Assembly: GCF_041154505.1 (NCBI RefSeq)
Contig: NZ_AP028672.1
Location: 558,001 to 622,000 of the forward strand
Reading direction: 5' to 3'
DNA from: Acidovorax sp. A79
GTDB taxonomy: Bacteria; Pseudomonadota; Gammaproteobacteria; Burkholderiales; Burkholderiaceae_C
Length of the DNA: 64,000 nt
The notes below the pieces were generated by a model. The model made no database searches. It was not told the origin of the DNA and worked only from the letters and a program-made list of their open reading frames with translations. Made by a program: the position numbers and the translations under genes. This document shows, piece by piece, positions 1-64,000 of the stretch (positions are counted from its first letter, which is position 1; the number at the start of each line of letters is the position of its first letter).

Positions 1-420
1 CACATGCCCTGCGCGGGCGAGCTCACGCGCATGGTGCATGTGCCTGGCAACCTGTTTTCGGTGAACCCCACCACGGCGCGCGGCGTGCCCGGGCTGTTTG
101 CCCGCAACGAGCGTGTGGTGTGCTTCTTTGAATCGGCGCAGGGGCCGTTCGTGCTGGTGCTGGTGGGGGCCACCATCGTCGGCAGCATGGCCACGGTATG
201 GCATGGGCAGGTGAATCCACCGCGTCCGGGCACGCCGCGCCAATGGGACTATGCCCAGGGACAGGTGAGCCTGCGGCAGGGCGAGGAAATGGGGCGCTTC
301 CTGCTGGGTTCGACCGTGGTGATGCTGTTTCCCCAGGGCCCGCTGCAGTTCAACCCGCAGTGGGCGCCCGCCCGGCCCATCCAGCTGGGCGAGGCGATGG
401 CGCAGTTCGGCGCACGCTGA
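1..420 (+). CDS. psd: Phosphatidylserine decarboxylase proenzyme, C-terminal part (5' end outside window)
   Basis: Decarboxylates phosphatidylserine to phosphatidylethanolamine at the inner membrane. The visible part covers about the last 139 residues, with the class I core NLFSVN, LFARNERV and LVGATIVGS. The self-cleavage motif LGST is encoded at 304-315. Its serine (310-312) becomes the pyruvoyl group, so both the end of the beta chain and the whole alpha chain are present. The reading frame is open at base 1, so the start lies to the left of the window. It ends 39 bases before a convergent small gene. The family match is very clear; only the N-terminal part is missing here. Confidence 0.95.
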   Translation, partial: HMPCAGELTRMVHVPGNLFSVNPTTARGVPGLFARNERVVCFFESAQGPFVLVLVGATIVGSMATVWHGQVNPPRPGTPRQWDYAQGQVSLRQGEEMGRFLLGSTVVMLFPQGPLQFNPQWAPARPIQLGEAMAQFGAR

Positions 421-459
421 GGTTCGTCAGCCCACGGTGGCGGCGCGCCGGGCGCCGCG

Positions 460-669
460 TCAGAACCGGTCGGGAACGCGCGTGAGGTGGAAGGCCGTGG
501 GCTCCACCCGAAGGGCATCGGGGTGCACCGGCGCATCGTGCCCCACCAGGTAGATCATCATCGCGTTGCGGCGCACCACCACGTGGCTGACCGTCTCGCG
601 CTGCTGTCCCCATTGCACGGAGGCTCCGGGCTTGAAAAGGGGCATGTAGTAGTAGGCCGCTGGATCCAT
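460..669 (-). CDS. Hypothetical protein, 69 aa
   Basis: I do not recognise a family. The 69-residue product is soluble-looking, begins MDPAAYYYMPLFKPG and has no signal peptide or membrane segment. The frame is open further upstream, but the ATG at 669 is preceded by AAGGAG about 12 bases away and gives the more protein-like N-terminus, so I chose it. It converges on psd and lies beyond the end of the hut run (hutG ends at 864). It may be a conserved small Comamonadaceae protein. No function can be proposed. Confidence 0.5.
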   Translation of the reverse strand: MDPAAYYYMPLFKPGASVQWGQQRETVSHVVVRRNAMMIYLVGHDAPVHPDALRVEPTAFHLTRVPDRF

Positions 670-863
670 GAGGGGGTGCGGCTCCTTCCGCATTGGCTGA
701 CCGGGCACAGGGTGGTGAAAACAGGGGGCGCCCGCCGGGCGATTCCGAACCATCGCTGCAGCCATACTAGCACCGAACCCCCGCCACCCTGGCCAATGCC
801 GCTACAAGAATTCGAGCAGAGGGGCACACCGCCGCACCGTTGGGGCCCCTGCGGACCCGTGGA

Positions 864-1685
864 TCAGCGCGGAGCCTGGCGCGCGTGCGCGAATGCCAGC
901 GCGGCCCGCAGCATGCGTTCGAGGTGCGGCTGCACGCGCTGCGCCACGTCGGGCAGGTAGTCGAACGGCAAGGATTCCTGCATGTAGCTGCACTGCGTCA
1001 TCTCCAGCTGCACGGCATGCACGCCCTGCCCCGGCTGGCCATAGTGGCGCGTGATGTGCCCCCCCTTGAAGCGGCCGTTGAGCACCGCCGTGTAGCCGCC
1101 CGCGGCCTCCGCGATGGCCAGCAGCTCCCGGGCCAGTGCGGGATCGCAACTTTCGCCGTTGGCCGTGCCCAGGTTCAGGTCCGGCAGCTTGCCTTCGAAG
1201 AAGCGCGGGAGCACCGAGCGGATCGAATGCGCGTCCCACAGCACGGCCACGCCATGCCGGGCGTGGATGCGATCGAGCTCGGCGCGCAGTTGCGCGTGGT
1301 ACGGCGCCCAGACAGCATCGCGGCGCGCGGCGACTTCGGCTTCGCCCGGCACATCGCCCTGGGCGTAGATGGGCGTGTCGTCAAAGGTATCGACCGGGCA
1401 CAGGCCGGTGACGCTCTGGCCAGGGTAGAGGCTCGCGCCGTCGGGCGGACGGTTCAGGTCCACCACGTAGCGCGAGTGCGTGGCCACCAGGATGGAAGCG
1501 CCCATGTCGCGCGCAAAACCGTACAGCCGGTCCATGTGCCAGTCGGTATCGGGCACCTGGCGGGCCTCTTCGGTAAACCGCGCGGCCAGCGCGGGCGGCA
1601 CGTAGGTTCCCGCGTGGGGCATGGAGATCAGCAGCGGCTGGGTGCCTTGGTGAAAGACAAACGGAGGTGGTGCGGTGTCGGTCAT
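864..1685 (-). CDS. hutG: N-formylglutamate deformylase HutG
   Basis: Hydrolyses N-formyl-L-glutamate to glutamate and formate, the last step of the two-branch histidine pathway. The 273-residue cytosolic protein shows the N-formylglutamate amidohydrolase core: PLLISMPHAG near the N-terminus, VVDLNRPPDG, VLWDAHSIRS and GGHITRHYG, which hold the likely metal and substrate ligands. It is the last gene of the long minus-strand hut run, 30 bases after hutF. Its partner enzyme is HutF, which makes formylglutamate. It is not the formiminoglutamase also called HutG in some bacteria, because the formylglutamate-amidohydrolase motifs and the neighbouring hutF fit the deformylase. Confidence 0.93.
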   Translation of the reverse strand: MTDTAPPPFVFHQGTQPLLISMPHAGTYVPPALAARFTEEARQVPDTDWHMDRLYGFARDMGASILVATHSRYVVDLNRPPDGASLYPGQSVTGLCPVDTFDDTPIYAQGDVPGEAEVAARRDAVWAPYHAQLRAELDRIHARHGVAVLWDAHSIRSVLPRFFEGKLPDLNLGTANGESCDPALARELLAIAEAAGGYTAVLNGRFKGGHITRHYGQPGQGVHAVQLEMTQCSYMQESLPFDYLPDVAQRVQPHLERMLRAALAFAHARQAPR

Positions 1686-1715
1686 GGTGGGTTCAGAAAT
1701 AAAACAAAGACAGCC

Positions 1716-3113
1716 TCAATCCGGCGCGATGGTGGCCGACCGGGCTGCCACAAAGGCCCGGGCCGCCGATTCGTGGAGTACATGCCGGCCTCCGGACACG
1801 CGGCGCACGCCCGCCACCCAGAGGCTGCCGATGGCCGAGGTCCGGTGGCTGCCAAACACATGGGCCGAGAGCATGCTGTGCGCAGGCAGATCGCGCAGCG
1901 CCACATGCTGCGCGTCCAGCGCCACCATGTCGGCCTGCTGGCCCACCGCGATGCCGCCAACGGCCCGCCCCGCGGCCTGCGCCCCGCCAGCCACGGCCTG
2001 CAAGGTCATGGCGGTTGCGACCTCGGGCTGCGCGGCGGAGGCCAGCACATTGCGCTGCCGGCGTGACAGGCGCTGGCTGTACTCCAGCATCAACAGCTCT
2101 TCGGCCGCATTCACACAGGCATGGCTGTCCGAGCCCACGCCCCAGCGCCCACCCTGCTGCAGCCACAGCGGCATGTCGAAGATGCCGTCGCCCAGGTTCG
2201 CTTCGGTGGTGGGGCAGATGCCAGCGACGGCGCCGCTGCGCGCGGCGCCGGCGTATTCATCGGGCGTCATGTGGGTGGCGTGCACCAGGCACCAGCGTTC
2301 GTCCACCGGGGCGTGGTCGAGCAGCCACCGCACGGGGCGCTGGCCGCTCCAGGCGATGCAGTCGTCCACCTCCTGCGTCTGCTCGGCGATGTGGATGTGG
2401 ATGGGTGCGTGGGGATCGAGGGCGGCGAGGCCCTGCACGGCGGCGGTCAGGCTCTCGGGCGGCACGGCACGCAGCGAGTGCGGGGCCAGGCCCAGAACGG
2501 CCCCCTGCGCCAGTGCAGCGGGCGCCAGGCGCTCCAATAAAGAGAGCATATTGCCGGTGCTGCGGATGAACCGGGCCTGGTCGGCCCGTGGTGGCTTGGC
2601 GCCAAAGCCGCTGGTCTGGTAGAGCACCGGCAGCAGCGTGATGCCCATGCCCGCGTTGCGGGCGGCGCGCAGCAGGGCCAGCGACAGCGTGGCGTCGTCG
2701 GCATAGGGTGTGCCACCCTGGTCGTGGTGCACGTAGTGGAACTCGCACACCGAGGTGTAGCCCGCCTCCAGCATCTCCACATACAGCCAGGTGGCGATGG
2801 CCTCCAGCGATTCGGGCGTGATGCGGGCGGCAAAGCGGTACATGAGGTTGCGCCAGCTCCAGAAGCTGTCCTGGCTTTCTGCCCGGTACTCGGTGAGCCC
2901 GGCAAACGCGCGCTGGAAGGCGTGCGAATGCAGGTTGGGCATGCCGGGGATCACCGGGCCAGCAGCCACCGGCGTGCCTGCTGGCACCGCAGCATCGGAG
3001 GCCACGCCGGTGATGCGCCCTGCCCCATCCCACTGCACCAGCACATTGCGCGCCCAGCCGGTGGGCAGCAGCGCATCGGCCGCAAAAAGGCTGTGTGAAG
3101 CGTCAAGCGCCAT
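1716..3113 (-). CDS. hutF: Formimidoylglutamate deiminase HutF
   Basis: Converts N-formimino-L-glutamate to N-formyl-L-glutamate and ammonia. The 465-residue protein belongs to the amidohydrolase superfamily. It has the metal motif HSHAFQR in [35 protein letters not shown] and the late [10 protein letters not shown] aspartate region. The frame is open upstream, but the ATG at 3113 overlaps the end of hutI by 11 bases and gives the normal family length, so translational coupling is likely. It is followed by hutG 30 bases on, which completes the deiminase/deformylase route. Confidence 0.93.
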
Positions 3114-4425
3114 GGCGGGCCCCCTGCTGTGTTTGGATGCCCATGCCATCGGCCACCACCTGCCCCTGCCGCACGACGGTGCAAGCGGGCTTGTGGCCGT
3201 ACCAATAGGCCAGCTCGGCCGCATCGCCCAGCGGCCACAGCACAAAATTGGCGGGCCTGCCTGATGCGATCAGGCCGTGGGAATCTTGCAAGCCCAGCGC
3301 GCGCGCGGCGTGTGTGGTGATGCCGGCCAGGGCCTCGGGCATCGTCAGGCGGAACAGCGTGCACGCCATGTTGGCCATGAGCAGCAGGCTGAGCGCGGGC
3401 GAGGTGCCGGGGTTGTGGTCGGTGGACACCGCCATGGGCACGCCGGCCTCGCGCAGCTGCGCAATGGGCGGCAGGTGCGTGTCGCGCAGCGTGTAGTAGG
3501 CACCCGGCAGCAGCACGGCCACGGTGCCCGCGGCCTTCATGGCGGCGATGCCGTCCTGCGACAGGTGTTCGATGTGGTCGCACGACAGCGCGCCGTAGCG
3601 CGCGGCCAGGGCCGCGCCGCCCATGTCCGAGAGCTGCTCGGCATGCAGCTTGACCGGGATGCCCAGCCTTTGCGCGGCCTGGAACACCTGCTCGGTCTCG
3701 GCCAGCGTGAAGGCGATGCGTTCGCAGAACACATCCACCGCATCCACCAGGCCTTCTGCCGCCAGCGCGGGCAGCATCTCGTTGCAGACGAGGTCGGTGT
3801 AGTCCTGGCTGCGCCCTGCGTATTCGGGCGGCAGCGCGTGCGCGCCCAGAAAGGTGGTGCGCACCGTCACGCCGAATGCCTCGCCCAGGCGGCGGGCCAC
3901 GCGCAGCTGCTTGCGCTCGTGCGCGAGGGCCAGCCCATAGCCGGACTTGATCTCGATGGCGCACACGCCCTCGTCCAGCAGGGCCGAGAGGCGCGGAGCG
4001 GCCAGGGCAAAGAGCTCGTCTTCCGACGCCCCGCGCGTGGCCTTCACCGACGACACGATGCCGCCACCCGCCCTGGCCACTTCTTCGTACGTGGCACCCG
4101 CCAGCCGCATCGCGAACTCGTTGGCGCGCTGGCCGCCGTAGACCAGGTGGGTGTGGCAGTCCACGAGGCCGGGCGTGGCCAGCGCGCCCTGCCCATCCCA
4201 GCGGTGCAGGGGATGGAAGGCCGGCGGCAGGTGCGCCTCGGGCCCGATCCAGGCCATGCGGCCGTCCTGCACCACCACGCAGGTGGGTTCGCCCTCGGGC
4301 ACGGGCACATCGGCCGCCACGAGTCCGGCCACGGGCTTCAGATTCACCCACACGCCCTCGGCGCTCTCGCCGGCCGGGACACCGGGCCGCGCCTGCTGCA
4401 TCTGCTTGTCTGCCGGAAGGTTCAT
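3103..4425 (-). CDS. hutI: Imidazolonepropionase HutI
   Basis: Opens the imidazolone ring of 4-imidazolone-5-propionate to give N-formimino-L-glutamate. The 440-residue amidohydrolase shows the metal motif [11 protein letters not shown], the GGGIVSSV loop, [15 protein letters not shown] and [10 protein letters not shown], all standard for HutI. It is slightly longer than usual because of about 25 extra N-terminal residues; the ATG at 4425 sits directly against an intergenic repeat. It overlaps hutF by 11 bases and follows hutD after about 65 bases filled by that repeat. Confidence 0.95.
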
Positions 4426-4427
4426 GG

Positions 4428-4494
4428 TATCAATTGCTATGCAAACAATAGCTGCCAGCGCTTATTCAGCAAGCGCCAGAGGCCATTTTTATCA
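4428..4494. repeat. Dispersed Comamonadaceae-type repeat, copy 1 (hutD-hutI junction)
   Basis: An AT-rich element with a short inverted core (AGCGCTTattcAGCAAGCGC) flanked by AATTGCTATG/AACAATAGCTGCC and GAGGCCATTTTTATCA. It fills the whole gap between hutD and hutI. Its right edge carries the hutD stop codon (TGA, complement of 4492-4494) and its left edge touches the hutI start. Related copies are at 24739, 35947, 40779, 47961 and 49339. Confidence 0.8.
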
Positions 4495-5130
4495 AAATTC
4501 CGTTCTGGAACCACGCTCCAGCGCGATCCAGGCCAGCGCCGGCGCATCCGCCGCACTGCCGCCATGGGCGGGCTCCAGGCGCCCCTGCAAGGCAGCACCC
4601 TCCTGCACCCACCAGAAGCCCTGCCCTGCGTGCAGCACGCGGGGCTCGCCGCCCTGCTCTCCCGGCACCCATCGCCAGCCACCCTGCAGCACCATGCACA
4701 GGCCGGCGTGCACGCCCGCGGGCGCCCGCGCCTCGCCTGCCACCTGCAGGGCGCCGTGCCAGGCGCCCCGGCGCAGCATGAGGTTGAAGTCCTTCGAGGT
4801 GCCGCCCAGCATGGCGCCATCCACGGCGTCGTCCCCCGGGAAGGCGAACGGCTGCCAGCGCTGGTCCAGCCCGTGCTCCCAGCCCGGGCCGCGCAGGTGC
4901 AGGCCGTCGCCTCCCAGCAGCATGATCTGGCGGTCGATGCCCGGAAAGACCGAGAACGGGCCGGGCCGGTCGACCGTGGCCAGGCTGACCCGCCACTCGA
5001 AGGCGTTCATGTCCGCTCCCGGCGGCCAGCAGGCGAGTTCCTGCGTGCTGCCGCCGCCATTCTTCCAGGGCGTGGCGGGGGTGGCGGCAAGGTCAAAGAA
5101 GACTGGCATCCCCATCGGTGCCCCGCTCAT
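4492..5130 (-). CDS. hutD: HutD family protein
   Basis: HutD is a small cupin-like protein found in hut operons. In pseudomonads it is thought to moderate hut expression or bind a pathway metabolite, but its exact role is not settled. The 212-residue product has the family features TPWKNGGGSTQELACWP, WRVSLATVDRPGPFSVFPG, and GDDAVDGAMLGGTSKDFNLM. The ATG at 5130 overlaps the stop of the upstream dioxygenase gene as ATGA, so I prefer it to longer open-frame starts. The stop codon is part of an intergenic repeat, so the last residues and 3' UTR probably changed when the repeat arrived. Confidence 0.88.
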   Translation of the reverse strand: MSGAPMGMPVFFDLAATPATPWKNGGGSTQELACWPPGADMNAFEWRVSLATVDRPGPFSVFPGIDRQIMLLGGDGLHLRGPGWEHGLDQRWQPFAFPGDDAVDGAMLGGTSKDFNLMLRRGAWHGALQVAGEARAPAGVHAGLCMVLQGGWRWVPGEQGGEPRVLHAGQGFWWVQEGAALQGRLEPAHGGSAADAPALAWIALERGSRTEF

Positions 5131-5996
5131 CGCGCACCCTCCCCGGCCTGCACCGCTTCGGCCACCAGCAGCGGAAACAGCGCGTGGTCCATCTCGGCTC
5201 CGGCGGGCAGCACGTCGGTCAGGCCCGCAAACTCGGGCGAGGTCTTCCAGGGCCGGGGGGCGTGGCGGATGTCGTCGCCCAGAAAGCGCACCGAAAACAC
5301 GCGCCGGCGGTTCACGCCCTCCACCCCGCCCGCGGCGTGCAGGGTGAGCATGTGAAAGCACACCACATCGCCGGGCTCGATCTCCCAGCCGACGATGGGG
5401 AAAGCCTCGCGGCGGGCCTCGACATCGGGCAGGTCCTGCAGGCTGCCTTCAGGGAACCACTTGGCCTGGTTGTCCATGAAGGTGCGCGGCATGAGCCAGG
5501 GCCCCTTGTGCGAACCGGCCACGAATTCAAGCGTGGCCGCGCGCGACACCGGATCGACCGGAATCCACATGCTGATGTTCTGCAGGCCTTCAATGTTGTA
5601 GTACGGCTGGTCCTGGTGCCACGGAGTGCGCTGGCGCGTGCCGGGCTCCTTCACCAGCACATGGTCGTGGTACAGCCGCACGGTGCGCGACCGCATGAGG
5701 CGCTGCGCGGCCAGGGCCAGCGGCGTCTCGCGCACGAAGCGGCCGAACTGCGGGATGTCCTGCCAGTTGCAAAAGTCCTCGAAGAAACGGCCCGGGTCGT
5801 CGGGGCGGCTGGCCACCTTGGCGCGCGGGCTGGGCGCGGCCAGGTTGGCGTCGATGCCTTCGCGCAGCAACGCCACCTCCCCGGGCGTGAGCAACTGCTT
5901 GATGCACAGCGCGCCGTCGCGGTCGAAGCGGGCAATGTCGTCCTGGGACAGGCGCTCTTGCAGGCGCTGCTGCATCACGGGTGAAAGCGGGGACAT
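5127..5996 (-). CDS. Phytanoyl-CoA dioxygenase (PhyH) family Fe(II)/2-oxoglutarate oxygenase
   Basis: A 289-residue non-haem iron, 2-oxoglutarate-dependent oxygenase. The facial triad is visible as H127-x-D129 in TPWHQDQPYY and H220 in FHMLTLHAAGG, with an arginine after it (RRRVFSVRF) for the 2-oxoglutarate carboxylate. The ATG at 5996 has AGGAGG eight bases upstream. It sits between an amino acid ABC transporter and hutD, and overlaps hutD by ATGA, so it is co-translated with the hut genes. Family members hydroxylate lipids, ectoine, halogenated compounds and small metabolites, so the substrate cannot be read from sequence. The context suggests a histidine-like or imidazole compound. This gene is not part of the standard hut set. 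Confidence 0.85.
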   Translation of the reverse strand: MSPLSPVMQQRLQERLSQDDIARFDRDGALCIKQLLTPGEVALLREGIDANLAAPSPRAKVASRPDDPGRFFEDFCNWQDIPQFGRFVRETPLALAAQRLMRSRTVRLYHDHVLVKEPGTRQRTPWHQDQPYYNIEGLQNISMWIPVDPVSRAATLEFVAGSHKGPWLMPRTFMDNQAKWFPEGSLQDLPDVEARREAFPIVGWEIEPGDVVCFHMLTLHAAGGVEGVNRRRVFSVRFLGDDIRHAPRPWKTSPEFAGLTDVLPAGAEMDHALFPLLVAEAVQAGEGAR

Positions 5997-6050
5997 CGGG
6001 GTTTCCTCCTCTGGGGTTGACGGCAACCGTGCACAGCGCCGCGCAGCGCC

Positions 6051-6845
6051 TCAGGCGCGGGTGAGCACGGCCTGCAGGAAGGAGCGCGTGCGCTCCTGCG
6101 TGGGGTTGGTGAAGATGGTGGCGGGGGCGCCGGCCTCGATGATGCCACCGCCGTCCATGACGACGACCACGTCGCCCACCTCGCGCGCGAAGTCCATCTC
6201 GTGGGTGACGACCATCATGGTCATGCCTTCGCTGGCCAGCAGCTTCATGACCTGCAGCACCTCGCCCACCAGCTCCGGATCGAGCGCCGAGGTGGGTTCG
6301 TCGAACAGCATCACGCGCGGCTCCATGGCCAGTGCACGGGCAATGGCCACACGCTGCTTTTGCCCGCCGGACAGGCTGGCGGGCATGGCCGACGCCTTGT
6401 GCGCCAGCCCCACCTTGGCCAGCAGGGCCTGGGCACGCTCGTCGGCCTCCTTGCGCGAGAGGCCGCGCAGCTTGCGTGGGCCCAGCGTCACGTTGTCGAG
6501 CACCGACAGGTGCGGGAACAGGTTGAACGACTGGAACACCATGCCGACCTCCTCGCGCAGCGCGTTGAGGTCATGGTCGGGCAGCATGCGGCCGTCCTGC
6601 ACCAGCGTGCGGCCGCAGATCTCGACCGTGCCGCCCTCGGGCTGCTCCAGGCCGTTGCAGCAGCGCAGGAAGGTGCTCTTGCCCGAGCCGCTGGGCCCGA
6701 TGACCACCACCACTTGCGATGGGAACACGTCGAAGTCGATGCCACTGAGCACCACATGGCTGCCAAACGACTTGCGCAGGCTGCGAATGCGCACGATGGG
6801 CTCGGAAGCCGGGTTCGCGCCGGTCACTGCAGACGTTGTCTTCAT
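6051..6845 (-). CDS. Polar amino acid ABC transporter, ATP-binding protein
   Basis: ATPase subunit of a HisP/GlnQ-type importer, acting on the cytoplasmic face with the permease at 6842-7510. In 264 residues it has Walker [10 protein letters not shown] (about 50-58), Q-loop [10 protein letters not shown], signature LSGGQKQR, Walker [13 protein letters not shown] and the switch histidine in VTHEMDF. The first four bases overlap the permease stop (ATGA), so the two are coupled. About 13 extra N-terminal residues precede the usual domain start. Genomic position inside a hut operon suggests histidine, urocanate or a related compound as substrate; this is inference. Confidence 0.93.
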
Positions 6846-7510
6846 TGCACCATCCCTCCGGCGCGCAGGCGCAGTTCCATGCGGCGCAGCACCAGCGTGG
6901 TGGCCCCGGTCAGAATGAAATACACCACCGCGATCGCCAGGTACACCTCCAGCGAACGGTACGACACGCTGATGATCTTCTGCCCCTCGTGCATCAGGTC
7001 GTGGATGGTGAGCAGCGACACCAGCGCCGAGTTCTTGATGAGTGCGATGAACTCATTGCCCAGCGGAGGAATCATGCGCACCACCGCCTGCGGCAGCACC
7101 ACGGTGCGCATGGCCAGGCCCGAGGACATGCCGATGGAGCGCGCCGCCTCCATCTGCCCCTTGTCGATGGACTGGATGGCGCCGCGCACCACCTCGGACA
7201 CATAGGCGCCCGAGTAGATGCCCAGGCCGATCACGCCACACACGAAAGCAGGCAGCAGGATGCCGAACTGCGGCAGGCCAAAGAACAGGATGAACAGCTG
7301 CACCAGCAGCGGCGTGCCGCGGATCGCGGCCACGTAGGCGGTGCACAGGGCGTAGACCACGCGGCGCCTGGGGTTCAGGCGGCCAATGCCCACCAGCAGG
7401 CCCATGACGCAGCCCAGCAGCAGCGAGGCGGCCGTGATTTCCACGGTGACCAGCGCGCCCGCCAGCAACTGGGGCAGCCCGGCCCAGACAGGAGAAAAAT
7501 CGAGTTCCAT
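6842..7510 (-). CDS. Polar amino acid ABC transporter, permease
   Basis: Inner-membrane permease of the HisM/GlnP family, 222 residues. About five hydrophobic segments are visible, starting at [25 protein letters not shown]. The family EAA-type loop reads [22 protein letters not shown]. Only one permease gene is present, so it probably works as a homodimer. It follows the binding-protein gene by 26 bases and overlaps the ATPase gene by four. Confidence 0.92.
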
Positions 7511-7536
7511 GGTTCAGTCCGGCAACGGTCCGTGGC

Positions 7537-8286
7537 TTACTTGGCAGCGCTGTTGCTGAACCACTTCTTGACGATGGCCGCATAGGTTCCGTCGGCCTTG
7601 AGCCTGGTGATGGCGCCGTTGACGGCCTTCGTCAGCTCGGGCGTGTCCTTGCGCAGGGCCATGCCGTATTCCTCGGTGGTGAGCTGCTCGTCGAGCACAC
7701 GCAGGCCCGGGCGGGTGCGCACGTACTGGAACGCGGCGGGCTTGCCGGTCACGGCGGCATCGGCCCGGCCGATGTCCACCAGGTTGAACATCTCCTGGTT
7801 CTTCTCGACCTCGACGCGCTGCACCTTGGGGAATTTTTCGGTCAGGTATGCCACCGACTTGGTGCCCACCTGCACGCTGACCTTTTTGCCGTCCAGGTCG
7901 GCGAGCTTGTGGATGGTCTTGTTGTCGGCCTTCACCATCACCACCAGGCCGCCGGCGTAGTAGGAGTCGGTGAAGTCCACCACCTTCTTGCGCTCGTCGG
8001 TGATGTAGATGGCCGATACCGCCATGTCGAAGCGCTTGGAGATCAGGCCGGGAATCAGGCCCTTGAAGTCGATGTCCACCCATTCGACCTGCTTGCCCAT
8101 GGCCTTGGCGATCGCTTCCACCAGCTCGACGTCAAAGCCCGTACGTTTGCCATTCTCGACGAACTCCATGGGCGGGAACGTGGCATCGGTGCCCACACGC
8201 AGGACGTTGTCCTGGGCCTGCGCACCCGTGGTGCAAAAGGCGGCGGCGGCCAGGCTGGCCAGAAGAAGGTTGCGACGAAGGTTCAT
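7537..8286 (-). CDS. Polar amino acid ABC transporter, periplasmic binding protein
   Basis: Binds substrate in the periplasm and delivers it to the permease. The 249-residue protein has a signal peptide MNLRRNLLLASLAAAAFCTTGAQA, then a type II amino acid binding fold: LRVGTDATFPPMEF, NGKRTGFDVELVEAIAK, and SAIYITDERKKVVDFTDSYY. These are characteristic of the family SBP_bac_3 (His/Lys/Arg/Gln/cystine binders). An AGGAG lies upstream of the ATG at 8286. The ligand is not readable; histidine-related compounds are likely from context. Confidence 0.92.
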   Translation of the reverse strand: MNLRRNLLLASLAAAAFCTTGAQAQDNVLRVGTDATFPPMEFVENGKRTGFDVELVEAIAKAMGKQVEWVDIDFKGLIPGLISKRFDMAVSAIYITDERKKVVDFTDSYYAGGLVVMVKADNKTIHKLADLDGKKVSVQVGTKSVAYLTEKFPKVQRVEVEKNQEMFNLVDIGRADAAVTGKPAAFQYVRTRPGLRVLDEQLTTEEYGMALRKDTPELTKAVNGAITRLKADGTYAAIVKKWFSNSAAK

Positions 8287-8317
8287 GGGGAAAGCTCCTG
8301 GGGAGGGGTGAGGGAAA

Positions 8318-9094
8318 TCAGGGAGAAGTGAGCTGGCGGGAGATGCGCGCGGCGGCGATGACGGCCATGCCGGTGAGCGCGGCCTCCTGCCCCTGGGCTC
8401 GCAAGATCGGGGCCATCAGGGTGATGGCCCCCGCGGCCTGCCGGGGAGAGCCGAACACGGGCACGCTGACGCCCCAGACACCGGCATCCACCTCGCCGGA
8501 GCTGACGGCGTAGCCCGCCTTGGCAATGCCTTCCAGCTCGGCCAGCGCCGCCTGGCGCTCGGGGGTGCCCGCGCCGTAGTGCAGGTCCAGAATGGCATTG
8601 CGCGTGGCCGGGGCCACATGGGCCAGCAGGCACTTGGCGGAGGCGCCGGCGCGCAGCGGTACGCTGCGCCCCTTTTCGAACGAGCAGCGCAGGGCCTGCG
8701 TGCTGTCCACCATGTCCAGGCATACCACGCTGTCGTTGACGGCCACCACCAGCCCCACGCTTTCGTGGGACTGCCGGGCCAGGGCCTGCATGTCCGGCCG
8801 CGCGTGGTGCACCAGGTGCGACGCCATGTCAAAGCCCAGGGCCAGTTGCAGGCTCAGCGGCCCGGGCGCGTAGTGCCCGCTGCTCTCCAGTACGAAGCCC
8901 CACAGCTTGAGCCGCGCGAGTTGCCGGTACAGCGTGCTGCGCGCCAGGCCCGTGGCCTCCATCAGCTCGGCGGCCGACATGGGCTGGCCATGCTGCGCCA
9001 GCACCGCCAGCACGTGCAGAACACGGTCGGCGGCGGCAACGGAGGTCGGTCCACGGGTGGGCATGGACTCAGTATCAAAGGATTGCAGCGGCAT
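8318..9094 (-). CDS. IclR family transcriptional regulator
   Basis: A 258-residue regulator with an N-terminal winged helix (VLHVLAVLAQHGQPMSAAEL through GLARSTLYRQLARL) and a C-terminal IclR effector domain including the conserved KCLLAH and SGEVDAGVWGVSVPVF stretches. It is the first gene of a segment containing an amino acid ABC transporter, a dioxygenase and the lower hut genes, so it probably controls this segment in response to a pathway metabolite. A perfect inverted repeat just upstream is a likely autoregulatory operator. A second ATG at 9064 would remove 10 residues and is an alternative start. Confidence 0.88.
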   Translation of the reverse strand: MPLQSFDTESMPTRGPTSVAAADRVLHVLAVLAQHGQPMSAAELMEATGLARSTLYRQLARLKLWGFVLESSGHYAPGPLSLQLALGFDMASHLVHHARPDMQALARQSHESVGLVVAVNDSVVCLDMVDSTQALRCSFEKGRSVPLRAGASAKCLLAHVAPATRNAILDLHYGAGTPERQAALAELEGIAKAGYAVSSGEVDAGVWGVSVPVFGSPRQAAGAITLMAPILRAQGQEAALTGMAVIAAARISRQLTSP

Positions 9095-9104
9095 TCAAAC
9101 CCAA

Positions 9105-9125
9105 CATTCCCACCGAATGGGAATG
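9105..9125. promoter_or_regulatory. Candidate IclR operator (inverted repeat)
   Basis: Perfect 8-bp arms CATTCCCA and TGGGAATG separated by CCGAA, lying in the 79-base gap between hutU and the iclR-type gene. Size, symmetry and position directly in front of the regulator fit an IclR-family operator. Binding by this particular regulator is inference. Confidence 0.6.
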
Positions 9126-9173
9126 CCGTTCCCTTTTTTCACATCCCTGTCACACCTCCTTGCCGACGCTGTT

Positions 9174-10898
<1,725 letters not shown>

Positions 10899-10950
10899 GG
10901 TGGGCTCCTGTGAATGGGTGGCGTGGCAAAGAGAGAAAGAAAGGAAAAAA

Positions 10951-12492
10951 TCAGGAATGGCTGGGCAGGCACTGCAGCAGCGGCGCGGGCCATGGCGTCT
11001 CCGAGGCCCATTCGCGCATGGATTCGATGTCGGTGGCCAGGAAGCGGTCTTGCTCCAGGTAGGCCACGCGCTGGCGGATGGCAGCGAACTGGTCTTCGAT
11101 GAGCACAGAAGATTTCAGGCTGCGGTCGAACTCCATGCCCTGCGCGGCGGCCATGGCCTCGATGCCCACCATCACCGCCGCATTGCGCACCATGTCGCCC
11201 AGGCGGCGTGCGCCGTAGGTGGCCATGGAAACGTGGTCTTCCTGGTTGGCCGACGTGGGCAGGCTGGTCACGCTGCTGGGGTTGGCCAGGCACTGGTTCT
11301 CGGCCGCCAGCGCGGCGGCGGTGACCTGGGCGATCATGAAGCCCGAGTTCACGCCGCTGTCGCGGATCAGGAAGGCCGGCAGGCCCGACAGGCCCGGGTC
11401 GAGCAGCAGCGACAGTCGGCGCTCGGAGATGGCCCCGATCTCGGCCACGGCCAGCGCGATGATGTCCGCCACGAAGGCCACGGGCTCGGCGTGGAAGTTG
11501 CCGCCCGAGATCACGTCACCGTTGTCGAATACCAGGGGGTTGTCGGACGCGGCGTTCGCCTCGATGGCCAGCACGCGCGCGGCGTGGTGCAGGTTATCGA
11601 GGCACGCGCCCATCACCTGCGGCACGCAGCGGATGGAGTACGGGTCCTGCACGCGGCCGCAGTGGGGATGCGAAGGGTCGATGGCGCTGCCATCCAGCAA
11701 TGCGCGCACGGCGGCCGCCACGGCGATCTGCCCCGCCTGGCCGCGCGCCTCGTGGATGCGTGCGTCAAACGGCTTGACCGAGCCCTTGATGGCCTCGAGC
11801 GACAGGCAGCCTGCGACCAGCGCGGCGGCGAAAACGCTCTCCGCGCCGAACAGCCCCGCCAGCGCGAGCGAGGTGGATACCTGCGTGCCGTTGAGCAGCG
11901 CCAGCCCTTCCTTGGGGCCCAGCACGAACGGCGCAAGGCCGATGGAGCGCATGGCCTCGGCCCCAGACACCACCGTGCCATCGACCTTGGCCTGCCCTTC
12001 GCCGATCAACACGCAGGCCAGGTGGGCCAGCGGCGCCAGGTCGCCCGACGCGCCCACCGAACCCTTGGCCGGAATCACGGGCAGCACGTTGGCGTTGGCC
12101 ATGGCCAGCAGCGCATCCACGATCTCGGGACGGATGCCCGAATGCCCACGCGCCAGGCTGATGGCCTTGGTGGCCAGGATGAGGCGCACCACGGGATCGG
12201 GCAGCGCATCGCCCGTGCCCACGCTGTGCGACAGCACCAGGTTGCGCTGCAGCTCGGCGAGGCGCTCGTGGGCGATCTTGGTGCTGGCGAGCTTGCCGAA
12301 GCCGGTGTTGATGCCGTAGACCACCTGGTCTTCATCCACGATGCGCTGCACCGTGGCCAGCGACGCCTGCATGAGGGCACGCGCGGACGGGTCCAGCGAC
12401 AGCTGCACGGGCGCGGCGTGGATGCTGCGCAATTCAGCCAGCGTAACCCGGCCGGGGTGCAAGATCAGGGAGGAAGCGGTGGTTTTTGTCAT
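10951..12492 (-). CDS. hutH: Histidine ammonia-lyase HutH
   Basis: Deaminates L-histidine to urocanate, the first step of the pathway. The 513-residue protein carries the autocatalytic MIO triad Ala-Ser-Gly at residues 148-150 within [14 protein letters not shown]. It also has the catalytic tyrosine loop [12 protein letters not shown] and the downstream NFHAEPVAF and QEDHVSM regions. The length is normal for the family. The gap in front of it holds a HutC-type operator, so hutH is likely the first gene of a repressor-controlled transcript that includes hutU. Confidence 0.97.
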
Positions 12493-12501
12493 GGCGTTGA
12501 T

Positions 12502-12523
12502 CCTGTATATACAAGTAGGTACA
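12502..12523. promoter_or_regulatory. HutC-type operator upstream of hutH
   Basis: CCTGTATATACAAG (12502-12515), a near-perfect palindrome, followed at once by a second half-site TAGGTACAAG. It resembles the known HutC target of the TGTATATACA type and lies 10 bases upstream of the hutH start, where a repressor would block transcription. A second, perfectly symmetric copy is at 16093. Confidence 0.75.
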
Positions 12524-12555
12524 AGCGGAAAAAATCGTGCTCTTCAGGCAAGCGT

Positions 12556-13377
12556 TCAACCAGCGACCGGGTTGCCGTCGGCTCTAAAGCGGCTGCCCAG
12601 GCGGTAGCGGGTAGCGGGGTGCAAACAACGCACCACGGTGATGGGAATCCCGCGCGACCAGGTGCGGCGGGTGAGCAGCAGGCAGGGCTCCTGCGGCGAC
12701 ATCTCCAGCAGCGTGGCCTGCTCGGCGGTGGGCATGACGGCATCGACCACGTGCTCGATCTGGTCGAACGGCACGTTGCGCACCAGGTATTCGGAGGGCT
12801 GCAGCAGCGTGAAGTCCTGCGCGGCGAACTGGGGCACCTGGCGCGGATTCACGTGGCGGTCTTCCAGCTGCACGGGCAGGCCGTCCTCGCGGTGGACGCA
12901 CAGCGAGTGGAACACCGACTCCCCCGTGCGCAGGTCCAGCGCTGCCGCCACTTCGAGCGTGGCCGAGATGCGCTCCACGGCCAGCACGTCGCAGCGGTAG
13001 TCGTGCCCCCGCTGGCGGATTTCGCTCGCGAGGTTGGCGATCTGCAGCAACGTGGACTGTGGCTTGTCTTCCGCCACGAAGCTGCCCACGCCGGCCACGC
13101 GCACGATGCGGCCCTGCTCCACCAGTTCGCGCAGCGCGCGGTTCACCGTCATGCGCGAGATGCCGAACTGGGTGACCAGCTCGTTCTCGGACGGCAGTCG
13201 GTCGCCCGCGCGCCAGATGCCTTCCTGGATCTTGCGCGAGATATGGTCCTTGATCTGCTCGTACAGCGCCATCGCCTGCGCGGGCGCCGCCACGGCCGCC
13301 ACCGCCCTGGCTGGAGCGGCAAGCGGCGCGCTGCGCGGGGCAGCTGCTGCGGGACGGCGGGAAGGACGGGCGCTCAT
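12556..13377 (-). CDS. hutC: Histidine utilization repressor HutC (GntR/HutC family)
   Basis: GntR-type repressor that in known systems releases DNA when it binds urocanate. Of 273 residues, the first 30 or so are an Ala-rich, low-complexity extension. The winged helix follows (YEQIKDHISRKIQEGIWRAGDRLPSENELVTQFGISRMTVNRAL), then the UTRA effector domain containing FHSLCVHREDGLPVQLEDRHVN. It lies between hutH and an ABC importer on the same strand, and both flanking units have HutC-like palindromes in front. Confidence 0.94.
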   Translation of the reverse strand: MSARPSRRPAAAAPRSAPLAAPARAVAAVAAPAQAMALYEQIKDHISRKIQEGIWRAGDRLPSENELVTQFGISRMTVNRALRELVEQGRIVRVAGVGSFVAEDKPQSTLLQIANLASEIRQRGHDYRCDVLAVERISATLEVAAALDLRTGESVFHSLCVHREDGLPVQLEDRHVNPRQVPQFAAQDFTLLQPSEYLVRNVPFDQIEHVVDAVMPTAEQATLLEMSPQEPCLLLTRRTWSRGIPITVVRCLHPATRYRLGSRFRADGNPVAG

Positions 13378-13390
13378 GGGACCAAGGCGT

Positions 13391-14170
13391 TCAGTGCAGG
13401 TCGGCCGCCATGGATTCGGCGCGGATCTCTTCCGTCAGGCGCGCCTTGAGGTCCATGAACTCGGGGCTGGTCTTGATCGTGTAATGGCGCGGGTGCGGCA
13501 GGTCCACCGCCAGCTCGGTCTTGATGCGGCCGGGCCGCGCGCTGAACACGGCCACGCGGTTGGCCATGAAGATGGCCTCGTCGATGTCGTGGGTGACGAA
13601 AAGCACGGTCTTGCGCTCGGCCTCCCAGATGCTCAGCAGCAGCTCCTGCATGAGCACGCGGGTCTGGTTGTCGAGCGCGCCGAAGGGCTCGTCCATCAGC
13701 AGGATCTTGGGGTCGTTGGCCAGCGCACGCGCAATCGCGGTGCGCTGCTGCATGCCGCCCGACAGCTGCTTGGGAAAGTGCTGCTCGAAGCCGCGCAGGC
13801 CCACCTTGGCGATGAAGTACGCGGCGCGTTCCTTCTGCTGGGCTTCGGGCATGCCGCGCTCGCGCAGGCCGAAGCGGATGTTCTGCTCGATGGTGAGCCA
13901 GGGGAACAGCGTGTAGCTCTGGAACACCATGCCGCGCTCGGCGCCCGGGCCTTCCACGGGCGCGCCGTCGAGCAGCACGCGGCCGCTGGTGGCGTGGTCC
14001 AGCCCCGCCACGATGCGCAGCAGCGTGGACTTGCCGCAGCCCGAGGGGCCGAGGATGGTGACGAAATCGTTGTCCTGCACTTCGAAGTCGACCGGCTGCA
14101 GCGCCTGCGTGCGCTGGCCCTTGGCGGTCTCGAAGACGCGCGAAACGGCTTGGATGGATACGCGGCTCAT
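13391..14170 (-). CDS. NitT/TauT-type ABC transporter, ATP-binding protein
   Basis: ATPase of a nitrate/sulfonate/taurine-type importer, 259 residues: Walker A GPSGCGKST, Q-loop MVFQSYTLFPWLT, signature LSGGMQQR, Walker [13 protein letters not shown], and VTHDIDEAIFMANRV. The ATG at 14170 overlaps the permease stop by four bases, so I prefer it to longer open-frame starts. It ends 13 bases before hutC. Context and the upstream HutC operator argue that the importer serves histidine or a derivative rather than taurine. Confidence 0.92.
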   Translation of the reverse strand: MSRVSIQAVSRVFETAKGQRTQALQPVDFEVQDNDFVTILGPSGCGKSTLLRIVAGLDHATSGRVLLDGAPVEGPGAERGMVFQSYTLFPWLTIEQNIRFGLRERGMPEAQQKERAAYFIAKVGLRGFEQHFPKQLSGGMQQRTAIARALANDPKILLMDEPFGALDNQTRVLMQELLLSIWEAERKTVLFVTHDIDEAIFMANRVAVFSARPGRIKTELAVDLPHPRHYTIKTSPEFMDLKARLTEEIRAESMAADLH

Positions 14171-15003
14171 CGCACAAAACTCCAGGCAAACAGACGGTGG
14201 TTGAGCGCCTTGAAGGCGAAGTCGGACACCAGTCCGATGAGGCCGATGATGATGATGCCGAAGATGATCTGGCCGGTATTGAGCAGCGACTGGCTGTCGG
14301 TGATCATGTGGCCGATACCGCTCGAAGAACCGATCAGCTCGGCCACGATCACGTAGGTCCAGGCCCAGCCCAGCACCAGGCGCAGGGTCTCGGCGATCTC
14401 GGGCGCAGCGCCCGGGATGAGCACGCGCGTCACGATGCCCTTGTGGCCGGCGCCCAGCGTGTAGGCGGCCTCCACGAGGTCGCGCCGGGCGCCCCCCACG
14501 GTCACGGCCACCATCAGCGTGATCTGGAAGACCGAGCCGATGAAGATGACCAGGATTTTCTGCGTCTCGCCAATGCCGGCCCACAGGATGAGCAGCGGAA
14601 TGAAGGCCGACGCGGGCAGGTAGCGGCAGAACGAGACGAAGGGCTCGAAGAACGCCTCGATGCCCTTGTAGGCGCCCATGGCAATGCCCAGGGGCACGGC
14701 GATCACTGAGGCCAGCACAAAGCCACCGACCACGCGCCAGATGGTCATGCCGATGTCCTTGATGAAGCCGTATTCGGTGAACAGCAGCCAGCCTTCCTTG
14801 GCCATGGTGATGGGGCTGGCCAGGAAGGTGGGCGACACGAAGCCGCCCAGCGTGAAGAACGCCCACACCGCCACGAACACGACGAAGAAGGCCAGCCCCA
14901 GCATCCAGCGGGCACGGCTGCTCACGGGCTCCAGGGGAGCCAGCGAGCGCCGGCGCACGGGAGCGTGGGACTCGGTAACGGACAGGGGTTGCACTGCAGA
15001 CAT
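14167..15003 (-). CDS. NitT/TauT-type ABC transporter, permease
   Basis: A 278-residue permease with about six hydrophobic segments, for example MLGLAFFVVFVAVWAFFTLG near the N-terminus. The family cytoplasmic loop is seen as GAGHKGIVTRVLIPGAAPEIAETLR and GSSSGIGHMITDSQ. It is cytoplasmic at the N-terminus and forms the channel with the ATPase it overlaps. It follows the binding-protein gene by 35 bases. Confidence 0.92.
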   Translation of the reverse strand: MSAVQPLSVTESHAPVRRRSLAPLEPVSSRARWMLGLAFFVVFVAVWAFFTLGGFVSPTFLASPITMAKEGWLLFTEYGFIKDIGMTIWRVVGGFVLASVIAVPLGIAMGAYKGIEAFFEPFVSFCRYLPASAFIPLLILWAGIGETQKILVIFIGSVFQITLMVAVTVGGARRDLVEAAYTLGAGHKGIVTRVLIPGAAPEIAETLRLVLGWAWTYVIVAELIGSSSGIGHMITDSQSLLNTGQIIFGIIIIGLIGLVSDFAFKALNHRLFAWSFVR

Positions 15004-15038
15004 GGCGCGCTCTTCTTTGGCTCGGGAAAACTCAGTTG

Positions 15039-16007
15039 TTACTTGATGAAGCTCGCGTCGAAGGTGGCGGCCAGATCTTCAGGCGCCTTGCGGATGATGC
15101 CGGCCTCCAGCAGGATGCCGGTGGCATCCTTCATGAACGTGGTCAGCTCGCCCGCGAAGAACTTCTGGTTGGCGGCCTTGTCCTGCCAGCGCAGGAAGGA
15201 CGACGACTTGGCGAACTGCTCGCCCGTCTGCTTGACGGCCGCGCCCATGATCTCGTTGGACTTGGTGGGGTCGGCCTTGATCATGTCGAGCGCCTGGAAG
15301 TACGAATTGGCCAGGGCCTGCGCGGCCTTGCCGTTGGCCTTGAGCCAGGTGGGGTCGCAGCCGACGGTGTCCATCACCATGGGGTAGTCGAGCGTGGTGG
15401 CCAGGATCTTGCCGGCGGCAGGGTTGTCGCGCACGGTGGAAAGATAGGGCTCGTACGTCATGGCGGCATCGTTCTGGCCGGCCACGAAGGCCTGCGCGGC
15501 CGCCTGGGGCGACAGCGTGGTGGTCTTCACGTCCTTGAGGCTCATGCCGTTCTTGCTGAGCATCCAGGCCAGGCCGAAGTACGGGGCGGTGCCGGGAGCA
15601 TCCACGCCGATGGTCTTGCCCTTCAAGTCGGCAAAGCCCTTGATGTCGCCCCGCACCGCGATGCCGTCGGCGCCGTAGGACTTGTCCATCTGGAAGATCT
15701 GCACGATGGGCACGCCGTTGGCGTTCCAGGCCACATGCGTCTCGACGGTGGTGGCGGCGCACTGGATGGACTTGGAGGCCAGGGCCAGGTGGCGGTCCTT
15801 CTGCGGGATCATCTTGATCTCCACATCCAGGCCGTTCTTCTTGAAGATGCCCGCCTTGTCGGCCAGGGTGAGCGGCGCGAAACCCGTCCAGCCGGACATG
15901 CCCAGCACAATCTTGGTTTCCTGCGCCTGGGCCGGGGCGGCCAGGGCCATCACGCATGCCGTTGCCGCTGCCAGCGACGTCCATTTCACAACCGATCGAG
16001 TCATCAT
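15039..16007 (-). CDS. NitT/TauT-type ABC transporter, periplasmic binding protein
   Basis: A 322-residue exported protein with a signal peptide (VVKWTSLAAATACVMALA, cleavage near APAQAQE). It has a two-lobed binding fold similar to NMT1/SsuA proteins: GMSGWTGFAPLTLADKAGIF, NGLDVEIKMIP, KGKTIGVDAPGTAPYFGLAW. Two adjacent ATGs (16007 and 16004) compete. AGGAG at 16011-16015 is better spaced for 16004. It is the first gene of the operon, 86 bases downstream of a perfect HutC-type palindrome. Confidence 0.9.
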   Translation of the reverse strand: MMTRSVVKWTSLAAATACVMALAAPAQAQETKIVLGMSGWTGFAPLTLADKAGIFKKNGLDVEIKMIPQKDRHLALASKSIQCAATTVETHVAWNANGVPIVQIFQMDKSYGADGIAVRGDIKGFADLKGKTIGVDAPGTAPYFGLAWMLSKNGMSLKDVKTTTLSPQAAAQAFVAGQNDAAMTYEPYLSTVRDNPAAGKILATTLDYPMVMDTVGCDPTWLKANGKAAQALANSYFQALDMIKADPTKSNEIMGAAVKQTGEQFAKSSSFLRWQDKAANQKFFAGELTTFMKDATGILLEAGIIRKAPEDLAATFDASFIK

Positions 16008-16092
16008 CTGCTCCTGTTTGAAGAAAGTACCTTAGCCCATCCCGGCCGGGTCGCACCCGCATTCCAGCCGCCATGATGACAGCCGCAGCATA

Positions 16093-16106
16093 CCTGTATA
16101 TACAGG
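16093..16106. promoter_or_regulatory. HutC-type operator upstream of the NitT/TauT importer
   Basis: CCTGTATATACAGG is a perfect 14-bp palindrome and shares CCTGTATATACA with the hutH operator. Its position upstream of the binding-protein gene fits a repressor site. The remainder of the 16008-16367 gap holds no gene: only short inverted repeats such as CCCCAAAAGGGG at 16123-16134. Confidence 0.75.
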
Positions 16107-16367
16107 GTAAACGCTAAAGAGTCCCCAAAAGGGGCCGGTAGCCAGTCTAAGCAAGAATGAGGCCAACGTAAGTACCCCACGCCGGCGACCGCTGGTGAAA
16201 ATCAGAAATTGATAGCAAACGATCCATGGCAGGTGTATGCCCACGCCGGTCTGTCATCCATTTGCGCTTCGCGAAACCGTACGAAGAAAAACACCGCGCC
16301 ACGCCACCGCACCATCGCGGTGCAGTGCGGCGCCCCCAGCAGGCCGGGGGGCCGCGGGGCACCCAGC

Positions 16368-17774
16368 TCAGGCGACGATCGGCAGGCGCACCGTGACCGA
16401 AAGACCGGGCCCGGCGTTGCGCATCTGCAGCGTGCCGCCGTGCGCCTGTGCCACCAGCCGGCACAGGTACAGGCCCAGGCCCACGCCGCCGGTGGTGCGC
16501 TGCCGCGCCGTGTCGGGCCGGTAGAACGCCTGCGCCAGGTGCGGCAGGTGCTCTGGGGGAACACCCGGTCCGTGGTCGCGCACCTCCAGTTCGAGCGTCT
16601 GCGCCGCGAGGCGCAGATGCAACTCGGGCGGCGGCGCGGCCGGATCGCTGCTGTGGCGCAGGCTGTTGTCCAGCAGGTTGCGCAGCAGCAGGCGCATGCG
16701 GGAGCGGTCAAGCGACAGCGGCGGCATGCCCTGCTGTGCATGGAGGGTGATCCCCGCCGCGCCGGCATGGCGGCCGCCGAGCTCGGCCACCACCTCCCGC
16801 GCCAGCGCAGCCAGGTCCACGGGCTCGCGGTGCAGGGCGGCGTGGCGTCCAGCCAGGCGCTCGCTTTCGAGCAGGTCGGTGATGAGTCCGGCCATTTCAC
16901 TCAGGTCGCGCATCAGGGCCTGCCGCTGGGCCTGCACGTCGGCGGTCTCGGGCAGCAGCTCGGTGTTCAGGCGGGCGCGGGTCAGGGGGCTGCGCAATTC
17001 ATGGCTCATGGCCAGCAGCAGGGCCCGCTTGGCCTCCAGCATCTGGTGGATGTCATCCCCCATGGTATTGATGGTGGCCGCCAGTTGCCCCAGCTCGTCG
17101 GGCCGGTGGGCATGCCGCACGGGGATCGCCTGGGCGAAATTGCCTTCGCCAAACCGCTGCGCGCCCCGGCGGATGTCGTCGAGCGGGCGCAGCAGATGCC
17201 GCACGTACACATAGGCCAGCGCGGTGAGCAGCAACAGCACCGTGAGCGTGCCCCACGCAATGCGCGGGCGCTTTTCCCAGGACAGCGCATTGAGCCCGAA
17301 CTCGATGCTGTGTCCGTCCGCCGTGGTGCGCTGCAGGAGCCGGCGGCCCTGGTCGTCGCTGCCATGGCCGTTCCAGTGCTCCTCGCGCTGGAACTTGTCG
17401 CTCATCCAGTCGCTGCGCGGCTGATCGGGGTGGGATTCCCAGTGGACCACCGGCCCGTCAATGCGCAGCGTGACCGGCAACCGGCTGGCGATGGCCTTCG
17501 CCCGCTCGATGCTGGGCGGGCTGCCGATCTCGTCCGCGAGGCGGTCCACGTAGTCCATCAGCAGGGGCCTGGCCGCCTCGCGCCAGCCCACGGACACCGC
17601 CTTTTGCACTCCGCCCATGAAGGTGACGGCCACCGTCACCGCGAGCGCCATGAACACCAGCACCAGCCGGATGCGCAGCGAATACCCGACCGCGCGCCGC
17701 GCGCGGCGGTGCCAGGGGCAATCGTGCCCGTCTTCGGCCCCCTCGCCAGGGCGCGAACGCCGCCAGAACCTCAT
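16368..17774 (-). CDS. Sensor histidine kinase
   Basis: A 468-residue membrane kinase. It has transmembrane segments at about 36-54 and 171-190, a periplasmic sensor of about 115 residues, and a HAMP domain (about 191-243). The phosphoacceptor is H258 in MSHELRSPLTR. ATPase motifs follow: the N-box LLRNLLDNSLRHS, DHGPGVP and GGVGLGLYLCRLV. It overlaps the response regulator gene by four bases (GTGA/ATGA type coupling). With a Spy/CpxP-like lipoprotein two genes upstream, an envelope-stress or metal-stress role similar to CpxA is likely. Confidence 0.92.
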   Translation of the reverse strand: MRFWRRSRPGEGAEDGHDCPWHRRARRAVGYSLRIRLVLVFMALAVTVAVTFMGGVQKAVSVGWREAARPLLMDYVDRLADEIGSPPSIERAKAIASRLPVTLRIDGPVVHWESHPDQPRSDWMSDKFQREEHWNGHGSDDQGRRLLQRTTADGHSIEFGLNALSWEKRPRIAWGTLTVLLLLTALAYVYVRHLLRPLDDIRRGAQRFGEGNFAQAIPVRHAHRPDELGQLAATINTMGDDIHQMLEAKRALLLAMSHELRSPLTRARLNTELLPETADVQAQRQALMRDLSEMAGLITDLLESERLAGRHAALHREPVDLAALAREVVAELGGRHAGAAGITLHAQQGMPPLSLDRSRMRLLLRNLLDNSLRHSSDPAAPPPELHLRLAAQTLELEVRDHGPGVPPEHLPHLAQAFYRPDTARQRTTGGVGLGLYLCRLVAQAHGGTLQMRNAGPGLSVTVRLPIVA

Positions 17775-18457
17775 GGCGCCGCCCGCCGCAGGGCCAGCGA
17801 GTAGCCCGCGTTGCGCAAGGTCTTGATGCAGTCGAGCGGTTCCAGCTTCTTGCGCAGGCGGCTCACCACGATATCGACGGCGCGGGTGTACAGCTCGGCC
17901 TCGTGCCCGCGCAACTGGTTCAGGATGTCATCGCGGCTGAACACCTTGCCCGGTTCGCGTGCCAGCAGATGCAGCAGGTCGAATTCGGTGCCGGTCAGCT
18001 CGACGATGCCCCCTTGTCGCAGCACGCTGCGGCGCGCGGCATCAATGCTGAGGCCTTCAAACTCCAGCGTCCCCGAATCGCCGCCCTGCCCCGGCGCGCG
18101 GCTGCGGCGCAGCACGGTCTGCAGCCGGGCCACCAGCTCGCGCGGCTCGAAAGGCTTGGGCAGGTAGTCGTCGGCACCCAGCTCCAGGCCCACCACGCGG
18201 TCCATCACCTCACCCCTGGCCGTGAGCATCACGATGGGCAGGTCCCCCTGCTTGCGGATGGTGCGGCACAGCTCAAAGCCGTCCATCTCGGGCAGCATGA
18301 CATCAAGGATGGCGGCATCAAAGCCGCCCGCCCCGAGCCGGGCCAGGCCTTCGCTGGGCTTGAGCGCATGGACCAGTTCCAGCTCGAAACGCTGGAAATA
18401 GATGGCAAGCGGCGGACCCAGTTGGGCGTCGTCGTCAATGAGCAGGATGCGGTGCAT
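17771..18457 (-). CDS. OmpR/CpxR-type response regulator
   Basis: A 228-residue regulator: receiver domain with the acidic pocket IDDD, phosphoacceptor D52 in AILDVMLPEMDG, and the conserved lysine in DYLPKPFEP. The winged-helix DNA-binding domain runs from about residue 130, with LTGTEFDLLHLLAREPGKVFSRD and the recognition segment YTRAVDIVVSRLRKKL. It is coupled by a four-base overlap to the kinase gene. It probably activates the lipoprotein gene upstream. Confidence 0.94.
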   Translation of the reverse strand: MHRILLIDDDAQLGPPLAIYFQRFELELVHALKPSEGLARLGAGGFDAAILDVMLPEMDGFELCRTIRKQGDLPIVMLTARGEVMDRVVGLELGADDYLPKPFEPRELVARLQTVLRRSRAPGQGGDSGTLEFEGLSIDAARRSVLRQGGIVELTGTEFDLLHLLAREPGKVFSRDDILNQLRGHEAELYTRAVDIVVSRLRKKLEPLDCIKTLRNAGYSLALRRAAP

Positions 18458-18466
18458 GCGCGATTC

Positions 18467-18784
18467 TTACATTGGCAGGCCGCTGCCGGCTACCGGCGGA
18501 GCAAGCAATGCGCGGTGCCGCCGGATGAGCTCCCGCAGGCGGTGCTGCGCAGGCAGGTGCAGCGCATCGAAGGCGTCCGCGGCCGCGAGCAGCGCAGGCA
18601 GGGCGGGCGCGGCGGCGGCGGGCTGGCGCGCCACGAGCCCGAGCGCATGCTCCCTGTCAAAGCGCGGCCCCCATACCAGCGACATCAACTCGTCATGGGG
18701 CTCGGGCATGCCTGCCAGCAGCACAGGGCCGTGCATGCGCACTTCCTGCGTCAAGTGGTGGATGGGATCCAGCATCGGTGACAT
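18467..18784 (-). CDS. Hypothetical protein, 105 aa, in the two-component operon
   Basis: No family recognised. The protein is soluble-looking, with MHGPVLLAGMPEPHDELMSLVWGPRFDREH in the first half and an Ala/Leu-rich helical second half. It lies 16 bases after the Spy/CpxP-like gene and 9 bases before the response regulator gene, so it is probably co-transcribed. Its role may be in the same stress response, but nothing in the sequence says how. Confidence 0.55.
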   Translation of the reverse strand: MSPMLDPIHHLTQEVRMHGPVLLAGMPEPHDELMSLVWGPRFDREHALGLVARQPAAAAPALPALLAAADAFDALHLPAQHRLRELIRRHRALLAPPVAGSGLPM

Positions 18785-18800
18785 GGAAAATGCTCCTGCC

Positions 18801-19268
18801 TCAGCCGCGCGCCATCCAGCCCCTGCGCCGCTGCATCAGCTCGCGCACCTTCTGCTGCTGGTCCGGATTCAGGCTGTCGTAGAAGTCCGCCAGCGCATTG
18901 ATCACTTCAGGGCTGTTCGCCTGTACCGCGCGGGTCTTCTCCTCCAGCAGGCTCTGCGCGCGTGCACGGTCGAACTTGTCGCCCGCGACGATGGCCTGCA
19001 CTTCCGCGCGCGGATCGGCTGTCTTGCCCAGGAAGGCCGTGCGCTGTGCCTCCATCCTGTCCGCCAGCACATTGAGCTTTTGCTTCTGCGCATCGTTCAG
19101 GTCCAGCTTGCCGCTGACCCGGTCGACCACCTTGGCGCGCACCTCCGCCATTTTCTCCGGGCTCATGGGCCCGTGGCGGTGGACTCCACTGGAACAGGCC
19201 GTCAGACCACCCACCATGATGGATGCGCCAAAGATTCCTACCAGCGTTCTCTTGATCCAGGGTTTCAT
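18801..19268 (-). CDS. Spy/CpxP-like periplasmic lipoprotein
   Basis: A 155-residue exported protein. The N-terminus (MKPWIKRTLVGIFGASIMVG) ends in a lipobox LTAC, so it is probably lipidated. The rest is helical with the LTxxQ-like motifs LDLNDAQKQKLNVLAD and SLNPDQQQKVRELMQRRRG typical of the Spy/CpxP/ZraP group, which are chaperones or stress sensors in the periplasm. The ATG at 19268 has AAAGGA upstream. As in cpxP-cpxRA systems it precedes its own two-component genes. Confidence 0.82.
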   Translation of the reverse strand: MKPWIKRTLVGIFGASIMVGGLTACSSGVHRHGPMSPEKMAEVRAKVVDRVSGKLDLNDAQKQKLNVLADRMEAQRTAFLGKTADPRAEVQAIVAGDKFDRARAQSLLEEKTRAVQANSPEVINALADFYDSLNPDQQQKVRELMQRRRGWMARG

Positions 19269-19464
19269 GATCAGTCCTTTCGGGACGGTGTTGAACATGG
19301 CCCTGATGGTGCCGGCAGGTGCTTCGGGAGTGGTCTCGACGCAGTTTCGGTTTATTTCATTTTGTTTCGCGGGAGAAGGCGCTGGCAAAGGCCCAGGTCC
19401 TTTGGAGCGCTTCAAGCCGCGCCCGCAAGTGGGGTGCAGCAGCCAGATCGAGACAGGCGGAATC

Positions 19465-19740
19465 TCAGCGCAGGACGGCGGACAGCACCACCAGCCGGTT
19501 CGACAGCTCCACGGCGTCGGTGCGCATCTGGATGAGCGGAACCGTGCCCACGCTGCCCCCGCCATACCAGATGTTGAAGGCGGTCACGCCGGGGAACCCG
19601 TCGGCGTGGCCATAGGCCTCGATGGCCTCGTCAATTTCGGCATGCAGGGTGGGGGTGCCGACCAGGACCTTTCCGTCAAACACCCGGGCCAGGTACTGCG
19701 CGGCGCCCTCGGGCCGAATGTGCAATGTCAACACCCGCAT
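19465..19740 (-). CDS. Hypothetical protein, 91 aa
   Basis: No family recognised. The product begins MRVLTLHIRPEGAAQYLARVF and contains ATEAYGHADG-like and GGGSVGTVPLIQMR segments; it looks like a small soluble alpha/beta protein. The frame is open 10 codons further upstream, but the ATG at 19740 gives a more typical N-terminus. The 196-base gap between this gene and the Spy-like gene probably holds the promoter of the two-component operon. Confidence 0.45.
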   Translation of the reverse strand: MRVLTLHIRPEGAAQYLARVFDGKVLVGTPTLHAEIDEAIEAYGHADGFPGVTAFNIWYGGGSVGTVPLIQMRTDAVELSNRLVVLSAVLR

Positions 19741-19782
19741 GGTTTCTCGCTGCACGCACCCGGGGCGCACTCAGGCCTGTCG

Positions 19783-19983
19783 TCAACCCATCGCCTGGGG
19801 TTCGCGGTATTCCAGGTCTGCAAACTGTAATTCCCGCTCCATGCCATGGCTGTCTCCCCGCCAAGGCGCGAGATCGTCGGTTTGCTGGCGCTGGAGAACC
19901 CGCTCCATCGGCTGCCCCATTTGCAAGGCAGGCGCTTCTGGCCACGCTTCTAGATGATGGGAGGGGGGATCGAAAGAAAACAT
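19783..19983 (-). CDS. Hypothetical protein, 66 aa
   Basis: A short charged protein (MFSFDPPSHHLEAWPEAPAL...) of unknown function. The strong GAGGAG six bases before the ATG at 19983 is the main evidence that it is expressed. It has no membrane segment and no recognised motif, and lies 42 bases upstream of another small gene on the same strand. Confidence 0.45.
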   Translation of the reverse strand: MFSFDPPSHHLEAWPEAPALQMGQPMERVLQRQQTDDLAPWRGDSHGMERELQFADLEYREPQAMG

Positions 19984-20140
19984 GCTGAACTCCTCGCACG
20001 GGCGCCGCACTGGCCCCGTGGTGATTGAGGCATGGGCCCGAACACACGCATGTCGGAACCCCGTGAAGACAGGTGTAGGACAACACTGACGTGGATGCGG
20101 GCGCCGCCCCGCCGGCAGGATCGCAAAGCCCTGGGCGCCG

Positions 20141-20452
20141 TCAGGCGGCCTTTGCCAGCAGCGGGGATTCCCCGATCCCCAGGGCATCGCCCTCGCCCGC
20201 TAGAAGGCCGATGCAGTCCAGGGCCGTCGGCGGATCGCAGGGCTCGGCATAGACGCGCAAGGCTATGTCTTGGGCGGCGGGAGAGAAATAGAGCCAGAGA
20301 TTGTCCTTTTCCTTGTCATAGCAGGAAAAGAGCGCCCTGCCGGACCCCGGGGGGCACATCAGGAACTTCGACATGAACATCTGCTGAATGCGCAGCGTGG
20401 GCTCAAAGGCCTGATCATCATTGCCGAGTGCCAATTTGTACCAACTGCTCAT
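20141..20452 (-). CDS. Hypothetical protein, 103 aa
   Basis: No family recognised. Features include MSSWYKLALGNDDQAF at the N-terminus and FSCYDKEKDNLWLYFSPAAQ in the middle. The ATG at 20452 is preceded by AAAGG at a good distance. It is probably a cytosolic protein. Its neighbours are other small hypothetical genes on the same strand, separated by 150 bases or more. Confidence 0.5.
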   Translation of the reverse strand: MSSWYKLALGNDDQAFEPTLRIQQMFMSKFLMCPPGSGRALFSCYDKEKDNLWLYFSPAAQDIALRVYAEPCDPPTALDCIGLLAGEGDALGIGESPLLAKAA

Positions 20453-20605
20453 ATGCGCCTTTCACCTGGCCGTGCCAGTAAATACGGATGGCCCATCGTA
20501 TTTACGCAGCGCGGCCGCGGCACTTCTGGTGCGGCGCATCAATTTGTAGGACAGCGACTCCGAGCGGGGTTTACGGGCATGAGGCCGGATACGTGGCACG
20601 GCCCA

Positions 20606-20866
20606 TCAGTCGTATGAAGCCTCCAGATCGGTGTGCGCCTCCGGGCGGGGCGCCCTCACGCGGGATCGATAGGCTCTGAGCGTCGCGCAACCCAGGCCGG
20701 TGATGTACAGCACCTGCGCCTTCTGCTGTGGCGAATCGACGGGCGGGAGCTGCACTTCCACCATACCGGCCGCACGCAACACGCGCAGCTTGTCGATGTT
20801 GACCACGTCCGATTCAATCAGGGGAAGCGCATCGCGCTCCAGCTCCCTTAGATACTCCATTGGCAT
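20606..20866 (-). CDS. Hypothetical protein, 86 aa
   Basis: Unknown function. The N-terminal half is acidic (MPMEYLRELERDALPLIESD) and the C-terminal half basic. GGAGG five bases before the ATG at 20866 supports translation. No motif is recognised. Upstream, 20867-21178 holds no gene that I can support. Confidence 0.45.
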   Translation of the reverse strand: MPMEYLRELERDALPLIESDVVNIDKLRVLRAAGMVEVQLPPVDSPQQKAQVLYITGLGCATLRAYRSRVRAPRPEAHTDLEASYD

Positions 20867-21178
20867 GGCGGCCTCCGGCGTGAATGAAGGAATATTGTGC
20901 GGCGCGAGCCCCCCGGGTTCAAGGATTGATACACGAAGCTACAACCTTGCGGGCCCGGCAGCCAGGGGCCCCAAATGAAGCACCAGCGCGGCTGGGCGCC
21001 CCACTGGCAGCCGCGTAAACCCCTGCCGATATTGTTGCCATTCAGATTTTTGTAACAAATCCCGCACCATCCATACCGGTCTTACCGTAGGAAACCGCCT
21101 ACGCGGTCCTTCGCTGCTGTCGCACCCCGGCCTGGAGTACGCACACCTAGCATCCTGGCTTCATCAAAGGGGATGGCC

Positions 21179-21253
21179 ATGCCAATCGTCGTGATTTTCT
21201 TCGGGATCCAGCTGATCGCCGTGGCGCTGGCCGCCGCGATCGTGGGCATCTGA
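21179..21253 (+). CDS. Possible 24-aa hydrophobic peptide
   Basis: MPIVVIFFGIQLIAVALAAA is followed by IVGI and a stop, so almost the whole peptide is one membrane helix. AAAGGGG lies six bases before this ATG; an in-frame ATG two codons earlier (21173) is too close to that site. A rho-independent terminator on the same strand follows at 21468. The gene is too short for statistical support, so this is a candidate only. Confidence 0.35.
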   Translation: MPIVVIFFGIQLIAVALAAAIVGI

Positions 21254-21467
21254 GCCCCACCCGCGCCTGCTGGCGGCTCCAGCACCGCTGACCCCGAGCC
21301 TTTTTGAGGCTCTGACCCTGGCAAGGGTCGCTGCCCCATCCAAACCGGACTTATTTCACGGTTGCGCCGCACACGGGCGGGCGGGCGGCCAGAATCGGAC
21401 CTAGGATGCACCTACCGTCAAATCCCTGGCGGTTTCGCCCCTCCCTGTGCGAGTGATGCAATGATTT
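21254..21467 (+). other. Structured non-coding stretch before a plus-strand terminator
   Basis: No gene is seen. Two hairpins stand out: GAGCC/GGCTC at 21296-21312 around TTTTTGA, and GACCCT-GGCA-AGGGTC at 21314-21329. They could be the 3' UTR of the small peptide transcript or part of a small RNA. Confidence 0.35.
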
Positions 21468-21494
21468 AGCCCGCCCCGTGCGGGCTATTTTTTT
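21468..21494 (+). terminator. Rho-independent terminator, plus strand
   Basis: Stem AGCCCGC (21468-21474) with GCGGGCT (21480-21486), a five-base loop, and a run of T after it. The T run is on the plus strand and there is none on the minus side, so it ends a plus-strand transcript and not the acyl-CoA ligase gene, whose last codon it touches. Confidence 0.75.
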
Positions 21495-23179
21495 CAGCCC
21501 GCTTCCAGCTCCTGCAGCTGCCTCCACATCACCTTGCCGCTGCCGCTCTTGGGCAGTGCATTCACGAACTGCACGATGCGCGGCACCTTGTACACCGCCA
21601 TGTTCTCGCGGCACCAGTCGATGATCTGCTGTTCGGTGGTGTCCTTGTGCGATGCGCGCAGCACCACCACGGCCTTCACGGTCTCGCCCCGGTAGCTGTC
21701 CTTGGCGGAGATGATGCAGGCCTCCTGGATGGCGGGGTGGCGGAACATCAGCGCCTCGACCTCCGCCGGCCAGACCTTGAAGCCGCTCGCGTTGATCATG
21801 CGCTTCAAGCGGTCGGTCAGGAAGAAGTAGCCGTCCTCGTCCATGCGGCCCAGGTCGCCCGAGCGGAAGAAGCGCTTGCCCTCGAACTCGATGAAGGCCG
21901 AGGCGGTGGCATCCGGGCGCTTCCAGTAGCCCTCGAACACCTCGGGGCCATGGATGATGATCTCGCCCTGTTCGCCGACGGGCACTTCCTGCAGCGTGTC
22001 GGGATCGACCACCCGCGCATCGGTGCTCATGAACGGGATGCCCAGGCACTGCTGCTTGGGGTGGTCGGGCGGGTTCGAGTGCGAGGGCGCGGCCGTTTCG
22101 GTGAGGCCGTAGCCCTCCGAGTAGCGCAGTCCGTACTGTTCGAGCAAACGCTGCGCCACGGCCTGCGGCATGGCCGCGCCGCCGCCGCCAATGTAGACCA
22201 GGCTGGAGAGGTCGTAGCTTGCGAAGTTCGGGCTGCCCAGCAGGTCGATGACCATGGTGGGGATGTTGGTCCAGTTGGTGACCTGGTAGCGCGAGATGAG
22301 GCGCCCGGCCAGGTCGCGCTCCCAGCGGGGCATGATGACCAGGGTGGCGGCGCAGTAGATGGCGGTGTGCATCACGCTCACCATGCCGGTGATGTGGAAC
22401 ATGGGCACCACGGCCAGCGTCACGTTGTCCACCGAACCCGTGCCCCACAGGGCGCCAGCCGCCGCGTTGTGCATGATGCTGCGGTGCAGGTGCATGCAGC
22501 CCTTGGGCAGGCCCGTGGTGCCGCTGGTGTAGGGCAGCAGCGCCAGGTCGTCTGGCCCGACCACCAGCTCCGGGGGGGCCTCCGCGCAGGCCAGGGCGTC
22601 CGTCCAGGCATGGGCCTGGCCGCCCTCCAGGGCAGGCAGCGGGTGGCGCGTGCCCAGCCACTCCCGCCAGGCCTCGGGCGGCGCATCCGTGCCCGTCACC
22701 TGCGCATCGAACGCATCCGTGAATTGCGTCACCACCAGGTGTGCCAGGCGTTCGCCCGCTGGCAGCGCGTTGCTTGCCTTGGCCATCTCCGGAGCCAGGT
22801 CGCCCGTGGTGAAGGCCACCCGGGTGTCGGGATCGGTGATGTAGTGCTTGAGTTCTTCCGCCCGGTTCATCGGGTTGACCGGCACCACCACCGCATTGGC
22901 ACGCAGGATGGCGAAGTGCGCCATCACCAGTTGCGGGCAGTTCTGCATGCACAGCACCACGCGGTCGCCACGCTGCACCCCCAGGGCCACCAGTTTCGCC
23001 GCCAGGCGCTCGGCGCCTTCGAGCAGGGCGCGGTAGCTCAGCGAAGCACCAAAGAACACCAGGGCCGTCTTGTCCGGATACCGGCGGGCACTGATGGCCA
23101 GGTTGTCCCACAGCGAGGTGGACGGCAGGGTGATGGAGCGGGGCAGACGCTGGGGCCAGAACTTGTAGTGAGGGCGCAT
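21494..23179 (-). CDS. Long-chain fatty acid--CoA ligase (AMP-dependent synthetase)
   Basis: Activates a fatty or aryl acid to its CoA thioester through an acyl-adenylate. The 561-residue cytosolic enzyme shows the P-loop YTSGTTGLPKG, the adenine-binding YGLTETA, the core aspartate in FFRSGDLGRMDEDGY and the C-terminal lysine region SGSGKVMWRQL. The ATG at 23179 gives the normal family length. It stands alone, so the chain-length preference is unknown; a long or medium chain acid is likely. Confidence 0.88.
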   Translation of the reverse strand: MRPHYKFWPQRLPRSITLPSTSLWDNLAISARRYPDKTALVFFGASLSYRALLEGAERLAAKLVALGVQRGDRVVLCMQNCPQLVMAHFAILRANAVVVPVNPMNRAEELKHYITDPDTRVAFTTGDLAPEMAKASNALPAGERLAHLVVTQFTDAFDAQVTGTDAPPEAWREWLGTRHPLPALEGGQAHAWTDALACAEAPPELVVGPDDLALLPYTSGTTGLPKGCMHLHRSIMHNAAAGALWGTGSVDNVTLAVVPMFHITGMVSVMHTAIYCAATLVIMPRWERDLAGRLISRYQVTNWTNIPTMVIDLLGSPNFASYDLSSLVYIGGGGAAMPQAVAQRLLEQYGLRYSEGYGLTETAAPSHSNPPDHPKQQCLGIPFMSTDARVVDPDTLQEVPVGEQGEIIIHGPEVFEGYWKRPDATASAFIEFEGKRFFRSGDLGRMDEDGYFFLTDRLKRMINASGFKVWPAEVEALMFRHPAIQEACIISAKDSYRGETVKAVVVLRASHKDTTEQQIIDWCRENMAVYKVPRIVQFVNALPKSGSGKVMWRQLQELEAG

Positions 23180-23399
23180 GGGTGATTCGGTTCCTTTGAA
23201 CCCGCAGCCTAGAGGCCCTGCACCCGCGTGGCATTGGGGATGCCACTGATGCCGGGTCGCGCATGTGACGCCGAGGCGCCGCACCGCACCGGCAGCGGAC
23301 ACGCAGCGGGGGCAGCTGAGGCAGCTGGGGATGAGGAGGTCTCGGATACCATCCTTGCGAAGCCGCTTTGTTTCCCTTCCAGCAACGACGAGTTGACGC

Positions 23400-23756
23400 A
23401 TGCTCACCGCCACTTACTACGCCCTGATGCTCCTGGTCGGATACGCCTGGTACAGGTATGGACAGAAACTGCTCGACAAGGGCCTGCGCGACGAGAACGA
23501 TGAGTTCACCAAGCCGCCTGTCGGGCCCGTCGGTTTTTTGCTCATCGGCGGTGTGGCGTGTTATCTGTTGTTCGAGGCCCTGCGCGCCCTGGTGCTGGGC
23601 AAGATTCCGTGCGTCGGGAAAGGCTGCGCAGGCCAGATCTACACCTTGGCAGAGCATTCCGGCCAGTACTGGGCCAACCTGTTTTTTGTGGTGTGGATGG
23701 TGCTGGCCCTGGGCTACACGATGTACGTGGCCCTCAAGATCTGGTTCAGGGCATGA
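23400..23756 (+). CDS. Small inner-membrane protein, 118 aa
   Basis: Three hydrophobic segments are visible: LTATYYALMLLVGYAW at the N-terminus, VGFLLIGGVACYLLFEALRAL in the middle and WANLFFVVWMVLALGYTMYVAL near the end. Two cysteines (KIPCVGKGCAG) lie in the loop before the last helix and could form a disulfide or bind metal. No family recognised. The gene diverges from the acyl-CoA ligase, with 220 bases between, and converges on hrpA. Confidence 0.7.
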   Translation: MLTATYYALMLLVGYAWYRYGQKLLDKGLRDENDEFTKPPVGPVGFLLIGGVACYLLFEALRALVLGKIPCVGKGCAGQIYTLAEHSGQYWANLFFVVWMVLALGYTMYVALKIWFRA

Positions 23757-23822
23757 GGCCCTGCTCTCGCACCTGAAATGGCGGCAGGTGCCCGCCGGAA
23801 CCGGTTCCACCGGCCCCGGCCG

Positions 23823-26800
23823 TCAGCTATTGACCTGCGCCCACAGCTTGTCCAGCCGCTTCACGCTCACCGGCTGGGGCGTGCGCAGCTCCTGGGCGAA
23901 GAAGCTCACGCGCAGCTCCTCCAGCAGCCAGCGCAGCTCTTGCATGCGCGCATCAACCTGCCCCTTGCGCTCGGCCACCAGGCGCCAGTAGCGCTGCTCT
24001 TGCGGGCGCAGCTCGGCCAGCTTGGCAGCGTCACGGGCGGGGTCGGCGCGGTATTTATCCAGGCGCAGCGTGATGGCCTTGAGGTAGCGGGCATAGTGCG
24101 CCAGCTGTGTCCACGGGGCGGCCGCAATGAAGTTCTTGGGCACCAGGCGCTGCAGCTGCTGCTGCGCGTCTTGCGTGGCCTCGGGGGCGTTCTTGGTGTC
24201 CTTGATCTTGCGGGCGGCGGCCGCGTATTCGGTGAGGATGGTGGCGGCCAGGCGCGCCACTTCGTTGGCGATCAGCGTGAGGCGGCCCCGGCCTTCCTCC
24301 ACGCGGCGCTTGAAGGCGAACTCGTCGGTGGGCAGCGGGTCGAGCAGAAAGGCCCGGTCCAACGCCACGTCGATGATCTGGGAGCGCAGCTCTTCCTGCG
24401 TACCCAGCGGCATGTAGGCCACCGCCATCTTCTGCAGGTCGGGAATGTTCTTTTCCAGGTACTTGAGCGCGTCCTTGATCTGCAGAGCGAACAGACGGCG
24501 CAGGCCCGCGCGGTGTTTGGCCGCTGCCACCTCGGGCTCGTCAAACACTTCGATGGTCACGGCGTCACCGCCATCGATGAGCGCTGGGAAGCCGATCAGC
24601 GTCTGGCCCGCCTTCTTGATCTCCATCAGCTCGGGCAGCTCGCCGAACGTCCAGGTGGCGTAGCGCTGGCCTGCGGGGGCAGACGGCGTGGCGCTGGCGG
24701 GTTTCGCAGGCTGGGCGGGCCGCGCGGCACCTCTTACTCCTGATTTAATAGCTGCTTGCGCTTTACCATCAAGCGCTGGAGGCATATTTGAATCAGATTT
24801 CGCACCCTCTGCCGCCGCGCCGCCGAGCTTGAGTCCCGCCAGCGCCTGGAATGCCCCGCGCGCCTTGGCGCCCCACTCCGCTTTCAGCGCACCCAGGTTG
24901 CGGCCATGGCCCAGCTGGCGCCCGTGCTCGTCCACCACGCGGAAGTTCATGAACAGGTGCGGACTGAGCATGTCGAGCTTGAAGTCGGCGCGCTTCACAT
25001 CGAGCGAGGTCTCGTCGCGCACCTGCTTGAGCAGCACATCGGTCAGGCTGCCGGTGCCAAAACGTTCGGGCGTGCCCAGCAGCTCGGCCAGGCGGGTAGC
25101 GGACTCGGGCAGTGGCACGAAGCGGCTGCGTGGGCGCTGCGGCAGGCTTTTGAGCAGCGCCTGGATCTTGTCCTTGAGCATGCCGGGCACCAGCCATTCG
25201 CAGCGCTCGTCGCTCACCTGGTTGAGCACGAAGAGCGGGATGGTCACGGTGATGCCGTCGCGCGCATCGCCGGGCTCGTGCAGGTAGCTGGCGGCGCAGT
25301 CCACGCCGCCCAGGCGCACGGTCTTGGGAAACGCGTTGCTGGTGATGCCGGCCGCCTCGTGGCGCATGAGCTCTTCGCGCGTGAGCTTGAGCAGATCGGG
25401 CTGCTGGCGGGAGGCCTCGCGGTACCAGGCCTCGAAGCCATGGCCGCTGCACACGTCGGGTGGCAGCTGCTGGTCGTAGAAGGCATAGATCAGCTCGTCG
25501 TCCACCAGCACGTCCTGGCGGCGCGACTTGTGTTCCAGCTCCTCCACCTTGGCGATGAGCTTCTGGTTGGCGGCCAGGAAGGGCAGCTTGCTCTCCCAGT
25601 TGCCCCCCACCAGGGCCTCGCGGATGAAGATCTCGCGCGCGGCGTGCGGGTCGATCTTGCCGAAGTTGATGCGCCGGCCGTTGTAGACCACCAGGCCGTA
25701 GAGCGTGGCCCGTTCGAGCGCCGTGACCTCGGCCGACTTCTTCTCCCAGTGCGGGTCGAGCAGCTGCTTGCGCAGCAGGTGACCACCTACCTGCTCGATC
25801 CACTGCGGCTCGATGGCGGCGATGCCCCGCCCGAACAGGCGTGTGGTCTCCACCAGCTCGGCCGCCACGATCCAGCGGCCGGGCTTCTTGTTCAAGTGGG
25901 CGCCCGGGTGCTTGTAGAACTTGATGCCGCGCGCGCCCAGGTACCAGTCTTCCTCTTCGCTGCGCGCGCCGATGTTGCCCAGCAGCCCGGCGAGCATGGA
26001 CAGGTGCAGCTGCTCGTAGCTGGCGGGCTGCGTGTTGATGGGCCACTTGTGCTCGGCGACCACGGTGAGCAGCTGCGTATGGATGTCGCGCCACTCGCGC
26101 AGGCGGCGGATGCTGATGAAGTTCTGGCGCAGCAACTGCTCGTACTGGCGGTTGCTCAGCTTGTGGGTGGGCGCCGGTGCGGTGGCACTGGCCACCGCGG
26201 GCGCGGGTGCCGCCGCGGCCACCAGCCGCTGGGCCACGGGCAGGTGGGCCTGCGACGGTGCGCGCTGGTGGGCCATGGCCTTCTGCGCGCGGGCAGAAGG
26301 CAGCGTGGGCGCCCCGCCCCGTGCCTCGTTGATCCACTTCCACAGCTTGAGGTAGCCGCTGAACTCGCTTTTCTCGTCGTCGAACTTGGCGTGCGCCTGG
26401 TCGGCCTGCTGCTGGGCTTCCATGGGCCGGTCGCGCACGTCCTGCACGCTCAGCGCGCTGGCGATCACCAGCACCTCATCGAGCGCCTTGCGGTCGCGCG
26501 CCTCCAGGATCATGCGGCCCACGCGCGGGTCGAGCGGCAGGCGTGACAGCTCCACGCCCATGGGCGTGAGTTCGTTGGCCTCGTCCACCGCGCCGAGTTC
26601 GCCCAGCAGCTGGTAGCCGTCTGCAATGGCGCGGCCCGAGGGTGCTTCGATGAACGGGAACTGCACCACGTCGCCCAGGTGCAGCGACTTCATGCGCAGG
26701 ATGACGCCGGCCAGCGATGACCGCAAGATTTCGGGGTCGGTGAAGCGCGGGCGGGCGTTGAAGTCCGCCTCGTCGTACAGGCGGATGCAGATGCCGTTGG

Positions 26801-27905
26801 CCACCCGGCCGCAGCGGCCCGCGCGCTGGTTGGCGGCCGCCTGGCTGATGGGCTCGACCAGCAGCTGCTCCACCTTGCTACGGAAAGAATAGCGTTTCAC
26901 GCGCGCCGTGCCTGCGTCGATCACGTAGCGGATGCCCGGCACCGTGAGCGAGGTCTCGGCCACGTTGGTCGCCAGCACCAGGCGGCGGCCCGTGTGGCCG
27001 TCGAAGATGCGGTCCTGCTCGGCCTGCGACAGGCGGGCGAACAGCGGCAGCACCTCGGCATTGCGCATCACCGGCTGGTGGGCCAGGTGCTTGCGCAGGT
27101 GGTCGGCGGCCTCGCGGATCTCGCGCTCGCCGGGCAGAAAGATCAGGATGTCACCGGCCGCATTGCCCTGCCAGAGTTCATCCACGCCATCGGCGATGGC
27201 TTCGTTGAGGCCGTAGTCGCGCGTGTCCTCGAACGGCCGCCAGCGCTGCTCCACCGGAAAGGTGCGGCCGGAGACATAAATGATCGGCGCCGGCCCCTTG
27301 GCCGACTCGAAGTGCTTGGCAAACCGGTCGGCATCAATGGTCGCCGAGGTCACCACCACCTTGAGGTCGGGCCGGCGCGGCAGGATCTGGCGGATGTAGC
27401 CCAGCAGGAAGTCGATGTTCAGGCTGCGCTCGTGCGCCTCGTCGATGATGATGGTGTCGTAGGCCTTGAGCAGCGGGTCGGTCTGCGTCTCGGCCAGCAG
27501 GATGCCGTCCGTCATCAGCTTGACCGAGGCGTCGCGCGAGAGCCGGTCCTGGAAGCGCACCTTGAAACCCACCACGTCGCCCAGCGGCGTTTGCAGCTCT
27601 TCGGCGATGCGCTTGGCCACGCTGCTGGCCGCGATGCGGCGCGGCTGGGTGTGGCCGATCAACTGGCCCTTCTGGCCTGCGGGCGCATTGCACTTGCCCC
27701 GGCCCAGGGCCAGCGCGATCTTGGGCAGCTGCGTGGTCTTGCCCGAGCCGGTTTCGCCGCAGACGATGACGACCTGGTGCTTCTCGATGGCCTCCATGAT
27801 CTCGTCGCGCTTGCCAGATACGGGCAACGATTCGGGAAAGGTGATGCGCAGCGGCGCGGTTCGCGGGGCGGATCGGGGGGGAGTGGGAGGCGCGGATTCG
27901 GTCAT
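23823..27905 (-). CDS. hrpA: ATP-dependent RNA helicase HrpA
   Basis: A large DEAH-box helicase that acts on RNA and ribosomes. The 1360 residues carry Walker A GETGSGKTT (50-58), DEAHERS, SATI and QRAGRCGR. Helicase-associated HA2 and OB-fold domains follow, then the HrpA-specific C-terminal region with TFGELPELMEIKKAGQ. I chose the ATG at 27905 because it gives MTESAPPTPP just before the conserved region. The oddity is a linker at about residues 1036-1058 encoded by a dispersed intergenic repeat in frame. Confidence 0.95.
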   Translation of the reverse strand: MTESAPPTPPRSAPRTAPLRITFPESLPVSGKRDEIMEAIEKHQVVIVCGETGSGKTTQLPKIALALGRGKCNAPAGQKGQLIGHTQPRRIAASSVAKRIAEELQTPLGDVVGFKVRFQDRLSRDASVKLMTDGILLAETQTDPLLKAYDTIIIDEAHERSLNIDFLLGYIRQILPRRPDLKVVVTSATIDADRFAKHFESAKGPAPIIYVSGRTFPVEQRWRPFEDTRDYGLNEAIADGVDELWQGNAAGDILIFLPGEREIREAADHLRKHLAHQPVMRNAEVLPLFARLSQAEQDRIFDGHTGRRLVLATNVAETSLTVPGIRYVIDAGTARVKRYSFRSKVEQLLVEPISQAAANQRAGRCGRVANGICIRLYDEADFNARPRFTDPEILRSSLAGVILRMKSLHLGDVVQFPFIEAPSGRAIADGYQLLGELGAVDEANELTPMGVELSRLPLDPRVGRMILEARDRKALDEVLVIASALSVQDVRDRPMEAQQQADQAHAKFDDEKSEFSGYLKLWKWINEARGGAPTLPSARAQKAMAHQRAPSQAHLPVAQRLVAAAAPAPAVASATAPAPTHKLSNRQYEQLLRQNFISIRRLREWRDIHTQLLTVVAEHKWPINTQPASYEQLHLSMLAGLLGNIGARSEEEDWYLGARGIKFYKHPGAHLNKKPGRWIVAAELVETTRLFGRGIAAIEPQWIEQVGGHLLRKQLLDPHWEKKSAEVTALERATLYGLVVYNGRRINFGKIDPHAAREIFIREALVGGNWESKLPFLAANQKLIAKVEELEHKSRRQDVLVDDELIYAFYDQQLPPDVCSGHGFEAWYREASRQQPDLLKLTREELMRHEAAGITSNAFPKTVRLGGVDCAASYLHEPGDARDGITVTIPLFVLNQVSDERCEWLVPGMLKDKIQALLKSLPQRPRSRFVPLPESATRLAELLGTPERFGTGSLTDVLLKQVRDETSLDVKRADFKLDMLSPHLFMNFRVVDEHGRQLGHGRNLGALKAEWGAKARGAFQALAGLKLGGAAAEGAKSDSNMPPALDGKAQAAIKSGVRGAARPAQPAKPASATPSAPAGQRYATWTFGELPELMEIKKAGQTLIGFPALIDGGDAVTIEVFDEPEVAAAKHRAGLRRLFALQIKDALKYLEKNIPDLQKMAVAYMPLGTQEELRSQIIDVALDRAFLLDPLPTDEFAFKRRVEEGRGRLTLIANEVARLAATILTEYAAAARKIKDTKNAPEATQDAQQQLQRLVPKNFIAAAPWTQLAHYARYLKAITLRLDKYRADPARDAAKLAELRPQEQRYWRLVAERKGQVDARMQELRWLLEELRVSFFAQELRTPQPVSVKRLDKLWAQVNS
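24739..24796. repeat. Dispersed repeat, copy 2, inside the hrpA coding sequence
   Basis: ATTTAATAGCTGCTTGCGCT followed by TTACCATCAAGCGCTGGAGG and an AT-rich tail. It is the same element as in the intergenic copies, but in frame and without a stop on the hrpA strand. It codes for SNMPPALDGKAQAAIK in the linker before the C-terminal domain. Confidence 0.75.
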
Positions 27906-28103
27906 GAAGCCACGCATTATCCGAGGCGGGCGTTGGCCCCGTGCAACACAGGCCATGCGCGCGGCCAAACGGAGCACCCCGCGCTCCCTCCCTTGCGCGG
28001 TCTTTTGTCAAACGCCACTTTTTGGTGCCGGGGATTTCAGTATGTAATACCCCGGTTCCGCCCCGAAGATGTCTGCGTGGCGGGTGCCCTCCGGAATGAC
28101 CGC

Positions 28104-29972
28104 ATGCTCCCGCAGACATCTGCCCCGAATTTTTCCGCCCGCGACAGCGCCACCCCACCGCCCTCCTCGCGCCGCGATTGGCTCGCATGGGCCGGCACCG
28201 CAGCCCTGGCCCCCCTGCTGCCGGCCTGCGGGGGCACCGGCAACCCCGGCCCCGCGATGTCGGCCACCATGGCCTGGGGCCGCAACGAAATACGCCAGGC
28301 CATGCTGCGCAGTGATGCGCGGGCCGCCTCCGTCGCGCTGCTGCACGGCGACCGCCTCGTCTGGCAAGAGGCGTTCGGGGTGCTGGACGACACGTCCGCC
28401 ATCCCGGCAACGCCCGACACGCGCTTCAATGTCGGCTCCGTCAGCAAGGTGCTCGCGGCGCTGGCCGTCATGGTGCTGGTGGACCGCCAGCTCGTGCAGC
28501 TCGACGCCCCCGTGGTGCGCTATCTGCCCCGGTTCACGATGCTGTCGGAAGACTACCGCGACATCACCGTCCGCCACCTGCTGAGCCATGCCTCCGGGCT
28601 GCCGGGCACCCACGCGCACAACATGTTTTCCTTTGCGCCGCTGTCAGGCTATGCGGCGGGGCTGGAGGCGGCGCTGGCCGGCGTGCACCTCAAACATGCG
28701 CCCGGGGCGCTGGCGACCTACTGCAACGACGGCTTCACGCTGGTCGAGCGCATCGTGCTCGCGGTCACCGGGCAAGGCTACCCGGCATTCGTGCAATCGG
28801 TCCTCTTCAACCCGCTGGCCATGGCCCGCTCGGGCTACACGCTGCTGCCCCTGCCCGAAGGCAGCTTCGCCCATGGGTACATCCACAAGGTGCGCCAGGG
28901 CCAGGAGTTCGTGATGGGCTACGCCACCGGCGGGCTGTGCACCACGCCGGGCGACATGATGAAGCTCGCCGCGATGCTCCTGCAGGGCGGTGAATACGAC
29001 GGCCGGCGCATCGTCTCGAAAGCCGCCGTGCTGGAAATGGGCCGCGACCAGGGCCAGGGCACGCACCTTCACCTCACGCCCGACTGGCACGCCGGCCTGG
29101 GGTGGGACAGCACGCGGCATCAGGGCCTGGGCGCCGCGGGCGTCCTCGCATGGCAAAAGAGCGGCAGCACGATGTTCTACGCCAGTGACTTCCACGTGCT
29201 GCCGCAGGCGGGCCTGGCCCTGCTGCTCACGGGCAGCGCCTCCAGCTTCAAGCCCGGGCCCATCGCCGAGGGCATTCTGCTGCGCGCGCTGCAGGAAACC
29301 GGCCAGCTCCCTGCGCTGCCGCCCAAGGTGTCCACCGCCGCCCCCGCGCTGGCCACCTCGTCGTCCAGCGCGGTCGATGCGGTGCTCGGCATCTATGGCC
29401 GTTCCTCGAAACCCCTGAAAGTCCTCTCGCCCGACAGCCAGCAGATCGACTTGTGGATCTGGTCCGCGCCGGCGAAGGACTGGGCACCGCTGTGCACGGG
29501 GCTTCGCCCGCGCAGCGACGGGTGGTGGTGGTCGGATGCCCAGCCCCGCACCCACTACCGCTGGGAGAAGGCCGACGGCCGCCGCTACCTGCTTTCGCGC
29601 GAGCCCGCCACGGCGGGACACTACTGGGTCACCATGCCCGTGGGCCAGCAGATGCCGCGCGCCGCCGCCGCGCTCCCTGCGCAGTGGATATCGCGGCTGG
29701 ACAGCACCTGGCTGCTCGCGAACGAAGCGTCCGAATCCATTCCGCTGGCCCTGGGTGTGGGGGCGGCCGCCCTGCGCGAGCTGCCCGAGCTTCCCGGCTA
29801 CCTCTTCTGGGACGACAGCCAGTTCCTGCTGCCCCTGTCGCCGGACCGCGCCGGCATGGCGGTGCAGGTGCCGCTCAACGACGGCCGCGATCTGGTGGAG
29901 CTGGTCGTGGAAACCCGCGACAAGGAGGAATGGATGCACGCCGCCGGCTGGGCCTACCGCCGGCAGGGCTGA
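28104..29972 (+). CDS. Exported serine hydrolase, beta-lactamase/penicillin-binding fold
   Basis: A 622-residue protein. The N-terminus has a twin-arginine (SSRRDWLAWAGTAALAPLL) and a lipobox-like LPAC, so it is probably a Tat-exported lipoprotein. The class C beta-lactamase-like domain has SVSK (S112, K115) and Y206-C-N208 (YxN) as catalytic motifs. About 230 extra C-terminal residues form a beta-rich domain of unknown type. Relatives are esterases, D-aminopeptidases or carboxypeptidases, so lactamase activity should not be assumed. The gene diverges from hrpA with 198 bases between and nothing else visible there. Confidence 0.8.
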   Translation: MLPQTSAPNFSARDSATPPPSSRRDWLAWAGTAALAPLLPACGGTGNPGPAMSATMAWGRNEIRQAMLRSDARAASVALLHGDRLVWQEAFGVLDDTSAIPATPDTRFNVGSVSKVLAALAVMVLVDRQLVQLDAPVVRYLPRFTMLSEDYRDITVRHLLSHASGLPGTHAHNMFSFAPLSGYAAGLEAALAGVHLKHAPGALATYCNDGFTLVERIVLAVTGQGYPAFVQSVLFNPLAMARSGYTLLPLPEGSFAHGYIHKVRQGQEFVMGYATGGLCTTPGDMMKLAAMLLQGGEYDGRRIVSKAAVLEMGRDQGQGTHLHLTPDWHAGLGWDSTRHQGLGAAGVLAWQKSGSTMFYASDFHVLPQAGLALLLTGSASSFKPGPIAEGILLRALQETGQLPALPPKVSTAAPALATSSSSAVDAVLGIYGRSSKPLKVLSPDSQQIDLWIWSAPAKDWAPLCTGLRPRSDGWWWSDAQPRTHYRWEKADGRRYLLSREPATAGHYWVTMPVGQQMPRAAAALPAQWISRLDSTWLLANEASESIPLALGVGAAALRELPELPGYLFWDDSQFLLPLSPDRAGMAVQVPLNDGRDLVELVVETRDKEEWMHAAGWAYRRQG

Positions 29973-30179
29973 GCGCCGGCCCGCCCGCCCCGCAACCACC
30001 GCGGCACACAGGCGCAGGGCACGGGCCGCCCGGCACTGTTCCTTTCACACGACAAATGCAGCCGTTCGCGGCCCCCTGCGCTTGCCAAGCCCCCGGGGCC
30101 TCGCCACAATTCGCGCTTCTTTCTTTCAGGCATGTGCCCGCCGCCACGGCAGCCCCTGAAAACACTGGAGGTCACCGCT

Positions 30180-30209
30180 ATGTTTGTTCCCTTGTCCGCT
30201 CCCGCCTGA
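30180..30209 (+). CDS. Leader peptide MFVPLSAPA (9 codons)
   Basis: ATG at 30180 with a strong GGAGG eight bases upstream, nine codons, then TGA. It is too short to be a working protein. A hairpin and a terminator-like structure follow at once, so it looks like an attenuation leader whose translation controls the downstream genes at 30332 and 30606. Confidence 0.55.
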   Translation: MFVPLSAPA

Positions 30210-30222
30210 CCACCGTCCACCG

Positions 30223-30316
30223 CCCCGGCTGGACTGTGTGCGCACGCACTGTCCAGCCTTGGCCCCCGGCGCCCCCACGCGCTCCGCAAGCCCTGGCTCC
30301 ATTGCCGGGGTTTTTT
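30223..30316 (+). promoter_or_regulatory. Attenuator-like leader RNA with competing hairpins
   Basis: Hairpin 1 pairs GGCTGGAC (30227-30234) with GTCCAGCC (30251-30258), extended by a partly paired GTGTG/CGCAC inner stem. The terminator-like stem pairs CCCCGGC (30264-30270) with GCCGGGG (30304-30310), followed by six T. A second CCCCGGC at 30223-30229 overlaps the 5' arm of hairpin 1 and could pair with GCCGGGG instead. The result is two mutually exclusive folds, the usual layout of an attenuator. The 29973-30179 stretch holds no gene. Confidence 0.55.
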
Positions 30317-30331
30317 GTTTGTGGAGTGCAC

Positions 30332-30583
30332 ATGAGTGCCAAAAAATTGTCCCGGGCCTATGCCCAGGGTGAGATCAAGAAGCTGCGCCGCATGAAGCAG
30401 CCCCTGGTCGTAGTTCTCGAGTCCTCGGGCCCGCCCCGAAATCCCGTGGCCACCGCACTGGCCCGGCGCAGCCTGTCGAGCGCGGCAGGCAAGCACATCC
30501 GAGCCCGCGGGGCCCAGCGCCGCGCGGACAACGTCGCCCTGCGCAAGGCGATCCAGACATCCCGCTTCACCGAAAGCGACTGA
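30332..30583 (+). CDS. Small basic protein, 83 aa, unknown function
   Basis: Rich in Lys and Arg (MSAKKLSRAYAQGEIKKLRR; later AARRSLSS-like and HIRARGAQRRAD segments), so nucleic acid or ribosome binding is possible. No family recognised. GGAG lies six bases before the ATG, directly after the T run of the attenuator. It is followed 22 bases later by the AAA+/M41 gene. It may be the main target of the leader control. Confidence 0.65.
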   Translation: MSAKKLSRAYAQGEIKKLRRMKQPLVVVLESSGPPRNPVATALARRSLSSAAGKHIRARGAQRRADNVALRKAIQTSRFTESD

Positions 30584-30605
30584 TGCGACACAACGATTGA
30601 AAACC

Positions 30606-32642
30606 ATGGACCTTTCCACCCTTTCCGAAGACACGCCACACAAGCGGCCCGCTCCGCCCATCGCGCAGCGGGAGCTGCTGGCCCAGCGCCAGCAGGCGCT
30701 GGCGCTGGCCGCAGCGCAGCTCAAGGCCGAGCTGTTTGGCATCGACGACGTGATCGACCGCGTGGTCGACGCCATCCGCGCCTGGTACGTGCTGCCCCAG
30801 CTCATCACCCGGCCCGTGATCGTGTGCCTGTGGGGCCTGACCGGCACGGGCAAGACGCAGCTCACGAGGCGCCTGGCGCAGCTGCTGGGCTTCTACGACC
30901 GCTTCGTGGAGGTGCAGATGGACGGCTTCAGCCACGGCGCGAGCTACCGCAGCTCGTCCATCTCGGGCATGCTCGCGGACTCCGGCATCCACGAGGGCGC
31001 GCCGGGCATGCTGGTGCTGGACGAGTTCCAGCGCTTTCGCACGGTGGACACCAAAGGCGCCGACGTGAAGGTGGAGCGCTACCAGGACGTGTGGACGCTG
31101 CTGTCCGACGGGCGCCTGCCGCCCGCGCTGAGCGCCCTCACCAACATCGAGCGCAAGCTGGCCGACGCGCATTACGAAGCCGAACGCGCCGACGACAACG
31201 AGGACGAGCGCGCCGGCAAGAAGCCCTACCGCTTCCAGCTCGACGCCTGGGATGCCCAGGAGCTCAAGCGCATGCTCAAGCTCTCGGAGCCCCTGGCCGA
31301 GATCATGCAGTGGCCGCCCGCGCAGGTGCAGGCGCTGTTCACGCGGTTCCAGCAGTCGCTGTCGTCCTGGGAGACCGACTACAGCAAGCTGCTGGTGTTC
31401 GTCTGCGGCAACCTCGACGAGATGTACCACGAGACCGCGCAGCGCGTGGAAGACTGCGACACCGACACCGACGCCGACATCTTCCACCGCCTCACGCGCA
31501 AGCTCTCGCTCATCGACGTGAAGAAGGCCCTGAGCGAACGCTTCAAGCCCGAGCAGATCGCCCGGCTGGGCAACGAGCACGTGATCTACCCCTCGTTCAA
31601 CAAGGCCACCTACGAGGAGCTCATCCGCAACCTGTGCGCGCGCTACTGCGACGACATCGCCGCACAGTGCGGCGTGCGCTTTGCCATCGGGCAGGACGTG
31701 CTGGACGAGCTGTATGCCAACGCGGTGTTTCCGGCGCAGGGCACGCGGCCGCTGTTCTCGTCGGTGCACGCGATCCTGAGCGCCAACCTGGTCAACGCCG
31801 CGCTGTGGGCGCTGGAGCAGCAGCTGCCCCTGGCACAGGACGTCGCCATCACGCTGGCGGCCGACAAGCGCCACCTGGTGGTGCGCGGCCTCGGCGGCCA
31901 GGGCGAGGCGCGGCAGGCGCAGTTTGCGGTGGCGCTGGAGCTCAACCGCCTCAAGCAGCGCGCCAATGCCGACTTCCGCGCCCTGCTGGCGGTGCACGAA
32001 GCCGGCCACGGACTGGTGTACTGCCTGCTGTTCGGCCAGGCCCCGCAGGAGGTGAAGATCAACATCGCCTCGTTCGAGGGCGGCTACAACAGCTTCGCGG
32101 GCCTGAAGGTCACCACGCGGCAGAACGCGCTCGACATGATGTGCGTGGGCCTGGCGGGCCGGGTGGCCGAGGAGCTGGTGTTTGGCGAAATGGCCTGCAC
32201 GACCGGCGCCGAGCAGGACTACAAGCAGGTCACGGCCGAAGCGGCGCGTTTCATCCGCCACCACGGCTTTGGCACGCGCCTGTCCCGCACCGACGTGACG
32301 GTGGAGCTGGACAACCACCTCAACACCGACGTGGAACCCAGCAATGCGGCCATCGAGCAACTGCTGCAGTCCCAGTACCAGCGCGCCAGCGCCCTGCTGC
32401 GCCAGCACCGGGAGGCCCTCACCCGCCTGGTGGAGGCCCTGCTGGACCACGGCATGATAGCCCAGCCCGAGATGCAGACGCTGATGGCCCGAAGTGGCGT
32501 CGCCATTGCGGTGGCAGCCCACACGGGGCCCGACGAAGCCCTGATCCTGGAGCCCTTCGCGGCCCGGCTGGCCGCGTTTCGGCAACAAACCGGGAGCCAA
32601 CCCGCACCTGCCCCGGACAGCAAAAGCCCTGCATGCTTATGA
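30606..32642 (+). CDS. AAA+ ATPase fused to an M41 (FtsH-type) zinc peptidase domain
   Basis: A 678-residue protein. The N-terminal AAA+ module has Walker A GLTGTGKT (77-84) and Walker B MLVLDEF (135-141) and resembles ClpX/ClpA-type ATPases more than the FtsH one. The C-terminal part has the M41 zinc site: HEAGH (H464, H468) and the third ligand D538 in TTGAEQDYKQVT, just as in FtsH. There is no transmembrane segment, so it should be soluble, unlike FtsH. The frame is open to a TTG three codons earlier; the ATG at 30606 is preferred. It probably unfolds and degrades proteins. It follows an attenuator-controlled small gene. Confidence 0.82.
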   Translation: MDLSTLSEDTPHKRPAPPIAQRELLAQRQQALALAAAQLKAELFGIDDVIDRVVDAIRAWYVLPQLITRPVIVCLWGLTGTGKTQLTRRLAQLLGFYDRFVEVQMDGFSHGASYRSSSISGMLADSGIHEGAPGMLVLDEFQRFRTVDTKGADVKVERYQDVWTLLSDGRLPPALSALTNIERKLADAHYEAERADDNEDERAGKKPYRFQLDAWDAQELKRMLKLSEPLAEIMQWPPAQVQALFTRFQQSLSSWETDYSKLLVFVCGNLDEMYHETAQRVEDCDTDTDADIFHRLTRKLSLIDVKKALSERFKPEQIARLGNEHVIYPSFNKATYEELIRNLCARYCDDIAAQCGVRFAIGQDVLDELYANAVFPAQGTRPLFSSVHAILSANLVNAALWALEQQLPLAQDVAITLAADKRHLVVRGLGGQGEARQAQFAVALELNRLKQRANADFRALLAVHEAGHGLVYCLLFGQAPQEVKINIASFEGGYNSFAGLKVTTRQNALDMMCVGLAGRVAEELVFGEMACTTGAEQDYKQVTAEAARFIRHHGFGTRLSRTDVTVELDNHLNTDVEPSNAAIEQLLQSQYQRASALLRQHREALTRLVEALLDHGMIAQPEMQTLMARSGVAIAVAAHTGPDEALILEPFAARLAAFRQQTGSQPAPAPDSKSPACL

Positions 32643-32727
32643 TGCGCGACTTGGCGGCCGCACGCGGCCGCCCGCCGTTGCCGGTTTTCCCCTCGCTCCA
32701 AGGCCACCCCACCGCCCTCCACCGCCC

Positions 32728-34074
32728 ATGTCCGCCGTTTTCAACTTCACCTTCGTCCCCTGGTTCCGCTCGGTGGCGCCCTACATCCACAAGTTCCGCA
32801 ACCAGACCTTCGTGATCGGGCTCACGGGCGAAGGCATCGCGGCGGGCAAGCTGCACAACATCGCGCAGGATCTGGCGCTGATCCAGGCCATGGGCGTGCG
32901 CATCGTGCTGGTGCACGGGTTTCGCCCGCAGGTGAACGAGCAGCTCGCGGCCAAGGGCCATGCGGCGAAATACTCGCACGGCATCCGCATCACGGATTCG
33001 GTGGCGCTCGACTGCGCGCAGGAAGCCGCGGGCCAGCTGCGCTACGAGATCGAGGCCGCGTTCAGCCAGGGCCTGCCCAACACGCCCATGGCGGGCGCCA
33101 CGGTGCGGGTGATCTCGGGCAACTTCCTCACGGCGCGGCCCGTGGGCATCGTGGACGGCGTGGACTTCCAGCACTCGGGCCTGGTGCGCAAGGTGGACGT
33201 GGCCGGCATCCAGCGCACGCTGGACATGGGCGCGCTGGTGCTGCTCTCGCCGTTCGGCTTCTCGCCCACGGGCGAGGCCTTCAACCTGAGCATGGAAGAA
33301 GTGGCCACCAGCGTGGCCATCGAGCTGCGCGCTGACAAGCTGATCTTCCTGACCGAGGTGCCGGGCATCCGCATGCTGCCCGGCGAACCCGAGAGCGAGG
33401 ACAACCCCATCGACACCGAGCTGCCCCTGGCCGCCGCGCAGGCCCTGCTGGCCACGCTGCCCACCGCGCAGACGCCCACCGACACGGGCTTCTATCTGCA
33501 GCACTGCGTGAAGGCCTGCAAGGCCGGGGTGGAGCGCAGCCACATCCTGCCATTCGCGGTGGATGGCTCGCTGCTGCTGGAGGTGTACGTGCACGACGGC
33601 ATCGGCACCATGGTGATCGACGAGAAGCTCGAAGAGCTGCGCGAAGCCACCATCGACGACGTGGGCGGCATCCTGCAGCTGATCGAGCCGTTCGAGAAGG
33701 ACGGTACCCTCGTCAAGCGCGACCGCACCGAGATCGAGCGCGACATCGCCAGCTACACCATCATCGAGCACGACGGCGTGATCTTCGGCTGCGCGGCGCT
33801 CTACCCCTACCCCGAGGCCAAGACGGCCGAGATGGCCGCGGTGACCGTGTCCCCGCAAAGCCAGGGCACGGGCGACGGCGAGAAGCTGCTCAAGCGCATC
33901 GAGCAGCGCGCGCGCCTGCAGGGGCTGGACAGCATCTTCGTGCTGACCACCCGCACCATGCACTGGTTCATCAAGCGCGGCTTCCAGCCCGTGGACCCGG
34001 ACTGGCTGCCCGACGCGCGCAAGCGCAAGTACAACTGGGACCGCCGCAGCCAGGTGCTGGTCAAGAGGCTCTGA
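32728..34074 (+). CDS. argA: N-acetylglutamate synthase ArgA
   Basis: Acetylates L-glutamate with acetyl-CoA in the first step of arginine synthesis. The 448 residues match the E. coli ArgA layout: an amino-acid-kinase-like domain (GLTGEGIAAGKLHNIAQDL, VLVHGFRPQVNEQL) that usually binds arginine as feedback inhibitor, then a GNAT domain with the acetyl-CoA loop VSPQSQGTGDGEKLLKRIE. The last 14 bases overlap the convergent beta-lactamase gene. Confidence 0.95.
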   Translation: MSAVFNFTFVPWFRSVAPYIHKFRNQTFVIGLTGEGIAAGKLHNIAQDLALIQAMGVRIVLVHGFRPQVNEQLAAKGHAAKYSHGIRITDSVALDCAQEAAGQLRYEIEAAFSQGLPNTPMAGATVRVISGNFLTARPVGIVDGVDFQHSGLVRKVDVAGIQRTLDMGALVLLSPFGFSPTGEAFNLSMEEVATSVAIELRADKLIFLTEVPGIRMLPGEPESEDNPIDTELPLAAAQALLATLPTAQTPTDTGFYLQHCVKACKAGVERSHILPFAVDGSLLLEVYVHDGIGTMVIDEKLEELREATIDDVGGILQLIEPFEKDGTLVKRDRTEIERDIASYTIIEHDGVIFGCAALYPYPEAKTAEMAAVTVSPQSQGTGDGEKLLKRIEQRARLQGLDSIFVLTTRTMHWFIKRGFQPVDPDWLPDARKRKYNWDRRSQVLVKRL

Positions 34075-34975
34075 GTGTTTCGCGCGCCGCCGCCACGGCG
34101 CGCGCCACCTGCGCAATGGCCGCGTCGCGCTGCTGCGGCGCGGCGGCGGACCGCGTGAGGTAGCAGGTCACCAGTACCGGCGCGCCGCCGCCCGGGGGCC
34201 ACAACACGCCGATGTCGTTGGCCGTGCCGCTGTCGCCGGCCGTGCCCGTCTTGTCGCCCACCTTCCAGCCCGGCACGCCGGCGCGCAGGCGCTGGTCGCC
34301 GGTGCTCGTCTCCACCAGCCAGCGCTGCAGCCAGGCGCGCGACGCCGGTGTGAGCACATCGCCCAGCACCAGCTTCTGCAGGGTCTGCAGCATGGCCAGC
34401 GGCGTGGTGGTGTCGCGCGGGTCGCCCACCTTGGCTTCGTTCAGCGTGGGCTCGGTGCGGTCCAGGCGCGTGGTGGTGTCGCCCAGCGAGCGCACGAAGG
34501 CGGTGAACCCGGCCGGCCCGCCATGGCGCGCCAGCAGCACGTTGGCGGCGGTGTTGTCGCTCAGGCTCACGGTGGCGGCGCAGAGTTCGCCCACCGTGAG
34601 GCCCCCGCCGTCGCCCGCGCGCGGGCCGCTCGCGGGCGAATGCGCGATGACGGCCTCGCGGCCGTAGTGCAGGCGGTGGTCCAGCCGCTCCTTGCCCTGG
34701 TCCACCAGCGCCAGCATCCAGCCCGCCAGCACCGCCTTGAAGGTGCTGGCCATGGCAAAACGCTCGTCCTGGCGCCAGCCCAGCGCCAGGCCCGAGCCGG
34801 TGTCCAGCATGGCCACGCCCAGGCGGCCCTGGGCGGCGCGTTCGATGCCGGCCAGCGTGTCATTCCACTGGCGGGCCGTGGTGCCGCGGTCCGCCGCGGT
34901 GCCGGCGGCGGCGCAGCCCCAGATAGGCAGGGCGGTGGCAGCCATCAAACCCAAGGAAAACTGTCGTCTTTGCAT
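34061..34975 (-). CDS. Class A beta-lactamase (PenA-like)
   Basis: Hydrolyses beta-lactams in the periplasm. All class A motifs are present: STFK (77-80), SDN (139-141), ExxLN (E175 in EPTLNE) and KTG (242-244). The N-terminus MQRRQFSLGLMAATALPIWG has paired arginines, so Tat export is possible. The ATG at 34975 is chosen for this; an upstream in-frame start at 35002 exists. The length is 304 residues. The divergent neighbour is an AmpR-type activator, so expression is probably induced by beta-lactams through cell-wall fragments. Confidence 0.93.
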   Translation of the reverse strand: MQRRQFSLGLMAATALPIWGCAAAGTAADRGTTARQWNDTLAGIERAAQGRLGVAMLDTGSGLALGWRQDERFAMASTFKAVLAGWMLALVDQGKERLDHRLHYGREAVIAHSPASGPRAGDGGGLTVGELCAATVSLSDNTAANVLLARHGGPAGFTAFVRSLGDTTTRLDRTEPTLNEAKVGDPRDTTTPLAMLQTLQKLVLGDVLTPASRAWLQRWLVETSTGDQRLRAGVPGWKVGDKTGTAGDSGTANDIGVLWPPGGGAPVLVTCYLTRSAAAPQQRDAAIAQVARAVAAARETLRAS

Positions 34976-35073
34976 AAGAGATGGAGGGGTGAGTTGAAGC
35001 AAGGACCGAACGATACGGTGATACAGCCCCCAGCACCATCGATAATAATTGCCGCCAGCCCCCAGAAAAACTT
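34976..35073. promoter_or_regulatory. Divergent bla/ampR promoter region
   Basis: A 98-base gap that must hold both promoters and the AmpR site. The most AT-rich part is ATCGATAATAATTGCC near 35037-35053. I could not assign an exact AmpR box. Confidence 0.5.
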
Positions 35074-35949
35074 ATGCATCTTCCGCTCAATGCCCTGCGC
35101 GCGTTCGAAGCCTCGGCGCGCCACCTGAACCTCACGCGGGCGGCCGAGGAACTGCACGTCACCCAGACCGCCGTGAGCCAGCACATCCGCAAGCTCGAAG
35201 ACCGCCTGGGCAAGCCGCTGTTCCGCCGCCTGCCGCGCGGCCTGGCGTTGACGGACGAAGGGCAGGCGCTGCTGCCGGTGGTGGTGGAATCGTTCGCCAG
35301 CCTGGAACGTGCGCTGGAAAAGCTGGGCGACACCCGCCCGCGCGAGGTGCTGACCGTGGGCGCCGTGGGCACCTTTGCCGTGGGCTGGCTGCTGCCCCGG
35401 CTGCGCGACTTCCAGCAGGCCTGCCCCTTTGTAGACCTGCGCCTGCTCACGCACAACAACCGGGTGGACATGGCGGGCGAAGGGCTGGACTGCGCGATCC
35501 GCTTTGGCGACGGCGCCTGGCACGGCACGCATGCCGAACGCATCATGGACGCGCCCATGTCCGTGATGTGTTCGCCCGCGCTGGCCCACGGCCTGCGCAC
35601 GGCGGCCGACCTGGCACGGCAACCACTGCTGCGCAGCTACCGCACCGATGAATGGGCGGCGTGGTTCGAGGCCGCGGGCGCCCCCTGCCCCGTGGTGCGC
35701 GGCGCGGTGTTCGACTCGTCCCTCACCCTGGCGGAAGCAGCGGCACAGGGCGCGGGCATGGCGCTGCTGCCGGTGCGCATGTTCACGCGCGAACTGCAGC
35801 AAGGCCGCCTGGTGCGGCCCTTTGCGCAAGAACTGCACCGGGGCGCCTACTGGCTCACGCGGCTGCAGTCGCGCCCGGCCACGGACGCCCTGCTGGCGTT
35901 CAGCGAATGGCTCCGGGCCCAGGCCCGCATGGCGGCGGAGGAAACATGA
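35074..35949 (+). CDS. ampR: AmpR-type LysR regulator of the beta-lactamase
   Basis: A 291-residue LysR regulator. The helix-turn-helix (LPLNALRAFEASARHLNLTR, HVTQTAVSQHIRKLE) and effector domain (VGAVGTFAVGWLLPRL, THNNRVDMAGEGLDCAIRFG, GAWHGTHA) follow AmpR closely. AmpR senses UDP-muramyl pentapeptide and anhydro-muropeptides. It faces the class A beta-lactamase gene across 98 bases, the standard ampR/bla or penR/penA arrangement. The stop codon sits at the edge of a dispersed repeat. Confidence 0.9.
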   Translation: MHLPLNALRAFEASARHLNLTRAAEELHVTQTAVSQHIRKLEDRLGKPLFRRLPRGLALTDEGQALLPVVVESFASLERALEKLGDTRPREVLTVGAVGTFAVGWLLPRLRDFQQACPFVDLRLLTHNNRVDMAGEGLDCAIRFGDGAWHGTHAERIMDAPMSVMCSPALAHGLRTAADLARQPLLRSYRTDEWAAWFEAAGAPCPVVRGAVFDSSLTLAEAAAQGAGMALLPVRMFTRELQQGRLVRPFAQELHRGAYWLTRLQSRPATDALLAFSEWLRAQARMAAEET

Positions 35950-36008
35950 ATGAAATTGGCTTCCAGCGCTTGTTCATAAAGCGCTAGCAGCTATCACAAC
36001 AATAGCAG
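35947..36008. repeat. Dispersed repeat, copy 3 (after ampR)
   Basis: TGAATGAAATTGGCTTCCAG, core AGCGCTTGTTCATAAAGCGCT, then AGCAGCTATCACAACAATAG. The first three bases are the ampR stop codon. The MFS gene ends 10 bases further on. Confidence 0.8.
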
Positions 36009-36018
36009 ATGTATCCCG

Positions 36019-37341
36019 TCAGGCAACACGCCTGCGGGGCCCCACGGCCACCATCAGCGCCGCCGCCAGCACCAGCGCGCCGCTCAGGATGTACAGGCTC
36101 AGGCTGAAGCTCCCCGTGGCCGACTTGATGGCACCCACCATCACCGGCGCCACCACGCCCGCCGTGCCGCCCAGCGTGGTGATGAGCGCAATGCCCATCG
36201 CCGCGGCGTCCTTGGCCAGCAGGCTGGCGGGCACCGCCCACAGCACCGCGAAGGCGCTGGACACCCCCATGGCCGACAGCGACAGGCAGGCCACGGCCGC
36301 CCAGGGGCTGTGCATGAACAGGGTCGTCAGCGACAGCCCCACGGCCCCGAGCACCGCGCCCACGGCGAAGTGCCAGCGCCGCTCCTGCGTGCGATCCGAA
36401 TGCCGCGCCACCACCAGCGTGGCAGCGATGCCCAGCGCCGCCGGAACCACCGAGTAGAACCCGATCTGCAGCACCGACAGCCCCATGGACTGCAGCAGGG
36501 TGGGCTGCCAGAACGACATGGCGTAGATGCCCAGGATCACCAGGAACGAGATGAACCCCAGCAGCCACACCTGCGGGTTGCGCAATGCGCTGCCAAAGGA
36601 CTGCGGCGCGCCGCCACCGATGGCTTGCTCCTGCGCCAGATCGCGCCGCACCTGGGCTTTTTCTTGCGATGTGAGCCAGCCAGCCTCCTCGGGGCGGTTG
36701 TCGAGCCAGCGATAGGCCAGCACGCCCAGCAACACGCACGGCAAGCCCTCCACCACGAAGAGCCACTGCCAGCCGCGCAGGGACAGGGCGCCATCCAGGT
36801 ACGTCATGGTCAGTCCCGCCAGCGGGCCCGCCACGATGGGTGCCGCCCCGTAGGCCATGAAGAACAGCGCCGTGGCCCGCGCACGCTGCTGCGCCGGGAA
36901 CCACAGCGTGAGGTAGAACAGCACGCCGGGCGCAAAGCCTGCCTCGAAAACCCCCACCAGGAACCGCAGCACATAGAACTGCGTGGGCGTGGTGACGAAC
37001 AAGGTGGCCGCCGATGCCAGACCCCACAGCGCCATGATGCGCAGCAGCGTGGCCCGCATGCCCACGCGCGCCAGCATCACATTGCTGGGGATCTCGAACA
37101 GCGCGTAGCCGATGAAGAACACCCCGGCCCCGAGGCCGAAGACCGCATCGCCGAAGCCCAGGTCGGCCTTCATCTGCAGCTGCGCGTAGCCGATGTTGGT
37201 GCGGTCCAGGTAGTTGAAGATGTAGCAGACAAACAGCAGCGGTATGAGCCGCCAGCTGATCTTGCGGTAGAGCGCCTGGGTGCTGGTGTCATCGGTGGCA
37301 GCGGATGCCGCCGCAGCCGCGCCATAGGTGGCCGTGTTCAT
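36019..37341 (-). CDS. MFS transporter, anion:cation symporter type
   Basis: A 440-residue inner-membrane protein with about 12 hydrophobic segments. It matches the organic-anion symporter group (phthalate, tartrate, hexuronate permeases): FVCYIFNYLDRTNIGYAQLQM, GVFFIGYALFEIPSNVMLAR, and FLVGVFEAGFAPGVLFYLT. It is the last gene of a four-gene minus-strand run with a SnoaL-like protein, an SDR and an MBL-fold enzyme, so it probably imports the organic acid that they process. The substrate is unknown. Confidence 0.88.
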   Translation of the reverse strand: MNTATYGAAAAASAATDDTSTQALYRKISWRLIPLLFVCYIFNYLDRTNIGYAQLQMKADLGFGDAVFGLGAGVFFIGYALFEIPSNVMLARVGMRATLLRIMALWGLASAATLFVTTPTQFYVLRFLVGVFEAGFAPGVLFYLTLWFPAQQRARATALFFMAYGAAPIVAGPLAGLTMTYLDGALSLRGWQWLFVVEGLPCVLLGVLAYRWLDNRPEEAGWLTSQEKAQVRRDLAQEQAIGGGAPQSFGSALRNPQVWLLGFISFLVILGIYAMSFWQPTLLQSMGLSVLQIGFYSVVPAALGIAATLVVARHSDRTQERRWHFAVGAVLGAVGLSLTTLFMHSPWAAVACLSLSAMGVSSAFAVLWAVPASLLAKDAAAMGIALITTLGGTAGVVAPVMVGAIKSATGSFSLSLYILSGALVLAAALMVAVGPRRRVA

Positions 37342-37395
37342 GGGTTGTCTCCTGGGTTTGTTCTTGTCGCGTGGTGCACCTGCAGTGCGCAGGCG

Positions 37396-38469
37396 TCACA
37401 CGCGCTGCAGCTGTCCCGATTCGGTGGTGCCCCAGAGGTGGCCCGTGGGCGCGCCCGGAAACAGCCAGTGCGGCGAACATTCGCTCGACGGCACCACGTT
37501 GCTGAAGCCGTGCGACGCCGAGGTGCCCGCGATGGTCTTCTCCAGCACCATCGAGAGGTACTGGTCGTTGCTGTTTTCCTGCGTGTTGCCGTTCAGGATC
37601 ACCTCGGCCCCGGTCGCCTTGGCGAAGCGGCGGATGGCGTTGTGGCGCGAGACCTCGGGCGCCCAGCTGTCGGCCGAGACGCCGTTTTCACTGCTCACGC
37701 GCAGGCCGTCCGGCACGCGGTACACCAGCGAATGGTTGCCCTCGGTGTGCCCCGGCGTGTGCACCAGCGCCACGCCCCGGCCCAGCTGCACGCTGCCGTC
37801 GAATGGCACGACGCGGTCGCCGGCCACGCCGCGCAGGCCATCGGGGCAGTACCAGTCGGCCTGGGTGGGCAAGAGGCCCGCCACGCTCGCCAGCTCCTGC
37901 CGATGCACCAGCAGGCGCGCGTTGGGCAGCAGGCCGGGCCCGCCGTCCGTGCCCAGCCAGCGCCGCAGGTTCTGCGTGTGCAGGTGGTCGTAGGTGATGT
38001 AGTCGATCCGCTCGGGCGCCACGCCCACGCTGGCCAGGGCATCCAGCACGGTGCCGTGGATGGGCGCGATGGTGCCGTGCAGGAAGGCCGGTGTCTGCTC
38101 GCTCAGGCGGCGGAAGTACGGCGTGTCGCGCCCCGTCTCGTGGTCTGCCGGCGTGAACAGCAGGTGGCGCAGCTGCCCCCCGAAGTCCTCGAACTGGATG
38201 AGCACCGTGCGCGCCAGCAGATGCACCATGTGCGGCTTGAGCAGCTGCTGCGAATACACGCCGCTGAACGCATACCAGGCCGGATAGGGAATGCGCAGCA
38301 GGTCGAAGCTGCGGGCATAGCGCACGGCCGGCTCGTCGAGGAACCACTCGCGGAACTGCGCGCCGCTGCGGCGCAGCGCACGCAGGCGGTCCTGTGGCGA
38401 CGGCGCGCTGCGGGCGCCGTCGAAGTCCGTGACCGCCGCCAGGGTGGAAGGGGCGTTGTCTCTTTTCAT
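37396..38469 (-). CDS. MBL-fold hydrolase with atypical metal motif
   Basis: A 357-residue protein of the metallo-beta-lactamase fold. The metal-site loop reads HLHTQN in YITYDHLHTQNLRRW, where the family normally has HxHxDH. The second motif HTPGHTEGNHS is intact, and the usual aspartate region reads SSENGVSAD. One zinc site is therefore altered or lost. The N-terminal 60 residues are outside the fold. It lies between an SDR and an MFS transporter and is probably a lactonase or thioester/ester hydrolase of a catabolic route. Confidence 0.75.
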   Translation of the reverse strand: MKRDNAPSTLAAVTDFDGARSAPSPQDRLRALRRSGAQFREWFLDEPAVRYARSFDLLRIPYPAWYAFSGVYSQQLLKPHMVHLLARTVLIQFEDFGGQLRHLLFTPADHETGRDTPYFRRLSEQTPAFLHGTIAPIHGTVLDALASVGVAPERIDYITYDHLHTQNLRRWLGTDGGPGLLPNARLLVHRQELASVAGLLPTQADWYCPDGLRGVAGDRVVPFDGSVQLGRGVALVHTPGHTEGNHSLVYRVPDGLRVSSENGVSADSWAPEVSRHNAIRRFAKATGAEVILNGNTQENSNDQYLSMVLEKTIAGTSASHGFSNVVPSSECSPHWLFPGAPTGHLWGTTESGQLQRV

Positions 38470-38495
38470 GGAGTTCTCCTGGAGAAATGGGCAAG

Positions 38496-39281
38496 TCAGT
38501 AGAGCGAACGCCCGCCCGAGATGTCGAACACCGCACCGGTGCTGAACGAGCAGTCGGCCGAGGCCAGCCAGGCCGCCATCGCGGCCACTTCATCGGGCAA
38601 CACGAAGCGGCCCATGGGCACGCGCGCGAGCAGGCTCTGGCGCAGCGCGGCCTGGTGTTCGGCCGGTACGGCATCGAACACCGCCGTGTCGGCCGCCGAG
38701 GGCGTGATGGCATTGACCAGGATGCCCGGCCCCGCCAGCTCCTTGCCCAGCGACTTGGTGAGTGCGATGAGCCCGGCCTTGGACGCGGAGTACGCCGCGT
38801 TCAGGCCGTTGCCCTCCTTGCCCGCCACCGAGGCGATGTTGACGATGCGCCGCCCCAGGCCGGGCGGCTGCTCACCTGCCAGGCCCCGCAGCATGCGTGG
38901 CACCACGGCCCGGCAGCACAGAAAGGCGCCCGTGAGATTCACCTCCATCACCTGGCGCCACTGCGCCGGGGTGTGTTCCCACAACGGGGCCAGCGGCCCC
39001 AGCACCCCGGCGTTGTTCACCAGCACGGTGATGGGCCCGAGCGCCGCCTCGCTGGCCTGCGCGGCCGACTCGACATCGGCCTCCTGGGCCACATCCACCC
39101 GGGCCGTGTGGATGCGGCCGGCGGCATCCAGCGCGGCACGGGCGGCCTGGAGCGCACGGGCGTCGCGGTCCCACAGGGACACACGGGCGCCATCGGCCAG
39201 AAAGCGCCGGGCAATGGCCAGGCCGATGCCCTGGGCACCCCCCGTGATGACGGCATGGTGCCCCGCCAGCCCGGCGCTCAT
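38496..39281 (-). CDS. SDR family oxidoreductase
   Basis: A 261-residue short-chain dehydrogenase. Cofactor motif is TGGAQGIGLAIARRF; NNAGVLG and the catalytic S...YxxxK (AAYSASKAG) are present. An acidic residue after the second strand (SLWDRDARAL) suggests preference for NAD over NADP. The start overlaps the end of the SnoaL-like gene by four bases (ATGA), so the two are coupled. Substrate unknown. Confidence 0.88.
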   Translation of the reverse strand: MSAGLAGHHAVITGGAQGIGLAIARRFLADGARVSLWDRDARALQAARAALDAAGRIHTARVDVAQEADVESAAQASEAALGPITVLVNNAGVLGPLAPLWEHTPAQWRQVMEVNLTGAFLCCRAVVPRMLRGLAGEQPPGLGRRIVNIASVAGKEGNGLNAAYSASKAGLIALTKSLGKELAGPGILVNAITPSAADTAVFDAVPAEHQAALRQSLLARVPMGRFVLPDEVAAMAAWLASADCSFSTGAVFDISGGRSLY

Positions 39282-39832
39282 GCGGCCGCCGCGGCGGCGG
39301 GTTCGGCCTGGCGCGGGGCGGCCGCAGGCGCGCTGGTGGGCCCGGCCGCCAGCAGCGAACCCACAATGGCCGGCAGCTGTGCGGGCGGCATGCCGGCCAG
39401 CAACTGGCGCAGCATGGTCATCGAGTCGAAGTACACGCGCTCGCAGACCAGGCGCTCGCCCTCGAAGATGAAGAGCGCGATCATGCGGCAGCGGAAGCTG
39501 TTGCCCGTGGGCGGCAGGTTGCCCAGCGGCCCCTGGTGGGTGCCCAGCAGCCAGAACTCCACGATCACCGCGTCGTCGGTGTGGCGCAGCTGGATGATCT
39601 CGTGCCGCTGGTCCGGGAAGGCCTTGCGCGAGGCCAGATAATAGGCACGCACCGCATCGTTGCCGTCGTGCACCTCACCGGTGGGAATCAGTTCGTAGTG
39701 CGGGTGCGGAAAGGTGTCCAGCACCGCGTCGAAGTCCTGGCGGGTCTCGTCGGCAAAATGGTCCAGCACGGTTTTCTCGCGCAGGGCCTGCAGGGCGGTG
39801 CGTGGGGCTGGGGAGGTGGTGGCAGTCGTCAT
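39278..39832 (-). CDS. SnoaL/NTF2-like protein
   Basis: A 184-residue protein. The first 145 residues fit the SnoaL-like (ester cyclase) cone fold: LDTFPHPHYELIPTGEVHDG, AVRAYYLASRKAFPDQRHEI, FIFEGERLVCERVYFDSMTM. The tail is a low-complexity Ala/Pro stretch. Family members include small cyclases, isomerases and proteins with no known activity. It is the first gene of the MBL/SDR/MFS run and diverges from a Crp-family regulator. Confidence 0.75.
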   Translation of the reverse strand: MTTATTSPAPRTALQALREKTVLDHFADETRQDFDAVLDTFPHPHYELIPTGEVHDGNDAVRAYYLASRKAFPDQRHEIIQLRHTDDAVIVEFWLLGTHQGPLGNLPPTGNSFRCRMIALFIFEGERLVCERVYFDSMTMLRQLLAGMPPAQLPAIVGSLLAAGPTSAPAAAPRQAEPAAAAAA

Positions 39833-40052
39833 CGTGGGTTCCTTGGTCTAGGTGGTGATCTGCGCGTTGCATCGCAGTACAGCCATCGACTATCCGCAGC
39901 CCTCCCTTCGCAGACTGTCTGTTGTTGGCAATTGCGGCCCCGGACAAACCCGCACAGGCCTTCCGCCCCGCCCCCGCATGCGGTACACCGTGCCACCCAC
40001 CTTGATCGCTCGTCTCAGCTCGCCAACACGCACAAGCCCCGCCATCCACCCC

Positions 40053-40781
40053 ATGCCCCTGCGCACGCCCCCGCCCCGCTCTCCCACCTTGTCCCCCGAC
40101 GCGCCCCACGCGCTCACCGCACCCGACGCGGCCAACAGATTGCGCCTGCCGGACGATGTGCAGCTGCAACTGCTGCAGGTGGCGCACCACAAGCAGCTGC
40201 AGCGCGGTGATTCGCTGTTCCTCAAGGGCTCGGCGCCCGATGCGCTGTTCGGCGTGGTCAGCGGCTCGCTGCGCGTGAGCGTGGTGGCCCCCGGCGGGCG
40301 CGAGGCCGTGATCGCCGTGCTGGAGCCCGGCCACTGGTTCGGCGAGGTGTCGCTGTTCGTAGGTCGCGAGCGCGTGTACGACACCTGTGCGGTCGATGCA
40401 GCCGAGATCGCCGTGGTCTATGCCGACGACTTCCACCACCTGGTGAACACGCAGCCTCAGGTGCACATGGCGTTTACCAGGCTGGTGTGCATGCGGCTGC
40501 GCCAGGCGCTGGCGTGGATCGATGACGCCATCCTGCAGCCGCTGCCCGTGCGGCTGGCGCACCGGCTGCTGACGCTGGACGCGCGGCCCGAGGCTTCGGA
40601 CGGGGCGACCACGCTGGCGGTGTCGCAGGAAGACCTGGCCTTCATGCTGGGGGTGTCACGGCAGAGCGTGAACCGGCAGTTGAAGCTGTGGGAAGACGAG
40701 GGAATCCTGCGGGTGGGGTACCGGGTGGTGGAGGTGATGGATCGGGGAAAGCTGGAGGGGTGTGTGCGGGATGGGGTGTGA
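40053..40781 (+). CDS. Crp/Fnr family transcriptional regulator
   Basis: A 242-residue regulator: cyclic-nucleotide-binding-like domain (LFLKGSAPDALFGVVSGSLRVSVV, AVLEPGHWFGEVSLF) and a C-terminal helix-turn-helix (VSQEDLAFMLGVSRQSVNRQLKLWEDEGIL). No N-terminal cysteine cluster is present, so it is not an oxygen-sensing FNR. The frame is open for another 67 codons, but the ATG at 40053 gives a normal length. It is divergent from the SnoaL-like gene across 220 bases with no other gene. It probably controls that catabolic run. Confidence 0.82.
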   Translation: MPLRTPPPRSPTLSPDAPHALTAPDAANRLRLPDDVQLQLLQVAHHKQLQRGDSLFLKGSAPDALFGVVSGSLRVSVVAPGGREAVIAVLEPGHWFGEVSLFVGRERVYDTCAVDAAEIAVVYADDFHHLVNTQPQVHMAFTRLVCMRLRQALAWIDDAILQPLPVRLAHRLLTLDARPEASDGATTLAVSQEDLAFMLGVSRQSVNRQLKLWEDEGILRVGYRVVEVMDRGKLEGCVRDGV

Positions 40782-40846
40782 TTTGATCAAAATGGGCCGT
40801 GTGCGCTTATATAGAAAGCGCCAGCCGCTATTGTTTTTATAGTAAT
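40779..40846. repeat. Dispersed repeat, copy 4 (after the Crp-family gene)
   Basis: TGATTTGATCAAAATGGGCC, core GTGCGCTTATATAGAAAGCGC, then CAGCCGCTATTGTTTTTATA. The first TGA is the stop codon of the regulator. The rest of the gap to 40956 is a CA-rich stretch with no gene. Confidence 0.8.
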
Positions 40847-40956
40847 TACTGCTTCTGATCGAAGGGCGGAGGCCGGGGTGTGCGCCCGGCCCCCGCCCCC
40901 AACACAAGCACAGCACAACAACAGCACAAGCTATCAACAGCAGCTAGCAACCCCAG

Positions 40957-42588
40957 CTACACAAACCCCAATGCCCCCACATCCACCCCATCCACCTGCC
41001 CCGCTTCCAGAAACTCCTGTCCATACCGCAGATACACCCCCTCGCGCACGAACACCTCGAACAGGTCCGGGTCGATGTGCCCGTTGTCCCGCATCCGGCA
41101 CATGATGGCCAGCGCCTCTGACAAAGTCATCCCGCTCTTGTACGGCCGGTCCGCCGCCGTCAGGGCCTCGAAGATGTCGGCGATGCCCATCATGCGGGCC
41201 TGCAGCGACATCTGCTCGCGCGTGAGGCCACGCGGGTAGCCCTTGCCGTCCATGCGCTCGTGGTGGCCGCCCGCGTACTCGGGCACGTTCTTGAGGTGGC
41301 GGGGCCAGGGCAGCGTCTCCAGCATCTTGATGGTGGCGACGATGTGGTAGTTGATGGTGTCGCGCTCGGCCTGGGTCAGCGTGCCCGCGCGGATGGTGAG
41401 GTTCTCCACCTCCTCGGCCGTCAAGAAGCTCGTCTGCACGCCCTGCGGGTTGCGCCAGTGGCGCATGGCGGCGATGTCGCGCACGCGCTGCTGGTCCTCG
41501 GGCCGCATGGCCTCGGTGCCGGTGTTGCAGCGGCGCAGGAAGTCGCGGTCTTCTTCCAGCGCCTGGATCTCGTGCTGCAGGGCCTGCAGCTCCTGGCCCT
41601 CGGCCCGCGCATCCACCACGGGGCGCAGCGCCAGCTGGCGGCGCAGCGCGGCCAGTTCCGCATCGCGCTTGAGCACCTCGAAGCGCGTGTCTACCAGGCC
41701 GATGCGGTCGTAGATCGTCTGCAGCTTGGTGGCCTTGTCCACCACGTGCACGGGCGTGGTGATCTTGCCGCAGTCGTGCAGCAGGCCGGCCATCTTGAGC
41801 TCGTAGCGGTCGCGCTCGCTCATGCGAAAGCTCGCCAGCGGCCCCTGCCGTGTGGCGTTGACCGCATCGGCCAGCATCAGCGTGAGGGCCGGCACGCGCT
41901 GGCAGTGGCCGCCGGTGTAGGGCGATTTTTCGTCGATGGCCAGGTTGATGAGGTTCACGAACGACTCGAACAGGCGTTCGAGCTGCGAGATGAGCAGCCG
42001 GTTCGTGAGCGCGATCGCGGCCTGCGAGGCCAGCGACTCGGCCAGGCCCTGGTCGGCCTCGGAAAAGGTCGTGACCGCGCCCGTCTCCGGGTCGCGGGGG
42101 TTGATGAGCTGCAGCACGCCGATGAGCTCATGGTCGTGGTTCTTCATCGGCACGGTGAGGAACGACTGCGAGTGATAGCCCGTGCGCGCATCGAAGGCGC
42201 GCGTGCCCGAGAAGTCGAAGCCCTGGGCACTGTAGGCATCGGCGATGTTCACGGTGCGGTCGTGGATGGCGGCGTGCGCCGCCACGAGCGAATCATTGGG
42301 CGAGCCATCGGCGTTGCGCAGCGGCAGGTGCGGAAAATCGATGGGCTTGCCCGTGGTGCCGCCCAGGCGGATGCCCAGCGAATCCGTGCGCAGGATCTCG
42401 AACTTGAGCGCCGACTGGTCCTCGGTCACGCTGTAGAGCGTGCCGCCATCGGCGCCGGTGATGGCCTTGGCCGCCTCCAGGATGTTCTCCAGCAGCCGGT
42501 CGATGTCCCGCTCGCGCGAGAGCGCGGCGCCGATGCCGTTGAGCTGCTCCAGCCGGCGAAACAGGTTGACTGTGGATTCCTTGCCCAT
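40957..42588 (-). CDS. GAF domain / HD-GYP phosphodiesterase
   Basis: A 543-residue signalling protein. A GAF sensor domain (about 20-200) is followed by an HD-GYP domain with HDCGK (271-275), HHERMDGKGYP (442-452) and the downstream IADIFEALTAADRPYK. HD-GYP enzymes hydrolyse cyclic di-GMP. The HD and GYP halves are split by an unusual insert of about 110 residues, predicted helical and coiled-coil-like (LKRDAELAALRRQLAL, QELQALQHEIQALEED). The ATG at 42588 has AAGGTGG upstream. Confidence 0.88.
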   Translation of the reverse strand: MGKESTVNLFRRLEQLNGIGAALSRERDIDRLLENILEAAKAITGADGGTLYSVTEDQSALKFEILRTDSLGIRLGGTTGKPIDFPHLPLRNADGSPNDSLVAAHAAIHDRTVNIADAYSAQGFDFSGTRAFDARTGYHSQSFLTVPMKNHDHELIGVLQLINPRDPETGAVTTFSEADQGLAESLASQAAIALTNRLLISQLERLFESFVNLINLAIDEKSPYTGGHCQRVPALTLMLADAVNATRQGPLASFRMSERDRYELKMAGLLHDCGKITTPVHVVDKATKLQTIYDRIGLVDTRFEVLKRDAELAALRRQLALRPVVDARAEGQELQALQHEIQALEEDRDFLRRCNTGTEAMRPEDQQRVRDIAAMRHWRNPQGVQTSFLTAEEVENLTIRAGTLTQAERDTINYHIVATIKMLETLPWPRHLKNVPEYAGGHHERMDGKGYPRGLTREQMSLQARMMGIADIFEALTAADRPYKSGMTLSEALAIMCRMRDNGHIDPDLFEVFVREGVYLRYGQEFLEAGQVDGVDVGALGFV

Positions 42589-42680
42589 AAAACCACCTTG
42601 GGTGCAGCGTTGGCGACCGCTCATCGTAACGAAAAGTGACGGCTATCATCGACCTTCTGTTTCCCGCTTTCCCATTTCTT

Positions 42681-43685
42681 GTGCACTCGGTCACACCCCG
42701 CTTTCTCACCGTCGCCCTCTACCAGTTTGTCGATCTGCCCGACTGCGCCGCGCTGCGCGCGCCGCTGCAGGCCCTGTGCGACGAGCGCGGCGTGCGCGGC
42801 ATGCTGCTGCTGGCGCCCGAGGGCATCAACGGCACCATCGCGGGCGAGCCAGCCGATGTGCTGGCCGTGCTGGCCTGGCTGCGCAGCGACCCGCGCTTTG
42901 CAGCACTGCAGCACAAGGAGGCGCACGCGCAGCGCATGCCGTTCTACCGCATGCGCGTGCGGCTCAAGCGCGAGATCGTCACCCTGGGCGTACCGGGCCT
43001 TAACCCGGCCCGCAACGCTGGCACCTATGTGAAGCCCGAGGACTGGAACGCGCTCATCGACGACCCCGGCGTGGTGGTGGTGGACACACGCAACGACTAC
43101 GAGGTGGGCATCGGCACGTTCGAGCGCGCCGTCAACCCGCACACCAGGAGCTTTGCGGAGTTTCCGGCCTGGGTGGCCGCGCAATCGGGGCCCGGCGGCG
43201 TGCTGGCGGGCAAACCCCGCGTGGCCATGTTCTGCACGGGCGGCATCCGCTGCGAAAAATCCACCGCGTTCCTCAAATCGCAGGGGTTCGAGGAGGTCTT
43301 CCACCTCGAAGGCGGCATCCTCAAGTACCTGGAGACCGTGCCCGAGGAAACCAGCCGCTGGCATGGGGACTGTTTTGTGTTCGACGAGCGCGTGTCGGTG
43401 GGCCACCGCCTGGTGCCCGGGCACCACCAGCTGTGCCGCTCGTGCCGCATGCCCCTGGGCGAGGCGGAGCTGCAGTCGCCGCACTACGTGGCGGGCGTGA
43501 GCTGTCCCTATTGCCACGGCACCCGCACGCCCAAGCAGGAGGGCGCCCTGGCCGAGCGCGAGCGACAGATGCAGCTGGCCGCCCGGCGCGGGCAGGAACA
43601 CATCGGCGCGCGCCAGCCCGGCACGCCAGTGCGCGTGCACGGCGGAGCCCCGGAAGGCGCCCCCCAAAAGGACGACACCGCGTGA
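42681..43685 (+). CDS. trhO: tRNA uridine(34) hydroxylase TrhO (UPF0176 rhodanese)
   Basis: TrhO forms 5-hydroxyuridine at position 34 of several tRNAs. The 334-residue product has the N-terminal acylphosphatase-like part (ALYQFVDLPDCAALRAPL, APEGINGTIAGEPADV) and a rhodanese domain with the catalytic cysteine in FCTGGIRCEKSTAFLKSQG. Zinc-binding-like cysteines follow near CRSCRMPLG and SCPYCHG. The GTG at 42681 fits the family N-terminus; an in-frame GTG at 42636 is an alternative. It overlaps the next gene by four bases (GTGA). Confidence 0.87.
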   Translation: MHSVTPRFLTVALYQFVDLPDCAALRAPLQALCDERGVRGMLLLAPEGINGTIAGEPADVLAVLAWLRSDPRFAALQHKEAHAQRMPFYRMRVRLKREIVTLGVPGLNPARNAGTYVKPEDWNALIDDPGVVVVDTRNDYEVGIGTFERAVNPHTRSFAEFPAWVAAQSGPGGVLAGKPRVAMFCTGGIRCEKSTAFLKSQGFEEVFHLEGGILKYLETVPEETSRWHGDCFVFDERVSVGHRLVPGHHQLCRSCRMPLGEAELQSPHYVAGVSCPYCHGTRTPKQEGALAERERQMQLAARRGQEHIGARQPGTPVRVHGGAPEGAPQKDDTA

Positions 43686-44359
43686 GCACCGCCACCGCCC
43701 TGCCCGTTCTGTATTCGTTCCGCCGCTGTCCCTATGCGATGCGCGCCCGGCTGGCCCTGGCCGTGAGCGGCCAGGACTGCGAACTGCGCGAGGTGGTGCT
43801 CAAGAACAAGCCCCAGGGCCTGCTGCAGGCCTCGCCCAAGGGCACCGTGCCGGTGCTCATCCTGCCCGATGGCCGCGTGCTGGAGCAGAGCCTGGACATC
43901 ATGCTGTGGGCGCTGCAGCAGCACGACCCCGAAGGCTGGCTCGCGCCCGCCGAGGGCACGGTGCCAGAGATGCTGGCGCTGATTGCCGAATGCGACGGCC
44001 CCTTCAAGCAGGCCCTGGACCGCTGCAAGTACCCCAGCCGCCACCCGGGTGCGGACATCGGGGCCGAACGCGCGGCGGCCACCGCCTGGCTGGGCACGCT
44101 GGATGCGCGCCTGTCCGCCCAGCCCCACCTGTTCGGCGCCCATGCAGCGCTGGCCGACATGGCGATCGCCCCGTTCGTGCGCCAGTTCGCGGGCATCGAC
44201 GCGGGCTGGTGGGCGGCCCAGCCCTGGCCGCATTTACAGGCCTGGCTGGCTGATTGGCAGTCATCACCACTGCTGGCCAGCGTGATGCCCAAACTGCCGG
44301 CGTGGATGGATGGCACGGAGGGTGTGGCGTTTCCGTTTGCCGAAGCAGATTTCGCCTGA
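43682..44359 (+). CDS. Glutathione S-transferase-like protein
   Basis: A 225-residue protein beginning at a GTG that overlaps the trhO stop. The N-terminal thioredoxin-like domain has CPYAMRARLAL (glutaredoxin-like CPxA) and the SPKGTVPVLILPDGRVLEQS cis-proline and Ser loop. The C-terminal helical domain is GST-like. Such proteins are often glutathione-dependent reductases. Co-translation with trhO suggests a linked role, but no partner is known. Confidence 0.82.
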   Translation: MSTATALPVLYSFRRCPYAMRARLALAVSGQDCELREVVLKNKPQGLLQASPKGTVPVLILPDGRVLEQSLDIMLWALQQHDPEGWLAPAEGTVPEMLALIAECDGPFKQALDRCKYPSRHPGADIGAERAAATAWLGTLDARLSAQPHLFGAHAALADMAIAPFVRQFAGIDAGWWAAQPWPHLQAWLADWQSSPLLASVMPKLPAWMDGTEGVAFPFAEADFA

Positions 44360-44387
44360 GCCCGGGCGGGCCCACGCGGTCTAGCCA

Positions 44388-44416
44388 CAAAAAAGGCGCC
44401 CCGAGGGGCGCCTTTG
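44388..44416. terminator. Bidirectional rho-independent terminator
   Basis: AAGGCGCCCC (44393-44402) and GGGGCGCCTT (44405-44414) form a perfect 10-bp stem with A-rich and T-rich flanks. It separates the convergent GST-like gene and dsbB and can serve both strands. Confidence 0.85.
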
Positions 44417-44439
44417 CCTTGAAACGAAGCCTGGAAAAC

Positions 44440-44967
44440 TCAGGCCATGGACAGCCCGCCGCCACGGCGGCCACCGCGCATGCCGCGCACCAGCAGCGCC
44501 AGCAGCACCACCGCGAAACCCACGAAGCAGACAAACGACCAGTTGGCGATCGAGCCCCCCAGGAAGGTCCAGTCCACCGCCGCGCAGTCGCCCGAGCCCC
44601 GGAAGATCATGGGAATGGCGCGGCTGATGGGGTAGTTCTCGATCATTCCGTAGAAGTCGCGGCCGCAGGTGGCGACCTCGGGCGGGTACCACTGCAGCCA
44701 GCTCTGGCGGGCCGCCACGAAGGCGCCGAAGCCCGAGGCCACCAGGGCCAGCACGCCCCAGCCCATCCACCAGCCTTTAGCGTCCCTAGCGCTTGCCAGA
44801 CCTGCGAAGATTGCTACACCAATGAGAGCATAACGCTGCACGATGCACATGGGGCAAGGCTCCAGGCCCACCACATGCTGCAGGTACATGCCGAAGGCGA
44901 GCATCGCCACACACGCCACGCTGATCAGCGCCAGCACACGGCGCGGGGCCGCAGTCAACCAGTTCAT
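44440..44967 (-). CDS. dsbB: Disulfide bond formation protein DsbB
   Basis: Reoxidises DsbA and passes electrons to quinones at the inner membrane. The 175-residue protein has four hydrophobic helices and both cysteine pairs: C38-P-M-C41 in EPCPMCIVQR, and C101/C128 in the second periplasmic loop (VATCGRDF and GSGDCAAV). The stretch around residues 48-66 uses AT-rich codons unlike its neighbours, but the protein sequence is still that of DsbB. Confidence 0.94.
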   Translation of the reverse strand: MNWLTAAPRRVLALISVACVAMLAFGMYLQHVVGLEPCPMCIVQRYALIGVAIFAGLASARDAKGWWMGWGVLALVASGFGAFVAARQSWLQWYPPEVATCGRDFYGMIENYPISRAIPMIFRGSGDCAAVDWTFLGGSIANWSFVCFVGFAVVLLALLVRGMRGGRRGGGLSMA

Positions 44968-45080
44968 TTCTTATCCCTCATCAATAGCCGTTGCAAACGG
45001 TGCCGCCGGCGAAACGGGCGTGCCCCGCACCAGTGCACCCGTGGATCTGGCCCCGCCAGTCCACCGGGTACGTCCGCCCA

Positions 45081-45107
45081 GGGGGAAGACGCGCAGCGGC
45101 TCGGGGG
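45081..45107. repeat. GC-rich repeat, family 2, copy 1
   Basis: A GGGGGAAGACGCGCAGCGGC stretch followed by TCGGGGG, lying beside the cysA stop codon. It is closely similar to 48125-48152. The sequence forms a short hairpin (GC-CGCAGC-like) flanked by G runs. Confidence 0.6.
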
Positions 45108-45109
45108 AA

Positions 45110-46234
45110 TCAGATCCCGGCGGCGTGGTCCAGAAAAACACGGGCGCGGCGCGGCGTCACCACCAGCGTTTCGCCCTCCTTGAACCCCATCTCCTTGAAC
45201 TGCTGCGCAGGTATCTGCGCTTCGATCAAGTGTTCCGGGGACGCATTGTCCGCTGGTTTGTGATCCTGGGATGGAATAAGTTCCAGGCGCGCGATCGGGC
45301 CCACCACGATGGCACGGCTCAGCTGCGCCACGATGCCGCGCGGGCGGCCCTGGGCGTCGAGCCCGGCGCCCGGGGAGTAGCGCTCCACATCCAGGTCGTG
45401 GGGGCGCACATAGGCAAAAGCCTTGGCGTTCTGCGCGCCCTGGTGCTCGGGCGAGTCGATCTGCATGCCCTCCAGGTGCACCAGGCCCTCGTGCGCCCGG
45501 CCGTGGAACAGGTTCACGTCGCCCAGGAAGCCGTAGACGAACGGGCTCGCGGGCTGGTCCCACACCTGCTGGGGCGAGCCGCTTTGCTCGATGCGGCCCT
45601 GGTTGATCACGACCACCCGGTCGGCCACCTCCAGTGCCTCTTCCTGGTCGTGCGTGACGAAGATGCTGGTCACGTGCAGCTCGTCGTGCAGGCGGCGCAG
45701 CCAGCGGCGCAGTTCCTTGCGCACCTTGGCGTCCAGCGCGCCGAAGGGCTCGTCCAGCAGCAGCACCTTGGGCTCCACCGCCAGGGCGCGGGCCAGCGCG
45801 ATGCGCTGGCGCTGGCCGCCCGAGAGCTGCGAGGGGTAGCGGTCGGCCAGCCAGTCGAGCTGCACGAGCTTGAGCAGGTCGGTCACCTTCTGCTTGATCT
45901 GCGCCTCGCTCGGGCGCTCGCCACGGGGCTTCACGCGCAGGCCGAAGGCCACGTTCTCGAACACGGTCATGTGGCGGAACAGCGCGTAGTGCTGGAACAC
46001 GAAGCCCACGTTGCGCTCGCGCACGTGCACGTCGGTGGTGTCCTCGCCGCTGAAGTGGATGGTGCCCACATCGGCCGTCTCCAGGCCGGCGATGATGCGC
46101 AAGAGCGTGGTCTTGCCGCAGCCCGAGGGGCCGAGCAGCGCGATGAGTTCGCCCGATGCGATGTCCAGGCTCACGTCGCGCAGCGCCTGGAAGTCGCCGA
46201 ACTGCTTGCTGACGTTACGGATTTCAATGCTCAT
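45110..46234 (-). CDS. cysA: Sulfate/thiosulfate ABC transporter ATP-binding protein CysA
   Basis: ATPase of the sulfate importer, 374 residues: Walker [10 protein letters not shown], signature LSGGQRQR, Walker [13 protein letters not shown], and [16 protein letters not shown]. The C-terminal extension ([15 protein letters not shown] onwards) is the TOBE-like regulatory domain of CysA. It follows cysW by 12 bases and closes the sbp-cysT-cysW-cysA operon. Confidence 0.95.
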
Positions 46235-46246
46235 GGTCTTCTTCCT

Positions 46247-47155
46247 TCAGCGGACGGCTGGCGCGGGTGCGGGCCGCTCGGGGGGCAACTCGGCGGCGGC
46301 TTTCAAGGCCTGCTCGTTGCGGTGTTCGGCAATGGTCTTGATGACCAGCGTGACCAGGGCCAGCAAGGCCAGCAGCGATGCAGCGGCGAACGCGGCCACG
46401 GACTGGTACTCGTTGTAGAGAATTTCGACGTGCAGCGGAATGGTGTTGGTCTGCCCACGGATGTGGCCGGACACGACGGACACCGCGCCGAACTCGCCCA
46501 TGGCGCGCGCATTGCACAGGATCACGCCGTACAGCAGGCCCCATTTGATGTTGGGCAGCGTCACGTACCAGAAGGTCTGCCAGCCGGTGGCGCCCAGCAC
46601 GATGGCGGCCTGCTCTTCGTCGTTGCCCTGCGCCTGCATCAGCGGGATCAGCTCACGCGCGATGAACGGGAAGGTCACGAACACCGTGGCCAGCACGATG
46701 CCCGGCACGGCGAAGATGATCTTGATGTCATGCGCCTGCAGCCAGGGGCCGAACCAGCCCTGCGCGCCGAACATCAGCACGTAGATCAGGCCCGCCACCA
46801 CGGGAGAGACGGAAAACGGCAGGTCCACCAGCGTGGTCAGGAACGCCTTGCCCCTGAACTCGTACTTGGCGATGCACCAGGCGGCCGCGACGCCGAACAC
46901 GAGGTTCAGCGGCACGGCAATGACAGCGGTGATCAGCGTGAGCTTGATGGCCGCCCAGGCATCGGGCTCGCGCAGGCCTTCGAGGTAGGCCCCGAAGCCC
47001 TTGCGCAACGCCTCGGCGAACACGGCGGCCAGCGGCAGCACCAGGAACAGCAGCATGAAGGCCAGCGCGATGGTGATCAGCGTGTAGCGGACCCAGGGCG
47101 CTTCAGTCGTGCCCGCCTGTGCGCGGCGGATAGTCCGGGAGTTGTTGCCGCTCAT
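46247..47155 (-). CDS. cysW: Sulfate ABC transporter permease CysW
   Basis: Inner-membrane permease that pairs with CysT. The 302-residue product has about six hydrophobic segments and the family loop [40 protein letters not shown]. The ATG at 47155 overlaps the cysT stop by four bases. Length and motifs are normal; the C-terminal 20 residues are Pro/Ala-rich. Confidence 0.94.
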
Positions 47156-48003
47156 GCTGGAGCCCCCGCGTGGCGTCGCTGCCATGCCTGTAGTGCGTTG
47201 ATGATGAGCAGCAGGATGAACGAGATGACCAGCATGACCACGGCCACGGCGGTGGCGCCGGCGTAGTCGTACTGCTCGAGCTTGCCGATGATGATCAGCG
47301 GCGTGATTTCAGACACCATGGGCATGTTGCCAGCGATGAAGATCACCGAGCCGTATTCCCCCACCGCCCGCGCGAATGCCATGGCAAAGCCGGTGAGCAG
47401 CGCGGGCGTGATGGAGGGCAGGATGACCTTGGTGAAGGTCTGCAGACGCGTGGCGCCCAGGCAGGTGGCGGCCTCTTCCAGCTCTTTTTCGGCGTCTTCC
47501 AGCACGGGCTGCACGGTGCGCACCACGAACGGCAGGCCGATGAAGATGAGCGCGATCACGATGCCCGCGGGCTTGAACGCGAGCTGAATGCCCAGGGGTT
47601 CCAGGATGCTGCCGACCCAGCCGTTGCCGGCCAGCAAGGCGGTCAGCGAGATGCCGGCCACCGCCGTGGGCAGGGCGAACGGCAGGTCCACCAGTGCATC
47701 GACGATCTTCTTGCCCGGAAACTTGTAGCGCACCAGCACCCAGGCAATCAGCAGGCCGAACACCAGGTTGACCAGCGCCGCGAGGAACGAGGCCCCGAAG
47801 GTCAGCCGGTACGAGGCCATCACGCGCGGCGCGCTGATGGCCGCCCAGAACTGCTCCCAGGTCAGCGTGAAGGTCTTGAAGATCAGTGCCGACAGCGGGA
47901 TCAGCACGATGATGCTCAGATAGAAAAGCGTGTAGCCCAGGGTCAGCCCAAAGCCGGGCAATACCCTCCTAGCGCTTCTTGGTGCGCTTTTTTTACCGTT
48001 CAT
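47152..48003 (-). CDS. cysT: Sulfate ABC transporter permease CysT (CysU)
   Basis: Partner permease of CysW, 283 residues with about six hydrophobic segments and the loop [37 protein letters not shown]. The conserved family sequence begins at RRVLPGF. The 10 or so residues before it ([11 protein letters not shown]) are encoded by a copy of the dispersed repeat, so the start region was remodelled. No good ribosome-binding site is seen before the ATG at 48003. Confidence 0.93.
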
Positions 48004-48010
48004 ATGTTGT
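47961..48010. repeat. Dispersed repeat, copy 6 (partial), over the cysT start
   Basis: CCTCCTAGCGCTTCTTGGTG then CGCTTTTTTTACCG: the core AGCGCTT-N-GCGCTTTTT matches the other copies, with the outer arm shortened. It provides the first codons of cysT. Confidence 0.6.
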
Positions 48011-48097
48011 TATCCATTGCGCATCGTCGGTAGGAAAACCGGCGCGACCCAAGCCAGCAGACGCCGCGCAAGGGCCGCCCCGCGGCGCTGGCGTCGT

Positions 48098-48152
48098 CCC
48101 CCTTCCCGGCGATAGCCCAGAGAAGGGGGAAGCCGCACAGCGGCTCAGGGGG
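48098..48152. repeat. GC-rich repeat, family 2, copy 2, with inverted repeat
   Basis: GAAGGGGG (48122-48129) pairs with CCCCCTTC (48098-48105). It is followed by AAGCCGCACAGCGGCTCAGG, similar to 45081-45107. It fills the gap between sbp and cysT and may lower read-through or stabilise the sbp message. Confidence 0.55.
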
Positions 48153-48162
48153 TTGTCCACTA

Positions 48163-49167
48163 CTACTTGGCGCCGGGCGTGTAGAGCTTGTCGAACTGGC
48201 CGCCGTCGTTGAAGTGCACCTTCTGCGCTTCGGTCAGCGAACCGAAGTACTTGGCCACCGTGAACTGCTTGAGCGGCTTGAAGGTATCGGCGTACTTCTT
48301 GAGCACCGTTTCAGAACGCGGGCGGATCGCGTGCTTGGCGGCGATTTCCTGGGCTTCCTCGGAGTACAGGTAGTCCAGGTACGCCTTGGCCAGCTGGGCG
48401 GTGCCCTTCTTGGCCACGGTGCGTTCCACCACGGCCACGGGGTTCTCGGCCACCACGCTCACCGAGGGGTAGATGGCATCAACCTTGCCGGCGCCGAACT
48501 CGCGGTCGATGGAGACCACCTCGGATTCGAAAGTGATCAGCACATCGCCCTGATTGCGCTGCAGGAAGGTGGCCGTGGCATCGCGGCCGCCCTTGGCCAG
48601 GATGGGCACGTTCTTGTAGAGCTTGCCCACGAATTCGGCGGCCTGCGCCTCGGTGCCACCCTTTTCGCGCACGGCGCCCCAGGCGGCCAGGTAGGCATAG
48701 CGGCCGTTGCCGCCGGTCTTGGGGTTCACCACGATCACCTGCACACCGGGCTTGATCAGGTCTTCCCAGTCCTTGATGCCCTTGGGGTTGCCGTTGCGCA
48801 CCAGGAACAGCATGGTCGAGGTGGTGGGCGATGCGTCGTGCGGGAATTTCTTGGCCCAGTCCTTGGCGACCACGCCGCTGTCGGCGAGGAACTGCACGTC
48901 GGTCGTCGTATTCATGGTCACCACGTCGGCCGCCAGGCCGTCGTTCACGGCGCGCGCCTGGGCGCTGGAGCCGGCGTGCGACTGGTCGATCTTCACGTCC
49001 TGGCCGGTGGTCTTCTTGTAGTGGGCAGCGAAGGCGGCGTTGTAGTCCTTGTAGAACTCTCGGGCCACGTCGTACGACACGTTGAGCAGCGAATTCTGTG
49101 CAGCGGCCATGCCGCTGGCAGCCAGGGCCATGGTGGCCAGAAGGGTCTTGAGTTTCAAAGAGGTCAT
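48163..49167 (-). CDS. sbp: Sulfate-binding protein Sbp/CysP
   Basis: Periplasmic binding protein of the sulfate importer. Of 334 residues the first 23 are a signal peptide (LKTLLATMALAASGMAAAQ). The family signature follows: LLNVSYDVAREFYKDYN, DQSHAGSSAQARAV and NPKTGGNGRYAYLAAWG. The ATG at 49167 has GAAGG upstream. It is the first gene of the cys operon. Its upstream region holds one of three near-identical regulatory-looking sequences. Confidence 0.94.
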   Translation of the reverse strand: MTSLKLKTLLATMALAASGMAAAQNSLLNVSYDVAREFYKDYNAAFAAHYKKTTGQDVKIDQSHAGSSAQARAVNDGLAADVVTMNTTTDVQFLADSGVVAKDWAKKFPHDASPTTSTMLFLVRNGNPKGIKDWEDLIKPGVQVIVVNPKTGGNGRYAYLAAWGAVREKGGTEAQAAEFVGKLYKNVPILAKGGRDATATFLQRNQGDVLITFESEVVSIDREFGAGKVDAIYPSVSVVAENPVAVVERTVAKKGTAQLAKAYLDYLYSEEAQEIAAKHAIRPRSETVLKKYADTFKPLKQFTVAKYFGSLTEAQKVHFNDGGQFDKLYTPGAK

Positions 49168-49218
49168 GGTGCCTTCGCCCGAAAAGTACTGGAGATGCTC
49201 CATTGTGCGGAGCCGTGC

Positions 49219-49243
49219 TTAAAACTCAAAAGAATATATTCTT
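49219..49243 (-). promoter_or_regulatory. Shared sulfur-gene upstream motif, site A (sbp)
   Basis: TTAAAACTCAAAAGAATATA followed by TTC, with a 14-bp palindrome AAGAATATATTCTT at 49230-49243. It lies 52 bases upstream of the sbp start. It aligns with sites B (50737) and C (63210), giving WTAAAACYCAAAMGAATA. A CysB-type site is the natural guess because these are sulfur genes. Confidence 0.6.
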
Positions 49244-49338
49244 GTTAAATAATCAGCTATTGGAATATAGATTTTCAATGGCGGGCCGGCTGGTGATTGC
49301 CAGCGGGCCTGGCAAGCGTCCTGGCGACGGATTTCAAG

Positions 49339-49399
49339 AAAAAATGGCCCGCAGCGCTTGATGATCAAGCGCAGGAAGCTATTAAAAATATAGCAATCA
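49339..49399. repeat. Dispersed repeat, copy 5 (between sbp and the hydrolase gene)
   Basis: AAAAAATGGCCCGCAGCGCT, TGATGATCAAGCGC core, then AGGAAGCTATTAAAAATATA. Its right end contains the stop codon of the hydrolase gene (complement of 49397-49399). Confidence 0.8.
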
Positions 49400-50002
49400 G
49401 AATGCCGCCGACGTGGCGTGTGGATGGGCGGCGGATGGCTGCAGGGCGCCGTGTTCGCCCTCCAGCGACTGCAGCAGCGCCCAGCCCAGGGGCCACTCTC
49501 CATGGCCGGACTCGATGTTGATGTGCCCGGCGTTCTGCATGCGCACGAACTCGCTGCCCCAGGCACGGGCATAGGCGCCCGCCAAGCGAATGGGGCAATA
49601 CGGATCGTTGCTGCTGGCCACCACGATGCTGCGGTACGGCAGCGCGGCATAGGGCACCGGCGCGAAGTCGCTCAGCACGGCCCGGCGCTCGGGGTCGGCC
49701 GGGGCCACCAGCAGCGCGCCGCACACGCGGGCAGCCGCTTCGGGGCCGATGTGGGCCGTGGCGATGCAGCCCAGGCTGTGCGCCACGATCACCACCGGGC
49801 CGGGCGCCGCGAGCACGGTCTTTTCAAGCTGGCCCACCCAGGCAGACCGCGTGGGCGTGATCCAGTCGTCCTGCACCACGCGGCGGGCGTGCGGGATGCG
49901 CTCGGCCCACAGGCTTTGCCAGTGGCCGGGACCGGAGTCGCGCCAGCCGGGAACGATGATGATGGAGGTGGAGGTGCTCACGGAAATCAGAGGGTCCGCC
50001 AC
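49397..50002 (-). CDS. RBBP9/YdeN-like alpha/beta hydrolase
   Basis: A 201-residue serine hydrolase: VPGWRDSGPGHWQSLW, the nucleophile elbow VAHSLGC, aspartate in SSNDPYC and histidine in NAGHINIESG form the expected triad. The substrate is unknown for the family. It follows the peroxiredoxin gene by 45 bases and is probably co-transcribed with it. The 3' end has been extended or replaced by a dispersed repeat. Confidence 0.82.
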   Translation of the reverse strand: MADPLISVSTSTSIIIVPGWRDSGPGHWQSLWAERIPHARRVVQDDWITPTRSAWVGQLEKTVLAAPGPVVIVAHSLGCIATAHIGPEAAARVCGALLVAPADPERRAVLSDFAPVPYAALPYRSIVVASSNDPYCPIRLAGAYARAWGSEFVRMQNAGHINIESGHGEWPLGWALLQSLEGEHGALQPSAAHPHATSAAF

Positions 50003-50047
50003 AGCCTCGCGCCGCGGCCCTGCCCTGTTGTGTCTTGCTTCTTCTGC

Positions 50048-50689
50048 TTACTTGTTGGGCTGGGGCGTGATGCGCAGGTAGGGGCGCACCGCCTTGAAGC
50101 CCTTGGGAAAGCGCAGCGCGATCTCGGCCGGGTCCTGCAGGCTGGGCACGATGATCACGTCGTCGCCGTCCCTCCAATTGGCGGGAGTGGCCACCTTGTG
50201 GCTGTCGGTGAGTTGCAGCGAGTCGATCACGCGCAGGATCTCGTCGAAATTGCGCCCCGTGCTGGCGGGGTAGGTGAAGGTGGTGCGGATGACCTTCTTG
50301 GGATCGATGATGAACACGCTGCGCACCGTGACCGTGGTCGATGCGTTGGGGTGGATCATGTCGTAGAGGTCGGCCACCTTCTTGTCCGCATCGGCCAGGA
50401 TGGGGAAGTTGACGGTGGTGTTCTGCGTGTCGTTGATGTCGCCCACCCAGCGGTTGTGCGAATCGACAGGGTCCACGCTCACGGCGATGGGCTTGACGTT
50501 GCGCTTTGCAAATTCGCCGCCCAGGGCAGCCGTTTTGCCCAGTTCGGTGGTGCAGACGGGCGTGAAATCGGCGGGGTGCGAGAACAGCACGACCCACGAA
50601 TCACCGGCCCATTCGTGGAAACGGATGGTGCCGGCGGTGGATTCCTGGGTGAAGTCGGGGGCGGTGTCGCCGAGTCGCAAGGTGGCCAT
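50048..50689 (-). CDS. 1-Cys peroxiredoxin (Prx6-type)
   Basis: Reduces peroxides with a single catalytic cysteine, C46 in HPADFTPVCTTELG. The 213 residues match the Prx6 group, including the C-terminal dimerisation region (ANWRDGDDVIIVPSLQDPAE). It is cytosolic. It carries upstream site B, shared with sbp and the encapsulin operon, which suggests it protects against peroxides when sulfur metabolism is switched. Confidence 0.93.
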   Translation of the reverse strand: MATLRLGDTAPDFTQESTAGTIRFHEWAGDSWVVLFSHPADFTPVCTTELGKTAALGGEFAKRNVKPIAVSVDPVDSHNRWVGDINDTQNTTVNFPILADADKKVADLYDMIHPNASTTVTVRSVFIIDPKKVIRTTFTYPASTGRNFDEILRVIDSLQLTDSHKVATPANWRDGDDVIIVPSLQDPAEIALRFPKGFKAVRPYLRITPQPNK

Positions 50690-50736
50690 GTGGAACGCTC
50701 CTTCAATGTCTGAGGGGGCATTCTGCGATCCGGCCT

Positions 50737-50758
50737 TTAAAACCCAAACGAATATATT
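50737..50758 (-). promoter_or_regulatory. Shared sulfur-gene upstream motif, site B (peroxiredoxin)
   Basis: TTAAAACCCAAACGAATATA followed by TT, 48 bases upstream of the peroxiredoxin start. It differs from site A at only two positions over the first 22 bases. Confidence 0.6.
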
Positions 50759-50802
50759 GCTCTTACTTAATCGCCAAAACGTCTATAAAACAAGACGACC
50801 CG

Positions 50803-51540
50803 TCACACCTCCAAGAGGCGTTTCAGCCGCTCCGGGTAGTTGTTGAGGAAATCCTGCGTCACGACATAGTGCTCGGTGTCCTCGAACGCCACTTCGGACA
50901 ATCCGCCACCGTCGAACTGGATGATCTTGGCGTTCGGGTAAGACAGCAGAATGGGCGAGTGCGTAGCGATGATGAACTGCGACTTGTCCTCTACCAACTG
51001 GTGGATGGCCGACAGCGCAGCCAGCTGCCGATTGGGGGACAGCGCGGATTCGGGTTCGTCCAGCAGGTACAGGCCCTTGCCCTGGAATTTGTGCGTGAGC
51101 AGGGCCATGAACGCTTCGCCATGCGAGCGGGCATGGAGCGATTTGCCGCCATAGGAGTCCAGGTAGCCCACCTCGTCCATGTAGGTCGCCACGTTGAAGA
51201 AGCTCTCGGCCCGCAGAAAGTAGCCATCGCGCGGCGAGCGGTAGCTGCGCGCCAGCCGCAGCACCTCGTGCAGGGACGATTCCGACCCTGCCGTAGCCAA
51301 TTGGAAGTTACGGGTGCCACCCTCGGGGCTGTAGCCAAGGGCCAGGGCAATGCCTTCCAACAGTGTGGACTTTCCAGATCCGTTCTCGCCCACGAAGAAC
51401 GTCACGTCCGAGTGAAACTCCAGCCGGCCTAACTCGCGGATGGCGGGGATGTTGTACGGGTAGGTGTCGTAGTCGATCTCCGCATCCGGACGGACGCAGG
51501 CGCTCTGGAGGTAGGGTTTGGCAGACAGCATGAGCGCCAT
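50803..51540 (-). CDS. AAA/ABC-type ATPase (predicted, RecF-like single domain)
   Basis: A 245-residue ATPase: Walker A VGENGSGKST, Walker B YLLDEPESALS and the H-loop IIATHSPILLSY. There is no membrane domain or partner gene. Proteins of this type are found in defence, DNA repair or regulation, so the role is unknown. Several in-frame starts exist (51555, 51540, 51531) with no clear ribosome-binding site, so the start is uncertain. The GC-rich inverted repeat CGCCGC/GCGGCG lies just upstream in the 216-base gap to the next gene. Confidence 0.75.
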   Translation of the reverse strand: MALMLSAKPYLQSACVRPDAEIDYDTYPYNIPAIRELGRLEFHSDVTFFVGENGSGKSTLLEGIALALGYSPEGGTRNFQLATAGSESSLHEVLRLARSYRSPRDGYFLRAESFFNVATYMDEVGYLDSYGGKSLHARSHGEAFMALLTHKFQGKGLYLLDEPESALSPNRQLAALSAIHQLVEDKSQFIIATHSPILLSYPNAKIIQFDGGGLSEVAFEDTEHYVVTQDFLNNYPERLKRLLEV

Positions 51541-51756
51541 GCTAACGGGTGGCATGGCCAAGCGGCAGACTGCTAAAGCGCCGCAGGCGGCGTTCTATCC
51601 GGCGGTCCCGGCAGGCCGAGTCGGCCCTGCAACCCGTTGCAGAAATGGGTCTCTAGCGATCTTCAAAAATATTTCCATTATTTTTGCTGCGCTTCAACCC
51701 CATTCACCCGCCCCGTTCGTTTCACTCAGCACCAACAACACTTTGATGGAGCTGCC

Positions 51757-52671
51757 ATGAAACCCGGTTCATTCACCCTTCCCGCAGTCACTGCACTGGC
51801 CACCTTGCTGGCACTGGCCAGCCTGCCTGCCCAGGCCATTGGCCGCCTGGCCGATGTCACCATCGTGGACCGCGACACGGGCACCACGCTGCCGGTGCAC
51901 TACGCCAAGGGCGAATACTGGGTGGCTGGCCGCCCTGGCGCGCGCTACGCCATCACGGTGCGCAACCGCTCCGGTGAACGGGTGCTAGCCGTGCCCTCGG
52001 TGGATGGCGTCAATGTGCTCAGCGGTGAAACCGCCGCCTGGGACCAGCGCGGCTATGTGTTTTCGCCCTACGAGCGCTACCAGATCACCGGCTGGCGCAA
52101 GAACGACAGCCAGGTCGCGGCCTTCGAGTTCTCCAGCATTGCCAACTCCTACGCCAGCCGCACGGGCCGCCCGGCCCACGTGGGCGTGATCGGTGTCGCG
52201 CTGTTCCGCGAACAGGCGCCCGTGCCCTCGCCCGCCGTCACCCCCGAGCCCTACAGCCAGAGCCAGCGCCGCGACAACAGCGGCGGCAACGGCAACAGCC
52301 TGGGACGCCTGCGCGAGGAGCCTGTCCCCCATCTGCCCTCGCCATCGGCAGCACCCGCGGCTGCGGCACCCGCCCCCTCCTCGGAAGCCGAGTCTTCCGC
52401 ACGGTCGATGGCTGCGGACAGTGTGGCCAAGGCGGCGCCCATGCCGTCTCCCAAGCTGGGAACGGCCCATGGCCAGCGCGAGACCTCGGTCGTCTCGCAC
52501 ACCACCTTCACGCGCCTGCAGGACCAGCCTAATGAAGTGATCAGCATCCGGTATGACAGCCGCGAAAACCTGGTCGCCAGCGGCGTGATCCGCGAGCCAC
52601 TGGCCCGGCCGCATGTGCCCCGCGCATTTCCGCAGTCGGACAACCTGTCGTATGTTCCTGACCCGAGGTAG
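51757..52671 (+). CDS. Exported hypothetical protein, 304 aa
   Basis: A signal peptide (FTLPAVTALATLLALASLPAQA) precedes a beta-rich domain (IGRLADVTIVDRDTGTTLPV, YEVAGRPGARYAI-like, VDGVNVLSGETAAW) of about 130 residues. A Pro/Ala/Ser-rich linker and a C-terminal tail follow. TGGAG lies upstream of the ATG at 51757. It precedes an ECF sigma factor and its membrane partner on the same strand, so it may be a target or signal source of that system. Confidence 0.7.
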   Translation: MKPGSFTLPAVTALATLLALASLPAQAIGRLADVTIVDRDTGTTLPVHYAKGEYWVAGRPGARYAITVRNRSGERVLAVPSVDGVNVLSGETAAWDQRGYVFSPYERYQITGWRKNDSQVAAFEFSSIANSYASRTGRPAHVGVIGVALFREQAPVPSPAVTPEPYSQSQRRDNSGGNGNSLGRLREEPVPHLPSPSAAPAAAAPAPSSEAESSARSMAADSVAKAAPMPSPKLGTAHGQRETSVVSHTTFTRLQDQPNEVISIRYDSRENLVASGVIREPLARPHVPRAFPQSDNLSYVPDPR

Positions 52672-52709
52672 GCCTTGAGGGCTTCCGCTCTGCAGAGGCC
52701 CGCCGGTGC

Positions 52710-53330
52710 ATGAGGGCCTCGCATAATGCGCGGGTGCCGACCGCCCCCTCCCCCGCCCCCACGGACGAAACCGACGAGATGCTCATGCTGCGTTATGCCG
52801 GGGGAGACATGGGCGCATTCGACGCGCTGTATGGCCGGCACGAACTGGCGGTGTGGCGGTTCGTGTTTCGCAGCGTCAAGGTCCAGGCCGTGGCCGACGA
52901 CCTGCTGCAGGATGTCTGGTTTGCCGTGGCGCGCCATGCCGGCAGCTACGAGGTGAAGGCGAAATTCCGCACCTGGTTGTTCACACTGGCGCACAACCGG
53001 CTGGTCGACCACCTGCGCACCGCCAAGAACCACGCCAGCCTGGACGCGAGCGACGACGACGACGCGCGCAGCCTGGCGGACACGCTGGTGGCCGACTCCG
53101 GCTTCGGGCCGGTGCGGCAGTTGCAGTCCCGCGAGCAGGCGGCGGCGCTGATCGCCGCCGTGGAGCAACTGCCCCTCGAACAGCGGGAGGCCTTTCTGCT
53201 GCAGGCCGAAGGTGACCTCAGCGTGCAGGAGATTGCACAGGCCACGGGCGTGAATTTTGAAACCGCCAAGAGCCGCCTGCGTTATGCGCGGGCCAGCCTT
53301 CGCCAGCACCTCAAGGAGTTTGCAGCATGA
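52710..53330 (+). CDS. ECF RNA polymerase sigma factor
   Basis: A 206-residue extracytoplasmic-function sigma factor. Region 2 is DALYGRHELAVWRFVFRSVK through VADDLLQDVWFAVARHAG and KFRTWLFTLAHNRLVDHLR. Region 4 is PLEQREAFLLQAEGDLSVQEIAQATG with SRLRYARASLRQHL. The next gene overlaps by four bases (ATGA), the usual sigma/anti-sigma layout. A GTG at 52734 is an alternative start. Confidence 0.9.
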   Translation: MRASHNARVPTAPSPAPTDETDEMLMLRYAGGDMGAFDALYGRHELAVWRFVFRSVKVQAVADDLLQDVWFAVARHAGSYEVKAKFRTWLFTLAHNRLVDHLRTAKNHASLDASDDDDARSLADTLVADSGFGPVRQLQSREQAAALIAAVEQLPLEQREAFLLQAEGDLSVQEIAQATGVNFETAKSRLRYARASLRQHLKEFAA

Positions 53331-54469
53331 GCGCGCCAGACGACGAACTGGTCCGGCGATACCGCGAAGCCAGCGCGCAGGAAGATGCCCGCCCCGGCGC
53401 GCAGGTGCGCGATGCTGTGCGCGCGCATGCGCAGATGCTGGCGGCAGCAGCCGCCACGGCCCCATCGCCCACGGCAGCCCCACCCACCCGTGCCGCCGCC
53501 AACCAGTCGCGCTGGAAGATCTCGGCCCTGGCCACCGTGGCCGTGGTGGGGCTGACTGGCTTGCTGATGCTGCAATTCGAGCGCGGGACGCCCGAAGAAA
53601 AAGAAGTCGCCTATGGCCAGCGCCGGGCCGAAGCGCCAGCCCCCGCCGCATTGCCAGCTCCCGCACCTGCACCTTCCACGGCCACAGCGGCAGAAACAAG
53701 CTCAGCGGCGCCATCGGCCGCTGCGGGTTTGCCAGACCGTGCCCGCGACACGGCGATCCCACCGGCCAGGTCCACGGCACAAAAACCAGCGTCTGCGGCG
53801 CCAGGCCAGGCCAGGCCACTGGCCAAGACTGTACCGGCACCGGCCCCCGCAATCGCGGCCCCCGAGGCCGAGTCCTCACCGGGCCACAACGCAGCCGGGG
53901 CCGTTTCAGGCTTTCCCGCATCGCCGCCCATGACGGCCGAGAAGGCCATCACGCCCCGTCCCGCACCGCCCCCCGCGCCCTCCGCTGCGCCAGCCCCCCG
54001 CGCCGAGATGCGCGAGCGCTCCGTTGCGCAAGATGGTGCCGCTTCGAGGGCAGTGGTGCCACAGCCCCAGGCCATGCCATCCGCTGCGGCACCTGCCGCC
54101 GCTGCTGCGGCCCGCAGCCTACAAGGGGGCAATGCTGCGAACGGCAAACTCGCTGCCACCGCACCCAGCGCCGATGCGGGTTCCAGCGCCTTGTTGTCGC
54201 GGCACTTGTGGGAAGCCGCCCGCGCAGGCGACGCCCTCCAGGCGGAAAGCCTGGTTCGCCAGGGCGTGCCCATCGACGCCCGCGACAGCGCTGGCAGGAC
54301 GGCACTGATGCTCGCGGCCATCCACGGCCAGGCCACCGCCGTCCAGAAACTCCTGGCCCTGGGCGCCAACCGAACCCTGGTGGACCGCGAAGGCCTGAAC
54401 GCGGCGCAGCAAGCCCGGCAACGGGGACATGCGCGCATTGCGGACCTCATCGAGGCTGAACAACGCTAG
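53327..54469 (+). CDS. Membrane protein with anti-sigma-like N-terminus and ankyrin repeats
   Basis: A 380-residue protein. The cytoplasmic N-terminus (MSAPDDELVRRYREASAQED) resembles an anti-sigma region. One membrane helix lies at about 64-82 (ISALATVAVVGLTGLLMLQ), then about 190 residues of Ala/Pro linker. Two or three ankyrin repeats end the protein (LWEAARAGDALQAESLVRQG, AGRTALMLAAIHGQATAVQK). It is coupled to the ECF sigma gene, so it is probably its membrane regulator, with an unusual ankyrin sensor in the periplasm. I know of no standard anti-sigma family of this form. Confidence 0.75.
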   Translation: MSAPDDELVRRYREASAQEDARPGAQVRDAVRAHAQMLAAAAATAPSPTAAPPTRAAANQSRWKISALATVAVVGLTGLLMLQFERGTPEEKEVAYGQRRAEAPAPAALPAPAPAPSTATAAETSSAAPSAAAGLPDRARDTAIPPARSTAQKPASAAPGQARPLAKTVPAPAPAIAAPEAESSPGHNAAGAVSGFPASPPMTAEKAITPRPAPPPAPSAAPAPRAEMRERSVAQDGAASRAVVPQPQAMPSAAAPAAAAAARSLQGGNAANGKLAATAPSADAGSSALLSRHLWEAARAGDALQAESLVRQGVPIDARDSAGRTALMLAAIHGQATAVQKLLALGANRTLVDREGLNAAQQARQRGHARIADLIEAEQR

Positions 54470-54502
54470 CCGCGGAACCTCCAGCGCAGGGAGTGCCCAG
54501 GC

Positions 54503-55372
54503 TCAGAACCGCACGGCCTCGAAAGCCGGGTGCAGCGCGTCGATCCAGTGGTCCAGCTCATCCTGCGTCACATGCAGATGCTGCATGCAGGCCTGGCCAT
54601 GCTGCAGCCATTCGCGCGTGGGGGCCAGGCTGTCGTGGTGGTTCACCAGGTACTCGGCCAGCAGGCCCAGCGCCACGAGGTGCCGAACCGTGGGGTTGAA
54701 GCGCTCATCGCCCAGGCACGCAAAGTCGTGGTGCAGCCAGATGGCCTGCGCCACATCCCCCGGCAGGTGCCAGGTGCGGGCCACGATGGCGCCCATCACC
54801 GCGTGGTCGGTGCGGTGGCTGGCGTTTTCGGTCTGGGTGAAGGTGCGGTCCTTGCGGGCCAGGGCCTCGGTCACGGTGCCGGCATAGCCCCGCACGGCCT
54901 TCACCAGCACGGGCATGCCCACATGGCAGAACAGCCCGAAGCTGTAGCCCAGGCCCGGGTCAAAGCTGTAGAGCTGGTGGCCGATGTGCTCGCACGCGAT
55001 GGCGCGGCGCTGCGAGCTTTCCCAGAAATGCTCCAGCAGCGGAGACCGCACCTGCAGGGCATTGCGCGTGATGAAGGCCGACAGCAGCTCCACCGCCGGC
55101 TGCAGGCCCAGCACCGTGAGCGCCATGCCCACGGTCTGCACCGGCTGGGCCAGGCCATACAGCGGGCTGTTGGCCAGCCGCATCACGGCGGCGGCCAGGG
55201 CCACGTCCGAGGAGGCCAGTTGATCCAGGGCGGCAGAGTCCAGCTCGGGCGCGGCCACGATCTGCTGCAGGCGCAGCAGCGACTCGGGGCACGGCGGGAC
55301 CACGATGGCCCGCACCGCAGGGTGCACGCGGGCTTGCCGGATATCTTGATCGATGGGGTGTGGAGCGGTCAC
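54503..55372 (-). CDS. HDOD domain protein
   Basis: A 289-residue protein with an HDOD domain: LRLQQIVAAPELDSAALDQL, DVALAAAVMRLANSPLYGL, and GLQPAVELLSAFITRNAL. HDOD proteins are linked to signalling and usually lack phosphodiesterase residues. The lower part keeps an HHDFACLGD segment that may be a metal relic. It stands alone. Confidence 0.85.
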   Translation of the reverse strand: MTAPHPIDQDIRQARVHPAVRAIVVPPCPESLLRLQQIVAAPELDSAALDQLASSDVALAAAVMRLANSPLYGLAQPVQTVGMALTVLGLQPAVELLSAFITRNALQVRSPLLEHFWESSQRRAIACEHIGHQLYSFDPGLGYSFGLFCHVGMPVLVKAVRGYAGTVTEALARKDRTFTQTENASHRTDHAVMGAIVARTWHLPGDVAQAIWLHHDFACLGDERFNPTVRHLVALGLLAEYLVNHHDSLAPTREWLQHGQACMQHLHVTQDELDHWIDALHPAFEAVRF

Positions 55373-55542
55373 GAAGAATCACCGGGCCGCCCCGGTACGG
55401 TACACACAGGGGTTGCCCGCACAGTTGCAATTCGTTGCATTGTGGCGCCAAAAGGCGGGGCGCAGGCGCGGCACGGGTGGGGCACCGTCTTTTCCACGGC
55501 CGGCGATGCCGCACGCCGGGCGCGCCGCGCCGCAGCCACGGC

Positions 55543-56490
55543 TCAGATATCCGCCCCGTCCACCCCCATCAGGGCCTGGCGGGTGCTCAGGCTGCTGCGT
55601 CCGGGCATGGCCTCGCCCAGGTAGTCCAGAAAACGCCGCACCGCCGGGGACAGGCCCCGGCGCGATGGAAACACCGCATGCACGATGGCGGGCAGGGGAG
55701 CCCAGTCCGGCAGCACCCGCACCAGCCGGCGCGCCCGTATTTCCTCGGAGCACATGTAGTCCGGCATCCAGCAGATGCCGGTGCCCGCCATCGCCGCGAT
55801 CTTGAGGGTCAGCAGGTCATCGGCCACGTAGCGGGGGGCGTGGTGCACCACCTGGTGCACACCGCCGGGCCCGATGAGGTTCCAGGTGGACCGGCCATCG
55901 GGCGCCGACATGGCGATGCTGTCGAGCCGCCCCAGGTCCTCCAGTGTCTCGGGGGTGCCCTGGCGGATCAGCAGGTCCGGGCTGGCCACCAGGATCTGGG
56001 TTGCATGGTCAAGGCGCTTGACGACCATGCTGCCGCTGTCCTCCACCGAGGGCCGCACGCGCAGCGCCACGTCGATGCCTTCCTCCACCAGGTTCACGGC
56101 GCGGTTGCTCACCAGCATCTCCACCCGCACCTCGGGGTAGGTGGAAAGAAACTGCGGCATCAGCTCGGCCAGCACGGTCTGCGCCAGCGTCACCGGACAG
56201 CTCACGCGGATGGTGCCCCGCGGTGCCGTCTGCACCTGGGCCACGGTGTCGGCAGCCGCCTGGGCGGATTCCCGCATGGCCTGGCAATGGCGCAGATAGG
56301 CTTCTCCCACCTCGGTGAGCGAGAGCTTGCGCGTGGTGCGCTGCAACAGCCGCACGCCCAGCTGCGTTTCCAGATCCGACACGCGCCGAGAGAGGCGCGA
56401 CTTGGGGATCCCCAGCGCCCGCCCGGCGGCGGCGAAGCCGCCCCGCTCCACCACTTCGGCGAAATACAGCATGTCGTTGAGGTCTTGCAT
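55543..56490 (-). CDS. LysR family regulator, divergent from azoR
   Basis: A 315-residue LysR regulator: helix-turn-helix MLYFAEVVERGGFAAAGRAL with IPKSRLSRRVSDLE, then the effector domain. It faces azoR across 250 bases that hold a double palindrome, so it probably controls azoR and itself. The ATG at 56490 is preferred; the frame extends upstream. Confidence 0.88.
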   Translation of the reverse strand: MQDLNDMLYFAEVVERGGFAAAGRALGIPKSRLSRRVSDLETQLGVRLLQRTTRKLSLTEVGEAYLRHCQAMRESAQAAADTVAQVQTAPRGTIRVSCPVTLAQTVLAELMPQFLSTYPEVRVEMLVSNRAVNLVEEGIDVALRVRPSVEDSGSMVVKRLDHATQILVASPDLLIRQGTPETLEDLGRLDSIAMSAPDGRSTWNLIGPGGVHQVVHHAPRYVADDLLTLKIAAMAGTGICWMPDYMCSEEIRARRLVRVLPDWAPLPAIVHAVFPSRRGLSPAVRRFLDYLGEAMPGRSSLSTRQALMGVDGADI

Positions 56491-56615
56491 GGTGAGAGCG
56501 TGTTGTGCACGTTGACGTGCCCGCGAAAGCCGGGACCACAAGGCCTGTGCCCGCGCCCAGCGATCACCGGCATGGAGGTCCCACGGTAAGGCAAGGCGCA
56601 TCAGACGCCCTGATC

Positions 56616-56639
56616 GTTCTATGGATAGAACAATCTATC
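56616..56639. promoter_or_regulatory. Overlapping palindromes, candidate LysR operator
   Basis: GTTCTATGGATAGAAC (56616-56631) is a perfect 7-bp-arm palindrome. GATAGAACAATCTATC (56624-56639) is a second with 6-bp arms. They share ATAGAAC. Position between the LysR gene and azoR, with a T-N11-A pattern, fits a LysR box. Confidence 0.6.
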
Positions 56640-56740
56640 GCAAGTTCACTACCTTATCAACATTTTGATGCGTCCCCACAATTCATCCCATGGCCACACG
56701 CCGTGGTCCCACCGCTGACACACCCCCAAGGAGTTCTCTC

Positions 56741-57385
56741 ATGCAACTGCTTCACATCGATTCCGCCATCACCGGCGAACAATCCGTCTCCCGCGAACTC
56801 ACCGCCCGCATCGTGGGCGCATGGCAGGCCAGCCACCCCGGCACCAGCGTGCAGTACCTCGACCTCGCCGCCCAGGCTCCTTCGCACCTGTCATCCGACT
56901 CCCTGGGCTTTCGCACCGGCCAGGCCGCGGCGACGGAACTCCAGCGCCAGGAAAACGCCGTGTCCGAAGCGCTGGTGAGCCAGTTCCTGGCCGCCGACGT
57001 GATCGTGGTCGGCGCTCCGCTGTACAACTTCTCGATACCCAGCCAGCTCAAGGCCTGGATCGACCGCATCGCACAGACGGGCCGCACCTTCAAGTACACC
57101 GACAAGGGCCCCGTGGGCCTGGCCGAGGGCAAGACGGTGATCGTGGCGTCCAGCCGCGGCGGCGTGTATTCCACCAGCGAAGGCGGCCAGGCCCTGGAGC
57201 ACCAGGAAAGCTACCTGAAGGTCGTGTTCGGTTTCTTCGGCATCACCGACGTGCGCTTCGTGCGCGCCGAAGGCGTGGGCATGGGCCCGGACGCCAAGGC
57301 AGCGGCCCTGGCCAATGCCGACCGTGACCTGCAGGCCCACACCACCGTCGCGGCCAACCAGGCCCGGGTGGCACAGGCAGCCTGA
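56741..57385 (+). CDS. azoR: FMN-dependent NADH-azoreductase AzoR
   Basis: Reduces azo dyes and quinones with NADH and FMN. The 214-residue flavodoxin-like protein has [18 protein letters not shown] (phosphate loop), [19 protein letters not shown] and ASSRGGVYS. The ATG at 56741 has AAGGAG six bases upstream, which decides the start. Regulated probably by the divergent LysR protein. Confidence 0.93.
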
Positions 57386-57553
57386 GCGGCATCCGCAGCC
57401 GGGCTGGACCGCCGCCAGCCGGCTGCACCGCAACTGCTGCCGCCGGCGGCCCCCCGCATCAGGGCAGCCGTGATCGCAGACCCTCTGAGCTTCTTCGAGC
57501 GGCATCTGCGCCCCTGCGCGCGCTGACGCCAAAGGTGCAGATGGCGCGGCCGC

Positions 57554-58105
57554 TCAGGCCGCGTGCGCCTTCACCCAGGCCACGTATTTGTCCACCCAGC
57601 CTTGCAGAAACTTCCTGCTGCCTTCGCCCACGTTGCCATCGGCATCGAAAAGACCGTCCTTGGCATGGATGAATGCTTCGGGCTGGCCCAGGGTGGGCAT
57701 GTCAAGGTAGGCCAGCACGTTGCGCAGGTGCTGCTGCGACAGGGCCGTGCCGATGGCCCCCACCGACGCGCCGATCACGCCCGCGGGCTTGCCCGCCCAT
57801 GCACTTTGGCCATAGGGCCGCGACGCATGGTCGATGGCGTTCTTGAGCACGCCGGGGATGGACCGGTTGTACTCCGCCGTCACGAAAAGCACGCCCTGCG
57901 CGGCCTGGATCTCGCGCTTGAGGCGCAACACTGGCGCGGCCTGCTGGCCATCGTCGTCCTGGTTGTACAAAGGCAGGTCGTCAATGCGCAACTGCGTGAA
58001 CTGGAAATCCGCCGGTGCCAGCCGCGCGATGGCGGTGGCCAGCTGGCGATTGAAGGAATCCTTGCGGAGGCTGCCGACGATGACGGCGATCTGGACATTG
58101 CTCAT
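57554..58105 (-). CDS. NADPH-dependent FMN reductase
   Basis: A 183-residue flavodoxin-like reductase: IAVIVGSLRKDSFNRQLA, PLYNQDD, FVTAEYNRSIPGVLKNAIDH and the GAIGTALSQQHLR loop fit the NADPH-dependent FMN reductase family, which includes chromate and quinone reductases. The ATG at 58105 has AAGGAG upstream. It ends 168 bases from azoR. Confidence 0.88.
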   Translation of the reverse strand: MSNVQIAVIVGSLRKDSFNRQLATAIARLAPADFQFTQLRIDDLPLYNQDDDGQQAAPVLRLKREIQAAQGVLFVTAEYNRSIPGVLKNAIDHASRPYGQSAWAGKPAGVIGASVGAIGTALSQQHLRNVLAYLDMPTLGQPEAFIHAKDGLFDADGNVGEGSRKFLQGWVDKYVAWVKAHAA

Positions 58106-58301
58106 GAAAACTCCTTGTGAATGGACGACAACGGAGAAAAAAAACACCGCATGGCATCGATCGGAACGTACCGGGCCATGCTGTACACAGCGCTTGCCAT
58201 GATAGCCACAGCCCCGTGAAAACGCAGGACGGCGGGCCCGGCGCAATTGCTGCATTTTGTATAGCGTATTGCGCCGCCATGAAGGCCCGCCCGGTCGGCC
58301 G

Positions 58302-60359
58302 CTAGCCCGCGCGCCGCTGCCCGGCCAGGCGCTGCACCACGGCCACCAGGCGGTCGATCTCGTCGAAGGTGTTGTAGAACGCCAGCGAAGGCCGCACCGT
58401 GGTCTCCACGCCGAAGCGGCGCAGGATGGGCTGGGCACAGTGGTGGCCGGTGCGCACGGCGATGCCCTCCTCGTTGAGCGCCTTGCCCACCTCTTCCGTG
58501 GTGTAGCCCGCGAGCACGAAGGACATCACGCTGGCCTTGTCGTCGGCCGTGCCGATGAGCCGCACGCCGCGGATCGCACCCAGGTGGCGCATGCCGTAGA
58601 CCAGCAGTTCGTGCTCGTAGCGCGCGATGTTCTCGATGCCCACCCGGTTCACGTAGTCGATGGCGGCGCCCAGGCCCACGGCGTCGGCGATGTTGCCGGT
58701 GCCGGCCTCGAACTTGTTCGGGATGGGCTGGAACACCGTCTTCTCGAAGGTCACGTCGGCAATCATGTTGCCGCCGCCTTGCCAGGGCGGCATGTCTTCG
58801 AGCACCGCACGCTTGCCCCAGACCACGCCGATGCCAGTGGGTCCGAAGACCTTGTGGCCCGAGAACACGAAGAAGTCGGCCCCCAGGTCCTGCACGTCCA
58901 CCCGCCTGTGCGAGACCGACTGCGCGCCGTCGACCAGGGTCGTGGCGCCCGCCCGCCTGGCCAGGGCCACGATCTCCTTGACCGGCACCACGGTGCCCAG
59001 GGCATTGGAGACCTGGGTGACGGCGACGATCCTGGTGCGGTCGTTGAGCAGCTTCTGGTATTCGTCGAGCAGCACCTGGCCCGAGTCGTCCACCGGGATC
59101 ACGCGCAGGCGCGCTCCCTTGGCGGCGGCCAGCTGCTGCCAGGGCACGATGTTGGCATGGTGCTCAAGGTGGCTGACGATGATCTCGTCGCCCTCGCCCA
59201 CATGCTGCGCGCCCCAGCTCTTGGCCACCAGGTTGATGGCCTCGGTGGTGCCGCGCACGAAGATCACCTCGTTCACGTCGGGCGCATTGATGAAGCGCTG
59301 CACGCGCTGGCGTGCGCCCTCGTAGGCGTCCGTGGCACGGGCGGCCAGTTCATGCGCCGCACGGTGGATGTTGGAGTTCTCGTGCGCGTAGAAGTGGCTG
59401 ATGCGGTCGATGACCGACTGCGGCTTGTGCGTGGTGGCCGCATTGTCGAACCAGACGAGCTGGCGGCCATTCACGCGCTCCTGCAGCACCGGGAAGTCGC
59501 GGCGCACCGCATGCACGTCGAACGCGGGGTGGGCGCTGCGGTCGGCCTGCGGGACGCTGCCGGCAGCCGGGGCACGGCCGGGCGTGGTGTAGCCGCCGGG
59601 CAGCACCACGGCGTCGGCGAAGTAGAAACGCGGCTCGGTCGATGGCACCGTGCTGGGCACGCCGGTGCCGGCCGTGGGCGAGCCCACGCGCGGCACTTCG
59701 GGTGCGGCAAAAGGCAGGCGCGCCAGGGCATCGAGCCCGCCGGGAACGGCGCCATGCCCGTCGGGCGGTGCCACCTGCGGTGCGCGGTCGGCCGCCAGCG
59801 GGTGGCCATGGCGCTCACCGAGAAAGTAGTACGGCGATGCTGTCGATGGGACGGGTGGTGCGGAAGGCTGCGCCGCCTCGGGCACCCCCAGCACGCCGCT
59901 GCCAAAGCGCGGCTCGTAGGCCGGCAAGGTGCTGATCACCGAGTCGGGTACGCCGTTGCCAGCCACCGCATGAGGCAGCAGGGCCGGCGCACGGTGCGCC
60001 AGCGAGGCCAGCGGCGTGGGCGAGGCCGGCACCAGGTTGGCACCCGGCACCAGCCCTTGCGGGATGGGGGTGCCGGGCACGCCGGGGCCAAAGCCCGCCG
60101 GGCTGACCAGCGGCGAGCCGGCCGGTGCGATGTTGACGGGCGCCTGCACGCCAGGCGGCCAGGGCGTGCCCTGCCCCGCACCAGGCAGCGAGCCCGGTGG
60201 CGTGGAGGGCCGGCCTGCGGCCGGCCCGGCAAAGCGCGGCTCTTCGCCAGGCCGGGCCGCGAACAGGGCCGTCGCCAGCCCGGCCAGCAGCGCCGGGTCG
60301 ATCGGCGGCTGCAGCGTGGCGGGCACGCTGGCAGGAAGGGAGGATGGAGTGGTCACCAC
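58302..60359 (-). CDS. Cysteine desulfurase, encapsulin cargo, with long disordered N-terminus
   Basis: A 685-residue protein. The C-terminal 405 residues are a SufS/CsdA-type PLP enzyme that takes sulfur from cysteine: lysine K503 in FSGHKVFGPTG, and catalytic C641 in RTGHHCAQP. The first 280 residues are Pro/Ala/Gly-rich and probably disordered. EPRF occurs three times (40-43, 149-152, 242-245), along with LLAGLATALFAA and PYYFLGE. Such extensions in family 2A systems target the enzyme into the shell. The start is a GTG at 60359, nine bases after the encapsulin gene, with a weak ribosome-binding site. Confidence 0.93.
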   Translation of the reverse strand: MVTTPSSLPASVPATLQPPIDPALLAGLATALFAARPGEEPRFAGPAAGRPSTPPGSLPGAGQGTPWPPGVQAPVNIAPAGSPLVSPAGFGPGVPGTPIPQGLVPGANLVPASPTPLASLAHRAPALLPHAVAGNGVPDSVISTLPAYEPRFGSGVLGVPEAAQPSAPPVPSTASPYYFLGERHGHPLAADRAPQVAPPDGHGAVPGGLDALARLPFAAPEVPRVGSPTAGTGVPSTVPSTEPRFYFADAVVLPGGYTTPGRAPAAGSVPQADRSAHPAFDVHAVRRDFPVLQERVNGRQLVWFDNAATTHKPQSVIDRISHFYAHENSNIHRAAHELAARATDAYEGARQRVQRFINAPDVNEVIFVRGTTEAINLVAKSWGAQHVGEGDEIIVSHLEHHANIVPWQQLAAAKGARLRVIPVDDSGQVLLDEYQKLLNDRTRIVAVTQVSNALGTVVPVKEIVALARRAGATTLVDGAQSVSHRRVDVQDLGADFFVFSGHKVFGPTGIGVVWGKRAVLEDMPPWQGGGNMIADVTFEKTVFQPIPNKFEAGTGNIADAVGLGAAIDYVNRVGIENIARYEHELLVYGMRHLGAIRGVRLIGTADDKASVMSFVLAGYTTEEVGKALNEEGIAVRTGHHCAQPILRRFGVETTVRPSLAFYNTFDEIDRLVAVVQRLAGQRRAG

Positions 60360-60368
60360 GCGGCCGCT

Positions 60369-61301
60369 TTACTTGTAGGTGTCGGGGTAGTCGTGGTACT
60401 TGTTGATCTCCACGTCGTCCAGCACGGCCAGCGCATCGGGCGTGAGCACGGCCAGCGAGCAGTACAGCGAGATCAGGTAGGACGCGATGGCATGGTTGTT
60501 GATGCCCATGAAGCGCACCGACAGGCCGGGGCTCTGCTCGCCCGGCAGGCCGGGCTGGAACAGGCCGACCACGCCCTGGCGCTTGTCGCCCACGCGCAGC
60601 AGCAGGATCTTGCTTTTGCCGTCGGCCACGGGCACCTTGTCCGAAGGGATCAGCGGAATGCCGCGCCAGGTGATGAACTGCGAGCCGAACAGGCTCACCG
60701 TGGGCGGCGGCGTGCCACGGCGCGTGGCTTCGCGGCCGAAGGCGGCGATCGCCAGCGGGTGGGCCAGGAAGAAGGCGGGCTCCTTCCAGACCTTGGTGAG
60801 CAGCTCGTCCAGGTCGTCCGGCGTGGGCGCGCCGGTGAGCGGAAACACGCGCTGCTCTTCCGTCACCTGGGCCAGCAGGCCGTAGTCGGGGTTGTTGATG
60901 AGCTCGCTCTCCTGGTTTTCCTTGATCGTCTCGATCGTCAGGCGCAGCTGTTCCTTGATCTGGTCGTGCGGGCTGCTGTACAGGTCGGAGATGCGGGTGT
61001 GCACGTCGAGCACGGTGCTCACGGCATTCAGGAAGAACTCGCGCGGGTTCTCTTCGTAGTCCACGAAGGTGCGCGGCAACTGGTTCTCTTCCTCGCGGGC
61101 GGTGCAGGTGACCTTGATCAGCTCGGGGTTCTTGACCTGGTTGAGGCGGTAGATGCCTGCCTCCACCGGCACCCACTGCAGCAGGTGCGTGAGCCAGCGC
61201 GGCGAGATGGTCGAGAGTTGTGCGGTGGTCTTGGTCGCGTTGGCAAGTTGCCGCGCTGCGTTGTCGCCCAGGGCGGTCGTGCCGCCCACTGTTGCCGTCA
61301 T
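60369..61301 (-). CDS. srpI: Family 2A encapsulin shell protein (SrpI-like)
   Basis: The 310-residue protein has the HK97-like encapsulin family 2 features. It opens with a family 2 N-terminal arm (ALGDNAARQLANATKTTAQL), then ISPRWLTHLLQWVPVEAGIY, YEENPREFFLNAVSTVLDVH, PTVSLFGSQFITWRGIPLIP and VRFMGINNHAIASYLISLYC. No cyclic-nucleotide-binding insert is present, which makes it family 2A, not 2B. It should self-assemble into a closed shell. GGAG lies seven bases before the ATG. The gene order and desulfurase cargo fit sulfur metabolism. The match to SrpI is from memory and not a search. Confidence 0.93.
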   Translation of the reverse strand: MTATVGGTTALGDNAARQLANATKTTAQLSTISPRWLTHLLQWVPVEAGIYRLNQVKNPELIKVTCTAREEENQLPRTFVDYEENPREFFLNAVSTVLDVHTRISDLYSSPHDQIKEQLRLTIETIKENQESELINNPDYGLLAQVTEEQRVFPLTGAPTPDDLDELLTKVWKEPAFFLAHPLAIAAFGREATRRGTPPPTVSLFGSQFITWRGIPLIPSDKVPVADGKSKILLLRVGDKRQGVVGLFQPGLPGEQSPGLSVRFMGINNHAIASYLISLYCSLAVLTPDALAVLDDVEINKYHDYPDTYK

Positions 61302-61379
61302 GTGAGGCTCCGTATCAGAAAGGTTGGTAAACGAACAGGTTTCGATTCCCAGCCAGTGTCGGATTCCCCCGCTATCGCT

Positions 61380-61652
61380 TCAACATGCTATAGCCGCCAA
61401 TCGCGTGCCTTTCAGCACATGGGCGCTGTTCAATTCGTCGCAATGTCCGAGCAGCGTGGCACTGCTCACGCCCAGGGCCTGCGAGAGCTTGTCAATGGTG
61501 ACCAGCGAGGCAATGGCGCGGCCCCGCTCGATCTCGCCCACATAGGAGCGGTTCAGGTCGGCATGCTCGGCCAGTTGCTCCTGCGACCAGCCGCGCGCCT
61601 CGCGCAGGCGCCGCACGGCCGTGCCGAAACTGCGTACCAGCACCTCACTCAT
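61380..61652 (-). CDS. XRE family DNA-binding protein, 90 aa
   Basis: A short protein that is nearly all helix-turn-helix: FGTAVRRLREARGWSQEQLA, HADLNRSYVGEIERGRAIAS, and LSQALGVSSATLLGH. It overlaps the serine acetyltransferase stop by four bases (ATGA) and lies 78 bases before the encapsulin gene. It may repress or tune the shell and cargo genes. A C-terminal tail of about 15 residues has no known motif. Confidence 0.88.
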   Translation of the reverse strand: MSEVLVRSFGTAVRRLREARGWSQEQLAEHADLNRSYVGEIERGRAIASLVTIDKLSQALGVSSATLLGHCDELNSAHVLKGTRLAAIAC

Positions 61653-62584
61653 GCCACGCCCACCCTGGGTTCGTCGCCGTCGTGGTGCCCGTTGTGGCGC
61701 GACAGGGCCTGGGTCACGTTGCCGCCCGCGGGCACGTCGTGCGTGATCCACACATTGCCGCCAATGGTGGCGCCGCGCCCCAGCGTCACCCGGCCCAGCA
61801 CGGTGGCGCCGGCGTAGATGACCACGTCGTCCTCCACCACCGGGTGGCGTGGCTGGCCCTTCTGCAAGTGCCCATCCTCGTCCGTGGGAAAGCGCTTGGC
61901 GCCCAGCGTGACGGCCTGGTAGACACGCACGCGCTCGCCGATCACCGCGGTCTCGCCGATCACGACGCCCGTGCCGTGGTCGATGAAAAAGCCCGCGCCG
62001 ATCTGCGCGCCGGGGTGGATGTCGATGCCGGTCTGCGCATGGGCCTGCTCGGCCACGATGCGCGCCAGCAGCGGCAGCTCCAGCTGGTACAGCGTGTGCG
62101 CCAGGCGGTGGTGGATCATGGCCAGGATGCCGGGGTAGCACAGCAGCACCTCGTCCACGCTGCGCGCGGCCGGATCGCCGTGGTAGGCGGCCAGCACGTC
62201 GCTGTCGAGCAGGCTGCGGATCTCGGGCAGCGAGGTGGCGAAGCTGCGGGCCGTCTGCACGGCGCGCTTTTCGATGTTCTGCTCTTCCACCGGCTGGTGG
62301 CGCAGCACATAACGCAACTCCAGCCGGATCTGCGCCAGCAGCGCATGCAAGGCGGCGTCCAGCGTGTGGCCGACGTAGAAGTCCTCGCTCTCCTGGCGCA
62401 GGTCGGGTGGGCCCAGGCGCATGGGAAACAGCACGCCCTTGAGCTTGTCGACGATATCGGCCAGCGCGTCGCGCGATGGGAACTCGCGCCCGCCCGGCTC
62501 CTGGGAGCGCTTTTGCAGGCTGCGCCAGTCGCGGCGCACGGCGTGCAGGGACTGCACGATGGGTTCGATGTTGAAGACGGCCAT
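61649..62584 (-). CDS. cysE: Serine O-acetyltransferase (EpsC/CysE type)
   Basis: Makes O-acetylserine, the acceptor for sulfide in cysteine synthesis. The 311-residue protein has an N-terminal helical domain and a left-handed beta-helix of hexapeptide repeats: IDIHPGAQIGAGFFIDHGTG, VVIGETAVIGERVRVYQAVT. The catalytic histidine lies in DIHPG or DHGTG. It is the EpsC form found with family 2A encapsulins. The C-terminus is NVTQALSRHNGHHDGDEP. Confidence 0.9.
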   Translation of the reverse strand: MAVFNIEPIVQSLHAVRRDWRSLQKRSQEPGGREFPSRDALADIVDKLKGVLFPMRLGPPDLRQESEDFYVGHTLDAALHALLAQIRLELRYVLRHQPVEEQNIEKRAVQTARSFATSLPEIRSLLDSDVLAAYHGDPAARSVDEVLLCYPGILAMIHHRLAHTLYQLELPLLARIVAEQAHAQTGIDIHPGAQIGAGFFIDHGTGVVIGETAVIGERVRVYQAVTLGAKRFPTDEDGHLQKGQPRHPVVEDDVVIYAGATVLGRVTLGRGATIGGNVWITHDVPAGGNVTQALSRHNGHHDGDEPRVGVA

Positions 62585-62634
62585 GGGGAAAGGGAAGCTG
62601 TGGTTCAGTCGTGGAGGCGGGCCGTGCCCCGGGG

Positions 62635-63126
62635 CTAGTCCTGGATCCAGGGAAGGTTGTGAAAGCGCCAGCCATCGGCATGGCCGCGCTGCTTGTGGCC
62701 ATCGATCTCGCCCTCGAAGCCTTCGAGCACGTTGAAGACGCGGGTGAAGCCGGCCTTGGCCGCCGCCTCGGCCGCCAGGGCCGAGCGCTTGCCGCTGCGG
62801 CACAGCAGCAGCGCCGTGGCCTCCTTGCCGCCGTGGCTGGCCAGGCGGGCCTCCAGCTCGCGCACGAAGCGCGGGTTGCGCTGCAGGGCGGTGCCCGTGG
62901 CCCAGGGCACGTGCAGGCTGTCCGGCACCTGGCCGACGAACTTCAGCTCTTCGGCCGAGCGCACGTCCACCAGCACGGCATCGCCGGCCAGGACGAGTTT
63001 CCACGCCACGGTGGGCGCAACGCCGCCCGCATAGGGCAGGCCGGACGCCAGTGCGACCGAGCGGGCAGATTCCAATTCGTGTGCGAGCACAGCGTCCTGG
63101 GTGTCCTGGATGGCGGATGAAAGCAT
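62635..63126 (-). CDS. Rhodanese-like sulfurtransferase
   Basis: A 163-residue single-domain rhodanese. Active cysteine C109 is in LLCRSGKRS; structural motifs VLVDVRSAEELKFVGQVPDS and HVPWATG lie before it. It can carry sulfane sulfur as a persulfide, either for the desulfurase product or to detoxify. It is the first gene of the encapsulin operon, 50 bases before the acetyltransferase. Site C of the shared upstream motif lies in front of it. Confidence 0.92.
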   Translation of the reverse strand: MLSSAIQDTQDAVLAHELESARSVALASGLPYAGGVAPTVAWKLVLAGDAVLVDVRSAEELKFVGQVPDSLHVPWATGTALQRNPRFVRELEARLASHGGKEATALLLCRSGKRSALAAEAAAKAGFTRVFNVLEGFEGEIDGHKQRGHADGWRFHNLPWIQD

Positions 63127-63209
63127 GGCAGGGGTCCTTGAGGCTAGGGTTTCGCAGCCCTCATGGGCGGGGCTGCCGTGAACAATGTGTTCACTCTAGA
63201 ACCCTTCTC

Positions 63210-63231
63210 ATAAAACCCAAAAGAATAAAAT
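63210..63231 (-). promoter_or_regulatory. Shared sulfur-gene upstream motif, site C (encapsulin operon)
   Basis: ATAAAACCCAAAAGAATAAA then AT, 84 bases upstream of the rhodanese start. It aligns with sites A and B. A weaker repeat TATAAAACCAAAAC follows at about 63240. The 63127-63267 gap has no gene. Confidence 0.55.
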
Positions 63232-63267
63232 TTGGTTTCTATAAAACCAAAACATCCTTGAGTTTGT

Positions 63268-64000
63268 TCAGGCAAACCCTGTGGCTGCCAACCCGTGCAG
63301 GGCATGGCCAAAGGGCCGCAGATCCAGGCGCTCCAGCAGGTCCAGCACCTGCTGCGCCAGGGCCTCTCCCACGGCGGCCGAGTGCTTGAAGCCATGGCCC
63401 GAGCAGGCGGAGGCCACGTGCACGCCTGGCCAGCCGGGCAGCCGGTCGACGACGAAGCCGTGGTCGGGAGTCACGGTGTACAGGCAGGCGCGGGCGTCGG
63501 TGCAGCGGGCGGCCGGGGCATCAAAGCGCGGCAGCACGTGGCGCTGCAGCATGCTGTGCTTCTCGGCATCGGCCACGGTGCGGTCCACGGTGTCCGGGGT
63601 GGTGGTCTCCAGGTACTGCGCGGTGGCCACCTTGAAGGCCGGCGCGCCCGCATCCGCGATCGGGAACCCATAGATCGAGTCGTCCGGTCCGTCGCGAAAG
63701 GTCCAGATGAAGACCGGAAACACCCCGGGCTCGAACGAGGGCCTGGCGGCCCCCACGTCGAACCAGAACATCACCTGGCGGTACACCGCCAGCCGGGGTG
63801 CCCAGGCATGCCGCAGCTCCTCGCCCAGCAGGCCCGGGAGCCAGGGGCCCGCAGCCAGCACCACCTGCCCGGCGCTGTGGCGGCCCTGCGTGGTGTCCAC
63901 CCGCAGGTGCCCGCCTTCGCGCGCGAGGCCGGTCACGCGCACCCCTGTCTGCACCGTGGCGCCATGCACCTGGGCCTGTTGCAACTGGGCGCTGATGGCG
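63268..64000 (-). CDS. Flavin-dependent amine oxidase (sarcosine/N-methyltryptophan oxidase type), partial
   Basis: The C-terminal 240 or so residues of a FAD-dependent DAO-family oxidase; the 5' end is beyond the right edge. Visible features are VVLAAGPWLPGLLG, VYRQVMFWFDV and CLYTVTPDHGFVVDRLPGWP; CSGHGFKHSAAVGEALAQ is the FAD-binding SGHGFK motif. The SGHGFK and CLYT(V/N)TPD motifs point to monomeric sarcosine oxidase or SolA. It lies upstream of the encapsulin operon on the same strand with 141 bases between and need not be part of it. Confidence 0.85.
   Translation of the reverse strand, partial: AISAQLQQAQVHGATVQTGVRVTGLAREGGHLRVDTTQGRHSAGQVVLAAGPWLPGLLGEELRHAWAPRLAVYRQVMFWFDVGAARPSFEPGVFPVFIWTFRDGPDDSIYGFPIADAGAPAFKVATAQYLETTTPDTVDRTVADAEKHSMLQRHVLPRFDAPAARCTDARACLYTVTPDHGFVVDRLPGWPGVHVASACSGHGFKHSAAVGEALAQQVLDLLERLDLRPFGHALHGLAATGFA

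Follow-up and report, generated by a model that had tools for sequence, protein, structure and literature searches.

It is probable that a family 2A encapsulin desulfurase operon of Acidovorax sp. A79 is switched on in two stages, with a first promoter (P1) coming on under sulfur limitation and a small XRE regulator then activating a second promoter (P2) for the shell and its cargo. The operon occupies positions 58302-63126 of the window, that is, of the whole 64,000-nucleotide stretch of DNA analysed. Its gene identities, the P2 element, the conservation of that element at the DNA level, its tie to the XRE and the P1 box are established by comparison of sequences. As for XRE binding, activation over repression, the timing and the sulfur chemistry, we infer the following course. 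Under sulfur limitation, a regulator that also serves a sulfate importer would turn on P1, and the P1 transcript would provide the rhodanese, the serine acetyltransferase and the XRE. The latter, putatively a small controller-protein-like dimer with no sensor domain, would bind an element (O2) within the 3' end of the gene that encodes it and, centred at about -42.5, help RNA polymerase to start at P2 and so give shell and cargo. The shell would enclose a SufS-type desulfurase through the disordered front of the latter, with the acetyltransferase serving cysteine supply and the rhodanese sulfane-sulfur transfer. Whether this amounts to a two-promoter switch dedicated to the encapsulin, in which the controller-protein-like regulator is expressed from a sulfur-starvation promoter and in turn activates an internal promoter at the 3' end of its coding sequence, the rhodanese and the acetyltransferase come first and shell and cargo later, and the regulator shuts its own promoter in many relatives, stands about even in our estimation.

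The operon consists of five genes.

62635..63126, minus strand: rhodanese, 163 aa, single domain, with a CRSGKRS active-site loop
61649..62584, minus strand: EpsC-type serine O-acetyltransferase, 311 aa, ATG at 62584
61380..61652, minus strand: XRE/HTH_3 regulator, 90 aa, controller-protein-like
60369..61301, minus strand: family 2A encapsulin shell protein, 310 aa
58302..60359, minus strand: SufS-type cysteine desulfurase cargo, 685 aa, GTG start

The first-pass annotation had recognised a family 2A encapsulin operon in these five minus-strand genes, all of which were found, and the four-base overlap that it reported is the ATGA common to the XRE and acetyltransferase genes. The five-gene set is not a chance association, since the matched genes keep the window's order across 110 related loci, some of whose stretches stop short of the rhodanese or the desulfurase; the XRE gene is present in 93 of these loci and absent from 17. 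An identical set is annotated in a Variovorax sp. PBL-E5 record. The rhodanese scores 47.4 bits against PF00581 (cut-off 22.2) and the acetyltransferase 165.3 bits against the EpsC model NF041874 (cut-off 150), and both of these early assignments hold. The acetyltransferase lies below the general cysE model TIGR01172 (171.8 vs a cut-off of 210.65), and it has a paralogue in its own genome, the other cysE (240.8 bits, G000 C1:4826713). Operons of this kind are already published and not new: the accessible part of PMC8346489 counts 1281 family 2A desulfurase operons, in which serine acetyltransferases and rhodaneses are the accessory genes with the strongest enrichment. The sulfur flow envisaged here, in which cysteine would go in, sulfur would be kept, acetylserine would yield cysteine and the rhodanese would act as carrier, matches in part the proposal made in the same accessible part.

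Shell and cargo both exceed the NCBI curated cut-offs. The shell reaches 525.9 bits against the family 2A model NF041162 (cut-off 380), and its Pfam match is SrpI-like over residues 62-300 only of its 310, free of the cyclic-nucleotide domain that is a mark of family 2B; it also passes the 2B model NF041163 (414.1 vs 400), with a best stretch confined to model positions 216-449 of 450. The closest solved structures are encapsulin shells, namely 8t6r (5.6e-167) and SrpI itself (6x8m, 1.6e-144), in agreement with the SrpI-like shell first proposed; a closer match to phage capsids had been named in advance as the result that would speak against it. PHROGs returned a single weak match, to a family of unknown function (7.4e-4), and just two matches came from a phage collection, 330-380 kb Acinetobacter records that probably are bacterial DNA and that both carry the desulfurase. 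On these three grounds a phage capsid was rejected.

The desulfurase scores 915.6 bits against the family 2A cargo model NF041166 (cut-off 800) and 558.6 against the SufS model TIGR01979 (cut-off 475.1), as its initial designation as SufS-type would have it, and lies below the stricter SufS equivalog NF006791 (497.5 vs 661). Its catalytic residues are a single cysteine, C641, in an HHC motif, and SGHK at 500.

59523..60359, minus strand: predicted cargo-loading front of the desulfurase, residues 1-279, Pro/Ala/Gly-rich and cysteine-free

The disordered front of about 280 residues described earlier is thereby recovered on composition only (20% Pro, 17% Ala, 12% Gly), and an alignment of 108 sequences places conserved blocks in it at about 21-38, 70-160, 176-180 and 246-261. 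The ASPYYFL at residues 174-180 resembles the AASPYYFLDG motif of PMC8049743. An adjacent cargo of this build, with a front judged disordered by composition and a conserved motif, fits family 2A.

The XRE gene ends in codons that form a DNA element, TTGRYGGCTATAGCMTGTTGA, whose end starts the predicted -35 box of P2.

61380..61400, minus strand: predicted operator element O2, TTGGCGGCTATAGCATGTTGA, within the XRE 3' end, encoding LAAIAC-stop
61378..61383, minus strand: predicted P2 -35 box, TTGAAG, with the XRE stop codon inside its TTGA
61355..61360, minus strand: predicted P2 -10 box, GACACT, at a 17-base spacer

The palindromic core of O2 (61386-61395) has its centre at about -42.5 of P2, whose transcript is predicted to begin near 61348, and the spacer measures 17 bases in 78 of 94 loci and 18 in the other 16. 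With up to six mismatches of 21 allowed, O2 is present in all 94 loci that carry XRE and in none of the 17 that lack it, whose best places within 400 bases upstream of the shell all have seven or more mismatches; none of 1880 shuffled regions came below seven, and one XRE-free locus (L088) holds a six-mismatch place elsewhere in its stretch. Two XRE-bearing loci added afterwards have O2 at one and three mismatches. Moreover, among the 56 shell-bearing members of a 299-genome family sample, 38 have XRE together with O2 and 18 have neither. On a 130-locus tree, O2 tracks XRE in nine of nine independent pairs (p 0.0039). The match of XRE and O2 in presence and absence is weaker than it appears, because loss of the XRE gene can delete an element lying in its 3' end; neither the codon comparison nor the 26 loci with O2 out of frame, both described below, suffer from this weakness. 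The exact pattern occurs at 47 places in the 299 genomes, 35 of them 91-148 bases upstream of a shell match. The remaining 12, far from shells, do not exceed chance (the reversed pattern gives 24 in the same genomes), and the four of them that were inspected had no XRE or operon gene near. In its own genome the window's O2 is the single exact site, and a genome-wide O2 regulon was rejected, as 42 places at up to three mismatches compare with 33 for the reversed control.

It could be argued that what is conserved is the peptide and not a DNA site, the C-terminal LAAIAC tail holding a persulfide-sensing cysteine or serving for docking, and a terminal cysteine is indeed common (55 of 68 in-frame tails) and would suit a sulfur operon. 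Such a reading is hardly credible given that the tail codons are fixed against the codon habit of the same genes. The Ile codon is ATA in 67 of the 68 in-frame tails and, outside the tails, in 41 of the 2693 Ile codons that these loci have in their rhodanese, acetyltransferase, XRE and shell genes, and the Cys codon is TGT in 55 of 55 as against 15 of 307. Further, the cysteine gives way to Gly, Ser or Arg in 13 of the 68 tails with the next bases unchanged, the XRE frame stops before the end of O2 in 26 of 94 loci, where the peptide is lost and the DNA kept, and the tail is predicted to be disordered (six of the last seven residues of the XRE model have pLDDT <50). The persulfide-sensing cysteine of the AIAC tail was rejected on codon choice and the out-of-frame loci. 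Very unlikely, too, is a plain family 2A operon driven by P1 alone, with O2 a decayed or structural element devoid of promoter function. Relatives without XRE do retain shell and cargo, and mostly the rhodanese and acetyltransferase, in the absence of O2, so that P2 would be dispensable in some lineages; however, 10 of the 21 O2 columns are invariant, the -10 positions are conserved at the right spacing, and there is the agreement of O2 with XRE on the tree.

The first-pass annotation gave no role to the XRE, on which the unreported part of the operon centres. In the literature searched, neither a control layer of XRE, O2 and P2 in a 2A operon nor an account of the induction of desulfurase encapsulins in proteobacteria was found. 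The XRE scores 58 bits against PF01381 (cut-off 23) and resembles the controller (C) proteins of restriction-modification systems in sequence and modelled fold, with C.BclI (2.4e-11) and C.AhdI (3.1e-10) the closest solved structures by sequence and C.BclI the top fold match of the model (TM 0.92 by target and 0.77 by query length). According to the accessible text of PMC4824078, S-Q-E is the sigma-contact motif of C proteins. Its three residues are kept in 94, 94 and 91 of 94 XRE sequences, and small HTH, C-protein fold and S-Q-E come together in the XRE as judged on a single-chain model. The S-Q-E motif is widespread in HTH_3 proteins generally. No restriction-modification gene was seen in the operon or in the three flanking genes scanned, and for want of that link the XRE may act like a C protein and is not classed as one. 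The acetyltransferase as a sensor partner of the XRE was weakened as a candidate by L062, one of the 110 related loci, which has XRE and O2 and no acetyltransferase match.

Small XRE proteins are mostly repressors, and an unlikely alternative is that the O2-bound XRE occludes the -35 box and keeps shell and cargo silent until the protein is displaced under sulfur stress, with the operon still read chiefly from P1. O2 enters the -35 box in all 94 aligned loci, a placement also compatible with repression; the repressors SinR and DdrO are among the fold neighbours of the XRE model, and its PHROGs relatives include phage repressors. However, the nearest solved relatives in both sequence and fold are C proteins, which are able to activate and repress (a single C protein can do both, as the accessible part of PMC3695507 has it). 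The position of the operator centre, at a constant distance from the -35 box, also fits an activator touching sigma, and the commonest -10, GACACT (42 of 94 loci), is weak. Should the XRE activate P2, as we prefer, shell assembly would be tied to sulfur limitation, and a timing circuit of the restriction-system type would serve the building of a metabolic compartment or organelle. O2 is short, exactly positioned, paired with a candidate regulator and present in many Burkholderiales, and P2 would be an example of a promoter hidden in coding sequence that fixes the last residues of a protein.

Upstream, P1 and a neighbouring importer have a sequence motif in common (motif A).

63218..63245, minus strand: P1 box, motif A, predicted activator site upstream of the rhodanese gene
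63193..63198, minus strand: predicted P1 -10 box, TAGAGT
45110..49203, minus strand: sulfate importer sbp-cysT-cysW-cysA, on the operon's strand and about 9 kb away
49227..49254, minus strand: the window's second motif A site, directly upstream of sbp, score 15.2
50745..50772, minus strand: the window's third motif A site, directly upstream of a peroxiredoxin gene, score 14.9

The P1 box is the window's top site (38.0, with a matrix trained without the window), the best among 33 background loci being 13.4, and the second base A and sixth base T of the P1 -10 are fixed in 59 of 59 aligned loci; the P1 transcript is predicted to begin near 63186. All four importer genes exceed their cut-offs (TIGR00971 387.3, TIGR02139 424.3, TIGR02140 428.0 and TIGR00968 405.6 bits), as does the peroxiredoxin gene at 50048-50689 (NF009668, 219.5 vs 211). 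Judged by sequence, the P1 box is common to the operon and sbp. Motif A stands out before 31 of 50 importer genes, and so not before all, and before 23 in a 30-locus subset in which the scanned stretch was misplaced for three loci at contig ends (L250, L252, L254). Against the same background of 13.4, it is low at the cysI (9.1) and cysE (8.6) regions of the own genome and at two further sulfite/nitrite-reductase loci there (1.4, 3.4). The pattern WWTATTCKTTNG occurs at four places in the genome, three of them in the window, a count that shows rarity only, the pattern having been built from those three sites. The P1 regulator is probably of the LysR/CysB type; the window's LysR gene lies under its best NCBIfam cut-off (304.8 vs 380), with no CysB model among the best 25 models listed for it.

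Family 2A desulfurase encapsulins such as SrpI of Synechococcus elongatus (PMC8049743, PMC8346489) likewise have a shell, a cargo with a disordered front and a PYYFL-type motif, and acetyltransferase and rhodanese neighbours. S. elongatus, with the pANL gene order cysK-epsC-srpI-cyd-rhodanese, differs in that the regulator near it belongs to the Rrf2 family and neither an XRE match nor O2 was found (best 7 mismatches), and Azospirillum brasilense in having a divergent 200-aa XRE-family gene unlike the window's XRE and no O2 (best 8 mismatches). C proteins of type II restriction-modification systems (C.BclI, C.AhdI, C.Esp1396I, C.PvuII) agree with the XRE in size, fold and S-Q-E, and their operators, described in the accessible portion of PMC3115060 as palindromic, frequently with TAT at the centre and TG...CA on the outside, bear a likeness to O2, the core being GGCTATAGCC here and GACTtatAGTC there. 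Unlike those systems, the operon has no restriction or methylase gene, and the promoter that the XRE would activate does not precede the XRE gene. With the sulfur-starvation regulons of proteobacteria (CysB/SsuR type) the likeness would lie in the box common to P1 and sbp.

Finally, a matching operator at P1 (O1) suggests by its sequence that the XRE also represses P1 in many relatives, and not here. At up to three mismatches, O1 is found in 40 of 72 loci with XRE and in one of seven without; it is missing at P1 in the window (7 mismatches) and in locus L002 (6 mismatches). The O1 matrix fails to pick O2 in 11 of 94 loci, including that of the window, and at three mismatches the O1 palindrome gives 888 places in the own genome vs 167 for the control, an unusably large number. 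In the window, O1's place is taken by another palindrome.

63178..63194, minus strand: palindrome GTGAACA-CAT-TGTTCAC, spanning the predicted P1 start, the position of O1 in many relatives

This palindrome is absent from L002 and occurs in the own genome and in the same-species locus L197.

The five minus-strand genes at 58302-63126 encode a rhodanese, an EpsC-type serine acetyltransferase, an XRE regulator, a family 2A encapsulin shell and a SufS-type desulfurase cargo. Their positions in the window agree with the placement in the first-pass annotation, and family models bear out all five identities, which are comparative results; the shell scores 525.9 bits against NF041162 (cut-off 380; closest solved chain 8t6r, 5.6e-167) and the cargo 915.6 bits against NF041166 (cut-off 800). 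Operons of this kind, a family 2A encapsulin with a desulfurase, are already known. Elemental sulfur was reportedly found stored in such particles in a 2024 study. Passages of PMC8049743 describe cargo loading by the disordered front of the desulfurase and a rise of the S. elongatus family 2A system under sulfate lack. The same five genes are named in the NCBI annotation of a Variovorax plasmid, and Acidovorax sp. Root219, close to the window's genome, has an identical shell protein.

Across 111 loci oriented by the shell gene (L001, the own genome; L002-L081, one set; L082-L111, a second set), tblastn recovered the expected order of rhodanese, acetyltransferase, XRE, shell and desulfurase wherever the stretch reaches. 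An XRE match is present in 94 of these loci and absent in 17, in which a profile built from the 94 XREs also found none. Such locus counts are not independent, because many loci are near relatives.

Central to the regulation proposed here is O2, a 21-base candidate operator in the 3' end of the XRE gene (61380-61400, minus strand). The element, TTGRYGGCTATAGCMTGTTGA, lies near the XRE stop in all 94 loci with XRE, at no more than 6 of 21 mismatches from the seed (23 exact; ten invariant columns). Over the 400 bases that precede the shell, no place in the 17 loci without XRE comes closer than 7 mismatches, and neither does any of 1880 shuffles of the XRE-bearing regions; one of the 17, L088, has a 6-mismatch place elsewhere, outside those 400 bases. 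O2 and its conservation are thus results of comparison. Its TTGA begins the predicted -35 box of P2, the predicted promoter of shell and cargo, whose best -10 stands at a spacing of 17 in 78/94 loci and 18 in 16/94; if the start is placed seven bases past the -10, the centre of the O2 palindrome falls at about -42.5.

O2 could be kept as a peptide or as a DNA site. It is in frame in 68/94 loci, coding the last XRE residues, usually L-x-A-I-A-C. The isoleucine position of these tails is ATA in 67 of 68 (ATG in the remaining one). Elsewhere in XRE, and in the rhodanese, acetyltransferase and shell genes of the same loci, ATA makes up 41 of 2693 isoleucine codons; in the window, the four operon genes other than XRE use it in 0/66. 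The cysteine is TGT in 55/55 tails versus 15/307 in the compared genes. Moreover, the XRE frame stops upstream of the O2 end in 26/94 loci, and the O2 DNA is still kept. Codon choice and retention out of frame together indicate that selection on O2 acts at the DNA level.

The association extends to genome scale. In a family sample of 299 genomes, 56 of which have the shell, the exact pattern GBCKATAGYMNGTTGA occurs at 47 places, 35 of which precede a shell match by 91-148 bases on its strand, with the other 12 elsewhere; the reversed pattern, as a control, occurs at 24 places by our own count. After the remaining loci were opened, 38 of the 56 shell-bearing genomes had XRE and O2 and 18 had neither. 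Counting near-copies, 137 loci divide into 106 with both and 31 with neither; the scan itself gave 105 of the 106, and L191, where a split shell led the scan astray, was added by hand. A tree of 130 rows, built by a quick method, requires 12 changes of the XRE label, and XRE and O2 agree in all 9 independent pairs on well-supported branches (p 0.0039). Loci with XRE fetched later follow the rule (L278, 1 mismatch; L280, 3), and distant loci without this XRE have 7 (L279) and 8 (L281) mismatches to O2. In L281, Azospirillum brasilense, a divergent 200-aa XRE-family gene adjoins the family 2A shell; it is a different regulator beside the same system.

By sequence, the top solved structures for XRE are C.BclI (2.4e-11) and C.AhdI (3.1e-10); its predicted model (mean pLDDT 89) ranks C.BclI 1-3 and C.AhdI 4, followed by ClgR. 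C proteins are described as activating at low level and repressing at high (PMC4824078, PMC3695507), as contacting sigma via S-Q-E (PMC4824078), and as often having operators with a TAT centre and outer TG...CA (PMC3115060). XRE likewise has S-Q-E at residues 23-25; however, since the operon has no restriction gene, the likeness to C proteins is one of working, not of membership. In a literature search, the matches listed included no paper on a family 2A operon's promoter or on regulation of such an operon by an XRE protein; encapsulin, XRE and transcriptional regulator occur together in one paper, PMC8987985, whose passages make no connection between them.

A second candidate operator, O1, TGRTGGCTATNGCCAYCA, lies at the start of P1, the predicted promoter upstream of the rhodanese, in many loci with XRE, and has the core of O2. 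At up to 3 mismatches it occurs in 40/72 loci with XRE, 1/7 without and 1/1580 shuffles. Scored with a matrix of 37 O1 sites, the P2 region has its top hit at O2 in 83/94 loci but not in 11, the window's own included. The shared core and the matrix result suggest that both operators are bound by XRE, which would activate P2 and repress P1; binding, P2 activation and timing are predictions. O1 is absent at P1 in the window (7 mismatches) and in L002 (6). At the P1 start the window has a perfect palindrome unrelated to O1, GTGAACA-CAT-TGTTCAC (63178-63194), also present in the same-species genome L197 and absent in L002; it is possibly another regulator's site replacing O1.

The P1 box (motif A), TTTTTATTCGTTTG, is a comparative result, found upstream of the rhodanese in 64/79 loci at up to 4 mismatches (shuffles 128/1580); the 59 loci that were aligned have a -10 at the corresponding position. 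It and a nearby importer lie as follows.
63218-63245, minus strand: motif A, the P1 box
45110-49203, minus strand as the operon, about 9 kb away: sulfate importer sbp-cysT-cysW-cysA, whose sbp gene is preceded by a P1-like box

Scored over the window with a matrix of 51 distinct sites (window and L002 excluded), P1 comes first at 38.0, then the sbp upstream region at 15.2 and a peroxiredoxin upstream region at 14.9; the genome's other sbp gene also scores 15.2, and 33 background loci, each about 3 kb long, reach 13.4 at most. Across genomes, the top motif A site in front of importer genes exceeded all 50 local shuffles in 8/20 loci of one set and 23/30 of the other. Because the box is common to the P1 and sbp regions, P1 looks like a sulfur-limitation promoter. 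Against a sulfur box stand the low scores, in the own genome, of the cysI (9.1) and housekeeping cysE (8.6) regions and of two further sulfite/nitrite-reductase loci (1.4, 3.4). With coordinates compared by eye in 12 shell-bearing genomes of 60, an sbp gene is found no more than 15 kb away, on the same strand, in 6, own included, upstream in three of them and downstream in three. The peroxiredoxin gene (50048-50772, box included), with its P1-like box directly upstream, is perhaps in the same sulfur-limitation group.

C641, which belongs to the SufS-type HHC motif, is the only cysteine among the 685 residues of the desulfurase (58302-60359), and the enzyme's Pro-, Ala- and Gly-rich front (residues 1-279; 59523-60359) has neither cysteine nor lysine. 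Among 76 related loci, one of them frame-shifted, the region before the catalytic motif is cysteine-free in 67 and the catalytic part has exactly one cysteine in 53; such scarcity may suit an enzyme held in a sulfane-sulfur-rich space. An alignment of 108 sequences has conserved front blocks at about 21-38, 70-160, 176-180 and 246-261; the Pro/Gly-rich 70-160 block, strongly conserved, goes beyond the two short motifs that PMC8049743 names. Judged from this alignment, the disordered front has little freedom to vary among these relatives.

Some genes look broken, through either decay or sequencing error: the split shell of L191 (G003), a shell with an internal TAG (G039) and a frame-shifted desulfurase (L035). 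Two records labelled Acinetobacter phage (CAKLQH020000001.1, CAKLQF020000001.1; 330-380 kb) contain shell and desulfurase genes and are probably bacterial chromosome in phage records.
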